From an uncultured Lachnospiraceae bacterium (GTDB taxonomy: Bacteria; Bacillota; Clostridia; Lachnospirales; Lachnospiraceae): a DNA stretch of 64,000 bases. Shown piece by piece: positions 1 to 64,000 of the stretch; positions within the stretch are counted from its first letter, which is position 1, and each line of letters opens with the position of its first letter. A program made the translations under genes and the position numbers. Below the pieces are notes generated by a model. It was not told the origin of the DNA. It was given only the letters and a program-made list of their open reading frames with translations, and made no database searches. The DNA lies in the NCBI GenBank assembly GCA_947644545.1, contig CANRZW010000004.1:94281-158280 (forward strand), written 5' to 3'.

Positions 1-113
1 ATGACAAGATCGATAAGGTAAGAGGTATGGACGTTATCTTTGTTACCACCGCTAAGACAGACGAAGAAGCCCGTGAGTTGTTGAGATTGTTTAATATGCC
101 ATTTGCTAAATAA
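1..113 (+). CDS. rplE: 50S ribosomal protein L5, C-terminal end (partial)
   Basis: Only the last 36 residues are in the window; the gene begins upstream. Reading from base 3 gives [20 protein letters not shown] and ends in RLFNMPFAK, the conserved tail of bacterial L5, which binds 5S rRNA in the large-subunit central protuberance. An AAAGGAGG ribosome binding site for rpsN begins directly after the stop, so the two are co-transcribed in the spc operon. Confidence 0.93.
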
Positions 114-127
114 AAGGAGGTAAATTC

Positions 128-313
128 ATGGCTAAGACAGCAATGAAGATCAAACAGCAGCGCAAACCGAAATTCTCCACCAGAGAATACAATCGTTGCA
201 AAATTTGTGGTCGTCCACATGCTTATTTAAGAAAATACGGAATTTGCAGAATTTGCTTCCGTGAGTTAGCATATAAGGGCCAGATTCCTGGCGTGAAAAA
301 AGCAAGTTGGTAG
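128..313 (+). CDS. rpsN: 30S ribosomal protein S14, zinc-binding short form
   Basis: At 61 residues this is the short, type Z S14. It carries two CxxC pairs (CKIC near residue 24 and CRIC near residue 40) that hold a structural zinc. S14 assembles late into the head of the small subunit. The ATG is preceded by AGGAGG with good spacing, and the gene sits between rplE and rpsH as usual. Because the C+ form is present, ribosomes here depend on zinc for this subunit unless a zinc-free paralogue exists elsewhere in the genome. Confidence 0.97.
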
Positions 314-347
314 ACAACGCGGATCATTGATATAAGGAGGAAAAATC

Positions 348-749
348 ATGACAATGAGCGATCCTATTGCAGATATGCTTACAAGAATCCGTAACGCAAA
401 TACTGCAAAACATGATACAGTAGATGTACCCTCATCCAAGATGAAACTGGCGATTGCGCAGATTCTTCTGGACGAAGGATATATAAGGAAGTTTGATGTG
501 ATCGACAACGGCAGCTTTAAGACAATTCATATCACACTGAAATACGGCGAGGACAAGAACGATAAGATCATCTCCGGTATCAAGAGAATCTCCAAGCCTG
601 GACTTCGTGTGTATGCCGGCAAAGAGGAGCTTCCCAGAGTACTTGGCGGCCTTGGCGTGGCGATCATCTCTACGAATCAGGGTGTTGTAACAGATAAGAA
701 GGCAAGAGAGCTGCAGGTAGGCGGAGAAGTACTGGCTTTCGTCTGGTAA
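348..749 (+). CDS. rpsH: 30S ribosomal protein S8
   Basis: The protein has 133 residues, typical for S8, with the family start [14 protein letters not shown] and the conserved C-terminal [10 protein letters not shown]8 binds helix 21 of 16S rRNA and in E. coli also represses the spc operon by binding its mRNA; whether that happens here cannot be read from the sequence. Two ATGs lie two codons apart (348 and 354). AGGAGG at 335-340 serves either, with better spacing to 348. Confidence 0.97.
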
Positions 750-770
750 CAAGACGAAAAGAATTTCTAA

Positions 771-869
771 GGCGTCTGAAAAACGCCGCCCAAGAAAATC
801 TATGTTTCGTCTGCGAGATTTGCTTCGCAAACTCGGCTGACAGGAGTTTCCAGGGCATCAGAAAATGCC
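771..869 (+). promoter_or_regulatory. Three-hairpin rpsH-rplF intergenic RNA
   Basis: The 184-bp rpsH-rplF gap is long for this operon and holds three hairpins. They are GGCGT/ACGCC (771-775/783-787), CGAG-A-TTTGC with GCAAACTCG (814-823/827-835, loop TTC), and GGCAT/ATGCC (854-858/865-869). The first and third have near-identical loops. None has a T-tract, so they are more likely processing, stability or protein-binding structures than terminators. Function is inferred only. Confidence 0.5.
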
Positions 870-933
870 GCATTGAAATGGATATTGCATTGCAAGAGTA
901 AATGATTTCACAATAAAAACAGGAGGTACGGGC

Positions 934-1476
934 ATGTCACGTATAGGAAGAATGCCAATCGCGATTCCCGCAGGTGTGACTGTGGAGGTTGCAGAAAATA
1001 ATAAAGTGACTGTAAAAGGTCCCAAAGGAACACTTGAGAGAGTGCTTCCGGCAGAGATGGAGATTAAGGTAGAAGGCGATCAGGTAGTAGTATCCAGACC
1101 GAATGATTTGAAGAAGATGAGATCCTTCCATGGTCTGACCAGAACGCTGATCAATAATATGGTAGTCGGCGTTACGGCAGGTTATGAGAAGAAGCTGGAA
1201 GTAAACGGTGTTGGTTACAGAGCATCGAAGTCCGGTAAGACTTTGACGCTGAACCTTGGGTACTCTCATCCGGTTGAGATGACTGACCCCGAGGGGATCG
1301 AGACTGTCATGGAAGGACAGAACGTGATCATCGTCAAAGGTATTGATAAAGAAAAAGTTGGTCAATTTGCGGCTGAAATCAGAGACAAGAGAAGACCGGA
1401 GCCTTACAAGGGTAAAGGTATCAAATATGCTGATGAGACAATTAGGCGTAAAGTTGGTAAGACTGGTAAGAAATAA
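934..1476 (+). CDS. rplF: 50S ribosomal protein L6
   Basis: 180 residues, full length for L6. It starts MSRIGRMPI and ends in the conserved [16 protein letters not shown] signature (about residues 150-170) that contacts 23S rRNA near the sarcin-ricin loop. L6 is built of two duplicated alpha/beta domains and is needed for late large-subunit assembly. AGGAGG at 921-926 sets the start. It is followed by rplR after 21 bases in the standard spc order. Confidence 0.97.
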
Positions 1477-1497
1477 TCGAAAGGAGCATGGGTAAAA

Positions 1498-1866
1498 ATG
1501 GTTAAGAAAGAATCAAGACAAAAAGTTCGTGTAAAAAAACACAACAGAGTGCGTAACCGTTTCAGCGGCACGCCCGAGAGACCTCGTCTTGCTGTGTTTA
1601 GAAGCAACAATCATATGTATGCTCAGATTATTGACGATACAGTTGGAAATACTTTAGTTGCAGCTTCTACTCTTGAGAAGGATGTGAAGTCTGAGCTTGA
1701 GAAGACCAATAACGTTGATGCAGCAGCATATTTGGGAACGGTAATCGCTAAGAGAGCAATTGAAAAAGGCATTAAGACGGTTGTCTTTGACAGAGGCGGC
1801 TTTATATACCAGGGTAAGATTGCAGCATTAGCTGATGCGGCCAGAGAAGCTGGCTTAGAATTCTAG
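1498..1866 (+). CDS. rplR: 50S ribosomal protein L18
   Basis: 122 residues, with the basic N-terminus ([18 protein letters not shown]) and the [19 protein letters not shown] core typical of L18. L18 works with L5 and L25 in bringing 5S rRNA into the central protuberance. A GAAAGGAG site precedes the ATG. The next gene, rpsE, starts 19 bases after the stop. Confidence 0.97.
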
Positions 1867-1885
1867 GAAGGGGGAAGAAGATCAC

Positions 1886-2395
1886 ATGAGACGTACAATC
1901 ATTGATATAAGTCAGTTGGAACTGACTGAAAAAGTAGTAACGATCAAACGTGTTACGAAGGTTGTTAAAGGCGGTCGTAATATGCGCTTTACGGCACTGG
2001 TAGTTGTCGGTGACGGTAACGGATATGTTGGGGCAGGCTTAGGTAAGGCAACTGAAATCCCTGAAGCAATTCGTAAAGGTAAGGAAGATGCGATCAAGAA
2101 TCTGGTTCCGGTTGCACTGGATGAGAAGAACAGTATCACACATGATTTTATTGGAAAATTCGGCTCCGCTTCCGTTCTTTTGAAGAGGGCTCCGGAAGGT
2201 ACCGGTATCATCGCAGGCGGTCCTGCTCGTATTGTATGTGAGCTTGCAGGCATCAAGAATATCCGTACGAAATCTTTGGGTTCCAATAATAAGCAGAACG
2301 TTGTACTTGCTACAATCGCAGGTTTAAGCCAGTTAAAGACTCCTGAAGAAGTAGCTAAGAACCGCGGCAAAGCTGTGGAAGAAGTCCGCGCTTAG
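1886..2395 (+). CDS. rpsE: 30S ribosomal protein S5
   Basis: 169 residues. The N-terminal double-stranded-RNA-binding part contains [21 protein letters not shown], with the G-rich loop linked in other species to decoding fidelity and spectinomycin response. The C-terminal half has the conserved [11 protein letters not shown] motif. The protein helps unwind mRNA at the entry tunnel and sits at the decoding region. It lies between rplR and rpmD as in other Firmicutes. Confidence 0.97.
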
Positions 2396-2435
2396 GCTGC
2401 CGGAAGTTTTTTGGAAGATTTAGGAGGAAGAAAAG

Positions 2436-2636
2436 ATGGCAGAAAATAAGGAAACAGGTAAGAAATTAAAGATTACTTTGGTGAAATCTACCATTGGCCA
2501 GGTTCCCAAGAGCAGAGCGACCATTGCAGCTATGGGGCTTCGCAAGATCAATCAGTCAGTTGAGCTGCCTGATAATGCGTCAACCAGAGGCCAGATCCAG
2601 AGAGTAAGACATATGGTTAAAGTAGAGGAAGTATAG
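2436..2636 (+). CDS. rpmD: 50S ribosomal protein L30
   Basis: 66 residues, matching the short bacterial L30. The core [19 protein letters not shown] is followed by a basic GLRKIN segment. There is a short N-terminal extension ([10 protein letters not shown]) compared with the usual start. The RBS is AGGAGGAAG at 2422-2430, and rplO starts 17 bases downstream. L30 is a peripheral large-subunit protein absent from some bacteria. Confidence 0.96.
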
Positions 2637-2653
2637 ATAAAGGAGGTGTCACA

Positions 2654-3094
2654 ATGGAATTATCAAATTTAAGACCCGCGGAAGGGTCAGTGCATAGTGA
2701 TAATTTTAGAAGAGGCCGTGGACATGGTTCGGGTAACGGAAAGACAGCCGGCAAGGGACACAAAGGTCAGAAGGCTCGTTCCGGCGCACCGAGACCGGGC
2801 TTTGAAGGTGGACAGATGCCATTATACAGACGTCTTCCCAAGAGAGGATTTAAATGCAGAAATTCTAAAGAGATTGTTGCGATCAATTTAAGTGCACTGG
2901 AAGTATTTGACAATGGCGCGACTGTTGATGTCGATGCATTGATCGAAAAGGGAATCGTAAAACATCCTCGTGATGGTGTTAAGATTCTTGGAAACGGAGA
3001 ACTTACCAAGAAGCTCGATGTGAAGGTAGGTGCCTTCAGTGCATCCGCTAAGGAGAAAATCGAGGCGCTTGGTGGAACAGCAGAGGTGATTTAA
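2654..3094 (+). CDS. rplO: 50S ribosomal protein L15
   Basis: 146 residues. The Gly/Arg-rich extended N-terminus ([20 protein letters not shown], about residues 19-38) that threads into 23S rRNA is intact, followed by the globular domain ending [19 protein letters not shown] at 2639-2648 is the ribosome binding site. The stop codon overlaps the secY start by one base (TAATG), so translation of the two is probably coupled. Confidence 0.97.
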
Positions 3095-4413
3095 TGTTAA
3101 CAACCTTAAAGAATGCGTTTAAGATCAAGGAGATCAGGAAGAAACTTTTGTTTACGTTTTTGATGTTAGTTGTGATCCGTTTAGGATCACAGCTCCCGGT
3201 TCCGGGTATCAATACGAACTTCTTTGCGAATTGGTTTGAACAGCAGACACAGACAGGTGATGCTTTCGGTTTCCTGAATGCTTTTACGGGTGGATCATTC
3301 CTACGAATGTCTATTCTTGCATTGAATATAACACCGTATATTACTTCTTCCATTATTATGCAGCTGATGACGATTGCGATTCCGAAGTTAGAGGAAATGC
3401 AGCGTGACGGCGCTGACGGAAGGAAGAAGATTGCATCCATTACAAGATATGTTACGGTAGCGCTTGCATTGATCGAGGCCAGTGCCATGGCTATTGGTTT
3501 CGGCCGTCAGGGACTTCTGCAGACTTACAATGTGTTTAATGTCATTACAGTCATTGCAGCACTGACTGCAGGAAGTGCATTCCTGATGTGGATCGGTGAG
3601 CGAATCACGGAAAATGGTGTCGGCAACGGTATTTCCATCGTCCTGACGATCAACATCCTTTCGAGTGTTCCGCAGGATATCACGCAGCTTTTTCAACAGT
3701 TTGTTATCGGCAGGTCAATCGCCAAGGGCGTGGTGGCAGCAATCATCATCATTGCGGTTATATTGCTGATGGTAGTGCTCGTTATCATTCTGAATGATGG
3801 CGTGCGCAGAATTCCGGTACAGTATGCCAAGAAGGTACAGGGCAGAAAGATGGTTGGCGGACAGACGACCAACCTTCCGCTGAAGGTTAATACGGCGGGT
3901 GTGATTCCGGTCATCTTTGCATCGTCGTTACTGCAGATTCCGAGTATTGTCAGCTCACTCTTTAATATTGACGGTTCGGGCGTGTGGGGCCATATTGTGA
4001 TGGGAATGAACTCCAATTACTGGTGCAACCCGGAACGGCCGGTTTATTCTATCGGTTTGATTGTATATATTGTGCTTGTTATTGTTTTCGCATATTTCTA
4101 TACGTCCATCACTTTTAATCCGATAGAGATTGCGGAGAACATGAAGAAACAGGGTGGTTTTATCCCGGGAATCAGACCTGGTAAACCTACCAGCGAATAT
4201 CTAACGAGAGTGCTCAACCACATTGTCTTCATTGGTGCAGTAGGACTTACGATCGTATGTGTTGTGCCGTATTTCTTTAATGGTATTTTTGGTGCAAGCG
4301 TATCTTTCAGTGGAACAAGCCTGATCATTATTGTCAGTGTTGTTCTTGAGACGATCAAACAGATTGAATCTCAGATGCTGGTTCGTAATTATAAAGGATT
4401 CTTAAACGACTAA
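3094..4413 (+). CDS. secY: Preprotein translocase channel SecY
   Basis: 439 residues with the ten hydrophobic segments of SecY. Family motifs visible are RLGSQLPVPGI at the first membrane segment, the plug-region GGSFLRMSILALNITPYITSS, and the pore-lining GFIPGIRPGKPT loop near residues 350-360. SecY with SecE and SecG forms the membrane channel for secreted and membrane proteins. Translation starts on the A of the rplO stop codon. Confidence 0.97.
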   Translation: MLTTLKNAFKIKEIRKKLLFTFLMLVVIRLGSQLPVPGINTNFFANWFEQQTQTGDAFGFLNAFTGGSFLRMSILALNITPYITSSIIMQLMTIAIPKLEEMQRDGADGRKKIASITRYVTVALALIEASAMAIGFGRQGLLQTYNVFNVITVIAALTAGSAFLMWIGERITENGVGNGISIVLTINILSSVPQDITQLFQQFVIGRSIAKGVVAAIIIIAVILLMVVLVIILNDGVRRIPVQYAKKVQGRKMVGGQTTNLPLKVNTAGVIPVIFASSLLQIPSIVSSLFNIDGSGVWGHIVMGMNSNYWCNPERPVYSIGLIVYIVLVIVFAYFYTSITFNPIEIAENMKKQGGFIPGIRPGKPTSEYLTRVLNHIVFIGAVGLTIVCVVPYFFNGIFGASVSFSGTSLIIIVSVVLETIKQIESQMLVRNYKGFLND

Positions 4414-4428
4414 TGAATATGGGAATGG

Positions 4429-4459
4429 AAGGGACGGCAGGATGACTGAGACGTCCCTT
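4429..4459 (+). terminator. Hairpin between secY and adk, possible attenuator
   Basis: AAGGGACG (4429-4436) pairs perfectly with CGTCCCTT (4452-4459) across a 15-base loop. Only three T residues, then TCTCGC, follow, so termination would be partial. The position in a 183-base gap between secY and adk suits reduced read-through or mRNA processing. This is an inference from symmetry. Confidence 0.45.
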
Positions 4460-4596
4460 TCTCGCTCAATAGTCCGACAAACTGAACGGGTTCGGTTTGA
4501 ATTTGTACAGAAGCGTTACTAGGCTGTTGATCGCAGAGCAGAATTTCAGATTTTGCCCGCGTCCTCAGCGTGAAGCGCTTCGGAATGGAGAAAATT

Positions 4597-5241
4597 ATGA
4601 AGATCATAATGTTAGGGGCTCCCGGTGCAGGCAAGGGAACGCAGGCCAAACTGATCGCGGATAAGTATGGTATCCCTCATATTTCCACGGGAGATATTTT
4701 CAGAGCCAATATTAAAAACGGAACGGCGCTCGGCATGGAAGCTAAGAGTTATATGGATCAGGGACTGCTGGTGCCGGACGAGTTGACGGTAAAGATCCTG
4801 CTTGACAGAGTCGCACAGGAAGACTGTAAGAAGGGATATGTCCTGGACGGATTTCCGAGAACGATTCCGCAGGCAGAGGTGCTGGATCAAGAGCTGGTGA
4901 AACTGCATGATCAGATCGACCACGCCATTGATGTGGATGTCCCGGACGAGAATATCATCAGAAGAATGGGTGGACGAAGGGCATGTGTTTCCTGCGGCGC
5001 CACGTATCATATCGAATATATCAAACCGCATAAAGAAGGGATTTGTGATGAATGTGGTCAGGAACTGGTGCTCAGAGACGATGATAAACCGGAAACGGTA
5101 GGAAAGCGCCTGGATGTCTATCATGAGCAGACACAGCCTTTGATCGATTTTTACGATCGTAAGGGGATCCTGAAGACGGTGGACGGCACACAGGATATGC
5201 AGGATGTCTTTGACGCTATTGTAGCGATATTGGAACAGTGA
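4597..5241 (+). CDS. adk: Adenylate kinase, zinc-lid type
   Basis: Catalyses AMP + ATP = 2 ADP. The P-loop GAPGAGKGTQAK lies at residues 7-18, the AMP-binding HISTGDIFRANI follows, and DGFPRT is present near residue 85. The LID carries four cysteines (CVSC and CDEC), the zinc-binding form common in Gram-positives. I chose the ATG at 4597 because family proteins begin MKIIMLGAPG and GGAG lies seven bases upstream; an in-frame ATG at 4570 has no ribosome binding site. Length 214 residues is normal. Confidence 0.96.
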   Translation: MKIIMLGAPGAGKGTQAKLIADKYGIPHISTGDIFRANIKNGTALGMEAKSYMDQGLLVPDELTVKILLDRVAQEDCKKGYVLDGFPRTIPQAEVLDQELVKLHDQIDHAIDVDVPDENIIRRMGGRRACVSCGATYHIEYIKPHKEGICDECGQELVLRDDDKPETVGKRLDVYHEQTQPLIDFYDRKGILKTVDGTQDMQDVFDAIVAILEQ

Positions 5242-5254
5242 GGCTTCGGGGAAA

Positions 5255-6019
5255 ATGGCGGTAACGATTAAATCTCCAAGGGAAATAGCGTGTATGCGGG
5301 AAGCCGGCAGATTATTGGCAGAAGTGCATGAAGAGCTTGCAGGGATCATCAGGCCGGGTATCTCTACAAAGGATATTGACAGAGAGTGTGAGAAGTTGAT
5401 ACGGGAGAGAGGCTGTACGCCTAACTTCCTGCATTACCAGGGATATCCGGCATCGGTGTGTGTTTCTGTCAATGAGGAAGTCGTGCACGGGATCCCCAGG
5501 GATTCCCATATCATTAAGGAAGGCGACATCGTCAGCCTGGACACCGGATTGATCTATAAGGGCTATCATTCCGATGCGGCGAGAACCCACGCTGTGGGGC
5601 AGATCAGCGCAGACGTGCAGAGGCTGATGGATGTGACGAAGCAGAGCTTCTTTGAAGGCATTAAAATGGCCAGGGCAGGGAATCGGCTGTTTGATATCTC
5701 CAATGCGATTGACGCCTATGTCAGTTCCTTCGGCTATGGGATCGTAAGGGCGTTAGTAGGGCATGGAATTGGAACAAAGCTGCACGAGGATCCACAGATT
5801 CCGAACTTTGCACAGAGGAGAAGGGGTATCAAGCTGCGGCCCGGCATGACGTTGGCAGTCGAGCCGATGATCAATATGGGGACAGCAGAGGTAGAGTGGC
5901 TAAGCGATGACTGGACGGTTATTTCCAGGGATCATTCTTATTCGGCACATTACGAGAATACGATACTGATCACGGATGGTGAGCCGGAGATCCTGACGCT
6001 TACCTCCGCACGAAGCTGA
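5255..6019 (+). CDS. map: Type I methionine aminopeptidase
   Basis: 254 residues. The enzyme removes the initiator methionine from nascent proteins. Metal-ligand motifs are in order: SLDTGLIYKGYHSDAA (two Asp), the GHGIGTKLHEDP region with His, AVEPM with Glu, and a final Glu in SAHYENTILIT. The gene starts 13 bases after adk and keeps the adk-map-infA order of Firmicutes. No N-terminal SH3-binding zinc fingers are present, so it is the short bacterial type Ia form. Confidence 0.96.
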   Translation: MAVTIKSPREIACMREAGRLLAEVHEELAGIIRPGISTKDIDRECEKLIRERGCTPNFLHYQGYPASVCVSVNEEVVHGIPRDSHIIKEGDIVSLDTGLIYKGYHSDAARTHAVGQISADVQRLMDVTKQSFFEGIKMARAGNRLFDISNAIDAYVSSFGYGIVRALVGHGIGTKLHEDPQIPNFAQRRRGIKLRPGMTLAVEPMINMGTAEVEWLSDDWTVISRDHSYSAHYENTILITDGEPEILTLTSARS

Positions 6020-6050
6020 GATTTCATGGAGCGAAAGCAGGGAGGTTAGA

Positions 6051-6305
6051 ATGACGGGAATGCTTGCCGTATCCAGGGCCGGACATGACAGACGAAGACT
6101 GTATGTCATAATCCGGGAAGAGGATGAATATGTATATTTAGCCGATGGCAGAAACAGAACTGTTAAGGAACCAAAGAAGAAGAATAAAAAGCATATTCAG
6201 GTAATAAAGAAAGTACGGATGGAGCAGCCGGCAGGCGGTTACTCGGATCTGGAAATAAAGAAAACAATTAAAATGTATCAGGAGGAAGCAAATGTCGAAG
6301 GCTGA
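6051..6305 (+). CDS. KOW-domain RNA-binding protein
   Basis: 84 residues with a KOW/L14e-like N-terminus ([19 protein letters not shown], then a YLADG turn) followed by a lysine-rich stretch. Small KOW proteins occur at exactly this place, between map and infA, in many Clostridia and are thought to bind RNA or the ribosome; the function is not established. GGGAGG precedes the ATG. The last 14 bases overlap infA in another frame, so the two are translationally linked. Confidence 0.82.
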
Positions 6306-6510
6306 TGTAATTGAAATCGAAGGAACAGTAATTGAAAAGTTACCCAATACCATGTTTCAGGTTAAATTAGAGAACGGACATGTGGTATTGGCACATATAA
6401 GCGGTAAGCTGCGCCAGAATTTTATCCGCATTCTGCCGGGTGACCGTGTAACTTTGGAATTATCACCTTATGACCTTTCCAAGGGCAGGATTATCTGGCG
6501 TGATAAATAA
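6292..6510 (+). CDS. infA: Translation initiation factor IF-1
   Basis: 72 residues, the exact family size, with the OB-fold sequence [20 protein letters not shown] and the closing RGRI-like KGRIIWR. IF-1 occupies the A site during initiation and helps IF-2 and IF-3. GGAGGAAG sits inside the end of the upstream KOW gene, giving translational coupling. Confidence 0.97.
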
Positions 6511-6602
6511 AAGTCATGGCATAATTCTTTCCAAATAGCCTTGCCAAATATAGGGTTTGGTGATATAATGTAAAACGGTCTTTTTTGAAAGGAGGGTTTG
6601 AG

Positions 6603-6716
6603 ATGAAAGTCAGATCATCAGTAAAACCGATTTGCGAAAAATGCAAGATCATTAAAAGAAAAGGAAAGATCAGAGTGATCTGTGAGAATCCGAAGCACAA
6701 ACAGGTACAAGGTTAA
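6603..6716 (+). CDS. rpmJ: 50S ribosomal protein L36, zinc form
   Basis: A 37-residue gene, [16 protein letters not shown] onward. Zinc ligands are CEKC and the later C(4x)H (CENPKH), so this is the C+ form, matching the zinc form of S14 upstream. GAAAGGAGGG at 6588-6597 gives a strong ribosome binding site. L36 is the smallest large-subunit protein and sits near the GTPase-associated region. Confidence 0.95.
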
Positions 6717-7163
6717 TCCCGAATATTCAGAGGTCTGAACGGGGTTCTTTATCGAAAGAAATTTTATTATGAGCGGCTGCAGCGCCATGGTCTGTCCTGA
6801 TCATGAGGGAGAATGGCGCTGATTATAATATAGATGGAAGAGCCTATCGGAGATTACTTTTTGATACCAACAACTGTGTTTGGATAGATCGGAGCGCCTG
6901 ATCCGATTGGGTAGAACCTACCCCAATCAATTAGTATCATGCATACTGTTACAGTGTGCATAGAATACAGCTGTTTCTTCTCGAATAGCTGTGTTCACGA
7001 ATCGCTTTGTTGACAGGATCCGCCCTGGCATACATGCAGTGTCCATTCCTGTGTGGCAGGCTGGGAAGCAGACAGATCGTTGACAGACAGATTCGATTGC
7101 AAGATTATGGGTACGACTGCGGAGAAACTGCAGAAGAACTCGAAGAAAATGGAGGAAACGTAA
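6717..7163 (+). promoter_or_regulatory. Long structured leader before rpsM (alpha operon)
   Basis: 447 bases without a convincing gene, packed with hairpins: CAGCGCCAT/ATGGCGCTG (6780-6788/6813-6821); ATCGGA/TCCGAT (6888-6893/6902-6907); GATTGGGTAG paired with CTACCCCAATC (6905-6928); ATGCATACTG/CAGTGTGCAT (6939-6948/6952-6961); GAATACAGCT/AGCTGTGTTC (6963-6972/6987-6996); and a longer imperfect stem starting CCTGGCATACA near 7026. TATAAT at 6823-6828 may be a promoter -10. The stems at 6888-6907 and 6905-6928 share three bases and may be alternatives. In E. coli, S4 represses this operon through its leader; whether this RNA is an analogue is inference. Confidence 0.55.
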
Positions 7164-7532
7164 ATGGCTCGTATTGCAGGTGTTGACTTACCCAGAGAGA
7201 AACGTGTGGAGATTGGTTTGACTTATATCTACGGAATCGGTAGAGTGAGTGCAAACAAGATCCTGGAGGCTGCTAATGTGAATCCGGATACCCGTGTCAG
7301 AGAGTTGACTGACGACGAGGTTAAGAGACTTGCAGAAGTGATCGACAGAGATTACATGGTGGAAGGTGACCTGAGAAGAGAGATCGCCCTGAATATCAAG
7401 CGTCTTCAGGAAATTGGATGCTATAGAGGCATTCGTCACAGAAAGGGACTTCCGGTTCGCGGACAGAAGACCAAAACAAATGCGAGAACAAGAAAAGGTC
7501 CTAAGAGAACAGTGGCAAACAAGAAGAAATAA
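7164..7532 (+). CDS. rpsM: 30S ribosomal protein S13
   Basis: 122 residues, full length. It begins [26 protein letters not shown] and has the conserved basic tail ([20 protein letters not shown]) that contacts the P-site tRNA and forms bridge B1 with the large subunit. It is the first gene of the alpha operon (S13-S11-S4-RpoA-L17), which here follows a long structured leader. The RBS is GGAGG at 7150-7154. Confidence 0.97.
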
Positions 7533-7611
7533 GATGATTTCATAAGCAGAGATCATGAAATCAAGTGGTTTAACATTTCATTTAGAAAGAGAGAAAGTAG
7601 GTTAGTTTATT

Positions 7612-8007
7612 ATGGCTAAAAAAGTTACCAAAAAAGTGACAAAAAAGCGTGTAAAGAAAAACGTTGAACGTGGACAGGCACATATCCAGTCTTCTTTTAA
7701 CAATACGATCGTTACCCTGACAGATACAGAGGGTAATGCGTTGAGTTGGGCAAGCGCTGGTGGGCTTGGCTTTAGAGGTTCAAGGAAATCTACTCCCTAT
7801 GCAGCACAGATGGCTGCTGAGACAGCGGCAAAAGCTGCTTTGATCCATGGTTTGAAGACAGTAGATGTTATGGTGAAAGGTCCTGGTTCAGGCCGTGAGG
7901 CTGCGATCCGTGCACTGCAGGCATGTGGTCTGGAAGTGACAAGCATCCGCGACGTAACGCCTGTACCGCACAACGGATGCCGTCCGCCCAAGCGTCGTCG
8001 TGTCTAA
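7612..8007 (+). CDS. rpsK: 30S ribosomal protein S11
   Basis: 131 residues. The lysine-rich start ([19 protein letters not shown]) precedes the conserved [16 protein letters not shown] and the C-terminal [12 protein letters not shown]11 lies in the platform and helps position mRNA next to the Shine-Dalgarno helix. The upstream RBS is weaker than its neighbours' (AAAGTAGG-like), an exception in this operon. Confidence 0.97.
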
Positions 8008-8094
8008 AAGACGAAAGAGTTATGAGAAGAGTTTGGAAGAAGGCGCAAAGTAATAGCGCTGTAAACAAAATTATATTGAGAGGAGCCGAAGAAA

Positions 8095-8688
8095 ATGGCA
8101 GTAAACAGAGTTCCTGTATTGAAAAGATGCAGATCCCTTGATTTAGATCCTGTTTTTTTAGGATATGATAAGAAATCCAACAGAACATCAGCAAGAGCTG
8201 GCAAGAAGATCAGTGAGTATGGTCTCCAGCTGAGAGAGAAACAGAAAGCAAAGTTTATCTATGGCGTACTTGAGAAGCCTTTCAGAAACTACTACAAGAA
8301 AGCCGAAAGAATGAAGGGAATGACCGGTGAGAACCTTATGGTCATGCTTGAGAGCAGGCTGGACAGCGTAGTATTCAGAATGGGATTTGCGAGAACAAGA
8401 AGAGAAGCAAGACAGATTGTGGGCCATAAGCATTTCCTGGTAAATGGCAAGCCGGTGCAGATTCCGTCTTATCTGATCAAAGCGGGTGATGTGATCGAGG
8501 TAAGAGAGAAGGCCAGATCCTTACAGAGATACAAGGATATCCTTGAGGTAACAGGTGGAAGACTGGTTCCGGAGTGGATCGAAGTGGACCAGGAAGCATT
8601 AAAAGGAACCGTAAAATACCTTCCGACAAGAGAAATGATCGACGTTCCGGTTAATGAGATGCTTATTGTCGAGTTGTACTCCAAGTAA
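8095..8688 (+). CDS. rpsD: 30S ribosomal protein S4
   Basis: 197 residues. The S4 RNA-binding domain lies at about residues 88-150 ([20 protein letters not shown], then [19 protein letters not shown]). S4 nucleates 16S assembly and is the translational repressor of the alpha operon in E. coli. The N-terminus starts [19 protein letters not shown] and lacks the four zinc cysteines of the zinc-form S4. AGAGGAG precedes the ATG. Confidence 0.97.
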
Positions 8689-8738
8689 TAAGACGAAAAC
8701 AATGGTTTTCCAACATGTTCGCAAAGGAGGGTATTTGC

Positions 8739-9698
8739 GTGTTTGATTTTGAGAGACCGAATATTGAGGTTGCAGAGATCTCAGAAGATAAGAAGTATGG
8801 TAAGTTCGTAGTCGAGCCCTTAGAAAGGGGTTACGGAATTACGCTGGGTAATTCTCTTAGAAGAATTATGCTTTCTTCTTTACCGGGTGCTGCAGTCAGC
8901 CAGGTGAAAATCGAAGGTGTTTTACATGAATTTAGTTCTATTCCCGGTGTGAAGGAAGATGTTACTGAGATTATCATGAACATCAAGAGCCTTGCAATAA
9001 AGAATAGCAGCGATACCAATGAACCGAAAACCGCATACATTGAGTATGAGGGCGAAGGAATTGTCAGAGCATCGGATATCCAGGTCGATCAGGACGTTGA
9101 AATACTGAATCCGGATTTAGTGATAGCGACATTAAGCGGTAAAGATACCAAGTTATATATGGAGCTGACGATCACTAAGGGAAGAGGATATGTAAGTTCC
9201 GATCGAAACAAAACAGAAGATCTGCCGATCGGTGTGATCGCAGTCGATTCTATCTATACACCTGTAGAGAGAGTCAATGTGACGGTGGAGAACACACGTG
9301 TTGGACAGATCACGGACTACGATAAACTGACGCTGGATGTCTATACAAACGGGACATTAGAGCCTGATGAGGCGGTCAGCCTTGCCGCGAAGGTACTGAG
9401 TGAACATTTAAGTCTTTTCATCGATCTGTCTGAGAATGCCAAGACCGCTGAGGTTATGATAGAGAAAGAGGACGATGAGAAAGAAAAAGTTTTGGAAATG
9501 AGCATTGACGAATTAGAACTGTCGGTTCGTTCTTATAACTGCTTAAAGAGAGCCGGTATCAATACGGTAGAGGAACTGACAAATAAAACTTCGGAGGACA
9601 TGATGAAGGTTCGTAATCTCGGCCGTAAATCCCTCGAGGAAGTTTTGGCAAAGTTGAAGGAGTTGGGCTTACAGTTAAATCCCAGTGAGGAAGTATAG
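8739..9698 (+). CDS. rpoA: RNA polymerase alpha subunit
   Basis: 319 residues. The N-terminal dimerisation domain contains [18 protein letters not shown]. The C-terminal domain (about 245-310) carries [19 protein letters not shown] and the [10 protein letters not shown] helix-hairpin-helix that contacts UP elements and activators. I place the start at the GTG at 8739 because AAAGGAGG ends eight bases before it and the family begins (M)[10 protein letters not shown]; upstream in-frame ATG 8715 would overlap that ribosome binding site. Confidence 0.95.
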
Positions 9699-9879
9699 AA
9701 GCCGGACCCGATACATGATAAGAAGGCATGGAGGATAAGGCCGAAGAGCGCCGATATGCCGCTCATAAATGGAAATAGCAACTGCATTCGGTAAGTAAGT
9801 CCAAAGTGCGTGGCCGGATGTACCATGATGTGGGAGAGAATTCTGCGAAGAAGACTCCCCGATGAGAAAGGAGCCTGTT

Positions 9880-10416
9880 ATGGCAAAATACAGAAAACTT
9901 GGCAGAACATCTGACCAGAGAAAAGCATTACTGAGAAATCAGGTTACAGCGCTTCTGTATAACGGAAAGATCGTTACGACAGAAGCGAGAGCAAAGGAAG
10001 TGCGCAAAGTAGCAGAAGGCCTTATCGCTCTGGCTGTAAAGGAAAAAGACAATTTTGAGAATGTCAAGGTAACCGCTAAGGTGCCGCGCAAGGATAAAGA
10101 CGGCAAGAGAGTGAAAGAAGTCGTAGACGGCAAGAAGGTTACCGTATTTGATACAGTGGAGAAGGAGATCAGGAAAGACCTTCCGTCCAGACTGCATGCC
10201 AGAAGGCAGATGCTCAAAGTTCTTTATCCGGTAACAGAAGTGCCCAGCACACCGGCCGGAAGGAAGAAAGGCACCAAGGAAGTTGATCTTGTTGCCAAGC
10301 TTTTTGATGAATATGGCGCTAAGTATGCAAGCCGTAACGGTGGTTATACAAGAATCATCAAGATCGGGCCCCGTAAAGGCGATGCGGCTATGGAAGTCGT
10401 GCTTGAGTTGGTGTAA
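9880..10416 (+). CDS. rplQ: 50S ribosomal protein L17 with a large insertion
   Basis: 178 residues against about 120-130 in most bacteria. The conserved N-terminus (MAKYRKLGRTSDQRKALLRN) and C-terminal NGGYTRIIKIGPRKGDAA are intact. In between, from about residue 65 to 115, is a charged lysine-rich insertion (KDKDGKRVKEVVDGKKVTVF and onward), a form I associate with Clostridia of this group. Start at 9880 fits both GAAAGGAG and the family start; ATG 9862 lacks a site. It is the last gene of the alpha operon. Confidence 0.95.
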   Translation: MAKYRKLGRTSDQRKALLRNQVTALLYNGKIVTTEARAKEVRKVAEGLIALAVKEKDNFENVKVTAKVPRKDKDGKRVKEVVDGKKVTVFDTVEKEIRKDLPSRLHARRQMLKVLYPVTEVPSTPAGRKKGTKEVDLVAKLFDEYGAKYASRNGGYTRIIKIGPRKGDAAMEVVLELV

Positions 10417-10436
10417 AATAGTTGAATAGAGAAGTG

Positions 10437-10464
10437 GACCCTGCTTGATCTGCAGGGTTTATTT
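10437..10464 (+). terminator. Intrinsic terminator of the alpha operon
   Basis: CCCTGC (10439-10444) pairs with GCAGGG (10452-10457) across a seven-base loop and is followed by TTTATTT. It lies 20 bases after the rplQ stop. Confidence 0.8.
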
Positions 10465-10582
10465 CGTCGTACAGGTAAATTATCCCTATAAAATTTTTAT
10501 AAATTAGGGATGGATTTTCTTCATAAATATGCTACAATGGATATAGTATTTTGACTAAAAAGGGGCATGGAGGAACATGAAG

Positions 10583-12283
10583 ATGAAATTAAAGCAAAAA
10601 ATCTTATTGATTGCACTTTTGCCGCTGCTGGTACTCGGAGTGGCGATTACGGTGGTTAGCAATAAGAAGATCAATGATGCAATGACAGTGACAATTTCTG
10701 ATGGTCTGCGTGGCACGGCGACTGCAGTGCGCAGTACATTCAGGAAGATGAACAGTGAACCGTATGGCCTGAATGAGAATAATGAGCTGGTGAAGGGTGA
10801 TTTTAACATCTCACAGCAGGTTGATATGGCAGATGACATCAAGGAAGCAGCAAACATTGACGTATCCATCTATTATGGGGATACCAGATATATGACCTCG
10901 GCTAAGGATGCCAGCGGACAGCGTGTTTTCGGAACATTGGAAGACAGGGAAGTATTGGATACGGTGTTAGGACAGGGTAAGGAGTACTTTACCGATAACG
11001 TGTTGGTGTCCGGTCTTTCGTATTTCGGATATTACATACCGCTCTTTGATTTTGAGACGAACGAGACCGTGGGTATGGTTTTTGCCGGTATGAAGAAAGA
11101 GATCGTTGATTCACAGATCAGACAGATCACGATGATCATCGTAATTCTGGCAGCCGTACTTATGGTTCTGTGTACGGTTCTTACCATTCTTATTGTAGGT
11201 AAGATGTCGAAGAGGCTGAATATCGGCGTGAGCGCTCTGGAAGAAGTTGCACAGGGTAAACTGAACTTCAAGTTTGATGACGAATCTTTAAGGCAGACGG
11301 ATGAGGTCGGCGAGATCTGTAGAGCGATCAAGAAACTGGAAGAGAATCTTTCGGATATTATCAAGAATGTTATCGAAGGAAGTAAGTCTCTGTTAGAGGC
11401 ATCTGACAATATGCGTAACAGAACAAGCATTACAAGCGAACATGTTGAGCAGATGGAGAAAGCGGTCAATGAGGTGGCGATCGGCGCCGGATCTCAGGCG
11501 GAGGAGACGCAGAGTGCGACCGAGAATATCATCCTGATGGGTAATATGATCGAGGAGATGTCCGGTGAACTGGATAACCTGAACCGTAAGGCACAGCAGA
11601 TGAAGGAAGGCGGTCAGACTGTTATTGAGGCAATCCGTGAGCTGCAGGAGAGTAATGCGAAGACAAGTGAGTCTATCGATATCATTTATGAGCAGACCAA
11701 TGTTACGAATGAGTCTGCACAGAAGATTAAGGAAGCTACGGCGCTTATTACGAATATTGCGGAAGAAACCAATCTGCTTTCACTGAATGCATCGATCGAG
11801 GCAGCGCGTGCCGGTGAGCAGGGCAGAGGCTTTGCAGTCGTTGCGGCGCAGATTCAGAAGCTTGCCGAGCAGTCTAATGAGTCTGCAAGACAGATTGAGA
11901 GAATTATCTTATCGTTGATTGAGGATTCTGATAAATCGGTTGTTACCATGAATGAAGTGAAAGAGATGATGGAGCGGCAGAGTCAGAATGTTACCAATAC
12001 GAATGAACAGGTTGCACAGCTGATTGAGAACGTAGAGCAGTCGATCGGCGTGATTGATGAAGTATCCAGCAGAACGGTGAAGGTGAATGAAGCGAGAAGC
12101 AGCGTCGTGGATACGGTGCAGAATCTGTCAGCTATCGCAGAGGAGAATGCGGCAAGTACAGAGGAGACGTCCGCTTCTGTTACTGAGATAAGCGGTATCA
12201 TTAATGAGATTGCAGATGAGGCTTATGAGCTGAAGAATATCTCGAACCAGATGGATGAGACGATGTCCATGTTCGTGTTATAA
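10583..12283 (+). CDS. Methyl-accepting chemotaxis protein with periplasmic-type Cache sensor
   Basis: About 566 residues. A membrane segment lies near residues 6-27, then an extracellular sensor of about 150 residues resembling a single Cache domain. The second membrane segment follows ([20 protein letters not shown], about 185-205), then HAMP, and a methylated coiled-coil domain with the conserved hairpin tip ([20 protein letters not shown]). The tip contacts CheA and CheW. GGAGGA at 10569-10574 favours ATG 10583 over ATG 10577, which is too close. TACAAT at 10533-10538 may be the -10. With flagellin at 32 kb it indicates a chemotactic cell. It is a single gene, not in the ribosomal operon. 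Confidence 0.93.
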
Positions 12284-12308
12284 GAGAAATATAGTATCAA
12301 TATTTAAA

Positions 12309-12340
12309 AGAGTACACATGGCAGCATGTGTACTCTTTTT
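12309..12340 (+). terminator. Terminator between converging chemoreceptor and M15 genes
   Basis: GAGTACACATG pairs perfectly with CATGTGTACTC over a four-base loop (GCAG) and is followed by TTTTT. The preceding A-run would let it also act for the leftward gene ending at 12345. Confidence 0.9.
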
Positions 12341-12344
12341 GACA

Positions 12345-13346
12345 TTAGTCCAATACAATTTGAAAATGCTGGTAGTCTTTCGAGGAATTCCAGTTTCCGC
12401 CCCAGGTAAAACCGTGTGAGATAAAAAGTTTATAACATAGATCGTTTTCATCGATCTTGTAAGGAAAATCCAGTGTGCGGTCTGCATAGATCTCGCTGCC
12501 CTGGGGGGAGATATAAGTTTCACCGCTTCCATCCTTATTAAATACTACATACGGGTTATAGAAGGGGTTGATATCGACAGCGCAGCCATATGCATGTTTG
12601 GACAGCTTATCAGTCCCGTCCACAACCCTGTAATTGAAGCATGAAGTGTTGTTATCCAGCATGGATTGTGTATCATCGCCGTTATATTCGTCGATCAGGC
12701 GGATGCGTTCTATGCGGTAATCATTTTTGTACAGCTCGTAGAAGATCTCCACAATGTCCGGAGCAATGTCCTTATGGCAGATTAGCTCACCGTCCTGTGT
12801 TTCTCCATTGAAATCAATATAAAGAAGGCCTACATAGTTCAAATCTTCATAAGGAACGGTACATCCGTCTTTTGGGTAGGAGATACCGGTGATTCTTTGC
12901 TTCACCGTATCGCTCAGGGGTTCGTAGTAAAAGCCATCCTGGTAAGTAGTACGTTCGGAATTTGCGGTCATATCAGTCACTTCCTCCTCTGACACAAGGG
13001 AATCCGCCGAAACAGTATCCGGGGAATCCGGTTCAGATTCTTCTTGCTTATTATATGCGGGCGACTCGTCAGAGGTTTCGGAATCAGCTATGACTTGAGT
13101 GTCGTTTGTGCTTTCCGTATTGTCCACAATTTCCGGTGAAGCAGGCTCAGGTTCCATACCGGAGTCACCATAGGCAAGTTCCGGATTGTTCCTGGCATAA
13201 TCCTGTAATGTCTCGGAACCGGTCAGATATTGTGCCAGGAAAGCACATATCATAATGAAAACAAGAAGAACGCCGAAAGGTCTGACGGCTTTTTGCAGCA
13301 GTTGCTTTTTGTTCAAATTGCCAAACGTTGAAGGTGTTTTTTTCAT
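12345..13346 (-). CDS. M15 family D,D-carboxypeptidase/endopeptidase-like protein, membrane-anchored
   Basis: 333 residues. A hydrophobic segment near residues 23-42 (VLLVFIMICAFLAQYL) anchors it, followed by a Glu/Ser/Thr-rich spacer of about 90 residues. A C-terminal metallopeptidase domain contains HAYGCAVDINPFYNP and the final DYQHFQ; the two His and the Asp are the expected zinc ligands of the M15 VanY/L-Ala-D-Glu peptidase fold. It probably trims peptidoglycan cross-bridges outside the membrane. The start at 13346 (MKKTPSTF) has AAAGGAG upstream; an ATG ten codons earlier (13376) is possible. Exact bond specificity cannot be told. Confidence 0.85.
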   Translation of the reverse strand: MKKTPSTFGNLNKKQLLQKAVRPFGVLLVFIMICAFLAQYLTGSETLQDYARNNPELAYGDSGMEPEPASPEIVDNTESTNDTQVIADSETSDESPAYNKQEESEPDSPDTVSADSLVSEEEVTDMTANSERTTYQDGFYYEPLSDTVKQRITGISYPKDGCTVPYEDLNYVGLLYIDFNGETQDGELICHKDIAPDIVEIFYELYKNDYRIERIRLIDEYNGDDTQSMLDNNTSCFNYRVVDGTDKLSKHAYGCAVDINPFYNPYVVFNKDGSGETYISPQGSEIYADRTLDFPYKIDENDLCYKLFISHGFTWGGNWNSSKDYQHFQIVLD

Positions 13347-13638
13347 GGTTCGGGAATCTCCTTTTCCTAAGATCAAGATGCGATGATCTTCTTATTGTTA
13401 ACTTTAAAATACACTGTAAAGTATAACATAAATGAAACTCTTGTGCTTTTAAATATTTTTTAGTATGATGAAACATGAAGCTGTGAATATGGTTCAAAAT
13501 AGCATGGCATAAAACAAAACGTGGATATGCAGAATAGAAAGAACTTATACAGAATACACAGAACTATGCAGGATATACAGGACATGCCGAATAGGACAGA
13601 GTATGTTCTGAACAAGTGGACAGGGAGACAGATAGCAG

Positions 13639-14499
13639 ATGGGAATCATAAGGACAGAGAGTTTGGTGTTTGAATATATCAGACGTGACGAAGAGGGAAA
13701 CGTAGAAGGGATTACCCGTGCGGTGGATGAGGTGGATCTGGATGTCAGGCAGGGAGACTTTGTTGCGATCCTTGGGCATAACGGTTCCGGCAAATCTACG
13801 CTTGCCAAGCATTTGAATGCGATTCTGTATCCCACGGAGGGCACTGTGTGGGTCGATGGCATGGATACGACGGACGATAAGGAATTATGGAATATCCGGC
13901 AGGAGGCCGGCATGGTCTTCCAGAATCCGGACAATCAGATTATCGGCCAGGTCGTGGAGGAGGATGTCGGGTTTGGCCCGGAGAATATGGGGATACCGAC
14001 GGAAGAGATCTGGGAACGGGTGGAGGAGAGTCTGAAAGCGGTGGGAATGTACAAGTACCGCAAATTCTCTCCCAATAAGTTATCGGGCGGCCAGAAGCAG
14101 AGAGTTTCGATCGCTGGGGTGATCGCGATGCATCCGAAGTGTATCATACTCGATGAGCCGACGGCGATGCTGGATCCCAATGGACGCAAGGAAGTGGTGC
14201 GCGCCGTGCGGGCATTGAACGATGTGGAAGGAATAACCGTGCTGCTGATCACGCACTATATGGAAGAGATCATTTATGCCGATAAAGTTTTCGTGATGGA
14301 TAAGGGTAAGGTGGCGATGCAGGGAACGCCGCGGGAGATCTTTTCACAGGTAGATAAGCTGAGGCAGCTGCGCTTGGATGTGCCGCAGGTAACTTTGCTG
14401 GCATATGAGCTGAAAAAGAACGGTATCAATCTTCCGGAAGGCATTCTGACGGTGGAGGAACTGACAGAGGAGTTAAAGCGTATCTATCAGCAGAGATAA
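13639..14499 (+). CDS. ecfA1: ECF transporter ATPase A1
   Basis: 286 residues. Walker A is GHNGSGKST (about residues 48-56), the ABC signature LSGGQKQRV, and Walker [14 protein letters not shown]. The C-terminal extension typical of energy-coupling-factor ATPases is present. With EcfA2 and EcfT it forms the shared energising module that drives separate vitamin- or metal-binding S subunits. In many Firmicutes ecfA1-ecfA2-ecfT-truA follow rplQ directly; here two unrelated genes intervene. No S component is encoded nearby, which fits a group II shared module. Confidence 0.94.
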
Positions 14500-14545
14500 A
14501 GAAACACAGTTACCTTAAAGGAACTGATCATGAAAGGATATAGCG

Positions 14546-15421
14546 ATGTCGATCATACTGGATCATGTTAATTATGTATATGGCGGAGACACCTCGTTGG
14601 CGGTGCACGCGCTGCAGGATATCAATCTGGTGATTCCCGACGGGCAGTTTATCGGCCTGATCGGACATACCGGATCCGGCAAATCTACGCTGGTGCAGCA
14701 TCTGAATGGGCTGTTGAAACCGACGGATGGCAGCATTTATTTCAATGGCGAGGACATTCATGCGCAGGACTATGATAAGAAGAAGCTTCGCAGTAAGGTG
14801 GGACTGGTATTTCAGTATCCGGAACATCAGTTGTTCGAGATTGATGTGTTCTCGGATGTCTGCTTCGGGCCGAGGAATTTGGGGTTATCCAAGCAGGAAA
14901 CGGAGCTGCGGGCTTATGCGGCGTTGAAACAGGTCGGCTTGGAAGACGATTATTTCTACCAATCTCCGTTTGATCTGTCGGGCGGGCAGAAGAGAAGGGT
15001 GGCAATCGCAGGAGTGTTAGCCATGAAACCGGATATCCTTGTGCTGGATGAGCCGACAGCCGGTCTGGATCCCAAGGGCAGGGATGAGATTCTGGATCAG
15101 ATCGCGAAATTGAAAGAAGAAACAGGGATAACGGTCATTCTGGTGTCTCACAGTATGGAAGATGTGGCGAAATACGTGGAGCGGATCATTGTTATGAACC
15201 AGGGCTCTGTTATGTATGACGATGTGCCGAGAGAAGTTTTTCAACATTACAGAGAGTTGGAGGAGGTAGGGCTGGCAGCGCCCCAGGTAACCTATATTAT
15301 GAAAGCGCTTCATGAGAGCGGGATACCGGTCCGGACGGATGCCACAACGATCGCAGAAGCAAGCCAGGAGATATTGCGCGCCATGAACGGCAGGACGGCA
15401 GAGCATGGAAAGCAGGTTTGA
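14546..15421 (+). CDS. ecfA2: ECF transporter ATPase A2
   Basis: 291 residues. Walker A GHTGSGKST (about 37-45), Q-loop VFQYPEHQLFE, signature LSGGQKRRVAIAG and Walker B ILVLDEPTAGLDP are all intact. It pairs with EcfA1 as the second nucleotide-binding subunit. GAAAGGAT upstream and a 46-base gap from ecfA1 indicate one transcript. Confidence 0.94.
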   Translation: MSIILDHVNYVYGGDTSLAVHALQDINLVIPDGQFIGLIGHTGSGKSTLVQHLNGLLKPTDGSIYFNGEDIHAQDYDKKKLRSKVGLVFQYPEHQLFEIDVFSDVCFGPRNLGLSKQETELRAYAALKQVGLEDDYFYQSPFDLSGGQKRRVAIAGVLAMKPDILVLDEPTAGLDPKGRDEILDQIAKLKEETGITVILVSHSMEDVAKYVERIIVMNQGSVMYDDVPREVFQHYRELEEVGLAAPQVTYIMKALHESGIPVRTDATTIAEASQEILRAMNGRTAEHGKQV

Positions 15422-15502
15422 ACGGGCAATATCCGACGTCGCTAACACGCTAACGTGTTGCCGATAAGAGAATACGATACTGAAAGGAAATAAGAAACGA
15501 TT

Positions 15503-16303
15503 ATGTTACGAGATATTACATTGGGCCAGTATTATCAGACAGAGTCTGTCATTCATAAATTGGACCCGCGTGTGAAACTGATAGCGACTGTGTGCTTTAT
15601 CATCTCTCTGTTTGTGGTGAAGAGCTGGATCGGATATGTGGTGGCGGCAGTCTTTCTGGCTGCAGCGATCAAGCTGTCGCATGTCCCGTTCAAATTCATG
15701 GTTAAGGGCATGAAGGCGATCGTATTTATTTTGCTGATCACCGTGGTATTCAATCTGTTTCTGACTCCGGGTGAGGTTTTGGTATCAGTCTGGAAACTGA
15801 GGATCACAAAAGAGGGATTGCAGCTGGCGGTGACAATGGCTGTGCGTTTGTCATTCCTGATTGTGGGTTCTTCGATCATGACCTTGACGACAACGCCGAA
15901 CAGCCTGACGGATGCGATGGAGAAGCTGATGAAGCCGTTGAAGATATTTAAAGTACCGGTGCATGAAGTGGCCATGATGATGTCAATCGCGCTGCGTTTT
16001 ATTCCGATCCTGTTGGAAGAGACGGATAAGATCATGAAGGCACAGATCGCAAGAGGCGCCGATTTCGAGTGCGGCAATCTGATCAAAAAGGCGAAGGCGA
16101 TGGTTCCCTTACTGGTGCCGTTGTTTATCTCCGCATTCCGCAGGGCGAACGACCTGGCGATGGCAATGGAAGCAAGATGTTACCGGGGCGGGGAACACAG
16201 AACGAAGATGAAGCCGCTTCGATACGCAGGCCGCGACCGGATAGCCTACGCTGTGTTGGCGGGGTATTTCGCGGTGTGTATCGGGATCAGGATCTGGTTA
16301 TAG
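15503..16303 (+). CDS. ecfT: ECF transporter transmembrane subunit T
   Basis: 266 residues with about five hydrophobic segments. Two coupling-helix motifs that contact the ATPases are visible: ARGADF near residue 185 and MEARCYRGG near residue 225. It begins MLRDITLGQYYQTESVIHKLDPR, as EcfT proteins do. A small hairpin (AACACG/CGTGTT, 15444-15459) lies in the 81-base gap from ecfA2. EcfT links the ATPase pair to interchangeable substrate-binding proteins. Confidence 0.94.
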   Translation: MLRDITLGQYYQTESVIHKLDPRVKLIATVCFIISLFVVKSWIGYVVAAVFLAAAIKLSHVPFKFMVKGMKAIVFILLITVVFNLFLTPGEVLVSVWKLRITKEGLQLAVTMAVRLSFLIVGSSIMTLTTTPNSLTDAMEKLMKPLKIFKVPVHEVAMMMSIALRFIPILLEETDKIMKAQIARGADFECGNLIKKAKAMVPLLVPLFISAFRRANDLAMAMEARCYRGGEHRTKMKPLRYAGRDRIAYAVLAGYFAVCIGIRIWL

Positions 16304-16368
16304 CGAGAAGCGGTTCCGGTGCAGGAACCAGGCTGTTTGATAGGATGAAAGAGGTTCGGTGTAAGCAT

Positions 16369-17109
16369 ATGAAGAGAGTCATGTTAACGGTAGCCTATGA
16401 CGGAACAAGGTATCATGGGTGGCAGATTCAGAATAATGGGGAGACGATAGAAGGCATCTTGAACAGATGCCTTTCTGAACTTCTGGGCGAAACGATAGAG
16501 GTGATCGGGGCAAGCCGCACGGATTCCGGCGTTCATGCGATGGGGAATGTTGCTGTTTTCGATACGGAAAGTCCGATTCCGGCCGATAAAATATCGTATG
16601 CCTTAAATCGCAGGCTTCCGGAGGACATTACAATACAGAGATCGCAGCAGGTGGATCCGGCGTTCCATCCTCGTCATACGGTGAGCCATAAGACTTATGA
16701 GTATCGCATTTATTGTGCTCCTTTTCCCATGCCGGTCAGAAGGCTTTATTCCCACTTTACCTATGTGCCTATGGATCTTTCACTGATGCAGAGCGCGGCT
16801 AAGTATCTGGTCGGAACGCATGACTTTAAGAGTTTCTGCAGTACGCAGGCGCAGGTGGAGTCGACGATACGCCAGGTGGAATCCCTGGACGTGTTCCGGG
16901 AGGGCAGGGAGCTCGTGATTCGTGTGACGGGGAGAGGATTCCTCTACAATATGGTCAGGATCATAGCCGGAACGTTGATGGAAGTGGGCAGAGGCTATAT
17001 CGCGCCGGAAGAAGTGGTGAGGATATTAGAGGCGAAGGATCGTCAGGCGGCGGGGCCGACGGCCCCGGCCTGTGGACTTACTCTGGTACAGATTGTATAT
17101 GAGCAGTAG
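16369..17109 (+). CDS. truA: tRNA pseudouridine(38-40) synthase TruA
   Basis: 246 residues. The catalytic Asp is in ASRTDSGVHAMGN (about residue 52), and the N-terminus MLTVAYDGTRYHGWQ matches the family. TruA isomerises uridines 38-40 in tRNA anticodon stems. I chose ATG 16369; ATG 16345 and 16381 are also in frame and the ribosome binding site is weak (GAAAGAGG at 16346). The frame stays open back to 16069 inside ecfT, but that extension has no family similarity. rplM-rpsI, which often follow truA, are absent. Confidence 0.92.
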   Translation: MKRVMLTVAYDGTRYHGWQIQNNGETIEGILNRCLSELLGETIEVIGASRTDSGVHAMGNVAVFDTESPIPADKISYALNRRLPEDITIQRSQQVDPAFHPRHTVSHKTYEYRIYCAPFPMPVRRLYSHFTYVPMDLSLMQSAAKYLVGTHDFKSFCSTQAQVESTIRQVESLDVFREGRELVIRVTGRGFLYNMVRIIAGTLMEVGRGYIAPEEVVRILEAKDRQAAGPTAPACGLTLVQIVYEQ

Positions 17110-17166
17110 GTCGTGCAAAGATGATGATATCGCTTTACGATACAGCCCGGTAGAAAGGAGACGCTG

Positions 17167-18075
17167 CTAGGAGCAGTGAGAATCCATCAGAAATTGCTGT
17201 ACCTCCGCATAGAGAGGAATAGAGGGCGCTGCGCTGGGACGGGAGACCGTGATCGCGGAGGCAGCGGAAGCCTCTCTGAGAGCCGTCTCCACGGAGGTAT
17301 TTCTGCAGACTGCCGCAAGGAAATAACCACAGAAGGTATCACCCGCAGCGGTAGTGTCTACGGCGGTAACCTTGAAGATGGGATGACTGAGCCGCGTCTC
17401 CTTCTGCGAATAGAGTACGCCGTTGTGCCCCAAAGTCATAATGACCGTGGCATGCGGATATTCCACCGCCAGGCGGTCAAGAATGGTTTCGTAGGGAGCA
17501 TCGGGCTGCATTCCGACAAGCTGGGCTGCTTCCAGTTCGTTTACGATGAAATAATCTACCAGATCGAGCGGAACGGCCGTAAGGTCCTCAGGCATGGGGG
17601 ACGGATTGAACGCAACCAGCATCCCTTTTTCATGAGATTTGGTGATGATGGTTGCGATCAGGTTCGTTTCGTTCTGGAGGAGCGTCACGTCTCCCGGCAT
17701 TCCTTGGGCCAGAACCGTATCGATATATGTATCGGTGAGCATCTGGTTCGTGCCGCCGTATACGATAATACGATTCTGGCCTTCGGCGTTGACTTCAATA
17801 ACGGTATGGCCGCTTGGTGCGTCCAGTGTGCGTACCTGGGAAGTATCGACGCCGGCTTCCTGCAGGATATCCGTGAGGAAGGTTCCGCCGCTTCCGATCA
17901 TGCCGGCATGGAGAACCTGCGCGCCGGCTCTTGCTGCCGCAATGGACTGATTCAGGCCCTTGCCGCCGGCCGCTACGTGATAATCTCTTGCATGGATGGT
18001 CTGTCCGGGTCTTACGAATTCGCGGACGTTATAGACGTTGTCGATATTGAGAGAGCCAAAATTAATGATTTTCAT
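17167..18075 (-). CDS. rbsK: Ribokinase-like PfkB sugar kinase
   Basis: 302 residues. PfkB signature 1 is AAGGKGLNQSIAAARAG (about residues 37-53). Signature 2, DTTAAGDTFCGYF (near 250), carries the catalytic Asp and anion-hole glycines. This is the ribokinase subfamily, phosphorylating a sugar with ATP. The start at 18075 (MKIINFGSLNID) has AAAGGA upstream. It is the last gene of a leftward unit with the AKR-like protein and the dehydrogenase. With the RbsD-type pyranase in the rightward unit, a ribose-like or other furanose substrate is suggested, but not proven. Confidence 0.88.
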   Translation of the reverse strand: MKIINFGSLNIDNVYNVREFVRPGQTIHARDYHVAAGGKGLNQSIAAARAGAQVLHAGMIGSGGTFLTDILQEAGVDTSQVRTLDAPSGHTVIEVNAEGQNRIIVYGGTNQMLTDTYIDTVLAQGMPGDVTLLQNETNLIATIITKSHEKGMLVAFNPSPMPEDLTAVPLDLVDYFIVNELEAAQLVGMQPDAPYETILDRLAVEYPHATVIMTLGHNGVLYSQKETRLSHPIFKVTAVDTTAAGDTFCGYFLAAVCRNTSVETALREASAASAITVSRPSAAPSIPLYAEVQQFLMDSHCS

Positions 18076-18097
18076 AAGTGAGTTCCTTTCTGGTCGT

Positions 18098-18940
18098 TTA
18101 TGGAGCCGTCCTATGGCTGTCAGGAAGAGACGTTGTACCTGGCATACGTTTTTGGAGGGCCGCAAGAGAGTACTCGATATCTTCCAGGGCTTCTTTCTCC
18201 GTAAAGCAGCCGACAGCGACCATGTCCTGATCGCGGATCGTATTCCAGACAAAGTTCAATCCGACAAAGGGCGATAAGCGGCCTGCGGCCATGGACTTTA
18301 TTGTCAGAACCGGTTTCCTGGCATTATGAATCAGCCTTGCCGTCTCCTCCACATCCCGCTGCATTAAGAATCCCTGACAGTTATAGATCTGAATATAAGT
18401 CTGAACATCATAGTCATTTTCGTCGCAGTACTCTACAATCTCGGGCATATGCGCCGACGCGCCGGGTACCATGCCCGCTTCACGGATCATGTAGAGATAA
18501 TCCTCGATTCTGTCGATTTTGTGGGTATTCTTATTGAGGAGCTGCTCGAAGACAGAGTGAAGCGGCATACAGATGCTGGTTCCTCTGGCGGCGGATTCAC
18601 GGATGATCCGCCCGGCTTCTCTGCGGCTCTCGGGCGTATCGTCAACCGGGAAGACAGGCTCATCGATGATGATCATCTTAGTGCGGCATGTCTTCTCGGC
18701 CTGCCTGATAGCGTCAGTCAGATGCCTGTCATAGTCAAACAGGCCCAGGATACAGTTGATATCATAGGATAAAAAGGTTTCCAGTATTTTAACGGTGAGA
18801 TCCGTCGCATAATGCCGGTCCTTGATCAGTTGATCCTGTGAGAACGTGCGGTGGCTGAATCCTGAGATCCAGTTGCAGCCGATGATCAATCTGGAGACCT
18901 CTATCTCTTCAATGGTTGTCTTGGGAAAAATCGGTTGCAT
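18098..18940 (-). CDS. AKR-like TIM-barrel protein, paralogue A
   Basis: 280 residues. The C-terminal part (RKPVLTIKSMAAGRLSPFVG, then a WNTI...DMVAVGC segment and EALEDIE) has the spacing of the last strands and cofactor loop of aldo/keto reductases. I cannot see a clear AKR Tyr/Lys/His catalytic set. It is paralogous to the protein at 22364-23191: both share NYNC.GYLMQ-type, MPEI and RKPV...GLNF/GLTF.W..IR..D blocks. It lies between the sugar kinase and dehydrogenase genes in one leftward operon. A role in isomerising or oxidising the same sugar is an inference. A non-enzymatic role cannot be excluded. Confidence 0.6.
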   Translation of the reverse strand: MQPIFPKTTIEEIEVSRLIIGCNWISGFSHRTFSQDQLIKDRHYATDLTVKILETFLSYDINCILGLFDYDRHLTDAIRQAEKTCRTKMIIIDEPVFPVDDTPESRREAGRIIRESAARGTSICMPLHSVFEQLLNKNTHKIDRIEDYLYMIREAGMVPGASAHMPEIVEYCDENDYDVQTYIQIYNCQGFLMQRDVEETARLIHNARKPVLTIKSMAAGRLSPFVGLNFVWNTIRDQDMVAVGCFTEKEALEDIEYSLAALQKRMPGTTSLPDSHRTAP

Positions 18941-19005
18941 GGAATGATCCTGTCCTTTCTGTAACCTGCGGCATTTCAGCCGCAGGCAAAGAGTCTGTAG
19001 AAATC

Positions 19006-19983
19006 TTAGAAGGTAATGACACCTTTAACGTAACCGTCTTCTTTATCTACCGAGCGGCAGAAGATATCATAGCAGTCACGATAATCCGCAACGTGCGTAA
19101 CGAGTTCGCCCGGTGTATAGACGCCCTTCGCGAGCAGTTCCCCGGTCCGGCGGATGATATCAGGATAGTAACGATTGCTCATGGGAGAGCAGTTGTACAC
19201 ATAGATGCCTGACATATGCCAGAGAGTACCGTCAAATTCCATCGGCTGGCGGTGCCAGGAGCCGATCACGAGCTTGCCGCCGAGATTCGGACCGTCGGGA
19301 CGGCTGGTCAGTTCGTTTGCCAGGGCGAAACCGCTCTTGGATGCGGAGAATTCGATTACGATATCGGCGCCGCCGGCATCCTGAATCTCTCTGATCTTTG
19401 TTTTACCGGCAGCGGTATCCGGATTATAAAGCTCCGAACAGTAGTTGCGTGCGATATCCAGCCGGTCTTCACGGACATCAAAGGCGGTAACGCTGCCGGC
19501 CTGCGTGCCTCTCGTGAGACCCTGCAGCGTCAGGTTGCCCATATAGCCTGCGCCGACCAGCACAACATTGTCACCGGCATCGATCCTGATGTTATTCAGG
19601 AGATTAACGACGCAGTTGGTCGGTTCTGCGACCCATTTCGCATAATCCGTAACGTCGTCCGGGATCCGGGCTACATTGGCAGCCGGAACATTATAATATT
19701 CCGCGAACATACCACGGTCATTGCCGCAGCAGAAAACCTTGTCACCGGGTTTGAAATTGTGAACGTCCTTACCGACCTCTTTCACAATACCGCAGCCCTC
19801 ATGTCCGAACATGAACGGCAGCGGACCTGTTGTGGACTGATTTCTGAAAAGGTAAGAGTCCCAGCAGCATACACCCGTTGCTTTATTTTCGATGAGCACT
19901 TCATCGGCTTTCAACGGTTCCAATTCGTATTCACGAATCTCGATCTTTCTTTCCTCCACGACCCATAAAGCGTTTGCTTTCAT
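19006..19983 (-). CDS. Zinc-type alcohol/polyol dehydrogenase (MDR family)
   Basis: 325 residues. The N-terminal GroES-like domain has GVCCWDSY (catalytic Cys region, about residue 39) and GHEGCGIVKEVG (about 61). The Rossmann domain has VLVGAGYMG (about 144-152). It lacks the four-cysteine structural zinc lobe of classic alcohol dehydrogenases. Such proteins oxidise sugar alcohols or reduce ketoses with NAD(P). First gene of the leftward unit, with operator TAAACGTTTTA 59 bases upstream of its ATG and GGAGGAT as the ribosome binding site. The substrate is unknown. Confidence 0.85.
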   Translation of the reverse strand: MKANALWVVEERKIEIREYELEPLKADEVLIENKATGVCCWDSYLFRNQSTTGPLPFMFGHEGCGIVKEVGKDVHNFKPGDKVFCCGNDRGMFAEYYNVPAANVARIPDDVTDYAKWVAEPTNCVVNLLNNIRIDAGDNVVLVGAGYMGNLTLQGLTRGTQAGSVTAFDVREDRLDIARNYCSELYNPDTAAGKTKIREIQDAGGADIVIEFSASKSGFALANELTSRPDGPNLGGKLVIGSWHRQPMEFDGTLWHMSGIYVYNCSPMSNRYYPDIIRRTGELLAKGVYTPGELVTHVADYRDCYDIFCRSVDKEDGYVKGVITF

Positions 19984-20041
19984 TTCGCGATCCTCCTTTT
20001 GATCTTTTTGTCATAACCTGCAGTCTATCCGGTTATATAGA

Positions 20042-20052
20042 TAAACGTTTTA
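20042..20052. promoter_or_regulatory. LacI-family operator 1 (dehydrogenase unit)
   Basis: TAAACGTTTTA with the palindromic core AAACGTTT. The CG-centred palindrome is the normal LacI/GalR half-site arrangement, and three more copies of this core flank the regulator at 20351-21373. Confidence 0.7.
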
Positions 20053-20275
20053 CTAATGTAAATGAAAATAAAAAATTCATTATACAAAAACTATAATCGG
20101 TTTGCACAAGTTTGTAAATTGTTACATGTCAACAAAAAAAGAAATCAAGATATATGAGAAATATACAAAAATGAACTTTGTGCTTGACAAATTATGTATC
20201 AAAACCTACAATAAACTCAAAACAGCCCAAGAAAAACGGTTGCGGCAATACAGATAGCGTGCAGTATGTGGTACA

Positions 20276-20286
20276 TAAACGTTTTT
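20276..20286. promoter_or_regulatory. LacI-family operator 2 (regulator's own leader)
   Basis: TAAACGTTTTT, about 65 bases after the predicted -10 of the regulator promoter. Position downstream of the promoter suggests autorepression by roadblock; inferred. Confidence 0.65.
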
Positions 20287-20350
20287 CTGCACGGGATTGA
20301 CGATTGATCAATGCAATGATCAATGTAAATGTGGGTGGGAGATTTTACTT

Positions 20351-21373
20351 TTGGGAAGAACAACAATAAAGGACGTTGCCAATCAGGTTGGTGTGTCTAC
20401 GACGACAGTTTCCGTCGTGATGAACCAGAAGAAACATCATATTTCCAAGGAGACGCAGGAGGCTATTTTCAAAGCGGCCAAGAAGTTGAATTACAGGCCG
20501 AATCAGCTGGCTGTCAGTATGGTGACGAAGAAGTCCAATACGATAGCGCTGGTAGTGCCGGATATTTTGAATCCGTTCTTTGCGGAATTGGTAAACTGTA
20601 TCGGTAATGAAGCCGCCAAGCATAACTATACCACGATCTTCTATTGTACGAATGATCAGCCCTTTGATGTGGAATGCGTGAAATCAGCCATAGACCGGAA
20701 TGTGGAGGCTATTATCCTGGCGTTATCCAACAACGTTCAGAAGAGTAATATTGATGAATGCTACAGTCTTGCGGACGAAGCGCATGTGCCTATTGTACTG
20801 GTTGACCGTTATATTGACAGCTCCGACGTTGTCTGTGTGCGTGTCGATCATGAATTGGGAGGGTATCTGGCCACGAAGCATCTTCTTGAGTCAGGACACA
20901 GGCAGATTGCCTGTATTGCGGGGCCGATGAACAGTGACGTTTCCAAGCAGAGGTTATTCGGGTATATCCGTGCGCTGCAGGAGTATCATGTACTTTTCGA
21001 TCCGACGCTTGTCGGCGAGGGGATGTTCCAGGTGGAGACGGGTTATAATCTGTTTGAAGGCCTGTATGAGAGGAACGTGTCCGCGATCTTTGCCAGCAGT
21101 GATACGATTGCTTACGGAATCTATAAGAAGGCATATGAGATGGGACTGTCGATACCGAAGGATATTTCGGTAGTAGGGTACGACAACAATACATACAATG
21201 ATTTTCTGCCTGCGCCCTTGACTTCCGTCAGTCAGAACGTGAAGATGATCGGCGCGAACGTAGTCGATGTGGCTCTGAACTTTGGGGAAGTCTATAAGAC
21301 GGATTCCCATCAGATCCTCTTAAAGCCGGAACTGGTGGTCAGAAAGAGCGTGATGCCCAATAAGCAGGCATGA
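20351..21373 (+). CDS. LacI-family transcriptional repressor of the sugar island
   Basis: 340 residues from a TTG start. The HTH is TTIKDVANQVGVSTTTVSVVM, followed by the hinge helix with YRPNQLAVSMVTKKS, then a periplasmic-binding-like effector domain (ALVVPDILNPFFAEL; CIAGPMNSDVSKQRLFGY). I prefer TTG 20351: GGTGGGAG lies nine bases upstream and it leaves the usual short lead into the HTH. An earlier TTG at 20297 would add 18 unrelated residues. It stands between the two divergent catabolic units, each with AAACGTTT operators, so it probably senses the sugar or its phosphate. Confidence 0.9.
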   Translation: MGRTTIKDVANQVGVSTTTVSVVMNQKKHHISKETQEAIFKAAKKLNYRPNQLAVSMVTKKSNTIALVVPDILNPFFAELVNCIGNEAAKHNYTTIFYCTNDQPFDVECVKSAIDRNVEAIILALSNNVQKSNIDECYSLADEAHVPIVLVDRYIDSSDVVCVRVDHELGGYLATKHLLESGHRQIACIAGPMNSDVSKQRLFGYIRALQEYHVLFDPTLVGEGMFQVETGYNLFEGLYERNVSAIFASSDTIAYGIYKKAYEMGLSIPKDISVVGYDNNTYNDFLPAPLTSVSQNVKMIGANVVDVALNFGEVYKTDSHQILLKPELVVRKSVMPNKQA

Positions 21374-21397
21374 TTAGAACCAGAGAATCAGAAACAG

Positions 21398-21439
21398 GAA
21401 ATGACAAATAAGAAATAACAAATACGAAATGACCAATAG
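21398..21439 (+). repeat. 14-bp tandem repeat, three copies
   Basis: Three imperfect units, GAAATGACAAATAA, GAAATAACAAATAC and GAAATGACCAATAG, lie end to end just after the lacI-type gene. There are one to four differences between units. No function can be assigned. Confidence 0.7.
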
Positions 21440-21566
21440 GAAGTGTGTCAGGGCTGCTATAGGGATGGATGCAGGAATGAACGTTAGCAGAACGGGAGCA
21501 TTGTCGCGGCAGGAAACGCATACGTACAGGAGCAGGATAAAGAAAAAAAGGATTTTCGCACCATGA

Positions 21567-21577
21567 TAAAACGTTTA
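21567..21577. promoter_or_regulatory. LacI-family operator 3
   Basis: TAAAACGTTTA, core AAACGTTT at 21569-21576. It lies 87 bases before operator 4, a distance compatible with repressor looping. Confidence 0.65.
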
Positions 21578-21653
21578 AGCAACGATAGATTATATAAATA
21601 TGATTATTGCCATATTTTACCAAGTATATAGAGGTTATTATTTTTTACAATAG

Positions 21654-21664
21654 TAAAACGTTTA
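21654..21664. promoter_or_regulatory. LacI-family operator 4
   Basis: TAAAACGTTTA, identical over 11 bases to operator 3. It lies within the best promoter candidate of the rbsD-led operon, so a bound repressor would occlude polymerase. Confidence 0.68.
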
Positions 21665-21870
21665 TCTAACTATGTATAGCATATATATGTATAACATACA
21701 TATGTAAAAAATACACGTTATACATTTCAGACGTATTTATTTATTCATTTCATGTTGTGATGCTGTTGTGTTTATTTAAGGCTGTGGTGCTGGGTCACAG
21801 GCACAAGGATAAGGATACGGAAAAAGCAGAAAAGGCAGAATATATTGTCCATGGACATAAGGAGGTTAAG

Positions 21871-22266
21871 ATGAAGAGAACAGGAATACAAAACGGAGAA
21901 TTGATCAAAATACTGGCGACGATCGGCCATACGCAGACGCTGGTGATCTCGGATGTGGGGCTTCCCGTTCCCAAAGGAGTACAATGCATCGATCTGGCGT
22001 TGATCGCCGGCATCCCTTCCTTCGTGGATGTACTGGATGCGGTTTGCAATGAATTTGTCTTTGAAGCCGGCATTTTGGCAGAAGAACTCAAGGAGGTGAA
22101 TGTGGAAATGTATCGGTTCCTGGAAGAAAAGTTCAGTGATATCCCGTTATCATTTGTTCCGCATGAAACTTTGAAAGCGCTGAGTGAGGATTCCATGGTG
22201 ATCATTCGGACCGGTGAAACGAGATCTTACTGTAATATTATTCTGCAGGCAGGTGTAAACTTCTAA
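21871..22266 (+). CDS. rbsD: D-ribose pyranase-like protein (RbsD/FucU family)
   Basis: 131 residues, family length. The catalytic His is in ATIGHTQ (about residue 17-20), then ISDVGLPVP and the C-terminal RTGETRSYCNIILQAGV with conserved Tyr and Asn. RbsD interconverts pyranose and furanose forms so a ribokinase can act. Start 21871 (MKRTGIQNGEL) has AAGGAGG upstream. It leads the rightward operon. The RbsK partner is in the leftward operon of the same operator set. Substrate may be ribose or another aldose. Confidence 0.88.
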   Translation: MKRTGIQNGELIKILATIGHTQTLVISDVGLPVPKGVQCIDLALIAGIPSFVDVLDAVCNEFVFEAGILAEELKEVNVEMYRFLEEKFSDIPLSFVPHETLKALSEDSMVIIRTGETRSYCNIILQAGVNF

Positions 22267-22363
22267 GGTCTGTGCAAGAGATCTGCGGGACTGATGCTAT
22301 GAGCCGTATGGGACTGCAGAGCAACCGGGATGACAGACGAAAAAGAGTAAATGAGGTGATCTG

Positions 22364-23191
22364 ATGAATGACGGTGTTTTTGCGGGAACCAGGATCGGAA
22401 ATATAGAATTGCCCAGGCTTCTTACCGGCTATCACAGCATTCGAGATCTGGGAAACAGGAAAAAATACGACGAGGCACAGACAAGGCGGGAACTGGCGGC
22501 TTTTCTTTCCGGCGGTATAAGCGGTGTCATAGGCGCTTTCAGTGCGGATCCCGAGAGGTTTGAGCAATTGAAGCGGGCGGAAGAGATCGCGGAACGTAAT
22601 TTCATCATGCTTGACCTGATGAATCTGACTGCGGGAGGCAGACTGGAACAGCACAGGGCGGTTGAGGCAAAGATTGCTGCGGCAGCTTCTAAGGGCGTGA
22701 AGATCTGTATTCTCGATACGGCCACAACGGAAAAAATGGTCAACAAACATAAACATGCGATCGAGGGTGTGGAAGAATATCTGGCCATGATCCGCAGCGC
22801 CGGGATGTGTACAGGCCTGCAGGCGAATATGCCGGAGATTATCACCTATGGCAACGACAATGGGTATGATGTGGATGTTTATGTACAAAACTATAACTGT
22901 GCCGGTTATTTGATGCAGGTGGAGATCGAGCAGTGTATCCAGGTGATTCACGATTCCCGAAAACCGGTCATCGCGCTTGATCCGGCAGCGGGTGGTAAGG
23001 TGACTCCCTATGTAGGATTGACATTTGCCTGGAACTGCATTCGCGGGCAGGATCTTATCGCCTTTGAATCCCTGTATGGGTTTACGGCAGAGGAGATCAT
23101 GGAGATCTCAAGCGCGGCGCTGGAACATAGGCTTCCCTGGTGTATCGGCAGAGATACGCCATCGAAAAATAAAGATATTTTCAAAAAATAA
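22364..23191 (+). CDS. AKR-like TIM-barrel protein, paralogue B
   Basis: 275 residues. Paralogue of 18098-18940, sharing the EEYLAMIRSAGM, MPEI, NYNCAGYLMQ and RKPVIALDPAAGGKVTPYVG blocks. As in paralogue A, the C-terminal half resembles the cofactor-binding end of an aldo/keto reductase barrel, but no catalytic tetrad is evident. It lies between the RbsD-like pyranase and the TIM-barrel epimerase. Its exact role is unknown. The two copies in opposite operons may be two subunits or two successive enzymes on one substrate. Confidence 0.6.
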   Translation: MNDGVFAGTRIGNIELPRLLTGYHSIRDLGNRKKYDEAQTRRELAAFLSGGISGVIGAFSADPERFEQLKRAEEIAERNFIMLDLMNLTAGGRLEQHRAVEAKIAAAASKGVKICILDTATTEKMVNKHKHAIEGVEEYLAMIRSAGMCTGLQANMPEIITYGNDNGYDVDVYVQNYNCAGYLMQVEIEQCIQVIHDSRKPVIALDPAAGGKVTPYVGLTFAWNCIRGQDLIAFESLYGFTAEEIMEISSAALEHRLPWCIGRDTPSKNKDIFKK

Positions 23192-23220
23192 GTTTTTTCA
23201 CACAGAAAGGAGACAGAGAA

Positions 23221-24039
23221 ATGCAGATAGCGTACACGGGTTGGACATGGCTGGTCAATCATGAGGATAACTATCAGTGGGAGTTTGAACAATCATTGAA
23301 GGCATCCGCGGATCTTGGTTATGAAGCGGTCGAGAACTTCGCTTTTATTACCAGATATTTTGACAATGATGCGGATAAGGTCAGGGCGCTCCTGGAGAAA
23401 TACGGACTTAAGCTGGTCAATATGTATCTTCATTTTACAGAGGATCCGGAGGCGGATTGGGAGAATGCGGTAGCTTATGTGGATTTCATGAAGCGGCTTG
23501 GCGGGGTTCCCTATATGAACATGCAGGCCGTCATGTGGACGGACGAGCCTTACGACCGTCCTATGGATAAGAAGGCGATTGAAGGTTTCGCAGCGCTTTC
23601 CAACAGGGTTGGTAAGCTGTGTAAGGAGAACGGGGTAACGGCATGTTTTCATCCGCACTTCTCGACAGCGGTCTATAAGGAGGAGGAGATTGACTATTAT
23701 GATTCACTGGTCGATCACGATCTGGTTAAGCTGTGCCTGGACACTGCTCATACTTTCGTGGCAGGCATGGATGTGGAGAAAGCCTTTGACAAATATGGAG
23801 ACAGGATCGGCTACGTTCATTTGAAGGACGTAGATCCGGATGCGGAGAAGTACCCTTACGCCATTGACAGATTCCGTGCCCTGGGTCTGGGCGTCGTTGA
23901 CTTTGGCGGAGCGTTGAAATCTCTTAAGAAGCATGACTTCGACGGGGTGCTTTGCGTGGAGCTGGATAATCCGCCTGTATGCAATTACAGGTCGGCTCAG
24001 ATATCCAGAGAGTACATCCACAATGTACTCGGGTATTAA
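23221..24039 (+). CDS. Sugar phosphate isomerase/epimerase (xylose-isomerase-like TIM barrel)
   Basis: 272 residues. It has the AP-endonuclease-2/IolE-type barrel pattern: FHPHFSTAVYKEEEIDYYDS, LVKLCLDTAHTFVAG with metal-binding Asp and His, then IGYVHLKDVDP and a final VLCVELDNPP. The Glu/Asp/His/Glu ligand set of this fold is visible. Such enzymes epimerise keto-sugars or dehydrate inosose. GAAAGGAG upstream, 29 bases after paralogue B, so the same operon. Confidence 0.82.
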   Translation: MQIAYTGWTWLVNHEDNYQWEFEQSLKASADLGYEAVENFAFITRYFDNDADKVRALLEKYGLKLVNMYLHFTEDPEADWENAVAYVDFMKRLGGVPYMNMQAVMWTDEPYDRPMDKKAIEGFAALSNRVGKLCKENGVTACFHPHFSTAVYKEEEIDYYDSLVDHDLVKLCLDTAHTFVAGMDVEKAFDKYGDRIGYVHLKDVDPDAEKYPYAIDRFRALGLGVVDFGGALKSLKKHDFDGVLCVELDNPPVCNYRSAQISREYIHNVLGY

Positions 24040-24280
24040 GTTAAGATCTCAAGCTTTTCATGTTGATCAGGATTGATGTGGGAAGTGAAAGATAGTGCGC
24101 ACTTGTTATAGCAGAAAGAACTGGAAATGACAGCTGACGTTTTCAGGCAAAGAAGGAGAAGACCTGCGCGGCAGTCTGGCGCAAGTCCGGACAGAAAGGG
24201 GGAATGCCAGGCAACTTGGAAGTGGAACTGATTTCTGTCAAAACATCAATGTAAAGAATATAAAACGGAGGTATTTCATT

Positions 24281-25741
24281 ATGAAAAAACGAACATTAAG
24301 TATCATACTGAGCCTTGGCATGGTAATGGGTATGCTGCAGGGATGCGGAAAGGACGCGGCAACGGAGAATGCGCCGGCAGCGGAACAGACACAGGAGGCG
24401 GAACCGGCAGAGGAAACCGAGTCGGCAGAGGAGCCGGAAGCCGGGCAGGAAGACGCAGGGCAGGGAGAAGAAGCTGTGGCTGGAGGAACTTTCCTGGATG
24501 AGATCGAGCCGGATGCCACTTTAACATATTGGGAGATGCAGTGGGCCAGCGGTGAATACCAGAATCATGTGCAGGCTATGGTCGATCAGTTCAATGCAGA
24601 GAATGAGTACGGCATTACGGTTAATCTGGAGATGATCCCCTGGGACGGTTATTATGAGACCTTCCTGACGGCAGTTACCAGTGGCACGGCGCCGGATGTG
24701 TATACCGGTGCGAGTACGGCGCCCACGCAGTATGCACAGATGGGCGAGAGCCTTGACCTGGATCCGATCATTGATGCCTGGAAGGCAGAGAATAACCCGA
24801 TCTTAGACGATATCGCAGAACAGTACTGGGGATTCTTTAAATATGACGGTGTGACTTATGGTCTTCCTTACGGTGTTGATCCGAAGCAGATCACTTACAG
24901 AAAGGATTTCTTCGAGGAAGCAGGTATTGACAAGCTGCCGACAAGCTACGACGAGTTCCTGGAAGTATGTGCAAAGCTGAAAGAGAAATTCCCGGATAAG
25001 ATTCCGTGTCTGTTGACAGCCGGAGGAAATGAGCCTTCTTCTAATCATATGGCGGAAGTGCTTAACGGGTTAAATGCGGCAGGTATGTTTGATACAAATA
25101 AAAATGCGACCGTGGTCAGCGATGCGCAGAGAGAGAACTATGAATTTGTTAAAACGATGATGGATGAGGGGTATATGTCCGAAGGTTCCGGCGGTTATGG
25201 TGATGCCGATGTGGAGAAGATCTGGTTGTCCGGCGGGGCATGTATTCTCTTTGGCCGTTCCGGAAATATCATGTTAAATACGGATATCGAGGATAATGTA
25301 GCGGTATTGCCGCCTTTCGCCGGTCCGAGTGCAACAGAAGGAAAGTACTGCGCCAATGTAAACGGTGTGGCTGGCTTTAAGCAGACAGAGTATCCGAATG
25401 CATCACGCTATTTCCTGAAATGGTGGATGGAGAATAATATCCAGATCCTGGCAGGCACAGGTAACGGTAATCTGCCGCTTCGTGAGAGCTACTACACGCA
25501 TGAAGCTTATAAAGAGCATGCCTGGTATCAGGAAACATTAGATAACTGCATTAAGACCGGTATCACGCAGGCATATCCGCTGGAGTCCATGTTCCCGGAA
25601 TTTGCAACGCTGGAGGGCGAGAAGGTATTAGCGGTTGCACTTGCGGAAGTAATCGAAGGGACGGATGTGGAGACCGCATTACAGGATTGTAACGATGCGA
25701 TCCAGACTGTATTCGACGATGCGAGAGAAGCGGCTGAATAG
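24281..25741 (+). CDS. Sugar ABC transporter substrate-binding lipoprotein (family 1)
   Basis: 486 residues. The signal peptide ends in the lipobox LQGC (Cys about residue 22), followed by an Ala/Glu-rich spacer of about 50 residues. The solute-binding fold then starts LTYWEMQWASGEYQNHV and has the family 1 pattern (PDVYTGAS, YGLPYGVDPKQITYRKDFFEEAG). It captures an oligosaccharide or sugar outside the membrane and delivers it to the two permeases that follow. The cognate ATPase is not here; CUT1 systems often share one MsmK-type ATPase. Confidence 0.92.
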   Translation: MKKRTLSIILSLGMVMGMLQGCGKDAATENAPAAEQTQEAEPAEETESAEEPEAGQEDAGQGEEAVAGGTFLDEIEPDATLTYWEMQWASGEYQNHVQAMVDQFNAENEYGITVNLEMIPWDGYYETFLTAVTSGTAPDVYTGASTAPTQYAQMGESLDLDPIIDAWKAENNPILDDIAEQYWGFFKYDGVTYGLPYGVDPKQITYRKDFFEEAGIDKLPTSYDEFLEVCAKLKEKFPDKIPCLLTAGGNEPSSNHMAEVLNGLNAAGMFDTNKNATVVSDAQRENYEFVKTMMDEGYMSEGSGGYGDADVEKIWLSGGACILFGRSGNIMLNTDIEDNVAVLPPFAGPSATEGKYCANVNGVAGFKQTEYPNASRYFLKWWMENNIQILAGTGNGNLPLRESYYTHEAYKEHAWYQETLDNCIKTGITQAYPLESMFPEFATLEGEKVLAVALAEVIEGTDVETALQDCNDAIQTVFDDAREAAE

Positions 25742-25757
25742 ACAGTTATGGCTTTGA

Positions 25758-25782
25758 CCGTCCCGCCAGAAAGGCGGGACGG
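25758..25782 (+). terminator. Intercistronic hairpin after the binding-protein gene
   Basis: CCGTCCCGCC (25758-25767) pairs perfectly with GGCGGGACGG (25773-25782) over AGAAA. No T-tract follows, so this is probably a 3' stabiliser or partial stop that keeps the binding protein in excess over the permeases, as known for other binding-protein operons. Confidence 0.7.
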
Positions 25783-25839
25783 ATGATTTAAACAGGAAGG
25801 TTGAATAAATGTCCGCTGGAGCGGATAAGGGGTGTATGA

Positions 25840-26733
25840 ATGAAAAAGAAAAAGAACAAGATTGAAAATAATCGTCTCGGATATCTGATGACAATTCCAG
25901 CCACTCTGCTGATCCTGTTGGTGGATATCTATCCGCTGTTTAACGGCATTTCGCTCAGCCTGCAGAAGTATAATTTGCAGCATCCGGACAAGCGAAGATT
26001 TATCGGTCTGGATAATTATGTGGATCTGTTTCAGGATGCGGAGTTTCTCGGAGTTCTGGGCTATACATTCTTCTATACGATAGTTACGGTAGTGGCTTCC
26101 TACCTGTTTGGACTGATCCTGGCGCTCATTATGAATCGGAAGATGCCGGGCAAGGGTATCTACCGTACGCTGGCGCTTTTACCGTGGGCGGTGGCTCCCT
26201 CGGTGGCAAATGTATGCTGGCGTCTGCTTTTTAATGACCGCGTGGGTATCATCAATATCTTCCTGATGAAGATCGGGGCGATTGACAGTCCGATCCTGTT
26301 TCTGGCCAAGGGCGATGTGGCCAGGTACACGGTTATCTTTACGGATTTCTGGAGAGATTTTCCGTTCATGATGATTGTTCTTCTGGCTTCGATGAGTTCG
26401 ATTCCCAGAGATCTGTATGAATCGGCGTATATGGACGGAGCGGGCTTCTGGAGTTCCTTCCGCTATATCACGATGCCGATGATCAAGGGCGTCAGCGCGA
26501 TCAGCACGATCCTTATGTTTATCTGGGTCTTCAACCGTTTCGACAACATCTATTTGTTGACCGGAGGCGGCCCTAATAAAGCGACTTACACGCTGCCGAT
26601 CATGTCATATTACACATCCTTTATGCGTGGAAATATGGGTAAGGCAACGGCGATGGCGGTTGTGATGCTGATGGTTATGACGGTGGTAGCGCTCATATAT
26701 CTAAGGGTGATGAAAAGCGAGGAGAACGAATGA
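25840..26733 (+). CDS. Sugar ABC transporter permease (MalF/UgpA type)
   Basis: 297 residues with about six membrane segments. The EAA loop ESAYMDGAGFWSSFRYITMP (about 190-210), which docks on the ATPase, is clear, and the N-terminus reads GYLMTIPATLLILLVDIYP. The stop overlaps the next permease start (ATGA). Together with the second permease it forms the CUT1 channel. Confidence 0.93.
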   Translation: MKKKKNKIENNRLGYLMTIPATLLILLVDIYPLFNGISLSLQKYNLQHPDKRRFIGLDNYVDLFQDAEFLGVLGYTFFYTIVTVVASYLFGLILALIMNRKMPGKGIYRTLALLPWAVAPSVANVCWRLLFNDRVGIINIFLMKIGAIDSPILFLAKGDVARYTVIFTDFWRDFPFMMIVLLASMSSIPRDLYESAYMDGAGFWSSFRYITMPMIKGVSAISTILMFIWVFNRFDNIYLLTGGGPNKATYTLPIMSYYTSFMRGNMGKATAMAVVMLMVMTVVALIYLRVMKSEENE

Positions 26734-27578
26734 AAAGTAAAAATACGCAGAAAAAAATAATAAATGTAGTGATCTATATTATATTTGCGGTTTTGTTGTT
26801 TTTACTGCTGCTGCCACTGATCTCCATGTTTGGAACAGCCATAAAAACACATGACGCCGCGCTGATGACCACATCTCTGTTTCCGGAGAAATTGTCGGAT
26901 TTCAGTCTGGAGAACTTCGGGTATGTAATGATCAAGATGAAGTTTGGCAAGAATCTTTTAAACAGTGCAATCGTTAGTATTGTTGTAACCCTGGCATGTA
27001 TTTTCTGTGCGGCGCCGGCAGGATATGCCATTTCCAGATTCAAGGGTCCTTATTTCAAGTTTTATTCCATCCTGCTGCTCTTGTTGCAGATGTTTCCGAT
27101 CATGCTGATGCTGATGCCGCAGTATCTGATCTTTACCAAACTGCATATCACCAACAGCCTGCTTTCGATCATCATCAGTTATACGACGGGGAATCTGGCA
27201 TTCTCGATCTGGCTGTTAAAGGGATTCTATGATTCCATTCCGCTGGAATTGGAGCAGGCGGCCATGGTGGATGGCTGTACGAAGTTCCGCGCATTCCTGA
27301 CGGTCGTATTTCCGCTGACGCTGCCGGGTATCGCAACGGTGTCCGTCTTTACGATGCTGAATGCCTGGAATGAATATACGGTAGCCAGCGTATTCCTGAA
27401 GAAGGATGCGATCATGACCATGACGCTGGGACTGCAGAAGTTCGTGCAGCAGAACGGAGCCGACTGGCCGTCCTTGATGGCTGCGGCATGTATTGCCACC
27501 GTACCGGCTATTGTGTTCGTTATTTTCTCCCAGAAGTATTTGATCGAGGGAATGACGGCGGGAGCCGTGAAGGGATAA
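26730..27578 (+). CDS. Sugar ABC transporter permease (MalG/UgpE type)
   Basis: 282 residues, about six membrane segments, EAA loop LEQAAMVDGCTKFRAFLTVV (about 172-192). It starts inside the stop of the upstream permease, so translation is coupled. Ends SQKYLIEGMTAGAVKG, the usual MalG-like C-terminus. Confidence 0.93.
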   Translation: MKSKNTQKKIINVVIYIIFAVLLFLLLLPLISMFGTAIKTHDAALMTTSLFPEKLSDFSLENFGYVMIKMKFGKNLLNSAIVSIVVTLACIFCAAPAGYAISRFKGPYFKFYSILLLLLQMFPIMLMLMPQYLIFTKLHITNSLLSIIISYTTGNLAFSIWLLKGFYDSIPLELEQAAMVDGCTKFRAFLTVVFPLTLPGIATVSVFTMLNAWNEYTVASVFLKKDAIMTMTLGLQKFVQQNGADWPSLMAAACIATVPAIVFVIFSQKYLIEGMTAGAVKG

Positions 27579-27595
27579 AAGAGGCAGGCGGTACG

Positions 27596-27624
27596 TTGTC
27601 TCCGGGACAATAATATGCTACAAT
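27596..27624 (+). promoter_or_regulatory. Sigma-A promoter before the VOC gene
   Basis: TTGTCT (27596-27601), 17 bases, TACAAT (27619-27624), with TG just before the spacer end (ATATGC). It lies 43 bases before the ATG at 27668, and suggests this gene is transcribed apart from the transporter. Confidence 0.65.
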
Positions 27625-27667
27625 AGGAAGCAAAAGGAAGAGAAGGTACAGGAAGGGGGAGAGCCAA

Positions 27668-28144
27668 ATGGTGAAAGAGATCGGACATGTGTCTTTTAAG
27701 GTAAAAGACATGAAGGCGGCGCAGGACTTTTATGTAAAAGGAATGGGTTTTCATAAGTGTTTCGAGATCAAGAGACGGCCGGACGGGGAGGTGCCAACGG
27801 CCGAAGAGGTTGTGCAGGACAGCGGTTCCTATGACAGGGACAAGGTGTGGATCGTCTATATTCAGGCAGCCGAGCGACAGTTTATCGAGCTGTTCACGCT
27901 GGACGAAGGAGACGGGGAGACACGGGGCGAAGAGAACTGTGTGGGATATCTGCATCTGGCTCTGATCGTGGAGGATATTCATGCATTTCGGGAGGAGATC
28001 GTATCTCGTGGGGTGGAGATTGATATAGAGCCGAAGATGGGAATGGACGGCACATGGCAGATGTGGGTTCATGACCCGGACGGCAATAAGATCGAATGTA
28101 TGCAGTATACGGACAAGAGCGCGCAGCTGCGCTACAGCATTTAA
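27668..28144 (+). CDS. VOC superfamily protein (glyoxalase/dioxygenase fold)
   Basis: 158 residues, one vicinal-oxygen-chelate domain. It starts IGHVSFKVKDMKAAQDFYVKG with the first metal His (about residue 7); the second half has HLALIVEDIHAFREE, and the end WVHDPDGNKIECMQ carries the last metal Glu. Substrate cannot be read from sequence; glyoxalase I-like, epimerase or dioxygenase roles are possible. GGGGG ahead of the ATG. It is followed by an FMN hydroxy-acid oxidase, so a 2-oxo/2-hydroxy acid substrate is plausible. Confidence 0.78.
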   Translation: MVKEIGHVSFKVKDMKAAQDFYVKGMGFHKCFEIKRRPDGEVPTAEEVVQDSGSYDRDKVWIVYIQAAERQFIELFTLDEGDGETRGEENCVGYLHLALIVEDIHAFREEIVSRGVEIDIEPKMGMDGTWQMWVHDPDGNKIECMQYTDKSAQLRYSI

Positions 28145-28166
28145 AGTGGTTTGACATGTGGGGGAT

Positions 28167-28200
28167 CCCCTTTCTGTTTCCATGATGAAACGGGAAGGGG
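28167..28200 (+). other. Hairpin between VOC and hydroxy-acid oxidase genes
   Basis: CCCCTTTCTGTTTC pairs with GAAACGGGAAGGGG over CATGAT, with small mismatches. No T-tract follows. It may be a processing or partial stop structure. Confidence 0.45.
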
Positions 28201-28239
28201 ATTACGGGCGTTTTGGAGGACACAGAGGAGAAGAAGAGA

Positions 28240-29121
28240 ATGGATAGCAATCAGATAACAAGGGATTATTTCGACAGCCTTCTGTTGGAGACGAGATATA
28301 TGGAGGCAGTGGTTCCTTCTATTACTATGGAGCTGTATGGGGAACGGTTTTCGTCTCCGATTATGACGGCGGCGCTGTCCCATCTGAAGACGTTGTATCA
28401 GATGGAAGAGGAGCCGATGGTCGGGTATGCCAGGTGCGCCGCCAGGACCAACAGCGTTCACTGGATCGGGATGATGGAGGAAGAAGAAGTTGGCCAGGTG
28501 ATTGCGACAGGCGCCAGGACGATACGGGTCGTGAAGCCCTTTGCCGATGAGGATAAGATCATGAGACAGCTGTGCCACGCGGAAGAGAAGGGCGCTTTGG
28601 CGGTAGGCATGGATATCGACCATATTTTCGACCGGCATGGAAACCCGGATGTGGTCATGGGCGAGCAGATGGAGCCAAAGTCGATGCAGCAGATGAAAGC
28701 CTATGTACAGGCAACGCATCTTCCTTTTGTCGTGAAGGGGGTATTGAGTGTTCACGATGCGGTCAGGTGTGCGGAGGCAGGGGCAAGAGGCATCGTAGTC
28801 TCCCATCATGGCGGAAGGCTCCAGGATGCGGTGCCGCCATTGATGGCATTACCCGAGATCAGAAGGGAACTGGGGGCAGATATGCCGATCTTTGTGGACT
28901 GCGGTGTCTGTTCCGGCATGGACGCCTATAAGGCGCTGGCGCTGGGGGCTACCGCAGTCAGCGTAGGCAGACACCTGATCTCTTATTTGAAGGAAGGAAC
29001 GGACCGGGCCGCAGAGCGGATAGAGGAGATGAGCCGTGAGTTAAAAGGGATTATGGCAAGTACAGGCGTCAGGGATGTGAACAGTTTTGACGCGGCAGTT
29101 CTTCATCATGGAGGAATGTAA
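28240..29121 (+). CDS. FMN-dependent alpha-hydroxy-acid oxidase/dehydrogenase
   Basis: 293 residues, lactate-oxidase/glycolate-oxidase barrel. The active-site segment VSHHGGRLQDAVPPLMALPE (about 185-205) supplies His and Arg. The FMN phosphate loop is in VDCGVCSGMDAYKALALGATAVSVGR. It is shorter than typical (about 350-370), with a condensed N-terminal part, as seen in anaerobe homologues. ATG 28240 has GAGGAG nine bases upstream; a TTG at 28213 is in frame. It may oxidise a 2-hydroxy acid. In an anaerobe the electron acceptor is unlikely to be oxygen. Confidence 0.85.
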   Translation: MDSNQITRDYFDSLLLETRYMEAVVPSITMELYGERFSSPIMTAALSHLKTLYQMEEEPMVGYARCAARTNSVHWIGMMEEEEVGQVIATGARTIRVVKPFADEDKIMRQLCHAEEKGALAVGMDIDHIFDRHGNPDVVMGEQMEPKSMQQMKAYVQATHLPFVVKGVLSVHDAVRCAEAGARGIVVSHHGGRLQDAVPPLMALPEIRRELGADMPIFVDCGVCSGMDAYKALALGATAVSVGRHLISYLKEGTDRAAERIEEMSRELKGIMASTGVRDVNSFDAAVLHHGGM

Positions 29122-29138
29122 ATCTGCCAGATATCAGC

Positions 29139-29167
29139 TTGTCTTGTCTGGATTTATTTGGTATAAT
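29139..29167 (+). promoter_or_regulatory. Sigma-A promoter of the phosphofructokinase gene
   Basis: TTGTCT (29139-29144), exactly 17 bases, TATAAT (29162-29167). It is 67 bases upstream of the ATG at 29234. Confidence 0.75.
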
Positions 29168-29233
29168 CGTGTTGGTATCCGGTAAATACCGGATAGGAAC
29201 AGTGTTAAGAATACTATATAAAGGAGAGAGACA

Positions 29234-30460
29234 ATGAAAGGAAATATTGTTGTTGGTCAGTCTGGCGGCCCTACAGCCGTAATCAATTCTTCCGTAGCAG
29301 GTGTATATGCTGCAGCCAAGAAGCTGGGTGTGAAGAAGATCTATGGTATGGTTCACGGCATTGAGGGATTTCTGGAAGATAAGATGATCGATCTGGGTGA
29401 GTACCTGAATGATGAGACCGGTATCGAATTGTTAAAGAGAACTCCGTCCGCATTCCTGGGCTCCTGCCGTTTTAAGATGCCCAAGATCGAGGGACATGAA
29501 GATGTATATGAGAAGGTATTCGAGATCATGGAGAAGCATGACATCGAGTGTCTGTTCTATGCAGGTGGTAATGATTCCATGGATACGGTTAAGATGCTGT
29601 CTGATTATGCGGCAGCACACAATAAGCCGCAGAGATTCATGGGCGTTCCGAAGACCATCGATAACGATCTGCCGGTGACGGATCACTGCCCGGGTTATGG
29701 TTCCGCTGCGAAGTATATCGCAACTTCCGTGAAAGAGATCATTCGTGACAATGAGTCTTTCGGTGCGAAGAAACCTACCGTGTGTATCGTGGAGATCATG
29801 GGACGTAACGCAGGATGGCTGACTGCAGCAGCAGCTCTGGCGAAGGGTGATGACTGCCAGGGATGTGATGCGATCTACCTTCCGGAGAGAGTATTTGATA
29901 TCGATCAGTTTGTTGCCGACGTGAAAGAGCTGGCAGCTAAGAAGTCTTCCGTTGTAATCGCAGTGTCCGAGGGCGTTAAGGTTGCAGACGGCAGATATGT
30001 GTGCGAGATCGGCAGAGAAGTTGCAGTAGATGCATTTGGACACAAGCAGATGTCCGGTACAGCGGTTATGCTGGCAGATAAGATTGCTGCAGAGACAGGT
30101 CTTAAGACCCGTGCCATTGAGTTCTCTACATTGCAGAGAGCGGCTACCCATCTGGCATCCCTGACGGATATCAACGAGGCATTCCAGGTAGGCCATGACG
30201 CGGTTGTGGCAGCAGAGGAAGGCAAGACAGGCATGATGATCACACTGGACAGAAACGGTGATGATCCTTACCAGTGCGGCACAAGCGCATATGATATCCA
30301 TGCAATCGCTAACGTAGAGAGAAACGTTCCCGATGAGTGGATCACAGCAGACGGCAAAGGCCTGACAGAAGGTTATGAGAAGTATGCAAGACCGCTGATC
30401 ATGGGTGAACTGCAGCCTCTGTTCGTGAATGGTCTGCCGAGACATCTGGTACGCAAATAG
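29234..30460 (+). CDS. pfp: 6-phosphofructokinase, pyrophosphate-dependent type
   Basis: 408 residues. Motifs: GQSGGPTAVINSS at the N-terminus, GGNDSMDT (about 103-110) and PKTIDNDLPVTDHCPGYGSA (about 139-158). ATP enzymes have GGDGS and PGTIDND; Asp in place of the first Gly of GS and Lys in PKTIDND are the residues linked to PPi use. Hence it most likely makes fructose 1,6-bisphosphate from PPi, a reversible step that saves ATP. Strong codon bias and a good promoter suggest high expression. PPi use is inferred from the motifs. Confidence 0.9.
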   Translation: MKGNIVVGQSGGPTAVINSSVAGVYAAAKKLGVKKIYGMVHGIEGFLEDKMIDLGEYLNDETGIELLKRTPSAFLGSCRFKMPKIEGHEDVYEKVFEIMEKHDIECLFYAGGNDSMDTVKMLSDYAAAHNKPQRFMGVPKTIDNDLPVTDHCPGYGSAAKYIATSVKEIIRDNESFGAKKPTVCIVEIMGRNAGWLTAAAALAKGDDCQGCDAIYLPERVFDIDQFVADVKELAAKKSSVVIAVSEGVKVADGRYVCEIGREVAVDAFGHKQMSGTAVMLADKIAAETGLKTRAIEFSTLQRAATHLASLTDINEAFQVGHDAVVAAEEGKTGMMITLDRNGDDPYQCGTSAYDIHAIANVERNVPDEWITADGKGLTEGYEKYARPLIMGELQPLFVNGLPRHLVRK

Positions 30461-30497
30461 TCGGCGGGCGACGAAGAAAAAGAGATAGAGAATCAGG

Positions 30498-30538
30498 AAC
30501 CGGAATTACTGGGATGACACAGTGGTTCCGGTTTTTTT
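30498..30538 (+). terminator. Intrinsic terminator of pfp
   Basis: AACCGGAA (30498-30505) pairs perfectly with TTCCGGTT (30526-30533), with further inner pairing TACTG/CAGTG, followed by TTTTT. Confidence 0.88.
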
Positions 30539-30637
30539 CATCGGCGTAAACGGGATTTGTTATGACTGGTGGTGGAGCAGCCGGCAGGTATAAAAAGATT
30601 TTATCGGGACATTTTATTAGATAAATGCATACAAAAA

Positions 30638-30664
30638 TGCAACACTTGTATAAAAAGTGTTGCA
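30638..30664 (+). repeat. Left inverted repeat / recombinase core site
   Basis: Arms TGCAACACTT and AAGTGTTGCA form a perfect palindrome around the spacer GTATAAA. The match to the right copy extends two further bases inward (to 30666). Confidence 0.85.
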
Positions 30665-30819
30665 TTACTGACTTACATAATATATATCGGACTCATGCCA
30701 CAATAGTTTAGAGTATATTTTAAAATTGTGCCAAAAACTTTTTCTATGGTAAAATTCTGCTTTATTTCGGATATTGCGAGTTCGTGGAACGAATCCGGCA
30801 AACGAGCCTGCCCGTTTGC

Positions 30820-31401
30820 TCAAAGCTGTACGCTTAAGTATACCATATCCTTGTCCTCCTGTTCGATGCACAGATATTGTTTGGTAACACGGTAAGAGGA
30901 ATGGTTGTACAGTTCCATCAGAAGGGCCGGCTGTACGCCTTGTTTCCAGGCGTGGTATCCGAAGGTCTTGCGAAGGGAGTGGCAGCTGATGTGCTCTTCA
31001 AGGCCTGCATATTCGGCAGCTTCTTTAATGATGCGGAAAGCCTGGGAGCGGGAGAGGTGGTCTTCCGATTTCCTGCCGTTTGGGAACAGATATTGCTGTT
31101 TCGTTGCATACATTTCTTTTTCACGCAGAACATACAGTACGTCTGCTACGCAGTGATTGACTGCTACGCTGCGTTCCTTGCCGGTCTTCTGTTCTTTGAT
31201 ACTGATATGATCCTTGAAACAATTTCCTTTTTCATTAAAAACATCCCGCCACTGTAAACTTAACAGATCGCTGATCCTGAATGCGGTATTCAGTCCCAGG
31301 ATGATCATCGCATAATTGCGGCAGACGGGTTTTATCGACAGGTAATACTCTTTGAATTTTTTCAGCTTTTCTTCGCTTTTAATAGGGTATGTTGTACTCA
31401 T
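30820..31401 (-). CDS. FimB-type tyrosine recombinase
   Basis: 193 residues, nearly a bare catalytic domain like FimB/FimE (about 200). All catalytic positions are visible: Arg42 (TAFRISDLL), Lys72 (EQKTGKE), His141 and Arg144 (CHSLRK), His167 (LYNHSS) and nucleophile Tyr176 (TKQYL). Phage and conjugative-element integrases are about twice as long with an arm-binding domain, which is missing here. GAGAGGAG precedes the ATG. The gene lies wholly between the 27-bp inverted repeats; its upstream region abuts the right repeat, so its own promoter may overlap that site. Confidence 0.88.
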   Translation of the reverse strand: MSTTYPIKSEEKLKKFKEYYLSIKPVCRNYAMIILGLNTAFRISDLLSLQWRDVFNEKGNCFKDHISIKEQKTGKERSVAVNHCVADVLYVLREKEMYATKQQYLFPNGRKSEDHLSRSQAFRIIKEAAEYAGLEEHISCHSLRKTFGYHAWKQGVQPALLMELYNHSSYRVTKQYLCIEQEDKDMVYLSVQL

Positions 31402-31466
31402 GATGATTCTCCTCTCTGTTGGGTGATGTCCTCAGGTCTCCATTACTATACAATACCTGATTGCAA

Positions 31467-31493
31467 TGCAACACTTTTTATACAACTGTTGCA
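31467..31493 (-). repeat. Right inverted repeat / recombinase core site
   Basis: Arms TGCAACACTT and AACTGTTGCA around TTTATAC. One base (C at 31486) departs from the perfect palindrome seen in the left copy. Confidence 0.85.
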
Positions 31494-31589
31494 TCGGAAG
31501 AAGGATCCGGCAGAGATAAGCTTTTGCAGGATGGGGTCCGCAGGCCGGTGCGGAATAAGAGGATCGTGGGAGTATACGGGAGGTATGAT

Positions 31590-31868
31590 ATGTTAAGATT
31601 GACAGTGAGTACGGAAGAATACCTGATGATCGGTGATGACATCAAGATTGTTTTTCTGGGTGGCAGCAAGAATCATACCCGTGTGATGCTGGATATTCCG
31701 AGGGATATCAACGTGGTTCGCAGCAAAGTGATCGAAGCAGGCGTGGAAGGTGCGGAGGATCCGGAAAAGCTCTCCCACTATTATGCGGAACCGGAACTTG
31801 CGGAGAAATACAGAAAGAAAAAGAACGGCAGCAGGAAGCCTGCCGGTAATCAGGTGAAGGCTGTATAG
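31590..31868 (+). CDS. csrA: CsrA-like RNA-binding regulator, divergent
   Basis: 92 residues. The first 50 follow CsrA: MLRLTVSTEEYLMIGDDIKI, then RVMLDIPRDINVVRSKVIE, which keeps Leu4, the IGDDI turn and the C-terminal Arg of the RNA-binding pair. The usual Arg6 (LTRK) is Val here, so binding may be altered. A basic tail of about 40 residues is extra. CsrA in Bacillus represses flagellin translation, and this gene sits immediately before flagellin; no fliW is in the window. GGGAGG upstream sets the start. The frame stays open back to 31461 through the inverted repeat, but without family similarity. Confidence 0.8.
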   Translation: MLRLTVSTEEYLMIGDDIKIVFLGGSKNHTRVMLDIPRDINVVRSKVIEAGVEGAEDPEKLSHYYAEPELAEKYRKKKNGSRKPAGNQVKAV

Positions 31869-31901
31869 AAAGCACAGCTCGTCAAATAATCCGGATAATA
31901 G

Positions 31902-31933
31902 CTCGGAACTATCCTGGGGGTTTCGAGTTTATT
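31902..31933 (+). terminator. Weak terminator-like hairpin after csrA
   Basis: CTCGGAA (31902-31908) pairs with TTTCGAG (31921-31927, one G-U) and is followed by TTTATT. It may separate csrA from flagellin or let a fraction of polymerases through. Confidence 0.5.
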
Positions 31934-31941
31934 ATAAAAAG

Positions 31942-32037
31942 GATCTGTACGGCAAGGACAGGAATTGTACAGATCAAAAAATAAAATATGGAAAAGAACG
32001 GCCGCAAAGGGAATTGCGGCTGGTAAACACAAGGAGG
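31942..32037 (+). promoter_or_regulatory. Flagellin leader with candidate CsrA sites
   Basis: GATCTGTAC/GTACAGATC (31942-31950/31967-31975) forms a perfect 9-bp stem whose 16-base loop contains two AGGA motifs. A second stem, GCCGCA/TGCGGC (32001-32006/32015-32020), displays AAGGGAAT. The flagellin ribosome binding site AAGGAGG (32031-32037) is a further GGA. GGA in a hairpin loop plus a GGA at the Shine-Dalgarno is the layout of the CsrA sites in the B. subtilis hag leader. Binding here is inferred. Confidence 0.6.
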
Positions 32038-32043
32038 TAAATT

Positions 32044-33078
32044 ATGGTAGTACAACACAACATTACGGCAATGAACTCTAACAGAATGCTTGGTCTTACG
32101 ACAAGCGCACAGGCTAAGTCCACAGAGAAGTTATCTTCCGGTTACAAGATCAACCGCGCGGCAGACGATGCGGCAGGCTTATCCATATCCGAGAAGATGA
32201 GAAGACAGATCAGAGGACTGACACAGGCATCCGCTAACGCTCAGGACGGTATCTCCTGCGTACAGACAGCAGAAGGCGCGCTGAATGAAGTACAGGATAT
32301 GCTGCAGAGAATGAACGAGCTGGCAGTAAAGGGAGAGAACGGCACCCTGACATCTGTAGACCGCAGCTATATCCAGGCTGAGGTGAAGCAGCTGATGAGC
32401 GAGATCGACCGTGTGCAGAGCACGACCACATTCAATGAGCAGAAGCTGTTGGATGGCTCCTTCTCCAACAAGGGTCTTCAGGTTGGTGCGGAATCCGGTC
32501 AGCATATTGCTGTCAGCATCAAGAACATGAATACCAATGAGTTGATCGGTAATGCGATCGTGAAGGGAACGAAGTTCGGTACGAACCATGTGGAAAAAGA
32601 CGGAACGGATTTGGCTCTTAAGTATAAGGAGAGCATAGTAGACAAGGCAGATAATGAGTTAAAGGCTGATATGCTGGCGAAGTTCTACACATTTAACAAA
32701 GCAAATGCGGTAGATACATCGATCAAGAATGGCACAAGTGCGAATCTTAACACGACTACTGTGGCCAACAATACCTTAAAGGATGAGCCTACCGCGGCAG
32801 ACTTCGCGGCATTGAATGCATTTGCCAAGAGCGCGATCCAGGATGTATCCAAACAGCGTTCCGATCTTGGTGCGATCCAGAACAGACTTGAGCATACGAT
32901 CAGCAACCTGGATAACATTGTGGAGAACACCACTTCTGCAGAGTCTCAGATCCGTGATACGGATATCGCAACGGAGATGGTAAGATATGCGAACAACAAT
33001 ATCTTACAGCAGGCAGGTACATCCATGCTGTCCCAGGCGAACCAGAGCAACCAGCTGGCATTGTCCTTGCTTGGCTGA
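32044..33078 (+). CDS. fliC: Flagellin
   Basis: 344 residues. The conserved N-terminal D0/D1 (MVVQHNITAMNSNRMLGLTT, KLSSGYKINRAADDAAGLSI) and C-terminal D1/D0 (RDTDIATEMVRYANNNILQQ, ending ALSLLG) surround a short variable region, about residues 145-245. It is the filament subunit exported by the flagellar type III system. Strong AAGGAGG. It is followed by a terminator, so a single-gene transcript unless csrA reads through. The central surface domain is small, as in B. subtilis Hag. Confidence 0.96.
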   Translation: MVVQHNITAMNSNRMLGLTTSAQAKSTEKLSSGYKINRAADDAAGLSISEKMRRQIRGLTQASANAQDGISCVQTAEGALNEVQDMLQRMNELAVKGENGTLTSVDRSYIQAEVKQLMSEIDRVQSTTTFNEQKLLDGSFSNKGLQVGAESGQHIAVSIKNMNTNELIGNAIVKGTKFGTNHVEKDGTDLALKYKESIVDKADNELKADMLAKFYTFNKANAVDTSIKNGTSANLNTTTVANNTLKDEPTAADFAALNAFAKSAIQDVSKQRSDLGAIQNRLEHTISNLDNIVENTTSAESQIRDTDIATEMVRYANNNILQQAGTSMLSQANQSNQLALSLLG

Positions 33079-33106
33079 TAAGTTTTAGACAGTTATCTTT
33101 TTTTCA

Positions 33107-33134
33107 AAAGAGTGGTTTACAAAACCACTCTTTT
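33107..33134 (+). terminator. Flagellin terminator
   Basis: AAAAGAGTGGTTT pairs with AACCACTCTTTT over a short loop and ends in TTTTGTTG. Confidence 0.88.
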
Positions 33135-33163
33135 GTTGTATGATGATTTCGGAAAACGATTTC

Positions 33164-33179
33164 TGGAAAACCTTTTCCA
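33164..33179. promoter_or_regulatory. Palindromic operator before the MalR-like regulator
   Basis: TGGAAAACCTTTTCCA, a perfect 16-bp palindrome 33 bases before the start. An adjacent partial match GGAAAACGATTTC lies at 33151-33163. Probably an autoregulatory LacI-family site. Confidence 0.6.
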
Positions 33180-33212
33180 TAGAATGCACATTGTTTTCAG
33201 AATGGATGAAGC

Positions 33213-34202
33213 ATGGTATCGATCAAAGATGTGGCGAAACATGCGGGCGTAGCGATCTCCACGGTATCCAAGGTGCTGAATGACTACCCGAATGTCAGCG
33301 AAGAGACGAAGAAAAAAGTGAATCAGGCAGTGAAAGAACTGAATTTCGTGCCAAACTCGGTGGCGGCGGCGCTGTCATCGAAGCAGTCCGGGAGAGTGGC
33401 GATCCTTCTGAACTTAAGCAGCGCGTCACGGGCTGTGGATGAGATTAACATGCAGTACATGTCGGGTACGATCGGGCGGGCAGTGGAATTGAATTTGGAC
33501 GTCATCACCATCTTTTATTCCATGCTGCAGAATAAGAACCTTGAAGAGGTGATACGCTATTTACAGGTACAGAGTATTACGGGACTGATTATATTCGGGA
33601 TGTCAAAGGAAGATAAGGTACTGCATAAACTGATAGCGGCGCAGGTCTTTAAGATCGTGCTGGTGGATGCGCCGATCGTGAATGAGATGACATCCTCTGT
33701 CTGGATCGACCAGGCACAGGCGCAGTATGACGTGGCGAAGAAGACGGTGTTGGAGAATAAGAGAAAGAGTATTCTCTACCTGGCGGGGAAGAAGAACGGC
33801 TATGTGACGGAGGAGCGGCTTAAGGGCATCAGACACTTGGCAGAGGAGCTGGAGCTGCCGCTGCTGGTGCGAAACGGTGAGTTTTCCGAGCTGCAGGCAA
33901 GAAACCTCACTTTCCGATATGCGAAGAAGAAAGACGTGGTGGTCTGTGCTTCCGATCTGATGGCGATCGGGGCGATGAAGGCGCTGATCGAGATGGATAT
34001 CTTCCGGCCGGTGTGCGGGTTTGACGGTATTATGCTGATGGGCTATGCGGGTAAGCAGATGAACACCGTGCGGCAGAATTTCAAGAGGATTGCATCGGAG
34101 GCCGTGACGGAGTTAAAGCGGCTGATCGACGGCGGCACAGGGACACAGATCGTGCTGGACTATGAGCTGGTTCGTATGAAGTATCTGGATATCATATGTT
34201 GA
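33213..34202 (+). CDS. LacI-family regulator, probably of glycogen/maltodextrin use
   Basis: 329 residues. HTH: VSIKDVAKHAGVAISTVSKV; hinge region VPNSVAAALSSKQSGRVAIL; then a diverged effector domain ending VLDYELVRMKYLDI. Glycogen phosphorylase follows 112 bases downstream on the same strand, so the effector is likely a maltose- or glucose-type sugar. This is context only. No clear ribosome binding site stronger than GGATGAAG is present. A palindrome upstream suggests autoregulation. Confidence 0.88.
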   Translation: MVSIKDVAKHAGVAISTVSKVLNDYPNVSEETKKKVNQAVKELNFVPNSVAAALSSKQSGRVAILLNLSSASRAVDEINMQYMSGTIGRAVELNLDVITIFYSMLQNKNLEEVIRYLQVQSITGLIIFGMSKEDKVLHKLIAAQVFKIVLVDAPIVNEMTSSVWIDQAQAQYDVAKKTVLENKRKSILYLAGKKNGYVTEERLKGIRHLAEELELPLLVRNGEFSELQARNLTFRYAKKKDVVVCASDLMAIGAMKALIEMDIFRPVCGFDGIMLMGYAGKQMNTVRQNFKRIASEAVTELKRLIDGGTGTQIVLDYELVRMKYLDIIC

Positions 34203-34314
34203 GAATATCCGCAGCACAGCACGGTAATCTGACAATTGAAAGCACTATCATTTATCATAAAGAATACAAATACAGGAATAACATTAACAACACAAGCAAA
34301 CAGGAGGTAGGATC

Positions 34315-36624
34315 ATGGCACAGGCAAGCAACCTGACAAGAGACGTTTTGGTCTTGAATCTGGAAAAGGAACTGGAGGCACAGACAAAAGAGAGCTGTGG
34401 CAAGAGTGTGGCGGAGTGCAGCAACACGGAGCTTTATTACAGCCTTTTGCAGCTGTCGAAGAAACTGATGGAGGTATCGGAGCGTATCGAAGGGCCGAAG
34501 AAAGTTTATTATATTTCTGCGGAATTTCTGATCGGTAAGTTACTGTCCAACAACCTGATTAATCTGGGAATCTATGATAAGTTAAATGAGATTCTGGCAA
34601 AAAGCGGCAAGGTTTTAAGTGAGATCGAGGAGGTTGAGCCGGAACCGTCACTGGGGAACGGCGGTCTGGGACGTCTGGCGGCATGTTTCCTGGATTCCAT
34701 TGCTACGCTGGGACTTCCCGGAGAGGGGATTGGATTAAACTATCACTTCGGCCTTTTCAAGCAGGTGTTTAAGGACAGACTGCAGACGGCAGAGCCTAAT
34801 GACTGGATCGAAGAGCAGTCCTGGCTGACAAAGACGAATACATCTTTCGAGGTGGCATTCGGGGATAAGAAGGTGACTTCCAGGCTGTATGATATTGATG
34901 TGGTTGGATATGACAATGGTGTCAATAAGTTGAGACTGTTCGACATTGAGAGCGTGGACGAGAGTATTGTAAAGGATGGCATTGATTTTGACAAGGAAGA
35001 CATCGAGAAGAACCTGACATTGTTCTTATATCCCGATGATTCCGATGAGGCCGGCAATCTGCTGCGTATTTATCAGCAGTATTTTATGGTGAGCAATGCG
35101 GCGCAGCTTATCTTGAAAGAGATGAAAGAGAAGCAGTATGATCTGCGCAGGCTGTATGATCATGCGGTAATCCAGATTAACGATACCCATCCGACGATGG
35201 TGATCCCGGAGCTGATCCGCATTCTCGTAAACGACAAGGCGCTTACCATGGATGAGGCGATCGATGTGGTCAGCAAGACCTGTGCCTACACGAATCATAC
35301 GATTCTGGCGGAGGCGCTGGAGAAATGGCCGCTCAAGTACCTGGAGAAGGTAGTGCCGCAGCTGGTGCCGATCATCAAGGAGCTGGATAAGCGGGTGGCA
35401 AAGAAGTATAAGGATCCGAAGGTGCAGATCATTGATAAGGATGACAGAGTGCATATGGCGCATATCGATATCCATTACGGTTTCTCGGTAAACGGCGTGG
35501 CAGCGATCCACACGGAGATCCTGAAAAATACCGAGCTGAATGCCTTTTACAAGATCTATCCGGAAAAGTTCAACAATAAGACTAACGGCATCACGTTCAG
35601 AAGATGGCTGCTGTCCTGTAACCATGAGCTGGCGACGTTCTTGTCCGAGACCATCGGCGACGGCTACAAGAAGGATGCGGATAAGCTGGAACAACTGCTG
35701 GCCTTTCAGGATGACGAGGCGGTGTTAAACCGGATTGCAGAGATCAAAATGAACCGCAAGAAGGATCTGGCGGCGTATGTGAAGGAAGTGGAGGGCATTA
35801 CGCTCAATCCGGATTCCATCTTCGATCTGCAGAGCAAGCGGATGCATGAGTATAAGCGGCAGCAGATGAACGCGCTTTATATCATTCACAAGTATCTGGA
35901 GATCAAGGCAGGGAAGAAGCCGGCAAGGCCAATGACCTTTATCTTCGGTGCGAAAGCGGCTCCGGCCTATATCATCGCGCAGGATATCATTCACCTGCTG
36001 CTGGTACTGCAGGAGATCGTTAACAACGATCCGGATGTAAGCCCGTACATGACGGTGCTGATGGTGGAGAACTACAACGTGGCGTATGCGGAGAAGATGA
36101 TCCCGGCCTGCGATATTTCCGAGCAGATCTCCCTTGCTTCCAAGGAGGCGTCCGGTACGGGTAACATGAAGTATATGCTGAACGGCGCGGTAACGCTGGG
36201 CACGTCAGACGGTGCAAACGTGGAGATCCATGAGCTGGTGGGCGACGAGAATATCTATATCTTTGGTGAGAAGTCCGAGACGGTCATCAAGCATTATGAG
36301 AAGGCAGACTATGTATCCATGGATTACTACAAGAAGAGCCCTGTGATCAAGGAAGCTGTGGACTTCATCGTCGGCAAACAGGCGTTGAAAGCAGGCCATA
36401 AGAAGAATCTGGAGAGACTGTACAAGGAACTGTTGAACAAAGACTGGTTCATGACACTGCTCGATCTGGAAGACTATATTAAGGTGAAAGATCAGATGAT
36501 GGAGGATTATGAGGACCAGGCGAAGTGGCGCAGGATGATGCTTGTCAACATCGCCAAGGCGGGATTCTTCTCTTCCGACAGAACAATCATGGAGTATAAC
36601 AGGGATATCTGGAAGCTGAGATAA
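34315..36624 (+). CDS. glgP: Glycogen/maltodextrin phosphorylase
   Basis: 769 residues. It cleaves alpha-1,4-glucan with phosphate to glucose 1-phosphate. The glucan/phosphate region [19 protein letters not shown] (about 103-121) and the PLP site [20 protein letters not shown] (PLP lysine in GNMK) are intact. The length fits a bacterial maltodextrin-type enzyme; the N-terminal allosteric part of animal enzymes is not present. AGGAGGTAGG is the ribosome binding site. It shares a locus with a LacI regulator and, 3 kb on, two alpha-glucosidases. Confidence 0.95.
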
Positions 36625-36648
36625 GAATATATTTATGATGAGATATGA

Positions 36649-36685
36649 ATGGGGCAGGACATTATTGCAGGATGTTCTGCCCCAT
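36649..36685. terminator. Bidirectional hairpin between glgP and hicB
   Basis: ATGGGGCAGGACAT pairs with ATGTTCTGCCCCAT (one G-U) over nine bases. The genes converge here. The T-tail is short on both sides. Confidence 0.65.
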
Positions 36686-36689
36686 TCTG

Positions 36690-37067
36690 TCATAGCGTTA
36701 AACGTTCGTTTAGAGCTTCCTGTAATACGCGCGAAAGGCTTAAACCTGTTTCCCGCACTTTGTCATCCATCCATTTGGGGATGCTGACCGTACGCTTTAC
36801 GGCGCGGCTATCTTTGGGATCGGCGCGAATAAAATTGACAAATTCTCCAGGTAATGTTTCGTAAGCCAGCAGGCCGCTTGCTGCGGGCAGGGGCTGCTGT
36901 TTGTCAGCAAGGTATTCAATCCAGTGTGTCAGGGCTGCCTGTGCCATATACATGGCATTTCCCAGATTCTTTCCTTCACTGGTGCAGCCGGGGAGATCAG
37001 GGTAGGTGATAGTATAAGAGCCGTCCTCATTGGGGTGAAAAATAGCCGGGTAGACATATTCTGCCAT
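36690..37067 (-). CDS. hicB: HicB-family antitoxin
   Basis: 125 residues. The N-terminal half has the HicB fold (YVYPAIFHPNEDGSYTITYP, DLPGCTSEG). The C-terminal half is a ribbon-helix-helix-like DNA-binding segment (RTVSIPKWMDDKVRETGLSL). It should neutralise HicA and repress the pair's promoter. GAGG precedes the ATG, 36 bases after hicA. Gene order toxin then antitoxin is the common one for hicAB. Confidence 0.9.
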   Translation of the reverse strand: MAEYVYPAIFHPNEDGSYTITYPDLPGCTSEGKNLGNAMYMAQAALTHWIEYLADKQQPLPAASGLLAYETLPGEFVNFIRADPKDSRAVKRTVSIPKWMDDKVRETGLSLSRVLQEALNERLTL

Positions 37068-37103
37068 AACAGAAGCCTCCTTTATAATCGTAGTGGCAGG
37101 ATG

Positions 37104-37280
37104 TTATTGCAGTCCTGCCGCTTTGAGAATTGATTTTGCGGTATTTTCGTTTATTTCGCGATGTCTGGGGACTTGGACCGGGCATCTGCCTTCCATTTCT
37201 AATATAGTGTGCCTGCCGTCGTCACGGTCGAGTGTATATCCGGCAGATTTCAATATTCGTATCAGGTCCCGTCGTTTCAT
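37104..37280 (-). CDS. hicA: HicA-family mRNA interferase toxin
   Basis: 58 residues, translated from the complementary strand: MKRRDLIRILKSAGYTLDRD to the end LKAAGLQ. It has the double-stranded-RNA-binding-like HicA pattern, with the catalytic His in DDGRHTI (residue 24), VPRH near residue 40, and the C-terminal TAKSILKAAGL. HicA cleaves mRNA when free of HicB. The His is preceded by Arg rather than the more common Ser. The gene is short and easy to miss. A palindromic operator lies 28 bases upstream. Confidence 0.87.
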   Translation of the reverse strand: MKRRDLIRILKSAGYTLDRDDGRHTILEMEGRCPVQVPRHREINENTAKSILKAAGLQ

Positions 37281-37307
37281 TTGTATTCCTTCTCATACAC
37301 TTAATAT

Positions 37308-37326
37308 ATTACGTAATTTACGTAAT
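37308..37326. promoter_or_regulatory. hicAB operator
   Basis: ATTACGTAATTTACGTAAT, two TTACGTAA palindromes that overlap at the centre, directly ahead of hicA and overlapping its likely promoter. Probably bound by the HicB ribbon-helix-helix domain. Confidence 0.65.
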
Positions 37327-37434
37327 GTCAATGGAGTGGATTTATCTATTTAAAAGCTGTTAAGACTTTAATTGGTTATAAATCAAGTATAGCGCCTGCT
37401 TTCTGGGAAAAATATTACGAATAGAATAAGACAA

Positions 37435-37524
37435 TGCCGATCTGGCATAAGTCCATGGTTTGGTAAGATGATGGACGTGCTGTATTTTGGCCAGACCCGT
37501 GCATGTCGCACTGACCTGGCCAAA
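37435..37524. other. Three hairpins between hicA and the first GH13 gene
   Basis: TGCC/GGCA (37435-37447), GTCCAT/ATGGAC (37451-37456/37471-37476) and TTTGGCCAG/CTGGCCAAA (37486-37494/37516-37524). The last lies 31 bases past the glucosidase stop (37555) and may end its transcript, although no T-tract follows. Confidence 0.5.
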
Positions 37525-37554
37525 TCATTACTGCAGCGGATTAACCGGTGCAAC

Positions 37555-39222
37555 TTATTTCTTTATCAGGACAAAAGCCTCATAAGGCTTCAATGTCATC
37601 TCCGGCTTGTCATACTCGTTCCCCATGTTGGCGATGAGGCAGGAAGCGCCGACAAACTCCTCCGGGATGGCAAAGGCAGTCTCATGGTCACAGAAATTGC
37701 ACACGACCAAAAGCTTTTCCTTGTCCAGCGTTCTCGTATAGACGAACAGTTCCTCACTGTCTGCGTAAAGCAGTTCATATTTGCCGTATACCATAATGGG
37801 ATTTTCTTTACGCAGGGCGATCAGTTTCTTATAGTAATGGAATACGGAATCGGGATCCGCTGTCTCAGCCTTGGCATTGATCTCCTTATAATTCGGGTTG
37901 ACTGCGATCCAGGGAGTTCCGGAAGTAAATCCTGCCTGCGGCGAATCGTCCCACTGTACCGGTGTTCTGGCATTGTCTCTGCTCTTGTAGAGGATGCAGG
38001 GCCAGAAGACTTCATGGGACAGAGGGCCTTCGGCGCACCACTCCCGATAGGCGTTGATGCTTTCGATATCCCGGAAATCATCGGGAGACCGGAAGGGGTA
38101 GTTGGTCATACCCAGTTCTTCACCCTGATAGATATAAGGGGTGCCCTGCTGCATATGCAGACAGGTGGCCAGCATTTTGGCGGAAGCTTCCCGAAACTGC
38201 GGACGGTCGTCACCGAAGCGGGAGACCGCCCGGGGCTGGTCGTGATTGTCCCAGAAAAGGCTGTTCCAGGCTTCGCCGTACAATTCCGTCTGCCAGCGTG
38301 ACATGGTCTTCTTTAAGGTGGTCAGGGGGAGCTTCTCATCGGTCCACTTGCCGTATTTGCCGTCACCCTCCACATGCTCAAACTGGAACACCATGTTCAA
38401 CTCGTGAGTGTCTTCGCCGGCATACTGTTTTGCCAGCTGCGTCGTTACGCCGGCTGTCTCACCGACGGTCATAATGTCGTATTTGGACAGCACCTTCTCG
38501 TTCATTTCCTGCAGATAGTTGTGAACATTAGGACCATGAACGCAGTAAGGTCCGAAACTGCCGTATAATCCCTGGATCTCTCCGTCCGGCATCTCTTTTG
38601 TCTTCGAGATCATACTGATGACATCCATGCGGAAACCGTCGATCCCCTTGTCACACCACCAGGTCATCATATCGAATACTTCCTGCCGCACCTTGGGATT
38701 ATCCCAGTTTAAGTCGGGCTGTTTCCTGGAAAAAAGATGCAGATAATACATGGCCGTCTCATCATCGTACTGCCATGCAGAGCCGCCGAAGCAGGCGCCC
38801 CAGTTGTTGGGCGGTGTCTGTGCATCCTTGCCGTCGCGCCAGATATAGTAGTCCCGATAGGCGTTATCCTTGGATTTACGGCTTTCTATAAACCATTTGT
38901 GTTCATCCGAGGTATGATTTACCACCAGATCCATCACGATGCGGATCCCTCTTTCATGGGCTGCCGCCAGCATTTCGTCGAAATCTTCCATCGTGCCAAA
39001 TTCGTCCATGATCGCCTGATAATCGCTGATATCATAGCCGTTATCATCGTTGGGAGACTGATAGACCGGAGAGAGCCAGATCACGTCAATGCCCAGATAT
39101 TTCAGATAATCCAGTCTGCTTGTGATACCTTTCAGGTCTCCGATGCCGTCCCCGTTGCTGTCCATAAAGCTGCGGGGGTAGATTTGATAAATGACTGCTT
39201 CTTTCCACCATGTTTTCTTCAT
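37555..39222 (-). CDS. GH13 alpha-glucosidase, oligo-1,6-glucosidase type
   Basis: 555 residues. Start motif WWKEAVIYQIYPRSF, calcium-type loop DSNGDGIGD. Conserved region II GFRMDVISM has the nucleophile Asp, MTVGETAG the acid/base Glu, and LFWDNHDQPR the third Asp. Val after the nucleophile (MDV) is the residue associated with alpha-1,6 specificity in subfamily 31. Intracellular: no signal peptide. ATG 39222 has GGAG upstream; an ATG 22 codons earlier is in frame but lacks a site. It acts with the second glucosidase and glgP on dextrins. Confidence 0.92.
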   Translation of the reverse strand: MKKTWWKEAVIYQIYPRSFMDSNGDGIGDLKGITSRLDYLKYLGIDVIWLSPVYQSPNDDNGYDISDYQAIMDEFGTMEDFDEMLAAAHERGIRIVMDLVVNHTSDEHKWFIESRKSKDNAYRDYYIWRDGKDAQTPPNNWGACFGGSAWQYDDETAMYYLHLFSRKQPDLNWDNPKVRQEVFDMMTWWCDKGIDGFRMDVISMISKTKEMPDGEIQGLYGSFGPYCVHGPNVHNYLQEMNEKVLSKYDIMTVGETAGVTTQLAKQYAGEDTHELNMVFQFEHVEGDGKYGKWTDEKLPLTTLKKTMSRWQTELYGEAWNSLFWDNHDQPRAVSRFGDDRPQFREASAKMLATCLHMQQGTPYIYQGEELGMTNYPFRSPDDFRDIESINAYREWCAEGPLSHEVFWPCILYKSRDNARTPVQWDDSPQAGFTSGTPWIAVNPNYKEINAKAETADPDSVFHYYKKLIALRKENPIMVYGKYELLYADSEELFVYTRTLDKEKLLVVCNFCDHETAFAIPEEFVGASCLIANMGNEYDKPEMTLKPYEAFVLIKK

Positions 39223-39297
39223 AGTTTTCTCCATTTCTGCGCTGCTTTTTGCGCATAAACGAGTTTGTGACAAGCAACGCGCAGACACAAATCTCGC

Positions 39298-39321
39298 GAT
39301 TGAAAATTTTAATTTTCAATC
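39298..39321. terminator. Perfect palindrome between the two glucosidase genes
   Basis: GATTGAAAAT pairs with ATTTTCAATC over TTTA. A-rich on one side and T-rich within the stem, it may act as a weak terminator or processing site between two genes on the minus strand. Confidence 0.55.
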
Positions 39322-39367
39322 TTGCCTCTATTCCGAAGTGCCCAAGCACTGTCTTTGTTGGGATTTT

Positions 39368-41032
39368 TTACATTTCCAGTACGAGTACCTGATATCCGCG
39401 CATTGTGATCACGCCGTTTTCCACGACCAAAGTCGGGTAATTGTTGAGCAGCACTGCCTTTGGCATTGCCGGCAGCACGATTTCCCGTTCCATGTTCTGA
39501 TAGTTTCCGATCACCAGCAGCGTTTTCTCACCCTTGCGGTAATAAGCCATCAGATTGTGGCTGTCTTCCCAAACCGGTTCGAGGGTGCCATACACGATCG
39601 TCTCGCTGTAGGCCGGATCTTTGCGCAATGCGATCAGTTTCTTATAGAAGCTGCGCACGGAATCCGGATCTTCCATCTGCGATGCGGCGTTGATGGAAGT
39701 GTAGTTGGGATTTACCTTAAGCCAGGGCGTTCCGGTTGTAAATCCGGCATTTGCGGCATCGGACCACTGCATGGGGGTTCTGGCATTGTCCCGGCTGTGT
39801 CCGGCTACGGCCTGCAGAGCTTCTTCGGGCTTAAGACCTGCGTTCAGGGCTACCTGGTATTCATCCAGCGTGGAGATATCGTCGACCTCTTCGATCGAGG
39901 TGAAGACGGTATTCTCCATGCCCAGTTCCTGTCCCTGATAGATAAAAGGAAGGCCGCGCAGCAGGAAATTCAGGGCTGCCAGCATCTTCTTGCTTTCATT
40001 ACAGCAGTCTCCGGCCGGAATATAGCGGCTGACACCGCGGGGCTCGTCATGGTTCTCGATGATATTGGACAGAAAACCGATCGTGCCGATCCGCTTCTGC
40101 GCTTCAAAACATGCCCGCTTGTAGTCATCCGGCGTTACCGCGGAAGCATCATACCAGCCGTTGGGACTTTGGCCGCAGATGGCCTCGTTGAAGTCGAACA
40201 TGCTGGAGAAATAGCCGTTCTCCCCGATGAAGTCCGGAATCTCTTCCGGCTTCTCGTTAAATACCTCGCCTACGGAAAAGGCGTCATATTTCTGAAAGGT
40301 GCGGTCGCGCATCTCGCCAAGAAATTCTCCGATCCCCTTAGCTTCCTGCAGCATGTTGTGGATGCCGGCAAGTCCGTCTTCCCGGTCCGGTTCATAGCTG
40401 CGGAAAGGAAATGCTTTCTTGATGTTCATGATCGCATCGATGCGGAAACCGCCCAGGCCTTTATCCAGCCACCAGTTGATGTTCTTATAGACTTCTTCGC
40501 GAAGTGTGGGGTTTTCCCAGTTGAGATCCGGCTGCTTCTTATGGAAAACATGCAGATACTGTTTGTTTGTCCCCGGCAGATCCTCCCAGGCGGGGCCGCC
40601 GAAGTAGGAACGCCAGTTGGTGGGGAGCTCGCCTTCTTTCTTGTCCCGCAGGTAGAAGAAGCTGCCGTATTTACCGTCGGGATCTTCACAGGCCTTACGG
40701 AACCACTCATGTTCATCGGAACAGTGGTTGACCACCAGATCCATCAGTATGTACATATGCCGTTTCTTGGCCTCGGCAATCAGCCGATCCATATCCTCCA
40801 TGGTGCCAAAACGGGGATCGATATTGTAGTAATCGGAAATATCGTATCCCTGGTCTGCCAGCGGGGACTGATAGCAGGGAGAAAGCCAGATGATATCTAC
40901 GCCCAGATCCTGCAGATAATCCAGTTTGCTGATGATGCCGGGAATGTCGCCGATGCCGTCTCCGTTAGAGTCGTAGAAGCTCTTCGGGTAAATCTGATAT
41001 GCTATTTTGTTGTGCCACCATTTCTTTGTCAT
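39368..41032 (-). CDS. GH13 alpha-glucosidase, second paralogue
   Basis: 554 residues. WWHNKIAYQIYPKSF and DSNGDGIGD at the start. Region II GFRIDAIMNI has the nucleophile followed by Ala instead of Val, which in this subfamily points to alpha-1,4 rather than alpha-1,6 bonds. The acid/base is in SVGEVFNEKPEE and the third Asp in ENHDEPRG. No signal peptide. ATG 41032 has GGAGGT upstream. It is upstream of the first glucosidase on the same strand, and of different subtype, so the pair could fully hydrolyse branched dextrins. Confidence 0.9.
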   Translation of the reverse strand: MTKKWWHNKIAYQIYPKSFYDSNGDGIGDIPGIISKLDYLQDLGVDIIWLSPCYQSPLADQGYDISDYYNIDPRFGTMEDMDRLIAEAKKRHMYILMDLVVNHCSDEHEWFRKACEDPDGKYGSFFYLRDKKEGELPTNWRSYFGGPAWEDLPGTNKQYLHVFHKKQPDLNWENPTLREEVYKNINWWLDKGLGGFRIDAIMNIKKAFPFRSYEPDREDGLAGIHNMLQEAKGIGEFLGEMRDRTFQKYDAFSVGEVFNEKPEEIPDFIGENGYFSSMFDFNEAICGQSPNGWYDASAVTPDDYKRACFEAQKRIGTIGFLSNIIENHDEPRGVSRYIPAGDCCNESKKMLAALNFLLRGLPFIYQGQELGMENTVFTSIEEVDDISTLDEYQVALNAGLKPEEALQAVAGHSRDNARTPMQWSDAANAGFTTGTPWLKVNPNYTSINAASQMEDPDSVRSFYKKLIALRKDPAYSETIVYGTLEPVWEDSHNLMAYYRKGEKTLLVIGNYQNMEREIVLPAMPKAVLLNNYPTLVVENGVITMRGYQVLVLEM

Positions 41033-41142
41033 GACCTTACCTCCGTGTCTCAAATAGTATGAGAAATTATAGATTCATTTTATTGACGACAGGAAGATAA
41101 GTCTTACGGTTATTTGATTAAAAAGTGTAAAATTATGACTTT

Positions 41143-42087
41143 TTATTCTTTCGTCATACGAAGCTGCTTCCGGTATTGCAGCGGTGTGGTGCCGGTGCTT
41201 TTGCGAAACTCGCGCAGAAAGTTGCCGAGATTATTGTAACCGCATTCCAGACAGACATCGGTCACCGGCAGGTCGGTCTCTTCCAACAGCCGGCGGGTCT
41301 GCTTGATGCGGTATTCGTTTACATATTCCATGGGAGTACGGCCCAGCGCTTTCTTGAAGAAACGGCAGAAATACTGTTCGTTCAGATTGATCTGCCTGGC
41401 CAGATCGGAGATATAGATCTTCTCCCTGTAGTTGTCCTTGATGTAAGTCAGGGTGGTCTTGATATCTTCCACGCGCTTATCGTAATTCTTCTCCGTCGGT
41501 GTGAAAAGCTGATGCTCGGACAGGACGGCCAGAATAAGGAGCAGGGAGGCTTTCGTGTATAATTGACTGGTCAGGTCATCGGTAACGGCGGTCGTATCCT
41601 CCGAATCTGTATTCTGCGGCGCATCTTCCGACATGGTCTGCCGGAACGTGCGCAGAATATCCGTGAAGGCGCCCCGGATCGGGGAAAAGGCAGGATGCTC
41701 GGGCGTAAGACAGCGTGGAAAGAGCATTCGTCCCTTCTGGATGGGATGGATCAGCTGCATCTGCGCGGCATCGTAGGAGTCGAAGCTAAGGATATCCGGC
41801 GAGAAGACGACGGCGTCTTCATAACTGCCTACCGATTCCGTGATAATGCTGTGCAGTTCCCCCGGATTGATGAAGTACAGACATTCGGACGCGATGGGGA
41901 ACTGTTCCATATTGATTTCCAGGCGGAAGGCGCCGCTTGAAAAGTAAAGGATCTCCACCTCATCGTGCCAGTGGTGCTTGACCAGAGACCCTTTTCTTGT
42001 GGAGCAGGTTCGATAGACCGCACAGGGAAAAGATTTGGTGCCGTGGGAGCGGATCTCTTTTAAGGTGGTGGGCTGGGATTGCTGCAT
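41143..42087 (-). CDS. AraC-family transcriptional regulator with cupin sensor
   Basis: 314 residues. The N-terminal half (HHWHDEVEILYFSSGAFRLE, then YFINPGELHSI) is a cupin sugar-sensing domain. The C-terminal 100 residues carry two HTH motifs, LARQINLNEQYFCRFFKKAL and VCLECGYNNLGNFLREFRKS, typical of AraC/XylS. It lies 110 bases upstream of the glucosidase pair on the same strand and is their likely activator. TGTCAA at 42221-42226 (TTGACA leftward) may be its -35. Confidence 0.9.
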   Translation of the reverse strand: MQQSQPTTLKEIRSHGTKSFPCAVYRTCSTRKGSLVKHHWHDEVEILYFSSGAFRLEINMEQFPIASECLYFINPGELHSIITESVGSYEDAVVFSPDILSFDSYDAAQMQLIHPIQKGRMLFPRCLTPEHPAFSPIRGAFTDILRTFRQTMSEDAPQNTDSEDTTAVTDDLTSQLYTKASLLLILAVLSEHQLFTPTEKNYDKRVEDIKTTLTYIKDNYREKIYISDLARQINLNEQYFCRFFKKALGRTPMEYVNEYRIKQTRRLLEETDLPVTDVCLECGYNNLGNFLREFRKSTGTTPLQYRKQLRMTKE

Positions 42088-42436
42088 GTGGACCTCCGTT
42101 CTGTCAGGGGAAATTGCTTCGCGAATCTGAGGGGGCGAAGCAGATTTACTTTTATTATAAGGTACACACAGAATATGTACAGAACAAAATAGAAAAAATA
42201 AAGGAAGCTGTGACGCAATCTGTCAACAATACTATTTATTGTATATTTTATAATAATATGGTAGAATTACCGGCATAAGTGTTGTATGCAGTACTATTTA
42301 CAGTTAACGACATATTACAGTTAACGACATAACAGATTTCAGCCTCCTGTTCCGGTCAGAGCTGCCTAAGGAAGCGCTTGCTGAACGCGGAAGCGGAAGT
42401 TCCAATGTCGTAAACCACAGGCAAAGGATTGAATCG
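42088..42436. promoter_or_regulatory. Divergent intergenic region with 17-bp tandem duplication
   Basis: 349 bases between the araC-type gene and a rightward membrane-protein gene. It is AT-rich, with no gene seen. TTACAGTTAACGACATA occurs twice end to end (42298-42314 and 42315-42331). The duplication contains the palindrome GTTAAC and may be a regulator site. Confidence 0.65.
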
Positions 42437-43909
42437 GTGTATATGTTGTATATGGAGAGAAATAAAAAGGATTTCAGGAAGACGGACAAGTGGGAATATG
42501 CGCTGTTAGGGGGCTGCATTGCCTTCTATCTGCTGTTTCCGTTAGTAGACGGGCCGGTATGGTGTGTGGATTCCGCAGGTTACGTATCCATGCATATCAC
42601 CAGAGAACCGCTGTATCCCGTGTTTCTTGCTCTGTGCAGAGGGATCGCCGGTCTTTGTGGAATGGATGCCCTGATGATCGCGGCGCTCTTACAGAGTCTG
42701 CTGGCAGCAGCGGCGGCGTGGTCGGTGGGCTGGATTGTACGCAGGGTGAAGCAGGACAGCAGGATCCTGCAGATCCTGGCAGTTGTGTTTCAGTTTGCGG
42801 TGACGCTTCTGTGCCGGTTCGCGGCCAGGCGCGGGTCTGCCTATACGGACAGTATTTTGACCGAGGGGCTGGGCTTTTCGCTGTTTGTCCTTTTCTCGGT
42901 CAGTCTTTTTCTTCTGGTCTGGACAGGTAAAAGACGGTATCTTTGCCGGACTCTTCTGCTTTCCTTTCTCCTGGTAAGCCTGCGTAAACAGATGATGATC
43001 ACGCTGATCGTGATGGGGATCGTCTTTCTGTGGCACGAATTGATCAGGAACCGGAGAAAATGGCGGTGCCTGTGTCTGATCGCCATGATTTTTGGCGTCT
43101 TATTTGCGAGTAAGCTATTTGATCGTTGTTATCAGTATTCCGTCAGAGGGGTATGGATGGAGCATAGCGGAAATTCGATGGGCATTCTGTGTACGCTTCT
43201 GTATTCTTCCGACGTGGAGAGAGACGAAGGGCTGTTTGAAGAGGAGATAACACGGCAGTTATACAGGGAGATCATGAGTCAGGCGGAGGAGCAACAGCTT
43301 CTGTACCGGTATGCCGAGCCGGGATGGTTGTCGGTCTCCTCTCACTATGCGGACAGCTATGATGCGATCGGATACGGCATCATCAATCCGGTGGTGGAGG
43401 GATATATTGCAGAGCAGTTCCGGTATGACGAAGCAGAGGCGGCCATGAAGTACGATGAGATCTGCGGCGCGATGAGCCATGCCCTGTTCAGGCAGCCGTG
43501 GATGCCGCTTTTGCAGGTGTATTGCTACAATCTCTGGAAGGGGCTGGTGAATTCCATCGCAAGGGCCGGGCGGCTGCTTGGTCTGTATGCGGTGACGGCT
43601 TATCTGGCTGTGGGGGCCGCGGTATGCTGGCTTTTGTGGCAGAGAGGGAAACTGACCAGGCCGGATGGACAGACGTCCGAGACATGCCGGGCGTTGGCAG
43701 AGCAGATTGATGCGACGCTTTATTTTACTTTGATTGTTATGGCCGGCATCGTTGTGAATGCGCTGGTAGTTGGTCTGATCATTTTTGCACAGCCGAGATA
43801 TATGTTGTACGGGATGGGGCTTTTCTATACGGCGTGCAGTATGATCGTATACGATCTGGCAGCATGTCTGAGGCACCGGCACAGTGTGCATACGGGAGAA
43901 CAGGAATAG
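42437..43909 (+). CDS. Polytopic membrane protein, GT-C-like, unknown function
   Basis: 490 residues with about ten hydrophobic segments. After the first segment comes an Asp-containing extracytoplasmic loop (CVDSAGYVSMHITREPLYPV, about residues 44-63), resembling the catalytic loop of lipid-linked-sugar (GT-C/GT39-like) glycosyltransferases. A soluble loop of about 120 residues lies near 250-370. Not recognised at family level. GTG start with AAAGGA at 42423; ATGs at 42443 and 42452 are alternatives. The gene precedes cysK by 84 bases, probably without functional link. Confidence 0.65.
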   Translation: MYMLYMERNKKDFRKTDKWEYALLGGCIAFYLLFPLVDGPVWCVDSAGYVSMHITREPLYPVFLALCRGIAGLCGMDALMIAALLQSLLAAAAAWSVGWIVRRVKQDSRILQILAVVFQFAVTLLCRFAARRGSAYTDSILTEGLGFSLFVLFSVSLFLLVWTGKRRYLCRTLLLSFLLVSLRKQMMITLIVMGIVFLWHELIRNRRKWRCLCLIAMIFGVLFASKLFDRCYQYSVRGVWMEHSGNSMGILCTLLYSSDVERDEGLFEEEITRQLYREIMSQAEEQQLLYRYAEPGWLSVSSHYADSYDAIGYGIINPVVEGYIAEQFRYDEAEAAMKYDEICGAMSHALFRQPWMPLLQVYCYNLWKGLVNSIARAGRLLGLYAVTAYLAVGAAVCWLLWQRGKLTRPDGQTSETCRALAEQIDATLYFTLIVMAGIVVNALVVGLIIFAQPRYMLYGMGLFYTACSMIVYDLAACLRHRHSVHTGEQE

Positions 43910-43993
43910 ACCAAAGGGGTAATGGAACAACAACGGGCATACAGTGTAAACAGGGAATCAAGTACAGGTAATGTGGGGAAAGGAAGGAATGTC

Positions 43994-44932
43994 ATGGCGA
44001 ATATTAGGAAGAGCGCAGCGGAGCTGATCGGGGGGACCCCTCTGATGGAGGTCACACACTATGAAAAGAATCACGGCATCACGGATGCCACATTGCTGGT
44101 GAAACTGGAATACCTGAATCCGGCAGGATCCGTGAAGGATCGGGTTGCGTTGCATATGATCGAGGAAGCGGAGGCGGACGGAAGGCTGCAGCCGGGAGCG
44201 ACGATCATCGAGCCGACATCCGGCAATACGGGAATCGGCCTGGCGGCAGTGGCGGCGGCGAAAGGGTATCATGCGCTTCTGACACTGCCGGAGACCATGA
44301 GCGCGGAGCGGCAAAAGCTGCTTAAGGCGTATGGCGCCAGGCTGGTGTTGACGGATGGTGCGAGAGGGATGGAAGGCGCGATCGAGAAGGCGGCAGAGCT
44401 GCAGGCTTCCATGCCAGGCTCTGTCATATTGGGGCAGTTTGTCAATCCGGCGAATCCGGACGCACACAGGAAGACGACCGGCCCTGAGATCTGGGAGGAT
44501 ACCGACGGCAAAGTAGACATCTTCGTGGCCGGTGTGGGCACGGGAGGCACGATCACTGGGATCGGAGAATATCTGAAAGAAAAGAATCCGGACATCAGAG
44601 TCGTGGCGGTGGAACCGGCGGGCAGTCCGGTATTATCCGGCGGCGCAGCCGGGAAACATGCGCTTCAAGGGATCGGGGCAGGCTTTGTGCCGGAGGTGTT
44701 AAACACGGCGGTTTATGATGAGATCATCCCGGTTTCCGATGAGGATGCCTATGCGGCGGGCAGGGCGATCGCACAGGAGGAGGGTCTGCTGGTGGGGATC
44801 ACGTCCGGCGCGGCGCTTCATGCGGCAACGCTTTTGGCAAAGCGGCCGGAGAATCAGGGCAGGATGATCGTGGCGCTTCTGCCGGATTCCGGGGACCGCT
44901 ATCTGTCCACGCTGTTGTTTGCAGGAGAATAA
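43994..44932 (+). CDS. cysK: Cysteine synthase (O-acetylserine sulfhydrylase)
   Basis: 312 residues. PLP lysine in NPAGSVKDRVA (about residue 43), the phosphate loop GTGGTITG (about 178-185), and PTSGNTGIGLA (about 73-83) match fold type II cysteine synthases. It makes cysteine from O-acetylserine and sulfide. ATG 43994 (MANIRKSAAELIGGTPL) has GGAAGGAA upstream; the frame extends back to 43922 without similarity. It precedes metNIQ, so a sulfur amino-acid region. Confidence 0.94.
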   Translation: MANIRKSAAELIGGTPLMEVTHYEKNHGITDATLLVKLEYLNPAGSVKDRVALHMIEEAEADGRLQPGATIIEPTSGNTGIGLAAVAAAKGYHALLTLPETMSAERQKLLKAYGARLVLTDGARGMEGAIEKAAELQASMPGSVILGQFVNPANPDAHRKTTGPEIWEDTDGKVDIFVAGVGTGGTITGIGEYLKEKNPDIRVVAVEPAGSPVLSGGAAGKHALQGIGAGFVPEVLNTAVYDEIIPVSDEDAYAAGRAIAQEEGLLVGITSGAALHAATLLAKRPENQGRMIVALLPDSGDRYLSTLLFAGE

Positions 44933-45092
44933 GCGCTTTGGAGGAACGGTATTTGGGAGTTTATCGCGTGTCTTTGCTTGATAAATCCGGGTATTCATGC
45001 TAAAGTATGAAAGGATGAAATGGTTCAGGATAATAAATAGGAAAAGACGAGCGTATAAGGCGGACTATTTACGAAAGGACAAAACGAAAGAA

Positions 45093-46148
45093 ATGGCGGG
45101 AATGATAGAAGTTCGTAACCTAAGTAAAACATTCGTGACCAAGGATGCCAACGTAGAGGCATTGCAGGACATCAATCTTTCTATCCAGACAGGGGATATC
45201 TACGGGATCATCGGTATGTCGGGGGCGGGTAAGAGCACACTGGTGCGCTGCCTGAATTTCCTGGAGCGGCCTACGGAGGGAACCGTGGAGATCGAAGGCC
45301 GGGATTTGAGCAAACTGTCGGAGTGGGAGCTGCGGGCTCAGCGGGCCCAGATCGCGATGATCTTCCAGCATTTTAATCTGCTGATGCAGAAGAACGTGAT
45401 CGATAATATCTGTTTTCCGTTGTTGTATGCCGGCGGCAGAAAGAGCACCATGAGTAAGGAGGATGCCCGGAAGAGGGCCAGGGAGCTGTTGGAGATCGTA
45501 GGCCTTAAGGAGAAGGAGCGGGCATATCCGTCTCAGTTGTCCGGCGGCCAGAAGCAGCGCGTGGCGATCGCCAGGGCATTGGCGGCAAATCCCAAGATCC
45601 TGCTGTGTGATGAGGCGACCAGTGCGCTGGATCCGCAGACAACACAGTCCATTCTGCAGCTTTTGAAGCAGATCAACAGGGACTATGGCATTACGATTGT
45701 GATTATCACGCACGAGATGTCGGTGGTCAGGGAGATCTGTTCCCATGTGGCGATCATAGGAGACGGCCGTCTGGTGGAACAGGGCAGGGTGGCGGATATC
45801 TTCTCCCATCCGAAGACGAAGGAAGCCAAAGAACTGATTGTGAAGGGAAGAGGGGAGGAGCGGCGCACGCTGGAGAGTCATCAGAAAGATATGATGAAGG
45901 GCAAGTGCTGTATCCGGATTGTGTTCTCGGTCAATTCTTCTTTCGAGCCGGTCATCGCCAATATGGTGCTGCGGTTCGGGCAGCCTATCAATATCCTGCG
46001 GGCGGATACCAAGAATGTGGAGGGGATTGCCAGAGGAGAGATGATCCTTAGTCTGCCCGATGATTTGCAGATGCAGAGAGAGATGAAGGCCTACCTGACA
46101 GAGAGAGGGCTGGCGGTAGAGGAGGTGGATGGCTATGGAATGGACTAG
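45093..46148 (+). CDS. metN: Methionine ABC transporter ATPase MetN
   Basis: 351 residues. Walker A GMSGAGKST (about 38-46), [15 protein letters not shown] signature, Walker B LLCDEATSALDP. The C-terminal ~75 residues form a NIL domain (IRIVFSVNSSFEPVIANMVL), the methionine-sensing domain that shuts the transporter. ATG 45093 (MAGMIEVRNLSKTF) is the family start; the frame extends back to 44997 without similarity. The gene overlaps metI by 14 bases. The leader shows no SAM-riboswitch-like structure that I can recognise. Confidence 0.94.
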   Translation: MAGMIEVRNLSKTFVTKDANVEALQDINLSIQTGDIYGIIGMSGAGKSTLVRCLNFLERPTEGTVEIEGRDLSKLSEWELRAQRAQIAMIFQHFNLLMQKNVIDNICFPLLYAGGRKSTMSKEDARKRARELLEIVGLKEKERAYPSQLSGGQKQRVAIARALAANPKILLCDEATSALDPQTTQSILQLLKQINRDYGITIVIITHEMSVVREICSHVAIIGDGRLVEQGRVADIFSHPKTKEAKELIVKGRGEERRTLESHQKDMMKGKCCIRIVFSVNSSFEPVIANMVLRFGQPINILRADTKNVEGIARGEMILSLPDDLQMQREMKAYLTERGLAVEEVDGYGMD

Positions 46149-46800
46149 CGAAATGACGATCATGATGGCAGACGGCGTGCGCGAAACTCTTTTTATGACA
46201 TTGCTGTCGACTCTTTTCGGATATTTACTCGGCCTGCCGATGGGGGTAGCCCTGGCAGTGACTGATAAGAACGGTATCAGACCTAACGCCGTGGTCTACA
46301 AAATATTGGATGTGACCGCCAACGTGGTAAGGAGCGTGCCCTTCCTGATCCTGCTGATTCTGATTATGCCGCTGACGAAGCTGCTTGTGGGAAGAAGCTA
46401 TGGAACGGCGGCGACGGTGGTACCGCTGACAGTGGCGGCGGCGCCGTTTATCGGGCGTATGATCGAATCCTCCCTGGGTGAAGTGGACCATGGGGTGATC
46501 GAGGCGGCGCAGAGCATGGGCGCCAGTACGATGACCATTATTATCAGAGTGCTGCTGGTGGAGGCCAGGACTTCCATCCTGGTGGGCGTGACGATCGCGC
46601 TTGGCACGATCCTGGGATATTCCGCGATGGCCGGAATTGTCGGCGGCGGCGGCCTGGGCGATATCGCCATGCGTTACGGATATTACCGGTATGAGAAGGA
46701 GATCATGTTCGTGGCGGTTATCCTGCTAGTGGTGCTGGTACAGATCTTCCAGACGATCGGCATGAAGATGTCGGTGAAGCTGGACAGGAGACATCGCTGA
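46135..46800 (+). CDS. metI: Methionine ABC transporter permease MetI
   Basis: 221 residues, about five membrane segments. The ATPase-docking loop is GVIEAAQSMGASTMTIIIRV (about 124-143), and the C-terminal TLGYSAMAGIVGGGGLGDIA-like segment is present. GGAGGTGG at 46121 fits ATG 46135 better than ATG 46129. It starts inside metN, so coupled translation. Confidence 0.93.
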   Translation: MEWTSEMTIMMADGVRETLFMTLLSTLFGYLLGLPMGVALAVTDKNGIRPNAVVYKILDVTANVVRSVPFLILLILIMPLTKLLVGRSYGTAATVVPLTVAAAPFIGRMIESSLGEVDHGVIEAAQSMGASTMTIIIRVLLVEARTSILVGVTIALGTILGYSAMAGIVGGGGLGDIAMRYGYYRYEKEIMFVAVILLVVLVQIFQTIGMKMSVKLDRRHR

Positions 46801-46952
46801 ATGGCGAAGGCATGTGTGCTTTATGCGGAGGCAGTCCGGACTTGCGCGGCTGCAAAGCAGAGGAATGGATCTACAAGTTACGTACGGCGGTCAGGAATTA
46901 GTTGTATGTACTTATAGATAGAGCCAATATGGCAGAGAGGAGAGTAAGTATT

Positions 46953-47927
46953 ATGAAGAAAAGATTTATCGCAACAATGGTAACGGCAGCGCTTGCACTC
47001 GGCGTGCTGACGGCATGCGGCGGGTCTGACGCTCAGGAGGCGGCTCCTGCAGAGAGCAGCGCGGATGCAGCAGAGACGGAAGACACTGCGGAAACCGACG
47101 CGGCGCAGGAGACGGAGCCGGCAGCAGAAGAAGAGGCTGCGCCAGAGGAGAGCGAAGGCGGTGAGGCAGAGGAGAATACGGAGGCGGCAGAAGCACAGGG
47201 AACGATCACCATTGCAGCATCCGCGACACCGCATGCCGAGATCCTGGAGGAGGCCAAGAGTCTGCTGGCAGCGAAGGGCTGGGAGCTTGAGGTGACTGTA
47301 TTCAACGATTATGTGCAGCCGAACATGGTAGTGGAGAGCGGCGAATTTGACGCCAATTATTTCCAGCACATTCCTTATCTGGATTCCTTCAATGCAGAGC
47401 AGGGGACACACCTTGTGAATGCCGGCGGCATCCACTATGAGCCTTTCGGCATCTATCCCGGTACGAAGAGTGATCTTACGACGCTGGAGAAGGGTGATGT
47501 CGTGGCGGTTCCCAATGATACGACGAACGAGGCAAGAGCGCTTCTGCTGCTGCAGGATAACGGCATCATCACATTGAAAGACGGCGTAGGACTGGAAGCT
47601 ACCGTAAGAGATATCGTAGAGAATCCGAACGAGATCGAGATCCAGGAACTGGAAGCGGCGCAGGTGCCCAGAGTGAAGGACGAAGTGGCGTTCGTGGTGC
47701 TGAACGGTAACTATGCACTGGAAGCAGGATTTTCCGTGGCTAAGGATGCGGTTGCCTACGAGCAGGCAGATTCCGAGGCGGCTAAGACTTATGTGAATGT
47801 GATCGCTGTCAAGGAAGGCAATGAGAACAACGAAGGGATCAAGGCACTGGTAGAGGTTCTGTTGTCCGATGAGATCTCAGAATATATTAACAGCACTTAC
47901 GACGGCGGCGTGATTCCGTTCAAGTAA
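46953..47927 (+). CDS. metQ: Methionine-binding lipoprotein MetQ
   Basis: 324 residues. Signal peptide MKKRFIATMVTAALALGVLT with lipobox LTAC (Cys22). A long Ala/Glu-rich spacer of about 60 residues follows, longer than usual for MetQ and similar in style to the sugar-binding lipoprotein at 24281. The NlpA/MetQ domain starts ITIAASATPHAEILEEAK and includes NDYVQPNMVVESGEFDANYF. It delivers methionine to MetNI. ATG 46953 has GAGAGGAGAG upstream. Confidence 0.94.
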   Translation: MKKRFIATMVTAALALGVLTACGGSDAQEAAPAESSADAAETEDTAETDAAQETEPAAEEEAAPEESEGGEAEENTEAAEAQGTITIAASATPHAEILEEAKSLLAAKGWELEVTVFNDYVQPNMVVESGEFDANYFQHIPYLDSFNAEQGTHLVNAGGIHYEPFGIYPGTKSDLTTLEKGDVVAVPNDTTNEARALLLLQDNGIITLKDGVGLEATVRDIVENPNEIEIQELEAAQVPRVKDEVAFVVLNGNYALEAGFSVAKDAVAYEQADSEAAKTYVNVIAVKEGNENNEGIKALVEVLLSDEISEYINSTYDGGVIPFK

Positions 47928-48041
47928 GAGGAAACAGGCTGTAAAACGGATGTTTATTGTAAAGTAAACAGGGACTGTCTTTCGGAGGGCATTGATGCTG
48001 CCGGGAGGCAGTCCTTCTGGCAAGGGGAAGAGGGCATAGAA

Positions 48042-51000
48042 GTGTCACTGCAATTCTATTTCGGAGCTTCCGGCTCCGGCAAGAGCAAAAGACTTCATGA
48101 GGATATCATACAGGCGTCGCAGCAAAACCCGGATACGGAGTATCTGCTGATCGTGCCTGATCAGTTCACGATGCAGACGCAGATGGATCTGGTAGTGGAA
48201 CACCCCCGTAATATCATTATGAATATAGACGTATTGAGCTTCGGCAGGCTGACACACCGTATTCTGGAGGAAGTGGGATACGAGGATGTGCCGGTTCTGG
48301 ACGATACCGGCAAGAGCCTGGTGCTGCGTAAGGTGGCGCAGCAGTGTCAGGGGCAGCTTAACGTGATGGGAGCGCATCTGCATAAGATCGGCTATCTCCA
48401 TGAGGTTAAGTCCGCAATATCCGAGTTTATGCAGTATGGAATCGGCATACAGGAGATGAATGAACTGACGCAGTACGCCCGTTCCCGCGGCGCGCTGTAT
48501 TATAAGCTGCAGGATCTTGGCATCCTGTATCAGGCGTTCCTGGACTATATTCATGAGAGATTCATCACCACGGAGGAGACGTTGGACCGGCTTAAGGCGG
48601 CGCTGCCCAAGTCCGGAATCATCAGAAACAGCGTGATCGCCTTTGACGGGTTCACCGGGTTTACACCGATTCAGAACCGTGTGATCCAGGAACTGATCCG
48701 GCTTTCCCGTCAGGTCATTGTAACGGTTACGATCGACGACAGGGAAGATCCGGGCCGGATGGACGGGGAACACAGGCTCTTTTACCTGAGCAAGAAGACG
48801 ACGGCCGATCTGCGCAGGCTGGCAGCGCAGGTCGATGTTCCGGAGCAAGAGCCGGTATGGTGCACCGGCCGGATGGAGGGAAGGCTGCCAAGGTTTGCTC
48901 ACAATGAGGAACTTGGACATCTGGAACATAACCTGTTCCGTTATCCGGTGCAGGCTTATGAGAAAGAGGTTCACAATCTGTATCTGTATGAGGCGTCTAC
49001 GCCGAAGGAGGAGCTGCGGCAGACCTGTATCGCCATCCGCAAGCTGGTTTCCGGGACAGATGGGGATAAGGGCTTGTGCCCTGGCGGCCTGCATTACCGG
49101 GATATTGCAGTGGTCACCGGAGATATGGAGGCGTACGGTATCCTGGCAGAGGAGGAGTTTGCGAAATTCGGCATTCCGATCTATCTGGATCACACCAGAG
49201 GGATCCTGCGCAATCCTTTCGCGGAATATATCAGGAGCGCGCTGCAGATCGTACTGCAGGATTTCAGTTATGAGTCTGTATTTCATTATCTGCGGACCGG
49301 ATTGACGGGGCTTGCGGCAAAGGATGTGGACAGACTGGAGAATTATGTCCGCAGGTTCGGCATTCGCGGGAAGAAGAGGTGGCAGGATATTTTCATCTAT
49401 CAAGAGGACTGCAGAGAGGGCGAGGAGGAGGCGCAGCGGCAGCTTGCCTGTTGTAATGCCCTGCGGGAACAGATTCTGGCGCAGCTTGCGCCGCTGCTTG
49501 TGCCGCTGCGTACTGCGGGCGATATGGTGCGGGCACTCTATGAGTTCCTGGTGCGTAACGAACTGCAGCAGAAGCTGGCGGCTTACGAGCGCCGGTTTCA
49601 GGAGCAGGGCGATCTGGCCCGGGCGAAGGAATACGGACAGATCTATGCGCTGGTGGTCGATCTGTTGGACCAGATCTACGGCCTGCTTGCGGAGGAGGAG
49701 ATGGAGCGCAGGGAATTTGCGGATATCCTGGACTCCGGGCTGGCGGAGATCAGCGTGGGCACGATCCCGCAGAACGTGGACAGGGTGTTGGTGGGAGATA
49801 TCGAGCGGACCCGCCTAAAGCAGGTCAAGGCGCTCTTTTTCCTGGGAGTAAATGACGGGAACATTCCGAAGGGAGCCGGAAAGGGAGGAATCATTTCGGA
49901 TATCGACAGAGAGTTCCTGCGGGAGTCGGAGTTGGAACTGGCGCCCTCGCCACGGCAGCAGATGTTTATCCAGAGGCTGTATCTGTACCTGAACATGACC
50001 AAACCCTCACAGAAGCTGTTTCTGTCCTATGCCAAGGTGGGCAATGACGGCAAGAGCCTGCGGCCCGCCTATCTGATCGATCTGGTGCGCAAATTGTATC
50101 CGCATCTTACGGTGGAGATACCGGAAAAGGAGCCGATGGAGGAGCAGATCGTGTGCAGTGCGGACGGCGTCGGTCTGATGGCGGATCTGCTGCGGGAATA
50201 TGCCGGTGGCAGGATGACGGAGAATTCCAGACGCCAGACGTATACTTTCTATCACAGCTACCACAGCAGTCCGCAGTATCAGGATATGGTGGACCGCCTG
50301 ATTGAGACGGCATTCTACCGTTACAGCGATACGCCCTTATCGCGGATGGTGACACGTGCGCTGTACGGCACTCTTTTGCAGAACAGCGTGAGCCGTCTGG
50401 AGCGTTATGCGGCCTGCGCCTACGGCCACTTTCTGCAGTACGGGCTGGCGCTTCGGGAACGGGAGGGCTACAGCTTCGAGGATGTGGATATGGGAAATGT
50501 CTTCCATGGCGTTCTGGAACTGTTTGCACAGAAACTGGAAGAGAAGGGCTATACCTGGTTCGACTTTCCGGAGGAGATGGCGCAGAAGCTGGTAGAAGAT
50601 GCAATCGAAACCTATGCGGCGGTATACGGGGAGACGATCCTGTACAGCAGCGCCCGCAATCAGCATCTGCTGCGGCGGATGTCCAGGATCCTGCGCAGGA
50701 CTGTCCTGACGCTGCAGACGCAGCTTAAGCGGGGCGCTTTTGTTCCCGAGAAATTTGAGATGTCCTTCTCCATGATCGAAGATCTGGATTCCCTGAATAT
50801 TGCGCTGGACGAACAGGACAGGATGCGGCTTGGGGGACGTATTGACAGGGTGGACACCTGTGAGACGCAGGACAGGGTCTATGTGAAAGTGATCGATTAT
50901 AAGTCCGGCAGCCGGAAATTCGACCTGGCGGCGCTCTACTATGGGCTGCAGCTGCAGCTCGTAGTCTACATGAATGCGGCCGTAGAGGTGGAGCAGAAGA

Positions 51001-51521
51001 AGCATCCGGGGAAAAAGATCGTGCCGGCGGCGATGCTGTATTACCATATTGCCGATCCGCTGGTAGAAGACGGGGAAGGCATGACGCCGGAACAGATCAA
51101 CGCGAAACTGCTGCAGGAACTGAAAATGACCGGAATAGTCAGTGAAAATGACGAAGCTGTCAGATTGCTGGATCGGGAGTTTACGGATAAGTCCGATATT
51201 CTCCCGCTGGAGCGGAAAAAGGACGGTACGTTCTCTGCGTATTCCAGTGTCATAAAGGAGGAAGATATGCAGGTGGTTTCCAATTATGTAAACCAAAAGA
51301 TCAGGGAGCTGGGACGCGGGATACTGGCGGGTACCATATCGGTCAATCCTTATGAACAGAACGGGAATACGGCCTGTACTTACTGTGCTTATAAGAGTGT
51401 GTGTGGATTCGACGGACGCATAGAGGGATATGAGCTGCGGAGGCTGCCAAAGCTTGGCAGGGAGGAAGCGCTCATGTGTATGCGGCAGGAGGAAGAAGGC
51501 TGCGGCGGAGAAGAAAGCTGA
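48042..51521 (+). CDS. addB: AddAB helicase-nuclease, subunit AddB
   Basis: 1159 residues from a GTG. Walker A GASGSGKSKR lies at residues 8-17. The C-terminal nuclease domain has VYVKVIDYKSGSRKFD. An iron-sulfur cluster is indicated by Cys about 790 (RYAACAYGHF) and the C-terminal CTYCAYKSVC (about 1111-1120). AddAB resects double-strand breaks and recognises chi. The gene is 36 bases upstream of addA, the normal order. Confidence 0.95.
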   Translation: MSLQFYFGASGSGKSKRLHEDIIQASQQNPDTEYLLIVPDQFTMQTQMDLVVEHPRNIIMNIDVLSFGRLTHRILEEVGYEDVPVLDDTGKSLVLRKVAQQCQGQLNVMGAHLHKIGYLHEVKSAISEFMQYGIGIQEMNELTQYARSRGALYYKLQDLGILYQAFLDYIHERFITTEETLDRLKAALPKSGIIRNSVIAFDGFTGFTPIQNRVIQELIRLSRQVIVTVTIDDREDPGRMDGEHRLFYLSKKTTADLRRLAAQVDVPEQEPVWCTGRMEGRLPRFAHNEELGHLEHNLFRYPVQAYEKEVHNLYLYEASTPKEELRQTCIAIRKLVSGTDGDKGLCPGGLHYRDIAVVTGDMEAYGILAEEEFAKFGIPIYLDHTRGILRNPFAEYIRSALQIVLQDFSYESVFHYLRTGLTGLAAKDVDRLENYVRRFGIRGKKRWQDIFIYQEDCREGEEEAQRQLACCNALREQILAQLAPLLVPLRTAGDMVRALYEFLVRNELQQKLAAYERRFQEQGDLARAKEYGQIYALVVDLLDQIYGLLAEEEMERREFADILDSGLAEISVGTIPQNVDRVLVGDIERTRLKQVKALFFLGVNDGNIPKGAGKGGIISDIDREFLRESELELAPSPRQQMFIQRLYLYLNMTKPSQKLFLSYAKVGNDGKSLRPAYLIDLVRKLYPHLTVEIPEKEPMEEQIVCSADGVGLMADLLREYAGGRMTENSRRQTYTFYHSYHSSPQYQDMVDRLIETAFYRYSDTPLSRMVTRALYGTLLQNSVSRLERYAACAYGHFLQYGLALREREGYSFEDVDMGNVFHGVLELFAQKLEEKGYTWFDFPEEMAQKLVEDAIETYAAVYGETILYSSARNQHLLRRMSRILRRTVLTLQTQLKRGAFVPEKFEMSFSMIEDLDSLNIALDEQDRMRLGGRIDRVDTCETQDRVYVKVIDYKSGSRKFDLAALYYGLQLQLVVYMNAAVEVEQKKHPGKKIVPAAMLYYHIADPLVEDGEGMTPEQINAKLLQELKMTGIVSENDEAVRLLDREFTDKSDILPLERKKDGTFSAYSSVIKEEDMQVVSNYVNQKIRELGRGILAGTISVNPYEQNGNTACTYCAYKSVCGFDGRIEGYELRRLPKLGREEALMCMRQEEEGCGGEES

Positions 51522-51557
51522 ACGGTTGTAGGAAGTTTGAAAGGTGTGGGCATTTAG

Positions 51558-54500
51558 ATGGGAATTTCATTTACGGAGAAACAGCGGCAGGTGATCGATG
51601 CGCGGGGGTGCAATCTGCTTGTTTCCGCTGCGGCGGGATCGGGTAAGACGGCGGTACTGGTGGAACGTATCGTGGGGATGGTGAGCGACAGGGAGCATCC
51701 GGTAGATATCGACAGGCTGCTGGTGGTGACTTTCACGAACGCGGCTGCGGCGGAGATGCGGGAACGGATCAGCCGGGCGCTGGGCGACAGACTGGCGGCA
51801 GATCCGGAGAATGAGCATCTGCAGAAACAGGTTACGCTGCTGCACAATGCCAGGATCACGACGATAGACAGTTTCTGCCTGTTCGTGCTGCGCAATCAGT
51901 TCCATACGATCGGCCTGGATCCCGGGTTTCGGATCGCTGAGGAGGGAGAAGGGAAGCTGCTCAGGCAGGAAGCGCTGGAGGAGGCGCTGGAAGCAGGATA
52001 TGCTGCGGGAGAGGCAGGATTTGTGCACTGCATGGAATATTTCAGCTCCGGCAGCAGGGACACGGCGGTGGAGGAGATCGTTCTTAAGCTCTATGATTTT
52101 GCCATGAGTACACCTTTCCCGGAGCAGTGGCTGGAAGAGCGGAAAGCCGATTATCGTGTGACGGTGCGGAGAAGCGAAGGCGGTGAGGACGGCGCCGCGT
52201 CGGACGGGCGGACGGAAACGGCTGCCGGGGGGACAGGTGCGGGAGCGGCAGGGTTCGAGGAGATACCCTGGGTGCAGGAGTTACTGCGGCAGGTCAGACT
52301 GCTTCTGGCAGGTTGTGTGGAGAAGCTGGCGGAAGCCATCCTTATGTGTGAGACGCCGGGCGGCCCTTATATGTACGCAGAACTGCTGGAGCAGGAAAAG
52401 GAGATGACAGAGAGACTCCTGCAAAGATGCGGGGAGGACGGCTCCTGTGCGGCAGGAACTTATGATGCCCTCTATACAGCCTTCGAGACGGTTAAGTTCG
52501 GCCGGTTGTCCTCCAGGAAAGATGAGACGGTTCTGGCTGTCAAACGGGAGGCCGTGAAGGAGATCCGCACGGCGGTTAAGGAACAGCTGACCGATCTTAA
52601 GAAGAAATATTTTTTCCAGAGTAAGGAGAGCGTCCTGCGGCAGATGGAGAGCTGCGGGCAGGCGGTAGGAGCCTTGATTGATCTGACGATTGCCTTTAAG
52701 AGAACCTTTGATGCGAAGAAGCGGGATAAGAATCTGCTGGACTTCGATGATATCGAACATTTCGCCTTGTCGATTCTCGTAAGGCAGGAGGAAAAGGGCG
52801 CCTGTGTGCCGACGGAGACTGCGCTGGAATACCGCAGCTATTTTCATGAGATCCTGATCGATGAGTACCAGGACAGCAATCTGGTGCAGGAATATATTTT
52901 GTCCTGTATTTCCGGAGAAGAGGAGGGCAGGTATAACCGGTTTATGGTAGGGGACGTGAAGCAGAGCATCTACAAGTTCCGACTGGCCAGACCGGAGCTT
53001 TTCCTGGAAAAGTATGCGGCTTACGGGCAGCAGGAACAGCAGGCGGCAGGCAGCAGGATCATGGCGCGCAAAATCGACCTGCATCAGAACTTCAGGAGCC
53101 GCAGGGAAGTGCTGAATGCTGTCAATACGGTCTTTGAACAGATTATGGGGCGGGATGTGGGCGGTATCGTCTACGACGATCTGGCGGCATTGCATCCGGG
53201 CGCAGTCTATCCGGTGCCGGAAAGAACGGCGGGTCTGGCGGCGGATCTGAATGTGGCGGAAGAGCCGAATATGGCAGAAGATTTGAATGCGGCGGAAGAG
53301 CCGAGTGTGACGGAAGATCCGAATGCGGCGGAGCTGATGCTGTTTGCGGTGGAGGAGAAGGCGGATGATCTGACAGGGGAGGAGACCGCAACGGACGGCC
53401 AGTCGGGGAAAGGCGGCGAAAGACCGCTTACGGCAAGGGAGCAGGAAGCCTATGGTGTCGCGGGGAAGATCAGGGAGCTGATGCGGGAATTTCAGGTGAC
53501 GGATCGGGAGAGCGGTGCGCTGCGGAACGTATCGTATAAGGATATTGTGATCCTGCTTCGCACTACGTCCGGCTGGGATGAGGTTTTCAAGCGGGTTCTG
53601 GAGGGAGAAGGCATACCGGTGCATATGACTTCACGGACGGGATACTTCGCGGCAAGTGAGGTACAGGAACTGCTGCATTTTCTGAGAGTGTTGGATAATC
53701 CGCTGCAGGATATTCCGCTTTACGGTGTGATGCACTCCTATCTGGGCGGATTCAGGGAGGAGGAGATCGCCCTGATCCGGGCAGCCTATCCGAAGAAAAA
53801 GTATCTGTTTGATGCCCTGAAGGCTTATGCGGAGGAGGTCCCTGCAGGAGAGAGCGGATCCGACGAGCCGGGAGGAGACAGGGCTAAGGCAAAGCGGGAA
53901 GGAGCGGAGGGGGAAGCGTGGCGAAGGCTGCAGCAGGAGTCAGGTCCGCTTTACAGGAAAACAGACGCGTTTCTGGAACTTCTGGAACATTACCGTGCGC
54001 TTGCAGTCTATCTCCCGGTGCAGGAATTGTTACAGACGATTCTGCGGGAGACGGAGTATCTGAATTATGTGGCCGTCAGGCCGGAGGGGAACAAACGCCG
54101 TGCCAATGTGGAGATGCTGTTGGTCAAGGCGGCGGATTACGAGAAGACCAGTTACTTTGGTTTATATCATTTCCTCCGTTATATGGAGCAGCTGGAGAAA
54201 TATGAGGTGGATTACGGTGAGGCGGGTCTGCAGGACGAGAATGCTGATGTTGTGCGGATCATGAGTATCCATAAGAGCAAGGGGCTGGAGTTCCCGATCT
54301 GTTTCGTATCGGGTCTGGCGAAAGGATTCCAGACAAGAGACTTAAGCGCGCATCTGGTCCTGGATATCGATGCGGGAATCGGTGTAGACTATGTAGATAC
54401 GGACAGACGTGTGAGAAGCAGGGATCTGCGCAGGAACGTGATCGCCGAGAAGATGCGGGCGGATAATCTGGCGGAGGAGATGCGGATCTTATATGTGGCG

Positions 54501-55607
54501 ATGACGAGGGCAAAGGAGAAACTGATTCTTACCGGTACCGTGAAGGCGCCGGAAAAGACGGCAGCCTCTCTGATACCGCTGTGGAATAAGAAGGAAATGC
54601 TCTTTTCCTATGATGTGCTTCTCAGGCAGGGAAGCTTCCTGGATCTGCTGCTGGCTGCACTGGCAAGGAACCGGTGCATGGAAGAGTTCTATCGGGAGTG
54701 CGGGCTGGAGCAGGAGCAAAAAGGCCCCTGGTATGAGCGTGACATGAGCATCGGGATGAGACTGTATCGCTGGGAAGAGATCGTGGGTCAGAAACTGGAA
54801 GAGACGGTGCACAGGGAGGAGAGAAAGAGGAGCCTGCTGTTGGCAGATAGGTCCGGGGATGTGGATCCCATACTTATGACACGATTGTCAGATAGCTTTG
54901 TTTACAATTATCCGCATGAGAATCTGCGCAGCCTCTATACGAAGACGACGGTATCGGAATTAAAGATGGCGGGAATGCAGGAAGAGACGGATTTCTCCTT
55001 CAAGCTATACGGGGAGGAGACGGTGATTCCCTATCTGCCCGGTTTCCTGGAAAAAGACGAGGCTGTCAGCGGCTCCATGCGGGGCAGTGCCTTCCATAAG
55101 GTGATGGAACTGTTTGATTTTACTGAGTTGACTGATGCGGTCAAAAATGACAGGAAGAAGGCGGAAGCATTATTGCAGGAACAGATGGAGAAGATGCGGC
55201 AAAGCGGCAGGCTCTCGGCAGAGTATCATGCGGTTGTGTCGGTGCCGAAACTGGTGGCTTTTCTGACAAGTGACGTTGCCCTGCGGATGGGAGAGGCGGC
55301 ACGCGCGGGGAGATTATACAAGGAACAGCCCTTTGTGCTGGGACTTCCGGCGAGCCGTTTAAGCAGCGACTTTCCGGAGACGGAGACGGTGCTTATCCAG
55401 GGAATTATCGATGTCTTTTTCGAGGAGAATGGCAGATATGTCCTGCTCGACTACAAGACGGACGCGGTGAAGACGGCGCAGGAGCTGGCGAAGCGCTATC
55501 ATGTGCAGTTGGATTACTATGCGGAGGCGCTGGAGCAGTTCTCGCAGTACCGGGATACGGAGAAGATTCTGTATTCTTTTAAGCTGGGAGAAGAGATCCA
55601 TCTGTGA
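51558..55607 (+). CDS. addA: AddAB helicase-nuclease, subunit AddA
   Basis: 1349 residues, long for AddA (usually about 1200-1250). UvrD-type Walker A SAAAGSGKTAVLV (about 23-35), helicase motif II ILIDEYQDSN, and the C-terminal RecB-type nuclease LLDYKTD (about 1296). The excess is explained by two Ala/Glu-rich insertions: one near residues 205-230 (GGEDGAASDG) and one near 555-620. The second holds a tandem 12-residue repeat of the LNAAEEPSVTED type. Both are likely surface linkers. It acts with AddB in recombinational repair. Confidence 0.95.
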   Translation: MGISFTEKQRQVIDARGCNLLVSAAAGSGKTAVLVERIVGMVSDREHPVDIDRLLVVTFTNAAAAEMRERISRALGDRLAADPENEHLQKQVTLLHNARITTIDSFCLFVLRNQFHTIGLDPGFRIAEEGEGKLLRQEALEEALEAGYAAGEAGFVHCMEYFSSGSRDTAVEEIVLKLYDFAMSTPFPEQWLEERKADYRVTVRRSEGGEDGAASDGRTETAAGGTGAGAAGFEEIPWVQELLRQVRLLLAGCVEKLAEAILMCETPGGPYMYAELLEQEKEMTERLLQRCGEDGSCAAGTYDALYTAFETVKFGRLSSRKDETVLAVKREAVKEIRTAVKEQLTDLKKKYFFQSKESVLRQMESCGQAVGALIDLTIAFKRTFDAKKRDKNLLDFDDIEHFALSILVRQEEKGACVPTETALEYRSYFHEILIDEYQDSNLVQEYILSCISGEEEGRYNRFMVGDVKQSIYKFRLARPELFLEKYAAYGQQEQQAAGSRIMARKIDLHQNFRSRREVLNAVNTVFEQIMGRDVGGIVYDDLAALHPGAVYPVPERTAGLAADLNVAEEPNMAEDLNAAEEPSVTEDPNAAELMLFAVEEKADDLTGEETATDGQSGKGGERPLTAREQEAYGVAGKIRELMREFQVTDRESGALRNVSYKDIVILLRTTSGWDEVFKRVLEGEGIPVHMTSRTGYFAASEVQELLHFLRVLDNPLQDIPLYGVMHSYLGGFREEEIALIRAAYPKKKYLFDALKAYAEEVPAGESGSDEPGGDRAKAKREGAEGEAWRRLQQESGPLYRKTDAFLELLEHYRALAVYLPVQELLQTILRETEYLNYVAVRPEGNKRRANVEMLLVKAADYEKTSYFGLYHFLRYMEQLEKYEVDYGEAGLQDENADVVRIMSIHKSKGLEFPICFVSGLAKGFQTRDLSAHLVLDIDAGIGVDYVDTDRRVRSRDLRRNVIAEKMRADNLAEEMRILYVAMTRAKEKLILTGTVKAPEKTAASLIPLWNKKEMLFSYDVLLRQGSFLDLLLAALARNRCMEEFYRECGLEQEQKGPWYERDMSIGMRLYRWEEIVGQKLEETVHREERKRSLLLADRSGDVDPILMTRLSDSFVYNYPHENLRSLYTKTTVSELKMAGMQEETDFSFKLYGEETVIPYLPGFLEKDEAVSGSMRGSAFHKVMELFDFTELTDAVKNDRKKAEALLQEQMEKMRQSGRLSAEYHAVVSVPKLVAFLTSDVALRMGEAARAGRLYKEQPFVLGLPASRLSSDFPETETVLIQGIIDVFFEENGRYVLLDYKTDAVKTAQELAKRYHVQLDYYAEALEQFSQYRDTEKILYSFKLGEEIHL

Positions 55608-55738
55608 GAACGGGGGTCAAGCGGTAATATTAATCAAATTTTATAGTGTGCAAACGATGAAAAAGGATTATACTGGTAGCAGTTCTTATGTTGTAGAAAT
55701 TTTGCGTGCATGAAGGCGCGCGTATGAAGGGTTCAATC

Positions 55739-57091
55739 ATGATGAAAAAGAAATGGAAGAGAAGGCGGCTGTCTTCCTCCCAGACTATTATGCTGGGGTT
55801 TATGGGAGTGATCGCCTTGGGAACGATATTGCTCATGCTGCCGTGGGCGAGAGCGGGCGCAGAAGGCGCGCCCTTTCTGGATGCGTTGTTTACAGCCACA
55901 TCGGCTACGTGTGTGACGGGGCTGATCACCCAGGATACGGCTACCTACTGGTCAACGTTCGGCCAGACGGTTATCCTGTGCCTGATCCAGGTAGGAGGCC
56001 TGGGGGTGATTACGATAGCGGTCTTTATCACCAAGCTGTCCGGGCGAAAGATCGGGCTGATGCAGAGAAGCACCATGCAGGAAGCGATCGCCGCGCCTCA
56101 GATGGGCGGCATCATCAGAATGACGGGATTCATCCTGAAAATGGTCGTGTTGATCGAAGCGCTTGGCGCTCTGGCATTCCTGCCGGTTATGATTCCGGAA
56201 TTCGGCATTGCCAGAGGCATCTGGTATGCGCTGTTCCATTCGATCTCGTCTTTTTGTAATGCGGGATTTGACCTGATGGGGATCAAGGAACAGTATTCCT
56301 CTCTGACATCATACACTGGAGGCATGGCCATAAACGTGATCGTGATGGTATTGATCGTGGTGGGCGGCATCGGTTTTCTGACATGGGACGACGTAAAGCG
56401 CAACCGCCTGCGCCTGCGGCGGTACCGGATGCAGAGCAAGGTGATTCTGGTCGTGACCTGTCTTTTGATCACGCTGCCGGCTGTTTATTTCTATTTTTAT
56501 GAGTTCAGTACGCCTGCATGGGCGGGAATGACGACACAGGAGCGGGTTCTGGCATCCTTTTTCCAGTCGATCACGACCCGTACGGCGGGTTATAATACGG
56601 TGGATCTGACGCAGCTTACCCAGTCGGGGCAGATGATTATGATCCTGCTTATGCTGGTCGGCGGTGCGCCCGGTTCTACGGCCGGCGGTATGAAGGTGAC
56701 TACGCTTGCAGTGCTTTTCGCAACGGCGATCGCGGTGTTTCGCCGCAGGCCTAACGCGCATATTTTCGGGAGAAGAATCCCGAATGATACGGCACACTAT
56801 GCGGCGACGGTTCTCATCTTATACCTAAGCCTTTTTCTGGCCGGAGGAATCTTTATCGGCTGTGCAGAGCACATGTCGATCGTACCGGCGCTGTTCGAGG
56901 CGGCTTCGGCGATCGCCACGGTAGGAGTGACGCTTGGCATCACACCGGATCTGTGTGTGGCCTCCAAGGCAGTGCTGATCATCCTGATGTTTTTGGGACG
57001 CGTAGGCGGAATGACGATTGTGTATGCGGCGCTTTCTACGAAACATCCGTATGTATCGGAGTTCCCGCAGGAGAAGATCATGGTCGGGTAG
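55739..57091 (+). CDS. ktrB: Potassium uptake channel subunit TrkH/KtrB
   Basis: 450 residues. Four pore-loop repeats are visible: TSATCVTGLITQ, SSFCNAGFDLMG, TTRTAGYNTVDL and SAIATVGVTLG, each with the central Gly of the selectivity filter. The size is that of KtrB (short TrkH). GAAGGG places the start at ATG 55739 or 55742. The partner regulator follows at 57220. No recognisable cyclic-di-AMP riboswitch is in the 131-base leader. Confidence 0.93.
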   Translation: MMKKKWKRRRLSSSQTIMLGFMGVIALGTILLMLPWARAGAEGAPFLDALFTATSATCVTGLITQDTATYWSTFGQTVILCLIQVGGLGVITIAVFITKLSGRKIGLMQRSTMQEAIAAPQMGGIIRMTGFILKMVVLIEALGALAFLPVMIPEFGIARGIWYALFHSISSFCNAGFDLMGIKEQYSSLTSYTGGMAINVIVMVLIVVGGIGFLTWDDVKRNRLRLRRYRMQSKVILVVTCLLITLPAVYFYFYEFSTPAWAGMTTQERVLASFFQSITTRTAGYNTVDLTQLTQSGQMIMILLMLVGGAPGSTAGGMKVTTLAVLFATAIAVFRRRPNAHIFGRRIPNDTAHYAATVLILYLSLFLAGGIFIGCAEHMSIVPALFEAASAIATVGVTLGITPDLCVASKAVLIILMFLGRVGGMTIVYAALSTKHPYVSEFPQEKIMVG

Positions 57092-57219
57092 GAAAGCGGC
57101 CGGAAGGAAGCCGGCGTGATGGTTTGTAATAAGAAGGAGCGTAAAACGGGCAGTGGACAGGAGGAAACTGCCGTAGAAAAGACGATGATGGAAAGTGGAA
57201 AGTCAGGGAGGATATTTAG

Positions 57220-57867
57220 ATGAAATCAATTTTGTTAGTAGGGTTGGGACGTTTCGGCAGGCATATTGCGGAGAAACTGAATGCATTGAATCATCAGGTG
57301 ATGGCGGTAGACAGGAGAGAGGGCCGGGTTGATGCGATCCTGCCGTTTGTGACGAATGCACAGATCGGCGACAGCACCAATCCGGATTTCCTGACATCAT
57401 TGGGGATTCGGAACTTTGATTTCTGTATAGTGGCGATCGGAGATGATTTTCAGAGTTCTCTGGAGACAACGTCTTTACTCAAGGAGCTGGGGGCCAGGCT
57501 GGTGGTATCCAGAGCGGCCAGTGACGTACATGCGAAGTTCCTGTTAAGGAATGGGGCAGACGAGATCATCTACCCGGAGAAACAGCTGGCGAACTGGGTG
57601 GCGATCCGCTACAGCGCCGATCATATCTTTGATTATATAGAGCTGGATGACGAACACGCCATCTTTGAGGTGCAGGTTCCGAAGGAGTGGGTGGGCAAGA
57701 CGGTCGGCGAGCTGGATGTCCGCAAGAAATACAGCCTTAATATCATGGGGTTAAAGGAGAACGGCAGGATGAATCTTACAGTCACGCCGGCGACAGGCAT
57801 TACGGACCGTCAGACCCTGCTGGTGCTGGGGACGATGAAGCAGATCCAGAGAGTGTTTCATCTGTGA
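57220..57867 (+). CDS. ktrA: Potassium uptake regulator TrkA/KtrA
   Basis: 215 residues: N-terminal RCK Rossmann domain (LLVGLGRFGRHIAEKL, Gly-rich nucleotide loop) and a C-terminal TrkA_C domain (about 135-215). It gates the KtrB ring by ATP/ADP binding; in Firmicutes the C-domain often binds cyclic-di-AMP. GGGAGG at 57208 precedes the ATG. 128 bases without a gene separate it from ktrB. Confidence 0.94.
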   Translation: MKSILLVGLGRFGRHIAEKLNALNHQVMAVDRREGRVDAILPFVTNAQIGDSTNPDFLTSLGIRNFDFCIVAIGDDFQSSLETTSLLKELGARLVVSRAASDVHAKFLLRNGADEIIYPEKQLANWVAIRYSADHIFDYIELDDEHAIFEVQVPKEWVGKTVGELDVRKKYSLNIMGLKENGRMNLTVTPATGITDRQTLLVLGTMKQIQRVFHL

Positions 57868-57905
57868 GGAAACGGCACACCATCCCTTGTCTTCCCAGAT
57901 GAAAA

Positions 57906-57944
57906 GGGCATATTGCGCAAAAGATATCCTTGTGCAATATGCCC
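57906..57944. terminator. Long hairpin after ktrA
   Basis: GGGCATATTGC (57906-57916) pairs with GCAATATGCCC (57934-57944) perfectly, extending to about 15 bp with a G-U. It has no run of T after it. It may separate ktrA from the leftward coiled-coil gene. Confidence 0.6.
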
Positions 57945-58023
57945 GTGTTAAGCCGGAATGCCACTTCTGATACCCTGTACGGGTTTGCAGGGCGGCTGCC
58001 TATAGAAAGACTTCTTTACAAGT

Positions 58024-58344
58024 TTAGCGGGGAACAAGTTCGTTCATCTTCAGGACTTCAATCACAGTCTCCATCTCATCCTGGAGTTTATGGATGCTGT
58101 TCGTAATATCCCGCTCAGCAATCTTAACATCAAGCTGGAAATCGTTCAGTTTCTTGATCGTGCGATCTTGCTTCACTTCCACCACATTAAGCCGGTTCTC
58201 AACTCTGTCAAGCCGCGTGTATATCGGCTGTAGTTTCTCGTCCAGCTTTTCGTCTAATTTCTGATCCAGTTTCTGATCGAGTTTTTCATCTAATTTCTGA
58301 TCCATCATATCGGATATGGCCTGCAATAATTGTTCGTTGTTCAT
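58024..58344 (-). CDS. Small coiled-coil protein with KLDEKLDQ repeats
   Basis: 106 residues, no signal peptide. After MNNEQLLQAISDMMDQ there is a run of K-L-D-E/Q tetrads (about six, residues 16-40), then a long heptad region (YTRLDRVENRLNVVEVKQDR). Strong AGGGAGGTAAC upstream. The repeats are also DNA repeats (TTCGTCCAGTTT-like units, 58230-58310), so length may vary. Similar small proteins are common in Lachnospiraceae and of unknown function. If the promoter at 58651 were inverted it would point at this gene. Confidence 0.7.
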   Translation of the reverse strand: MNNEQLLQAISDMMDQKLDEKLDQKLDQKLDEKLDEKLQPIYTRLDRVENRLNVVEVKQDRTIKKLNDFQLDVKIAERDITNSIHKLQDEMETVIEVLKMNELVPR

Positions 58345-58589
58345 ATAGTTACCTCCCTGTCTATGCTTTATCTGTTTGTGCGTCATAGTTTCTATAGGTT
58401 GGCCTGCCCGTCAATATATCATATGAGGGAGCCCTTGAGAAAAGATGACGTGCCACAGACGTGATATCAGAACTTCTGATTCCCGGATATGTATATGGAT
58501 CATAATAACATGGGAGATCCCATTGTACAAGTATTTTGGAAGAAGAATATAAACGAAAAAACGATAAATCGAAGGAGGGACAAGTAGAT

Positions 58590-58617
58590 AGATCATGGAA
58601 CTACACTTTAATGAACG
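58590..58617 (+). repeat. Left recombinase-site-like inverted repeat
   Basis: AGATCATGGAA-CTACAC-TTTAATGAACG: imperfect 11-bp arms (7 of 11 symmetric) around CTACAC. 20 of 28 bases match the right copy read on the other strand, with AACTACACTTT uninterrupted. Confidence 0.6.
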
Positions 58618-58650
58618 GCTTCCAATTATGCCCAAATGTGGGGAAAGCGA

Positions 58651-58679
58651 TTGACACTGTATAGAAAGATCCATATAAT
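58651..58679 (+). promoter_or_regulatory. Perfect consensus sigma-A promoter
   Basis: TTGACA (58651-58656), exactly 17 bases, TATAAT (58674-58679). It points right, through the right-hand repeat towards the GGDEF gene at 59059, leaving a leader of about 370 bases. Confidence 0.8.
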
Positions 58680-58737
58680 ATAATCAAAATGGACTTAATT
58701 TTCTGTATTATCTTGTATATTTTTACAAAAAAGTAAC

Positions 58738-58765
58738 AGTTCACCAAAGTGTAGTTTGGCGAACT
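58738..58765 (-). repeat. Right recombinase-site-like inverted repeat
   Basis: AGTTCACCAAA-GTGTAG-TTTGGCGAACT: arms symmetric at 10 of 11 positions around GTGTAG, the complement of the left spacer. As RNA it would also form a hairpin. Confidence 0.6.
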
Positions 58766-59058
58766 GAGTCTATAATAAAATATGTGCGATGGAAGACCCT
58801 GTATTTATTGTGAGCCGTAGAATTCAGAGTTCAAGAGAGATATGGACGGCGATTTGACTATTTATGATTCCGGATATTGCAGCTGAAGAATACAGTTGGA
58901 TCTGATGGAAGTAACAGCTGGAGGACTGCTGAAAGACTTGGCGCTGCATGCACCCGAACCCTAATCGGAAGAGGGAAAAGATGGATCGATCCTGATAAAT
59001 GAGGAGGATTTTAGCGAGGAGTTAAGGAGGACGGCTGCTATTCGGAAAGGATAAGGGC

Positions 59059-60096
59059 ATGGGAATGGGTATAAAATGGAAGGCACAATCCGGAGAAATA
59101 AGTAAACGAGGTGGGAGAATTGGGGATGGGCAGCCTGAGAGGGAGAAGGTAGATAGCCTTACGGGCGTTTTGAAGAAGGATATTGCCGAAGCACGGATTG
59201 CTACTATGTTGAGCAAGAAGCAAGGCGGTGCATTTTTCCTGTGCGATGTAGACTTTTTGCAGAAGATAAATGATTGGTATGGGCATTTTGCAGGAGATGA
59301 GTGTTTAAAGCAGGTAGCACAGATTCTTACTTATATGACGGCTCAGGAAGATATTCTGTGTAGATGGGGCGGGGATGAATTCCTTGTTTATAAGCCAAAT
59401 TGCAGAGATATGCAGCGTGCACAGGAAATCCGTGAACGGATTGAGAATCGCTTTCGTGCAGGCAGAAGGAAAGAAAAAGATAAAATTTCTTTTACAGTAA
59501 CAGTTGTATGTGTCTTATGGCGTCCAGGAGATACGAATAGGAAGTTATGGGAGCGCATAGATGCAGAAATGGAGAAAAGTAAGATTGTATTATATACGAA
59601 AAATGAGCAGACAGATGACAGGAAAGATCCGTATGCTATGGATGTTAAGAGGGTCAGAAGGGATCTGTTAGAGCAAATCAGGATACCGGGTGCTTATTGT
59701 CAGAATTATGAAACTTTTAAAGGAATATACCGTTTTTTGGAGCGTGGGATGATCAGAAGCGGCCAAAAGGTGTGTATTATTCTGATCACTGTAGTTAATG
59801 GGCAGGGAGAAAGCGTTTTACCATATGAAAAAGATATATTAATGGAACGATTGAAAAAAGACATTCAATCTACGCTCCGGGTAGGCGATGTGTATACGAG
59901 ATATTCCAGCAGCCAATATCTTGTTCTTGTCATTGATACGACAGAGGGCCAGGCAGAGATGATAGCTGATCGGATTAAGGGGAAGTTTCATGCGGGCAGT
60001 TTAGGGAATGATATCCTGATTCATCGCTGCTATGAACTTCAGCCGGCTAAGATTGGAGAGGTAGAAGAATGGGATGTTTCGGATGAGGAATCGTAG
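59059..60096 (+). CDS. Tandem GGDEF protein: one canonical, one degenerate domain
   Basis: 345 residues, no membrane segment. The first domain (about 30-180) starts DSLTGVLKKD and has the diguanylate cyclase signature RWGGDEF (about residue 113). The second (about 205-340) follows the fold but has RVGDVYTRYSSSQYLVLVID where GGDEF belongs, so it is probably a sensor or interaction domain. That second domain is shared with the next gene (PGAYC start). RBS AAAGGA at 59046. 23 bases separate it from the regulator. GC is lower than in the core genes. Confidence 0.83.
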   Translation: MGMGIKWKAQSGEISKRGGRIGDGQPEREKVDSLTGVLKKDIAEARIATMLSKKQGGAFFLCDVDFLQKINDWYGHFAGDECLKQVAQILTYMTAQEDILCRWGGDEFLVYKPNCRDMQRAQEIRERIENRFRAGRRKEKDKISFTVTVVCVLWRPGDTNRKLWERIDAEMEKSKIVLYTKNEQTDDRKDPYAMDVKRVRRDLLEQIRIPGAYCQNYETFKGIYRFLERGMIRSGQKVCIILITVVNGQGESVLPYEKDILMERLKKDIQSTLRVGDVYTRYSSSQYLVLVIDTTEGQAEMIADRIKGKFHAGSLGNDILIHRCYELQPAKIGEVEEWDVSDEES

Positions 60097-60119
60097 AGTT
60101 TATAAAGGGGAAGTAAGTA

Positions 60120-61307
60120 ATGGGGGCAAAAAAGTTATCAGTAAAATTATTTGGTAGATTTTCGGCTAAATATGGAGATGAAGTTTTGACTTTTGGAAGA
60201 CAGGGGGACTCGAAATTCGGTCAATTATTTCAAATACTGATGACTGAACCGGAACAAGGGGTTAGCAAAAGAAACATTGTGGAAGTTCTCTATAATTGGG
60301 ATAAAGTGGGAAATCCCAATGCTAGTCTTAATAATACAATTTTTCGACTCCGGAAGTATTTTGAGGAGTCACCGCTTCCTTCCGGAGAGTATTTGTATTT
60401 ACAGGCAGGAATCTTGCAGTTTAGCAGAAAGATTGAGATAGAGTCTGATGCCTGGGAATTTGAAAAGGCATCGCGAAAATTCAAGGAAGAATCAGATAAG
60501 TGGAAAAAAGCAGAGCTTTGTGAAAAGGCATGTGACCTTTATAGAGGAGAATTTTTGCCACACCTATCGAATGAGCAGTGGGTTATTGATAAAGGGCAGC
60601 ACTATCAAAAGTTATATTTTGAAATGATGGAGTATTTGTTTAGCTTTCTGGTGGAAAGAGGCGATTACAGAAAACTAAAAAGACTGTCAGAACGTGTAAT
60701 AGAGCTATATCCTAATGAAGGATGGGAAATATGGCAGGTGGACAGTCTGAATGCGTTAAATCAATACAAGGAGGCAAAGATATTATATCAGAAAATTGTA
60801 ACATACATACAGAAAACAGGCAATTTTTTGTCGAAAGAGCAGAGGGAACATTTGCAGAAAACGGGAAGCAGGCTGCACTTTCCAGAAGGAACAGAGGAAG
60901 ATATTAGAGAAGGATTGTTGGAGACAATACCATGCCCTGGTGCTTATTGTTGTACATTACAGGGGTTTTCGGACTGTTATCGTATGTTGAAGCGTGTTAT
61001 GAAACGGGAAAAATTGTCTTTTGGATTGCTTTTATGTACAATTTTGGACAGTAACGGTAAGTCTGTGAACGATCAGGATTACTGTAAAAAGCAGGGAGAG
61101 AAGTTGCGTGAAGTTTTTCAAAAGTATTTGCGTCTTGGAGATATTTATACAAAATATTGTGAAAGTCAGTATCTATTGTTATGTGTAGGTGCAGATAAAG
61201 AAAATATTTCTGAAATCGGAGCACGTATCGATATGGATTTTCGGAAGCTTTGTGGAGGTCGTGGTGGAATTAGCTGCCGATTGTTGGAAGATGGAACTGG
61301 TGGATAA
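60120..61307 (+). CDS. SARP/BTAD transcriptional regulator with degenerate GGDEF tail
   Basis: 395 residues. N-terminal OmpR-type winged helix (about 5-95; SVKLFGRFSAKYGDEVLTFG, then SLNNTIFRLRKYF). Next is a BTAD alpha-helical domain (about 100-250; YRGEFLPHLSNEQWVID). The C-terminal ~120 residues (IPCPGAYCCTLQGFSDCYRM, then LRLGDIYTKYCESQYLLLCV) match the second domain of the upstream GGDEF protein. SARPs activate nearby genes by binding direct repeats. The adhesin gene 163 bases downstream is the obvious target, an inference. RBS AAAGGGGAAG. Confidence 0.82.
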   Translation: MGAKKLSVKLFGRFSAKYGDEVLTFGRQGDSKFGQLFQILMTEPEQGVSKRNIVEVLYNWDKVGNPNASLNNTIFRLRKYFEESPLPSGEYLYLQAGILQFSRKIEIESDAWEFEKASRKFKEESDKWKKAELCEKACDLYRGEFLPHLSNEQWVIDKGQHYQKLYFEMMEYLFSFLVERGDYRKLKRLSERVIELYPNEGWEIWQVDSLNALNQYKEAKILYQKIVTYIQKTGNFLSKEQREHLQKTGSRLHFPEGTEEDIREGLLETIPCPGAYCCTLQGFSDCYRMLKRVMKREKLSFGLLLCTILDSNGKSVNDQDYCKKQGEKLREVFQKYLRLGDIYTKYCESQYLLLCVGADKENISEIGARIDMDFRKLCGGRGGISCRLLEDGTGG

Positions 61308-61470
61308 AGAATTATGAGAGAAAATGTGGAATAGTAATAAGTCATTTTGGAAAAGTGTGCACAAATAAAGGGTTATGAAAGAGTTTGCGAAATGCTTTCT
61401 TTGTTATACTACAATAGATAACAGTTTACCCAGAGATATTGTGTTTTTAGGGAAGGCAAGGTAGAGTTTG

Positions 61471-64000
61471 ATGAAAAAGAAACAGGCAATGAAATTGATT
61501 GCATCGGCAGGCGCCGCTATTGGCGGCGCATATATGTTCCAGGATGGGAACATGGTATATGCGGCTGAAGTAGATCAGGGTGAAGATGGTGAACTGATTT
61601 TTCCTGCAGAAGAACAGGAGAGTACAGGGACAGTTGACAGTACGGAGCAAATAAGCAGTGATGTCACGATTGATAATGGGACAACAGTTGAAAGCACCGT
61701 GGTAACGGATAGTGCTGCATCGACAGAAAATTCTGTAGCGACAGAGAATACTTCGACAACAGAAGATGAAGCGACAACAGATAGCACTACAATGGCAGAT
61801 AGTGCAGAAATAGTAGAAAGTACTACAACAACTGACAACGAGGAAGAAGTGAATTCCGGTTCTGAAAATGCATCTGCTGAGTCCAGTGAATCTATGATAG
61901 ATTCTGAAGAAATCTCGCTTGGATCAGAGGAGTCAGTTTTTGGATCGGAAGAGTCAGCATCAGGGTCAGAAGAGTCAGCCTTTGGATCGGAAGAATCAGC
62001 ATCGGGGTCAGAAGAGTCAGCCTTTGGATCGGAAGAATCAGCCTCAGGGTCGGAAGAGTCAGCATCGGGGTCAGAAGAGTCAACCTCTGAATCTGAGGGA
62101 TCAGTTTCTGAGTCAGAGGAATCAGAATTTCCCTCTGAAAAGGAAGATGAGTCTGGAAGTTTTACTTCGGCGGAATTAGTGATATTGAGAAGAGCGCAGG
62201 CGAAACTGGCAGCTGGTATAAAATTGACAGAAGAAGAGCAGGCACTGATCGATCGGTCTACCAGTGAAAGCGCAGCCTGGTCGCAGACTTATAGTGAAAG
62301 AGCGTCAGAGTCTATGGCAGCAAGTGAATTTGCTTCCAATAGATTATCGGAAGAATTTGAAACATCAGCAAGTGAATCTTTGCAGCTGAGTGAGAGTCTT
62401 TCGGCATTTCAGTCGACAGCAAATAGTTTAGATATGGCTACTTCGGAATCAGTTTCCAATGCGAATAGTGAGTATGATAGTGCGTTGGATAAGCTTAATG
62501 GTAAGCAGGAGTGGCTGGATGAACTTACAAAATTAAAAGAAGATATTACAAAACAGCAGGAGCTAGTAGAGCAGGAACTTGATAAGAGTGATCATTATTG
62601 GTGGGGTGGTGAAAAAGACACAGTAGTAAACTCTTATTGGAAGGCAGCAGATAAATTAGCTGAACTTCTGATAAGGTTTAAGGCGTATACGGATGCTACG
62701 GTGAATCATTATCGGGATATTACGATTTACGAGTGGGTAAAGGATGGAACAACAAAAAATTATGTAAAAGTAGAATATACAGATGTAAATGGAAATAAAT
62801 ATACGAAATACTATGATTATGTCACTGGAGATAAAAATGGCAACCCTATAAATAGTAATAATAAGAATAAGATTGGCTCTATAATTGTCATAGAACTTCC
62901 GGTAGATAAGGATGGCAATCCAATTCTTGGTATAGAAGACGGTAATACAAAGGGTGGAGATGCTTACATATCAGATAAGGAGTATGAAGAGGGTAAGGAT
63001 TCTTTCCATAATAACAGTGAAATCGCAGAATATTATGAAAAATCGCTGGCATTTAGTGAAGCGAAGAGTGAAAGTGAAAGAGAAAGAGAAATTGCTTTCT
63101 CTGAATCGCTGAGAATAAGCGATGAACTTAGTACAGTTGCTTCAACTAGCCAAAGTACATCAGAATCGACTCGGTTCTCCATGTCGGACAGTGCAAGTAC
63201 GTTTTTTAGTGGGAGTGAGTCGCTATCAGAACTAAAAAGTTTGTCAGAGTCTACGTACCTCAGTGAGAGTGAATCATTAAGAAATCGATTGCAGAGTGAA
63301 AGTGCATCAACAAGCCTGAGTGATAGCGAAAGTGCATCAACAAGCCTGAGCGATAGTGAAAGCGCATCGACAAGTCTGAGTGATAGCGAAAGCGCATCGA
63401 CAAGCCTTAGCGATAGCGAGAGTGCATCAACAAGCCTGAGCGATAGCGAGAGTGCATCGACGAGCCTTAGTGATAGTGAAAGTGCCTCAACCAGTTTGAG
63501 TGATAGTGAGAGCGCGTCGACAAGCCTTAGTGATAGCGAGAGTGGTTCAACAAGCCTGAGTGATAGCGAAAGCGCATCGACAAGCCTGAGTGATAGTGAA
63601 AGTGCTTCGACCAGCCTTAGTGATAGTGAGAGCGCGTCGACAAGCCTGAGTGATAGCGAAAGTGGTTCAACAAGCTTGAGCGATAGTGAGAGCGCATCGA
63701 CCAGCTTGAGTGATAGCGAGAGTGCATCGACAAGCCTTAGCGATAGTGAAAGTGCCTCAACAAGCCTGAGCGATAGTGAGAGTGCTTCGACCAGCTTGAG
63801 CGATAGTGAGAGTGCTTCGACCAGCCTTAGTGATAGTGAGAGCGCGTCGACAAGCCTGAGCGATAGCGAGAGCGCATCGACGAGCCTGAGCGATAGCGAA
63901 AGCGCATCAACAAGCCTGAGCGATAGCGAAAGTGCATCAACAAGTCTGAGCGATAGCGAGAGTGCATCAACAAGCCTGAGTGATAGCGAGAGTGCATCAA
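61471..64000 (+). CDS. Giant serine-rich repeat surface protein, N-terminal part
   Basis: The open frame runs from ATG 61471 off the window end (843 codons, no stop). It starts with a signal peptide ([20 protein letters not shown], cleavage likely near VYA-AE, residue 31-32). A Ser/Thr/Glu-rich stretch follows, with GSEESAx heptapeptide repeats at residues 151-220. Next is a non-repetitive Trp/Tyr-containing region (about 330-530) that may be the ligand-binding part, then [10 protein letters not shown] 10-residue repeats from residue 611 on. This is the layout of serine-rich repeat adhesins. A cell-wall anchor would be downstream of the window. RBS AAGGTAGAG; TATACT at 61405-61410 is a -10 candidate. 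Confidence 0.85.
61921..62130 (+). repeat. 21-bp coding repeats, about ten copies
   Basis: Units of the type GGATCGGAAGAGTCAGCATC encode GSEESAS or GSEESAF. They alternate in a 42-bp higher-order pattern in the middle and decay at the end ([14 protein letters not shown]). Confidence 0.85.
63301..64000 (+). repeat. 30-bp coding tandem repeat, more than 23 copies
   Basis: An unbroken 30-bp period continues to the end of the window without an indel. Each unit encodes [10 protein letters not shown]. Differences are almost all synonymous third-base changes (AGT/AGC, GCA/GCT/GCG, CTG/CTT/TTG); a few units have Gly for Ala (63541, 63661). Confidence 0.95.

Follow-up and report, generated by a model that had tools for sequence, protein, structure and literature searches.

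The window analysed here, a 64,000-nt stretch of DNA from an uncultured Lachnospiraceae bacterium, contains at one locus an 858-bp segment (both recombination sites counted) that is very probably a phase-variation switch, whose flipping would connect a predicted sigma-28 promoter to, or disconnect it from, a csrA-family gene and a flagellin gene. The segment carries its own recombinase, which would act on the two sites that bound it, with strand exchange within their 7-bp cores; csrA and flagellin would be transcribed from the promoter of the unit only in the ON orientation, and only with an active flagellar sigma factor, and their shared transcript would also yield the CsrA-family protein, which would bind leader hairpins with GGA in the loop and thereby tune flagellin translation. 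A sequence-only reading of this DNA had proposed a self-contained inverton enclosing its own recombinase, a claim that gains support from the identity of the site cores, an outward promoter box, and the occurrence of both orientations among relatives.

The two recombination sites, neither assigned to a strand, are near-palindromes of 11+7+11 nt. The left site (30637-30665, 29 bp) has perfect 11-bp arms around a core at 30648-30654 that reads GTATAAA on the forward strand; the right site (31466-31494, 29 bp) has one arm mismatch and a core at 31477-31483, and is inverted relative to the left one. Taken as 30-nt arms, 30637-30666 and 31465-31494 are 97% complementary, and on sequence grounds a chance origin of such a pair flanking a recombinase gene is far outside expectation. 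The sites had been described before as 27-bp inverted repeats; they are real, inverted and built around a 7-bp core, but the arms measure 11 bp rather than 10 and the sites 29 bp. A pattern scan of the genome (83 contigs, 95% complete) that allowed up to 3 mismatches found these 2 places only and no third site, and a reversed control pattern gave 0 matches in the same scan. The arrangement has the features expected of an inverton, in that inverted sites with an identical core flank a predicted promoter.

Between the sites lies a reverse-strand gene (30820-31401) for a 193-residue protein that matches PF00589 (8.2e-26; 91.2 bits against a cut-off of 27.1) and is thus a tyrosine recombinase, with XerC-like proteins, XerA and XerH as its relatives in the PDB. 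The claim that its catalytic set is complete held up: R-K-H-R-H-Y are all present, and in the alignment of 111 recombinases R42, K72, H141, R144 and H167 are identical in 111/111 and Y176 in 109. The label 'FimB-like' fared less well. E. coli FimB and FimE are tyrosine recombinases of ~200 aa that invert a promoter, with fimB and fimE themselves outside the invertible piece; the window protein shares their type and small size but scores far below the cut-offs of the NCBIfam invertase models (NF007371, 46.7 bits vs 222; NF007370, 35.1 vs 221). The genome holds one close copy of the recombinase, the next match being 26% identical, and viral contigs yielded 10 relatives at 30-39% identity.

A predicted sigma-28 promoter (TAAA-N16-CCGATA; 30685-30710, reverse strand) sits between the recombinase stop and the left site and points outward. 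It looks like the flagellar sigma-28 class, fitting the consensus cited for Butyrivibrio (TAAA, N16-17, MCGATAa) in the available text of PMC3720852. Because this promoter exits through the left site, away from csrA, the window would under this reading show the OFF state. Read leftward, the left site (30636-30666) forms a hairpin followed by a T-rich stretch with a terminator-like score (4 such structures found vs 1.4 in shuffles), which might halt the outward transcript in the OFF state. With coordinates mirrored about both cores, a flip would move the promoter to about 31421-31446 on the forward strand, 143 nt before the csrA start; the earlier expectation that a promoter would face csrA-flagellin once inverted is in this way borne out, by coordinates, for the sigma-28 box. 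The promoter then named, TTGGCA-N18-TAAACT, is present, but it belongs to a set of 4 sigma-70-like matches, against 2.9 in shuffled sequence, and it overlaps the sigma-28 pair in the same stretch, its second hexamer being the sigma-28 -35 box. On those numbers, the idea that the decisive element is a sigma-70 promoter was rejected.

Two others of these 4 matches, both inside the unit on the forward strand (30728-30755 and 31196-31223), face csrA as the unit now lies; they do not rise above chance level and, if used, would give the opposite phase. The second of them bears on the possibility that csrA-flagellin uses another promoter and that the sigma-28 promoter of the unit serves something else, an antisense transcript for example: it faces csrA now, and consensus scans may miss such promoters. 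We nevertheless think this very improbable, given the near-chance number of sigma-70-like matches, the lack of any on the forward strand between the right site and flagellin, and the promoter pattern among relatives. In the 66 related units with both genes, a CCGATA facing the genes occurs 0/66 times between site and csrA and 0/66 times between csrA and flagellin, so that the unit seems, from these motif counts, to hold the sole flagellar promoter of these operons. Conversely, a CCGATA lying within 62 nt inside a site and directed outward was found in 72 of the 74 units that have a site pair, against 0/74 directed inward at either end. The outward motif is on the 3' side of the recombinase in 69/74, on its 5' side in 3/74 (L105, L106, L110) and on neither in 2/74. 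CCGATA alone was counted because many units without a strict TAAA box have a TTAAG-like sequence there with the same CCGATA; site pairs for this count were picked with a bonus for matching cores, and the other 38 of the 112 loci, lacking such a pair, were left out. The three loci with the other layout, an outward promoter 5' of the recombinase, form one clade that includes both ON and OFF members.

These relatives were drawn from genomes of the genus (40 of 77 with a match at E <= 1e-30, own genome included), from genome contigs (best 80 of 148) and from four members of the same order, reading up to 4 kb, 6 kb and 1.5 kb of flank, respectively. Removal of near-copies reduced 139 loci to 112 (window included), or to 110 for the core comparison described below. 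Among the 112 dereplicated loci, csrA lies within 1.2 kb of the recombinase in 92, flagellin in 87 and either of them in 94, while 74 have a site pair under the applied cut and 38 do not. Judged from these neighbourhoods, the same module adjoins flagellin genes in dozens of related genomes.

Another regularity concerns the cores. When left and right sites were chosen independently, with no bonus for matching cores and with 29-nt sites only, the 7-nt cores were identical as inverted repeats in 49 of 51 dereplicated loci and as direct repeats in 0/51, whereas random re-pairing of cores, drawn 5000 times, matched 2.5 loci on average and never more than 9. One of the two exceptions (L178) is a mis-picked right site, since the site given by the inverted-repeat search, where the locus appears as L050, agrees in its core; the two cores of the other (L166) disagree at 1 nt. 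A first version of the comparison gave agreement in 38/40 loci, with 28 distinct cores in that set of 40, and the loci with 28-nt sites, left out of the 51, agree at positions 12-17 in 14/14 cases. Arm positions 8 and 9 agree less within loci (28/51 and 29/51). Cores thus vary between species yet match within a locus, as strand exchange by a tyrosine recombinase demands, and this combination of matching and change needs continuing recombination, or selection for it. That switches sharing a genome differ in their cores might be taken to prove insulation, but we set this aside: 0/11 pairs are identical, which says little at a background identity of 2.9%.

Orientation was scored by the direction of the promoter relative to csrA or flagellin. 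Of the units that have both a site pair and a box, 72 in all, 68 are OFF and 4 are ON; in the 111-row protein set, for which units without paired sites were also scored, the figures are 72 OFF and 5 ON of 77, and a FastTree tree, many of whose forks are weak, requires five changes of orientation. Comparison of L105 with L106 aligns the unit at 78% identity in one direction and the csrA side at 81% in the other, and the same flip of unit against csrA-flagellin side separates L065 from L057/L064, L056 from L086, and L068 from L081/L082. All of the observed flips are between species, in aligned pieces that are 66-88% identical, so they are also compatible with rare evolutionary inversions. The excess of OFF units could reflect rare flipping, or few ON cells in the assembled samples. 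It also lends some weight to the view that the switch of this lineage is stuck, or almost stuck, in OFF, with its parts intact, flipping lost or very rare and the flagellin effectively silent, as does the state of the units that share the window's position beside pfp, 7/8 of which are OFF while the eighth (L164) has neither sites nor promoter box. At one further locus (L195, the same locus as L077 and L015) the recombinase is split in two pieces with the sites intact. Switches such as L195, with an interrupted recombinase, and L164 would be locked. We regard a locked state as unlikely for the window itself: its recombinase frame and catalytic residues are undamaged, as are the matching cores and the promoter boxes, and the continuing recombination, or selection for it, that matched cores imply counts against locking.

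The position beside pfp also shows how the module comes and goes. We inspected the best 30 of 66 genomes' pfp loci, with neighbours within 1.5 kb: 7 have unit and csrA after pfp, 7 have a lacI-type gene directly after pfp, and 16 have neither. In five of the seven empty sites, alignment to the window ends near the end of pfp (short scraps aside) and resumes at 33098-33100, just past flagellin, so that a block of approximately 30461-33097 (forward strand), comprising unit, csrA and flagellin, is either found whole or missing entirely between pfp and the lacI-type gene. Because the three were gained or lost together there, the repeats bound no transposon. A recombinase between inverted repeats does resemble a small transposable element that landed by chance before csrA-flagellin, and the genus genomes G021, G006, G043 and G057 have three matches each. 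We consider such an element extremely improbable: this genome has one copy and one site pair, a csrA neighbour in 92 of 112 loci is not random insertion, an outward promoter box accompanies 72 of 74 units, and the seven empty pfp-lacI sites are without csrA and flagellin too, which is not the pattern of an insertion sequence. The many-copy transposable element that had been named beforehand as the outcome that would overturn the inverton was looked for and not found in this genome, and with a single copy, a single site pair and a whole module that comes and goes, the transposon was rejected.

The first gene of the predicted switched operon (31590-31868, forward strand, start corrected to 31590) encodes a 92-residue CsrA-family protein (PF02599, 6.6e-15). 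It scores 55.2 bits against the Pfam cut-off of 27 and 34.2 against the cut-off of 73 of the NCBIfam CsrA equivalog, and on these scores is a divergent paralogue; a stronger csrA match lies elsewhere in the same genome, beside fliW, and there is a third CsrA-family gene at G000:C8:4056-4193 (L210). Residue R44 is invariant in 88/88 distinct csrA neighbours, and we take it to be the RNA-binding R44 of E. coli CsrA. The predicted switched flagellin follows at 32044-33078 (forward strand; 344 aa; PF00669 2.8e-41, PF00700 6.4e-26).

The leader between these two genes is strongly structured as a whole (folding z -4.43). On the forward strand it contains a long hairpin (31895-31935) with similar ones in many relatives' flagellin leaders, a hairpin with AAGGA and CAGGA in its loop (31942-31975) that is a possible CsrA site, and a hairpin with GGA in its loop just before the flagellin ribosome-binding site (32001-32020) that is a predicted one. 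An Rfam search of 30400-32400 returned one sub-threshold match only, and none for the long hairpin. Among 86 distinct leaders, restricted to those in which both csrA and a flagellin start were found, 65 have a GGA-loop hairpin, against 10 of 1720 shuffles. In 46 distinct hairpins whose loop has four bases, several stem pairs vary in both partners, pair 6 for example being C-G in 28, G-C in 9, A-T in 3 and T-A in 3, a result to be read in light of the fact that the hairpin search itself required pairing of the first six pairs. GGA in a hairpin loop is a known CsrA target, and given such hairpins in the leader the CsrA paralogue likely binds the flagellin leader of its own operon.

The genome has 10 Flagellin_N matches, the weakest of which is perhaps an FlgL. 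Phase control of motility, as suggested at the outset, is accordingly too broad: a switch linked to flagellin stands, but it concerns one flagellin among several rather than the whole of motility. In six other flagellin leaders of the genome, GGA-loop hairpins are present in C20b (stem score 7.5) and C20c (8), weaker in C21 (6) and C34 (5.5), and absent from C20a and C9. By analogy with FljA, the CsrA paralogue may repress the genome's other flagellins.

Some relatives carry more than one csrA-flagellin cassette. Four of 6 loci with at least two csrA cassettes (L057, L064, L065, L086) have a site with the same core before each csrA, in one orientation throughout; in the remaining two (L059, L092) no same-core site before each csrA was found. 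From OFF, the site on the promoter side could recombine with any such site and dock the promoter at that cassette, so that the arrangement could act as a flagellin selector in which the same promoter serves a single cassette at any moment. Confidence is lower for this part, since several sites in L057, L064 and L065 match only 10-12 of 16 positions of the half-site consensus. At a further locus (L079:5300-7400) two divergent flagellin genes flank the unit, csrA was not found, and a third same-core site is at 422, near another flagellin; a flip there would choose between the two flagellins. The same-core sites of the four multi-cassette loci, being direct, and the presence or absence of the whole module at pfp-lacI would also suit a recombinase that serves mainly for gain, loss or exchange of flagellin cassettes, with inversion as a by-product. 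We find this quite unlikely, because a single inverted pair is all that the window and most loci read contain and because an outward promoter beside a site has a plain role in inversion only. A broader form of the phase-variation switch, which we hold about evenly balanced between true and false, would be a self-inverting sigma-28 cartridge, widespread in gut Lachnospiraceae as a tyrosine-type counterpart of Hin, that moves with its CsrA paralogue and flagellin and docks its single promoter at any cassette with the same core, giving an exclusive choice of flagellin, while switches with other cores in one and the same cell stay apart.

In Salmonella, the hin gene is itself part of the invertible DNA, and the operon that is switched pairs a flagellin gene with a gene whose product regulates flagellin post-transcriptionally. 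According to the available part of PMC3798978, the segment of Hin/hix (fljBA) spans ~1 kb between two 26-bp sites, its inversion switches a promoter and hence the flagellin made, and Hin itself, a serine recombinase, works with an enhancer that Fis binds. The window resembles it in having a segment of about 1 kb between inverted sites whose inversion would switch a flagellin promoter, with recombinase and predicted outward flagellin promoter both inside. It differs from Hin in its tyrosine rather than serine recombinase, its 7-bp cores, its predicted sigma-28 promoter and its CsrA-family partner. The two are convergent, not homologous, and of the known systems compared here Hin is the nearest in design.

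The C. difficile flagellar switch (Cdi4, RecV) shares with the window a tyrosine recombinase, inverted repeats, flagellar genes and a place in the Clostridia (PMC5386303, in part). There, the early flgB operon has in its leader, on the downstream side of the operon's own promoter, a 154-bp segment between 21-bp repeats, and RecV, working in trans, serves more than a single switch; here, an 858-bp unit bears the predicted promoter and its own recombinase. Likeness extends to clostridial invertons linked to tyrosine-type recombinases (inverton group 139 / invertase group 35, in the available text of PMC11892184) and to an 844-bp invertible segment that encloses a recombinase (PMC5903667, likewise in part). 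Invertible promoters or leaders run by tyrosine recombinases, and a recombinase-enclosing invertible segment, are thus already known from the available portions of PMC5386303 and PMC5903667. The strings 'flagell', 'lachno' and 'roseburia' occur 0 times in PMC11892184; in PMC5903667 'eubacterium', 'roseburia', 'lachno' and 'csra' occur 0 times and 'flagell' 20 times, with 12 of 34 text places covered, which concern Salmonella, E. coli and C. difficile. A search of open-licence PMC full text found no description of a flagellin switch of this kind.

Lachnospiraceae flagellins are prominent among the gut flagellins that draw antibodies. Host antibody responses to gut flagellins are, going by their titles, the subject of PMC11285207 and PMC11580831. 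If the phase-variation switch is real, a unit whose recombinase occurs in 40 of 77 genus genomes and which is mostly OFF in the assemblies scored (72 to 5) would offer a simple genetic reason for flagellin genes that are present but silent in many cells, and the ratio of ON to OFF would be countable at known junctions in existing metagenomic reads, so that hosts could be compared. Translation may add another level of control to this transcript, as the CsrA paralogue and the hairpins of the leader suggest.

Not every member of the recombinase family has this setting. In the alignment, 18 of 111 recombinases are not near csrA or flagellin, and ten of these (L058, L062, L074, L018, L201-L203, L205-L207) are also without a site pair and may act in trans or have another role; L058 adjoins what by eye appears to be an ATP synthase beta gene. 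Four other loci (L075, L083, L085, L092) have enlarged units with an extra long ORF between the recombinase and the far site; those of L085 and L092 match no Pfam family, that of L075 weakly matches Yae1_N, and that of L083 matches Transposase_31 (PF04754, 2.4e-27).
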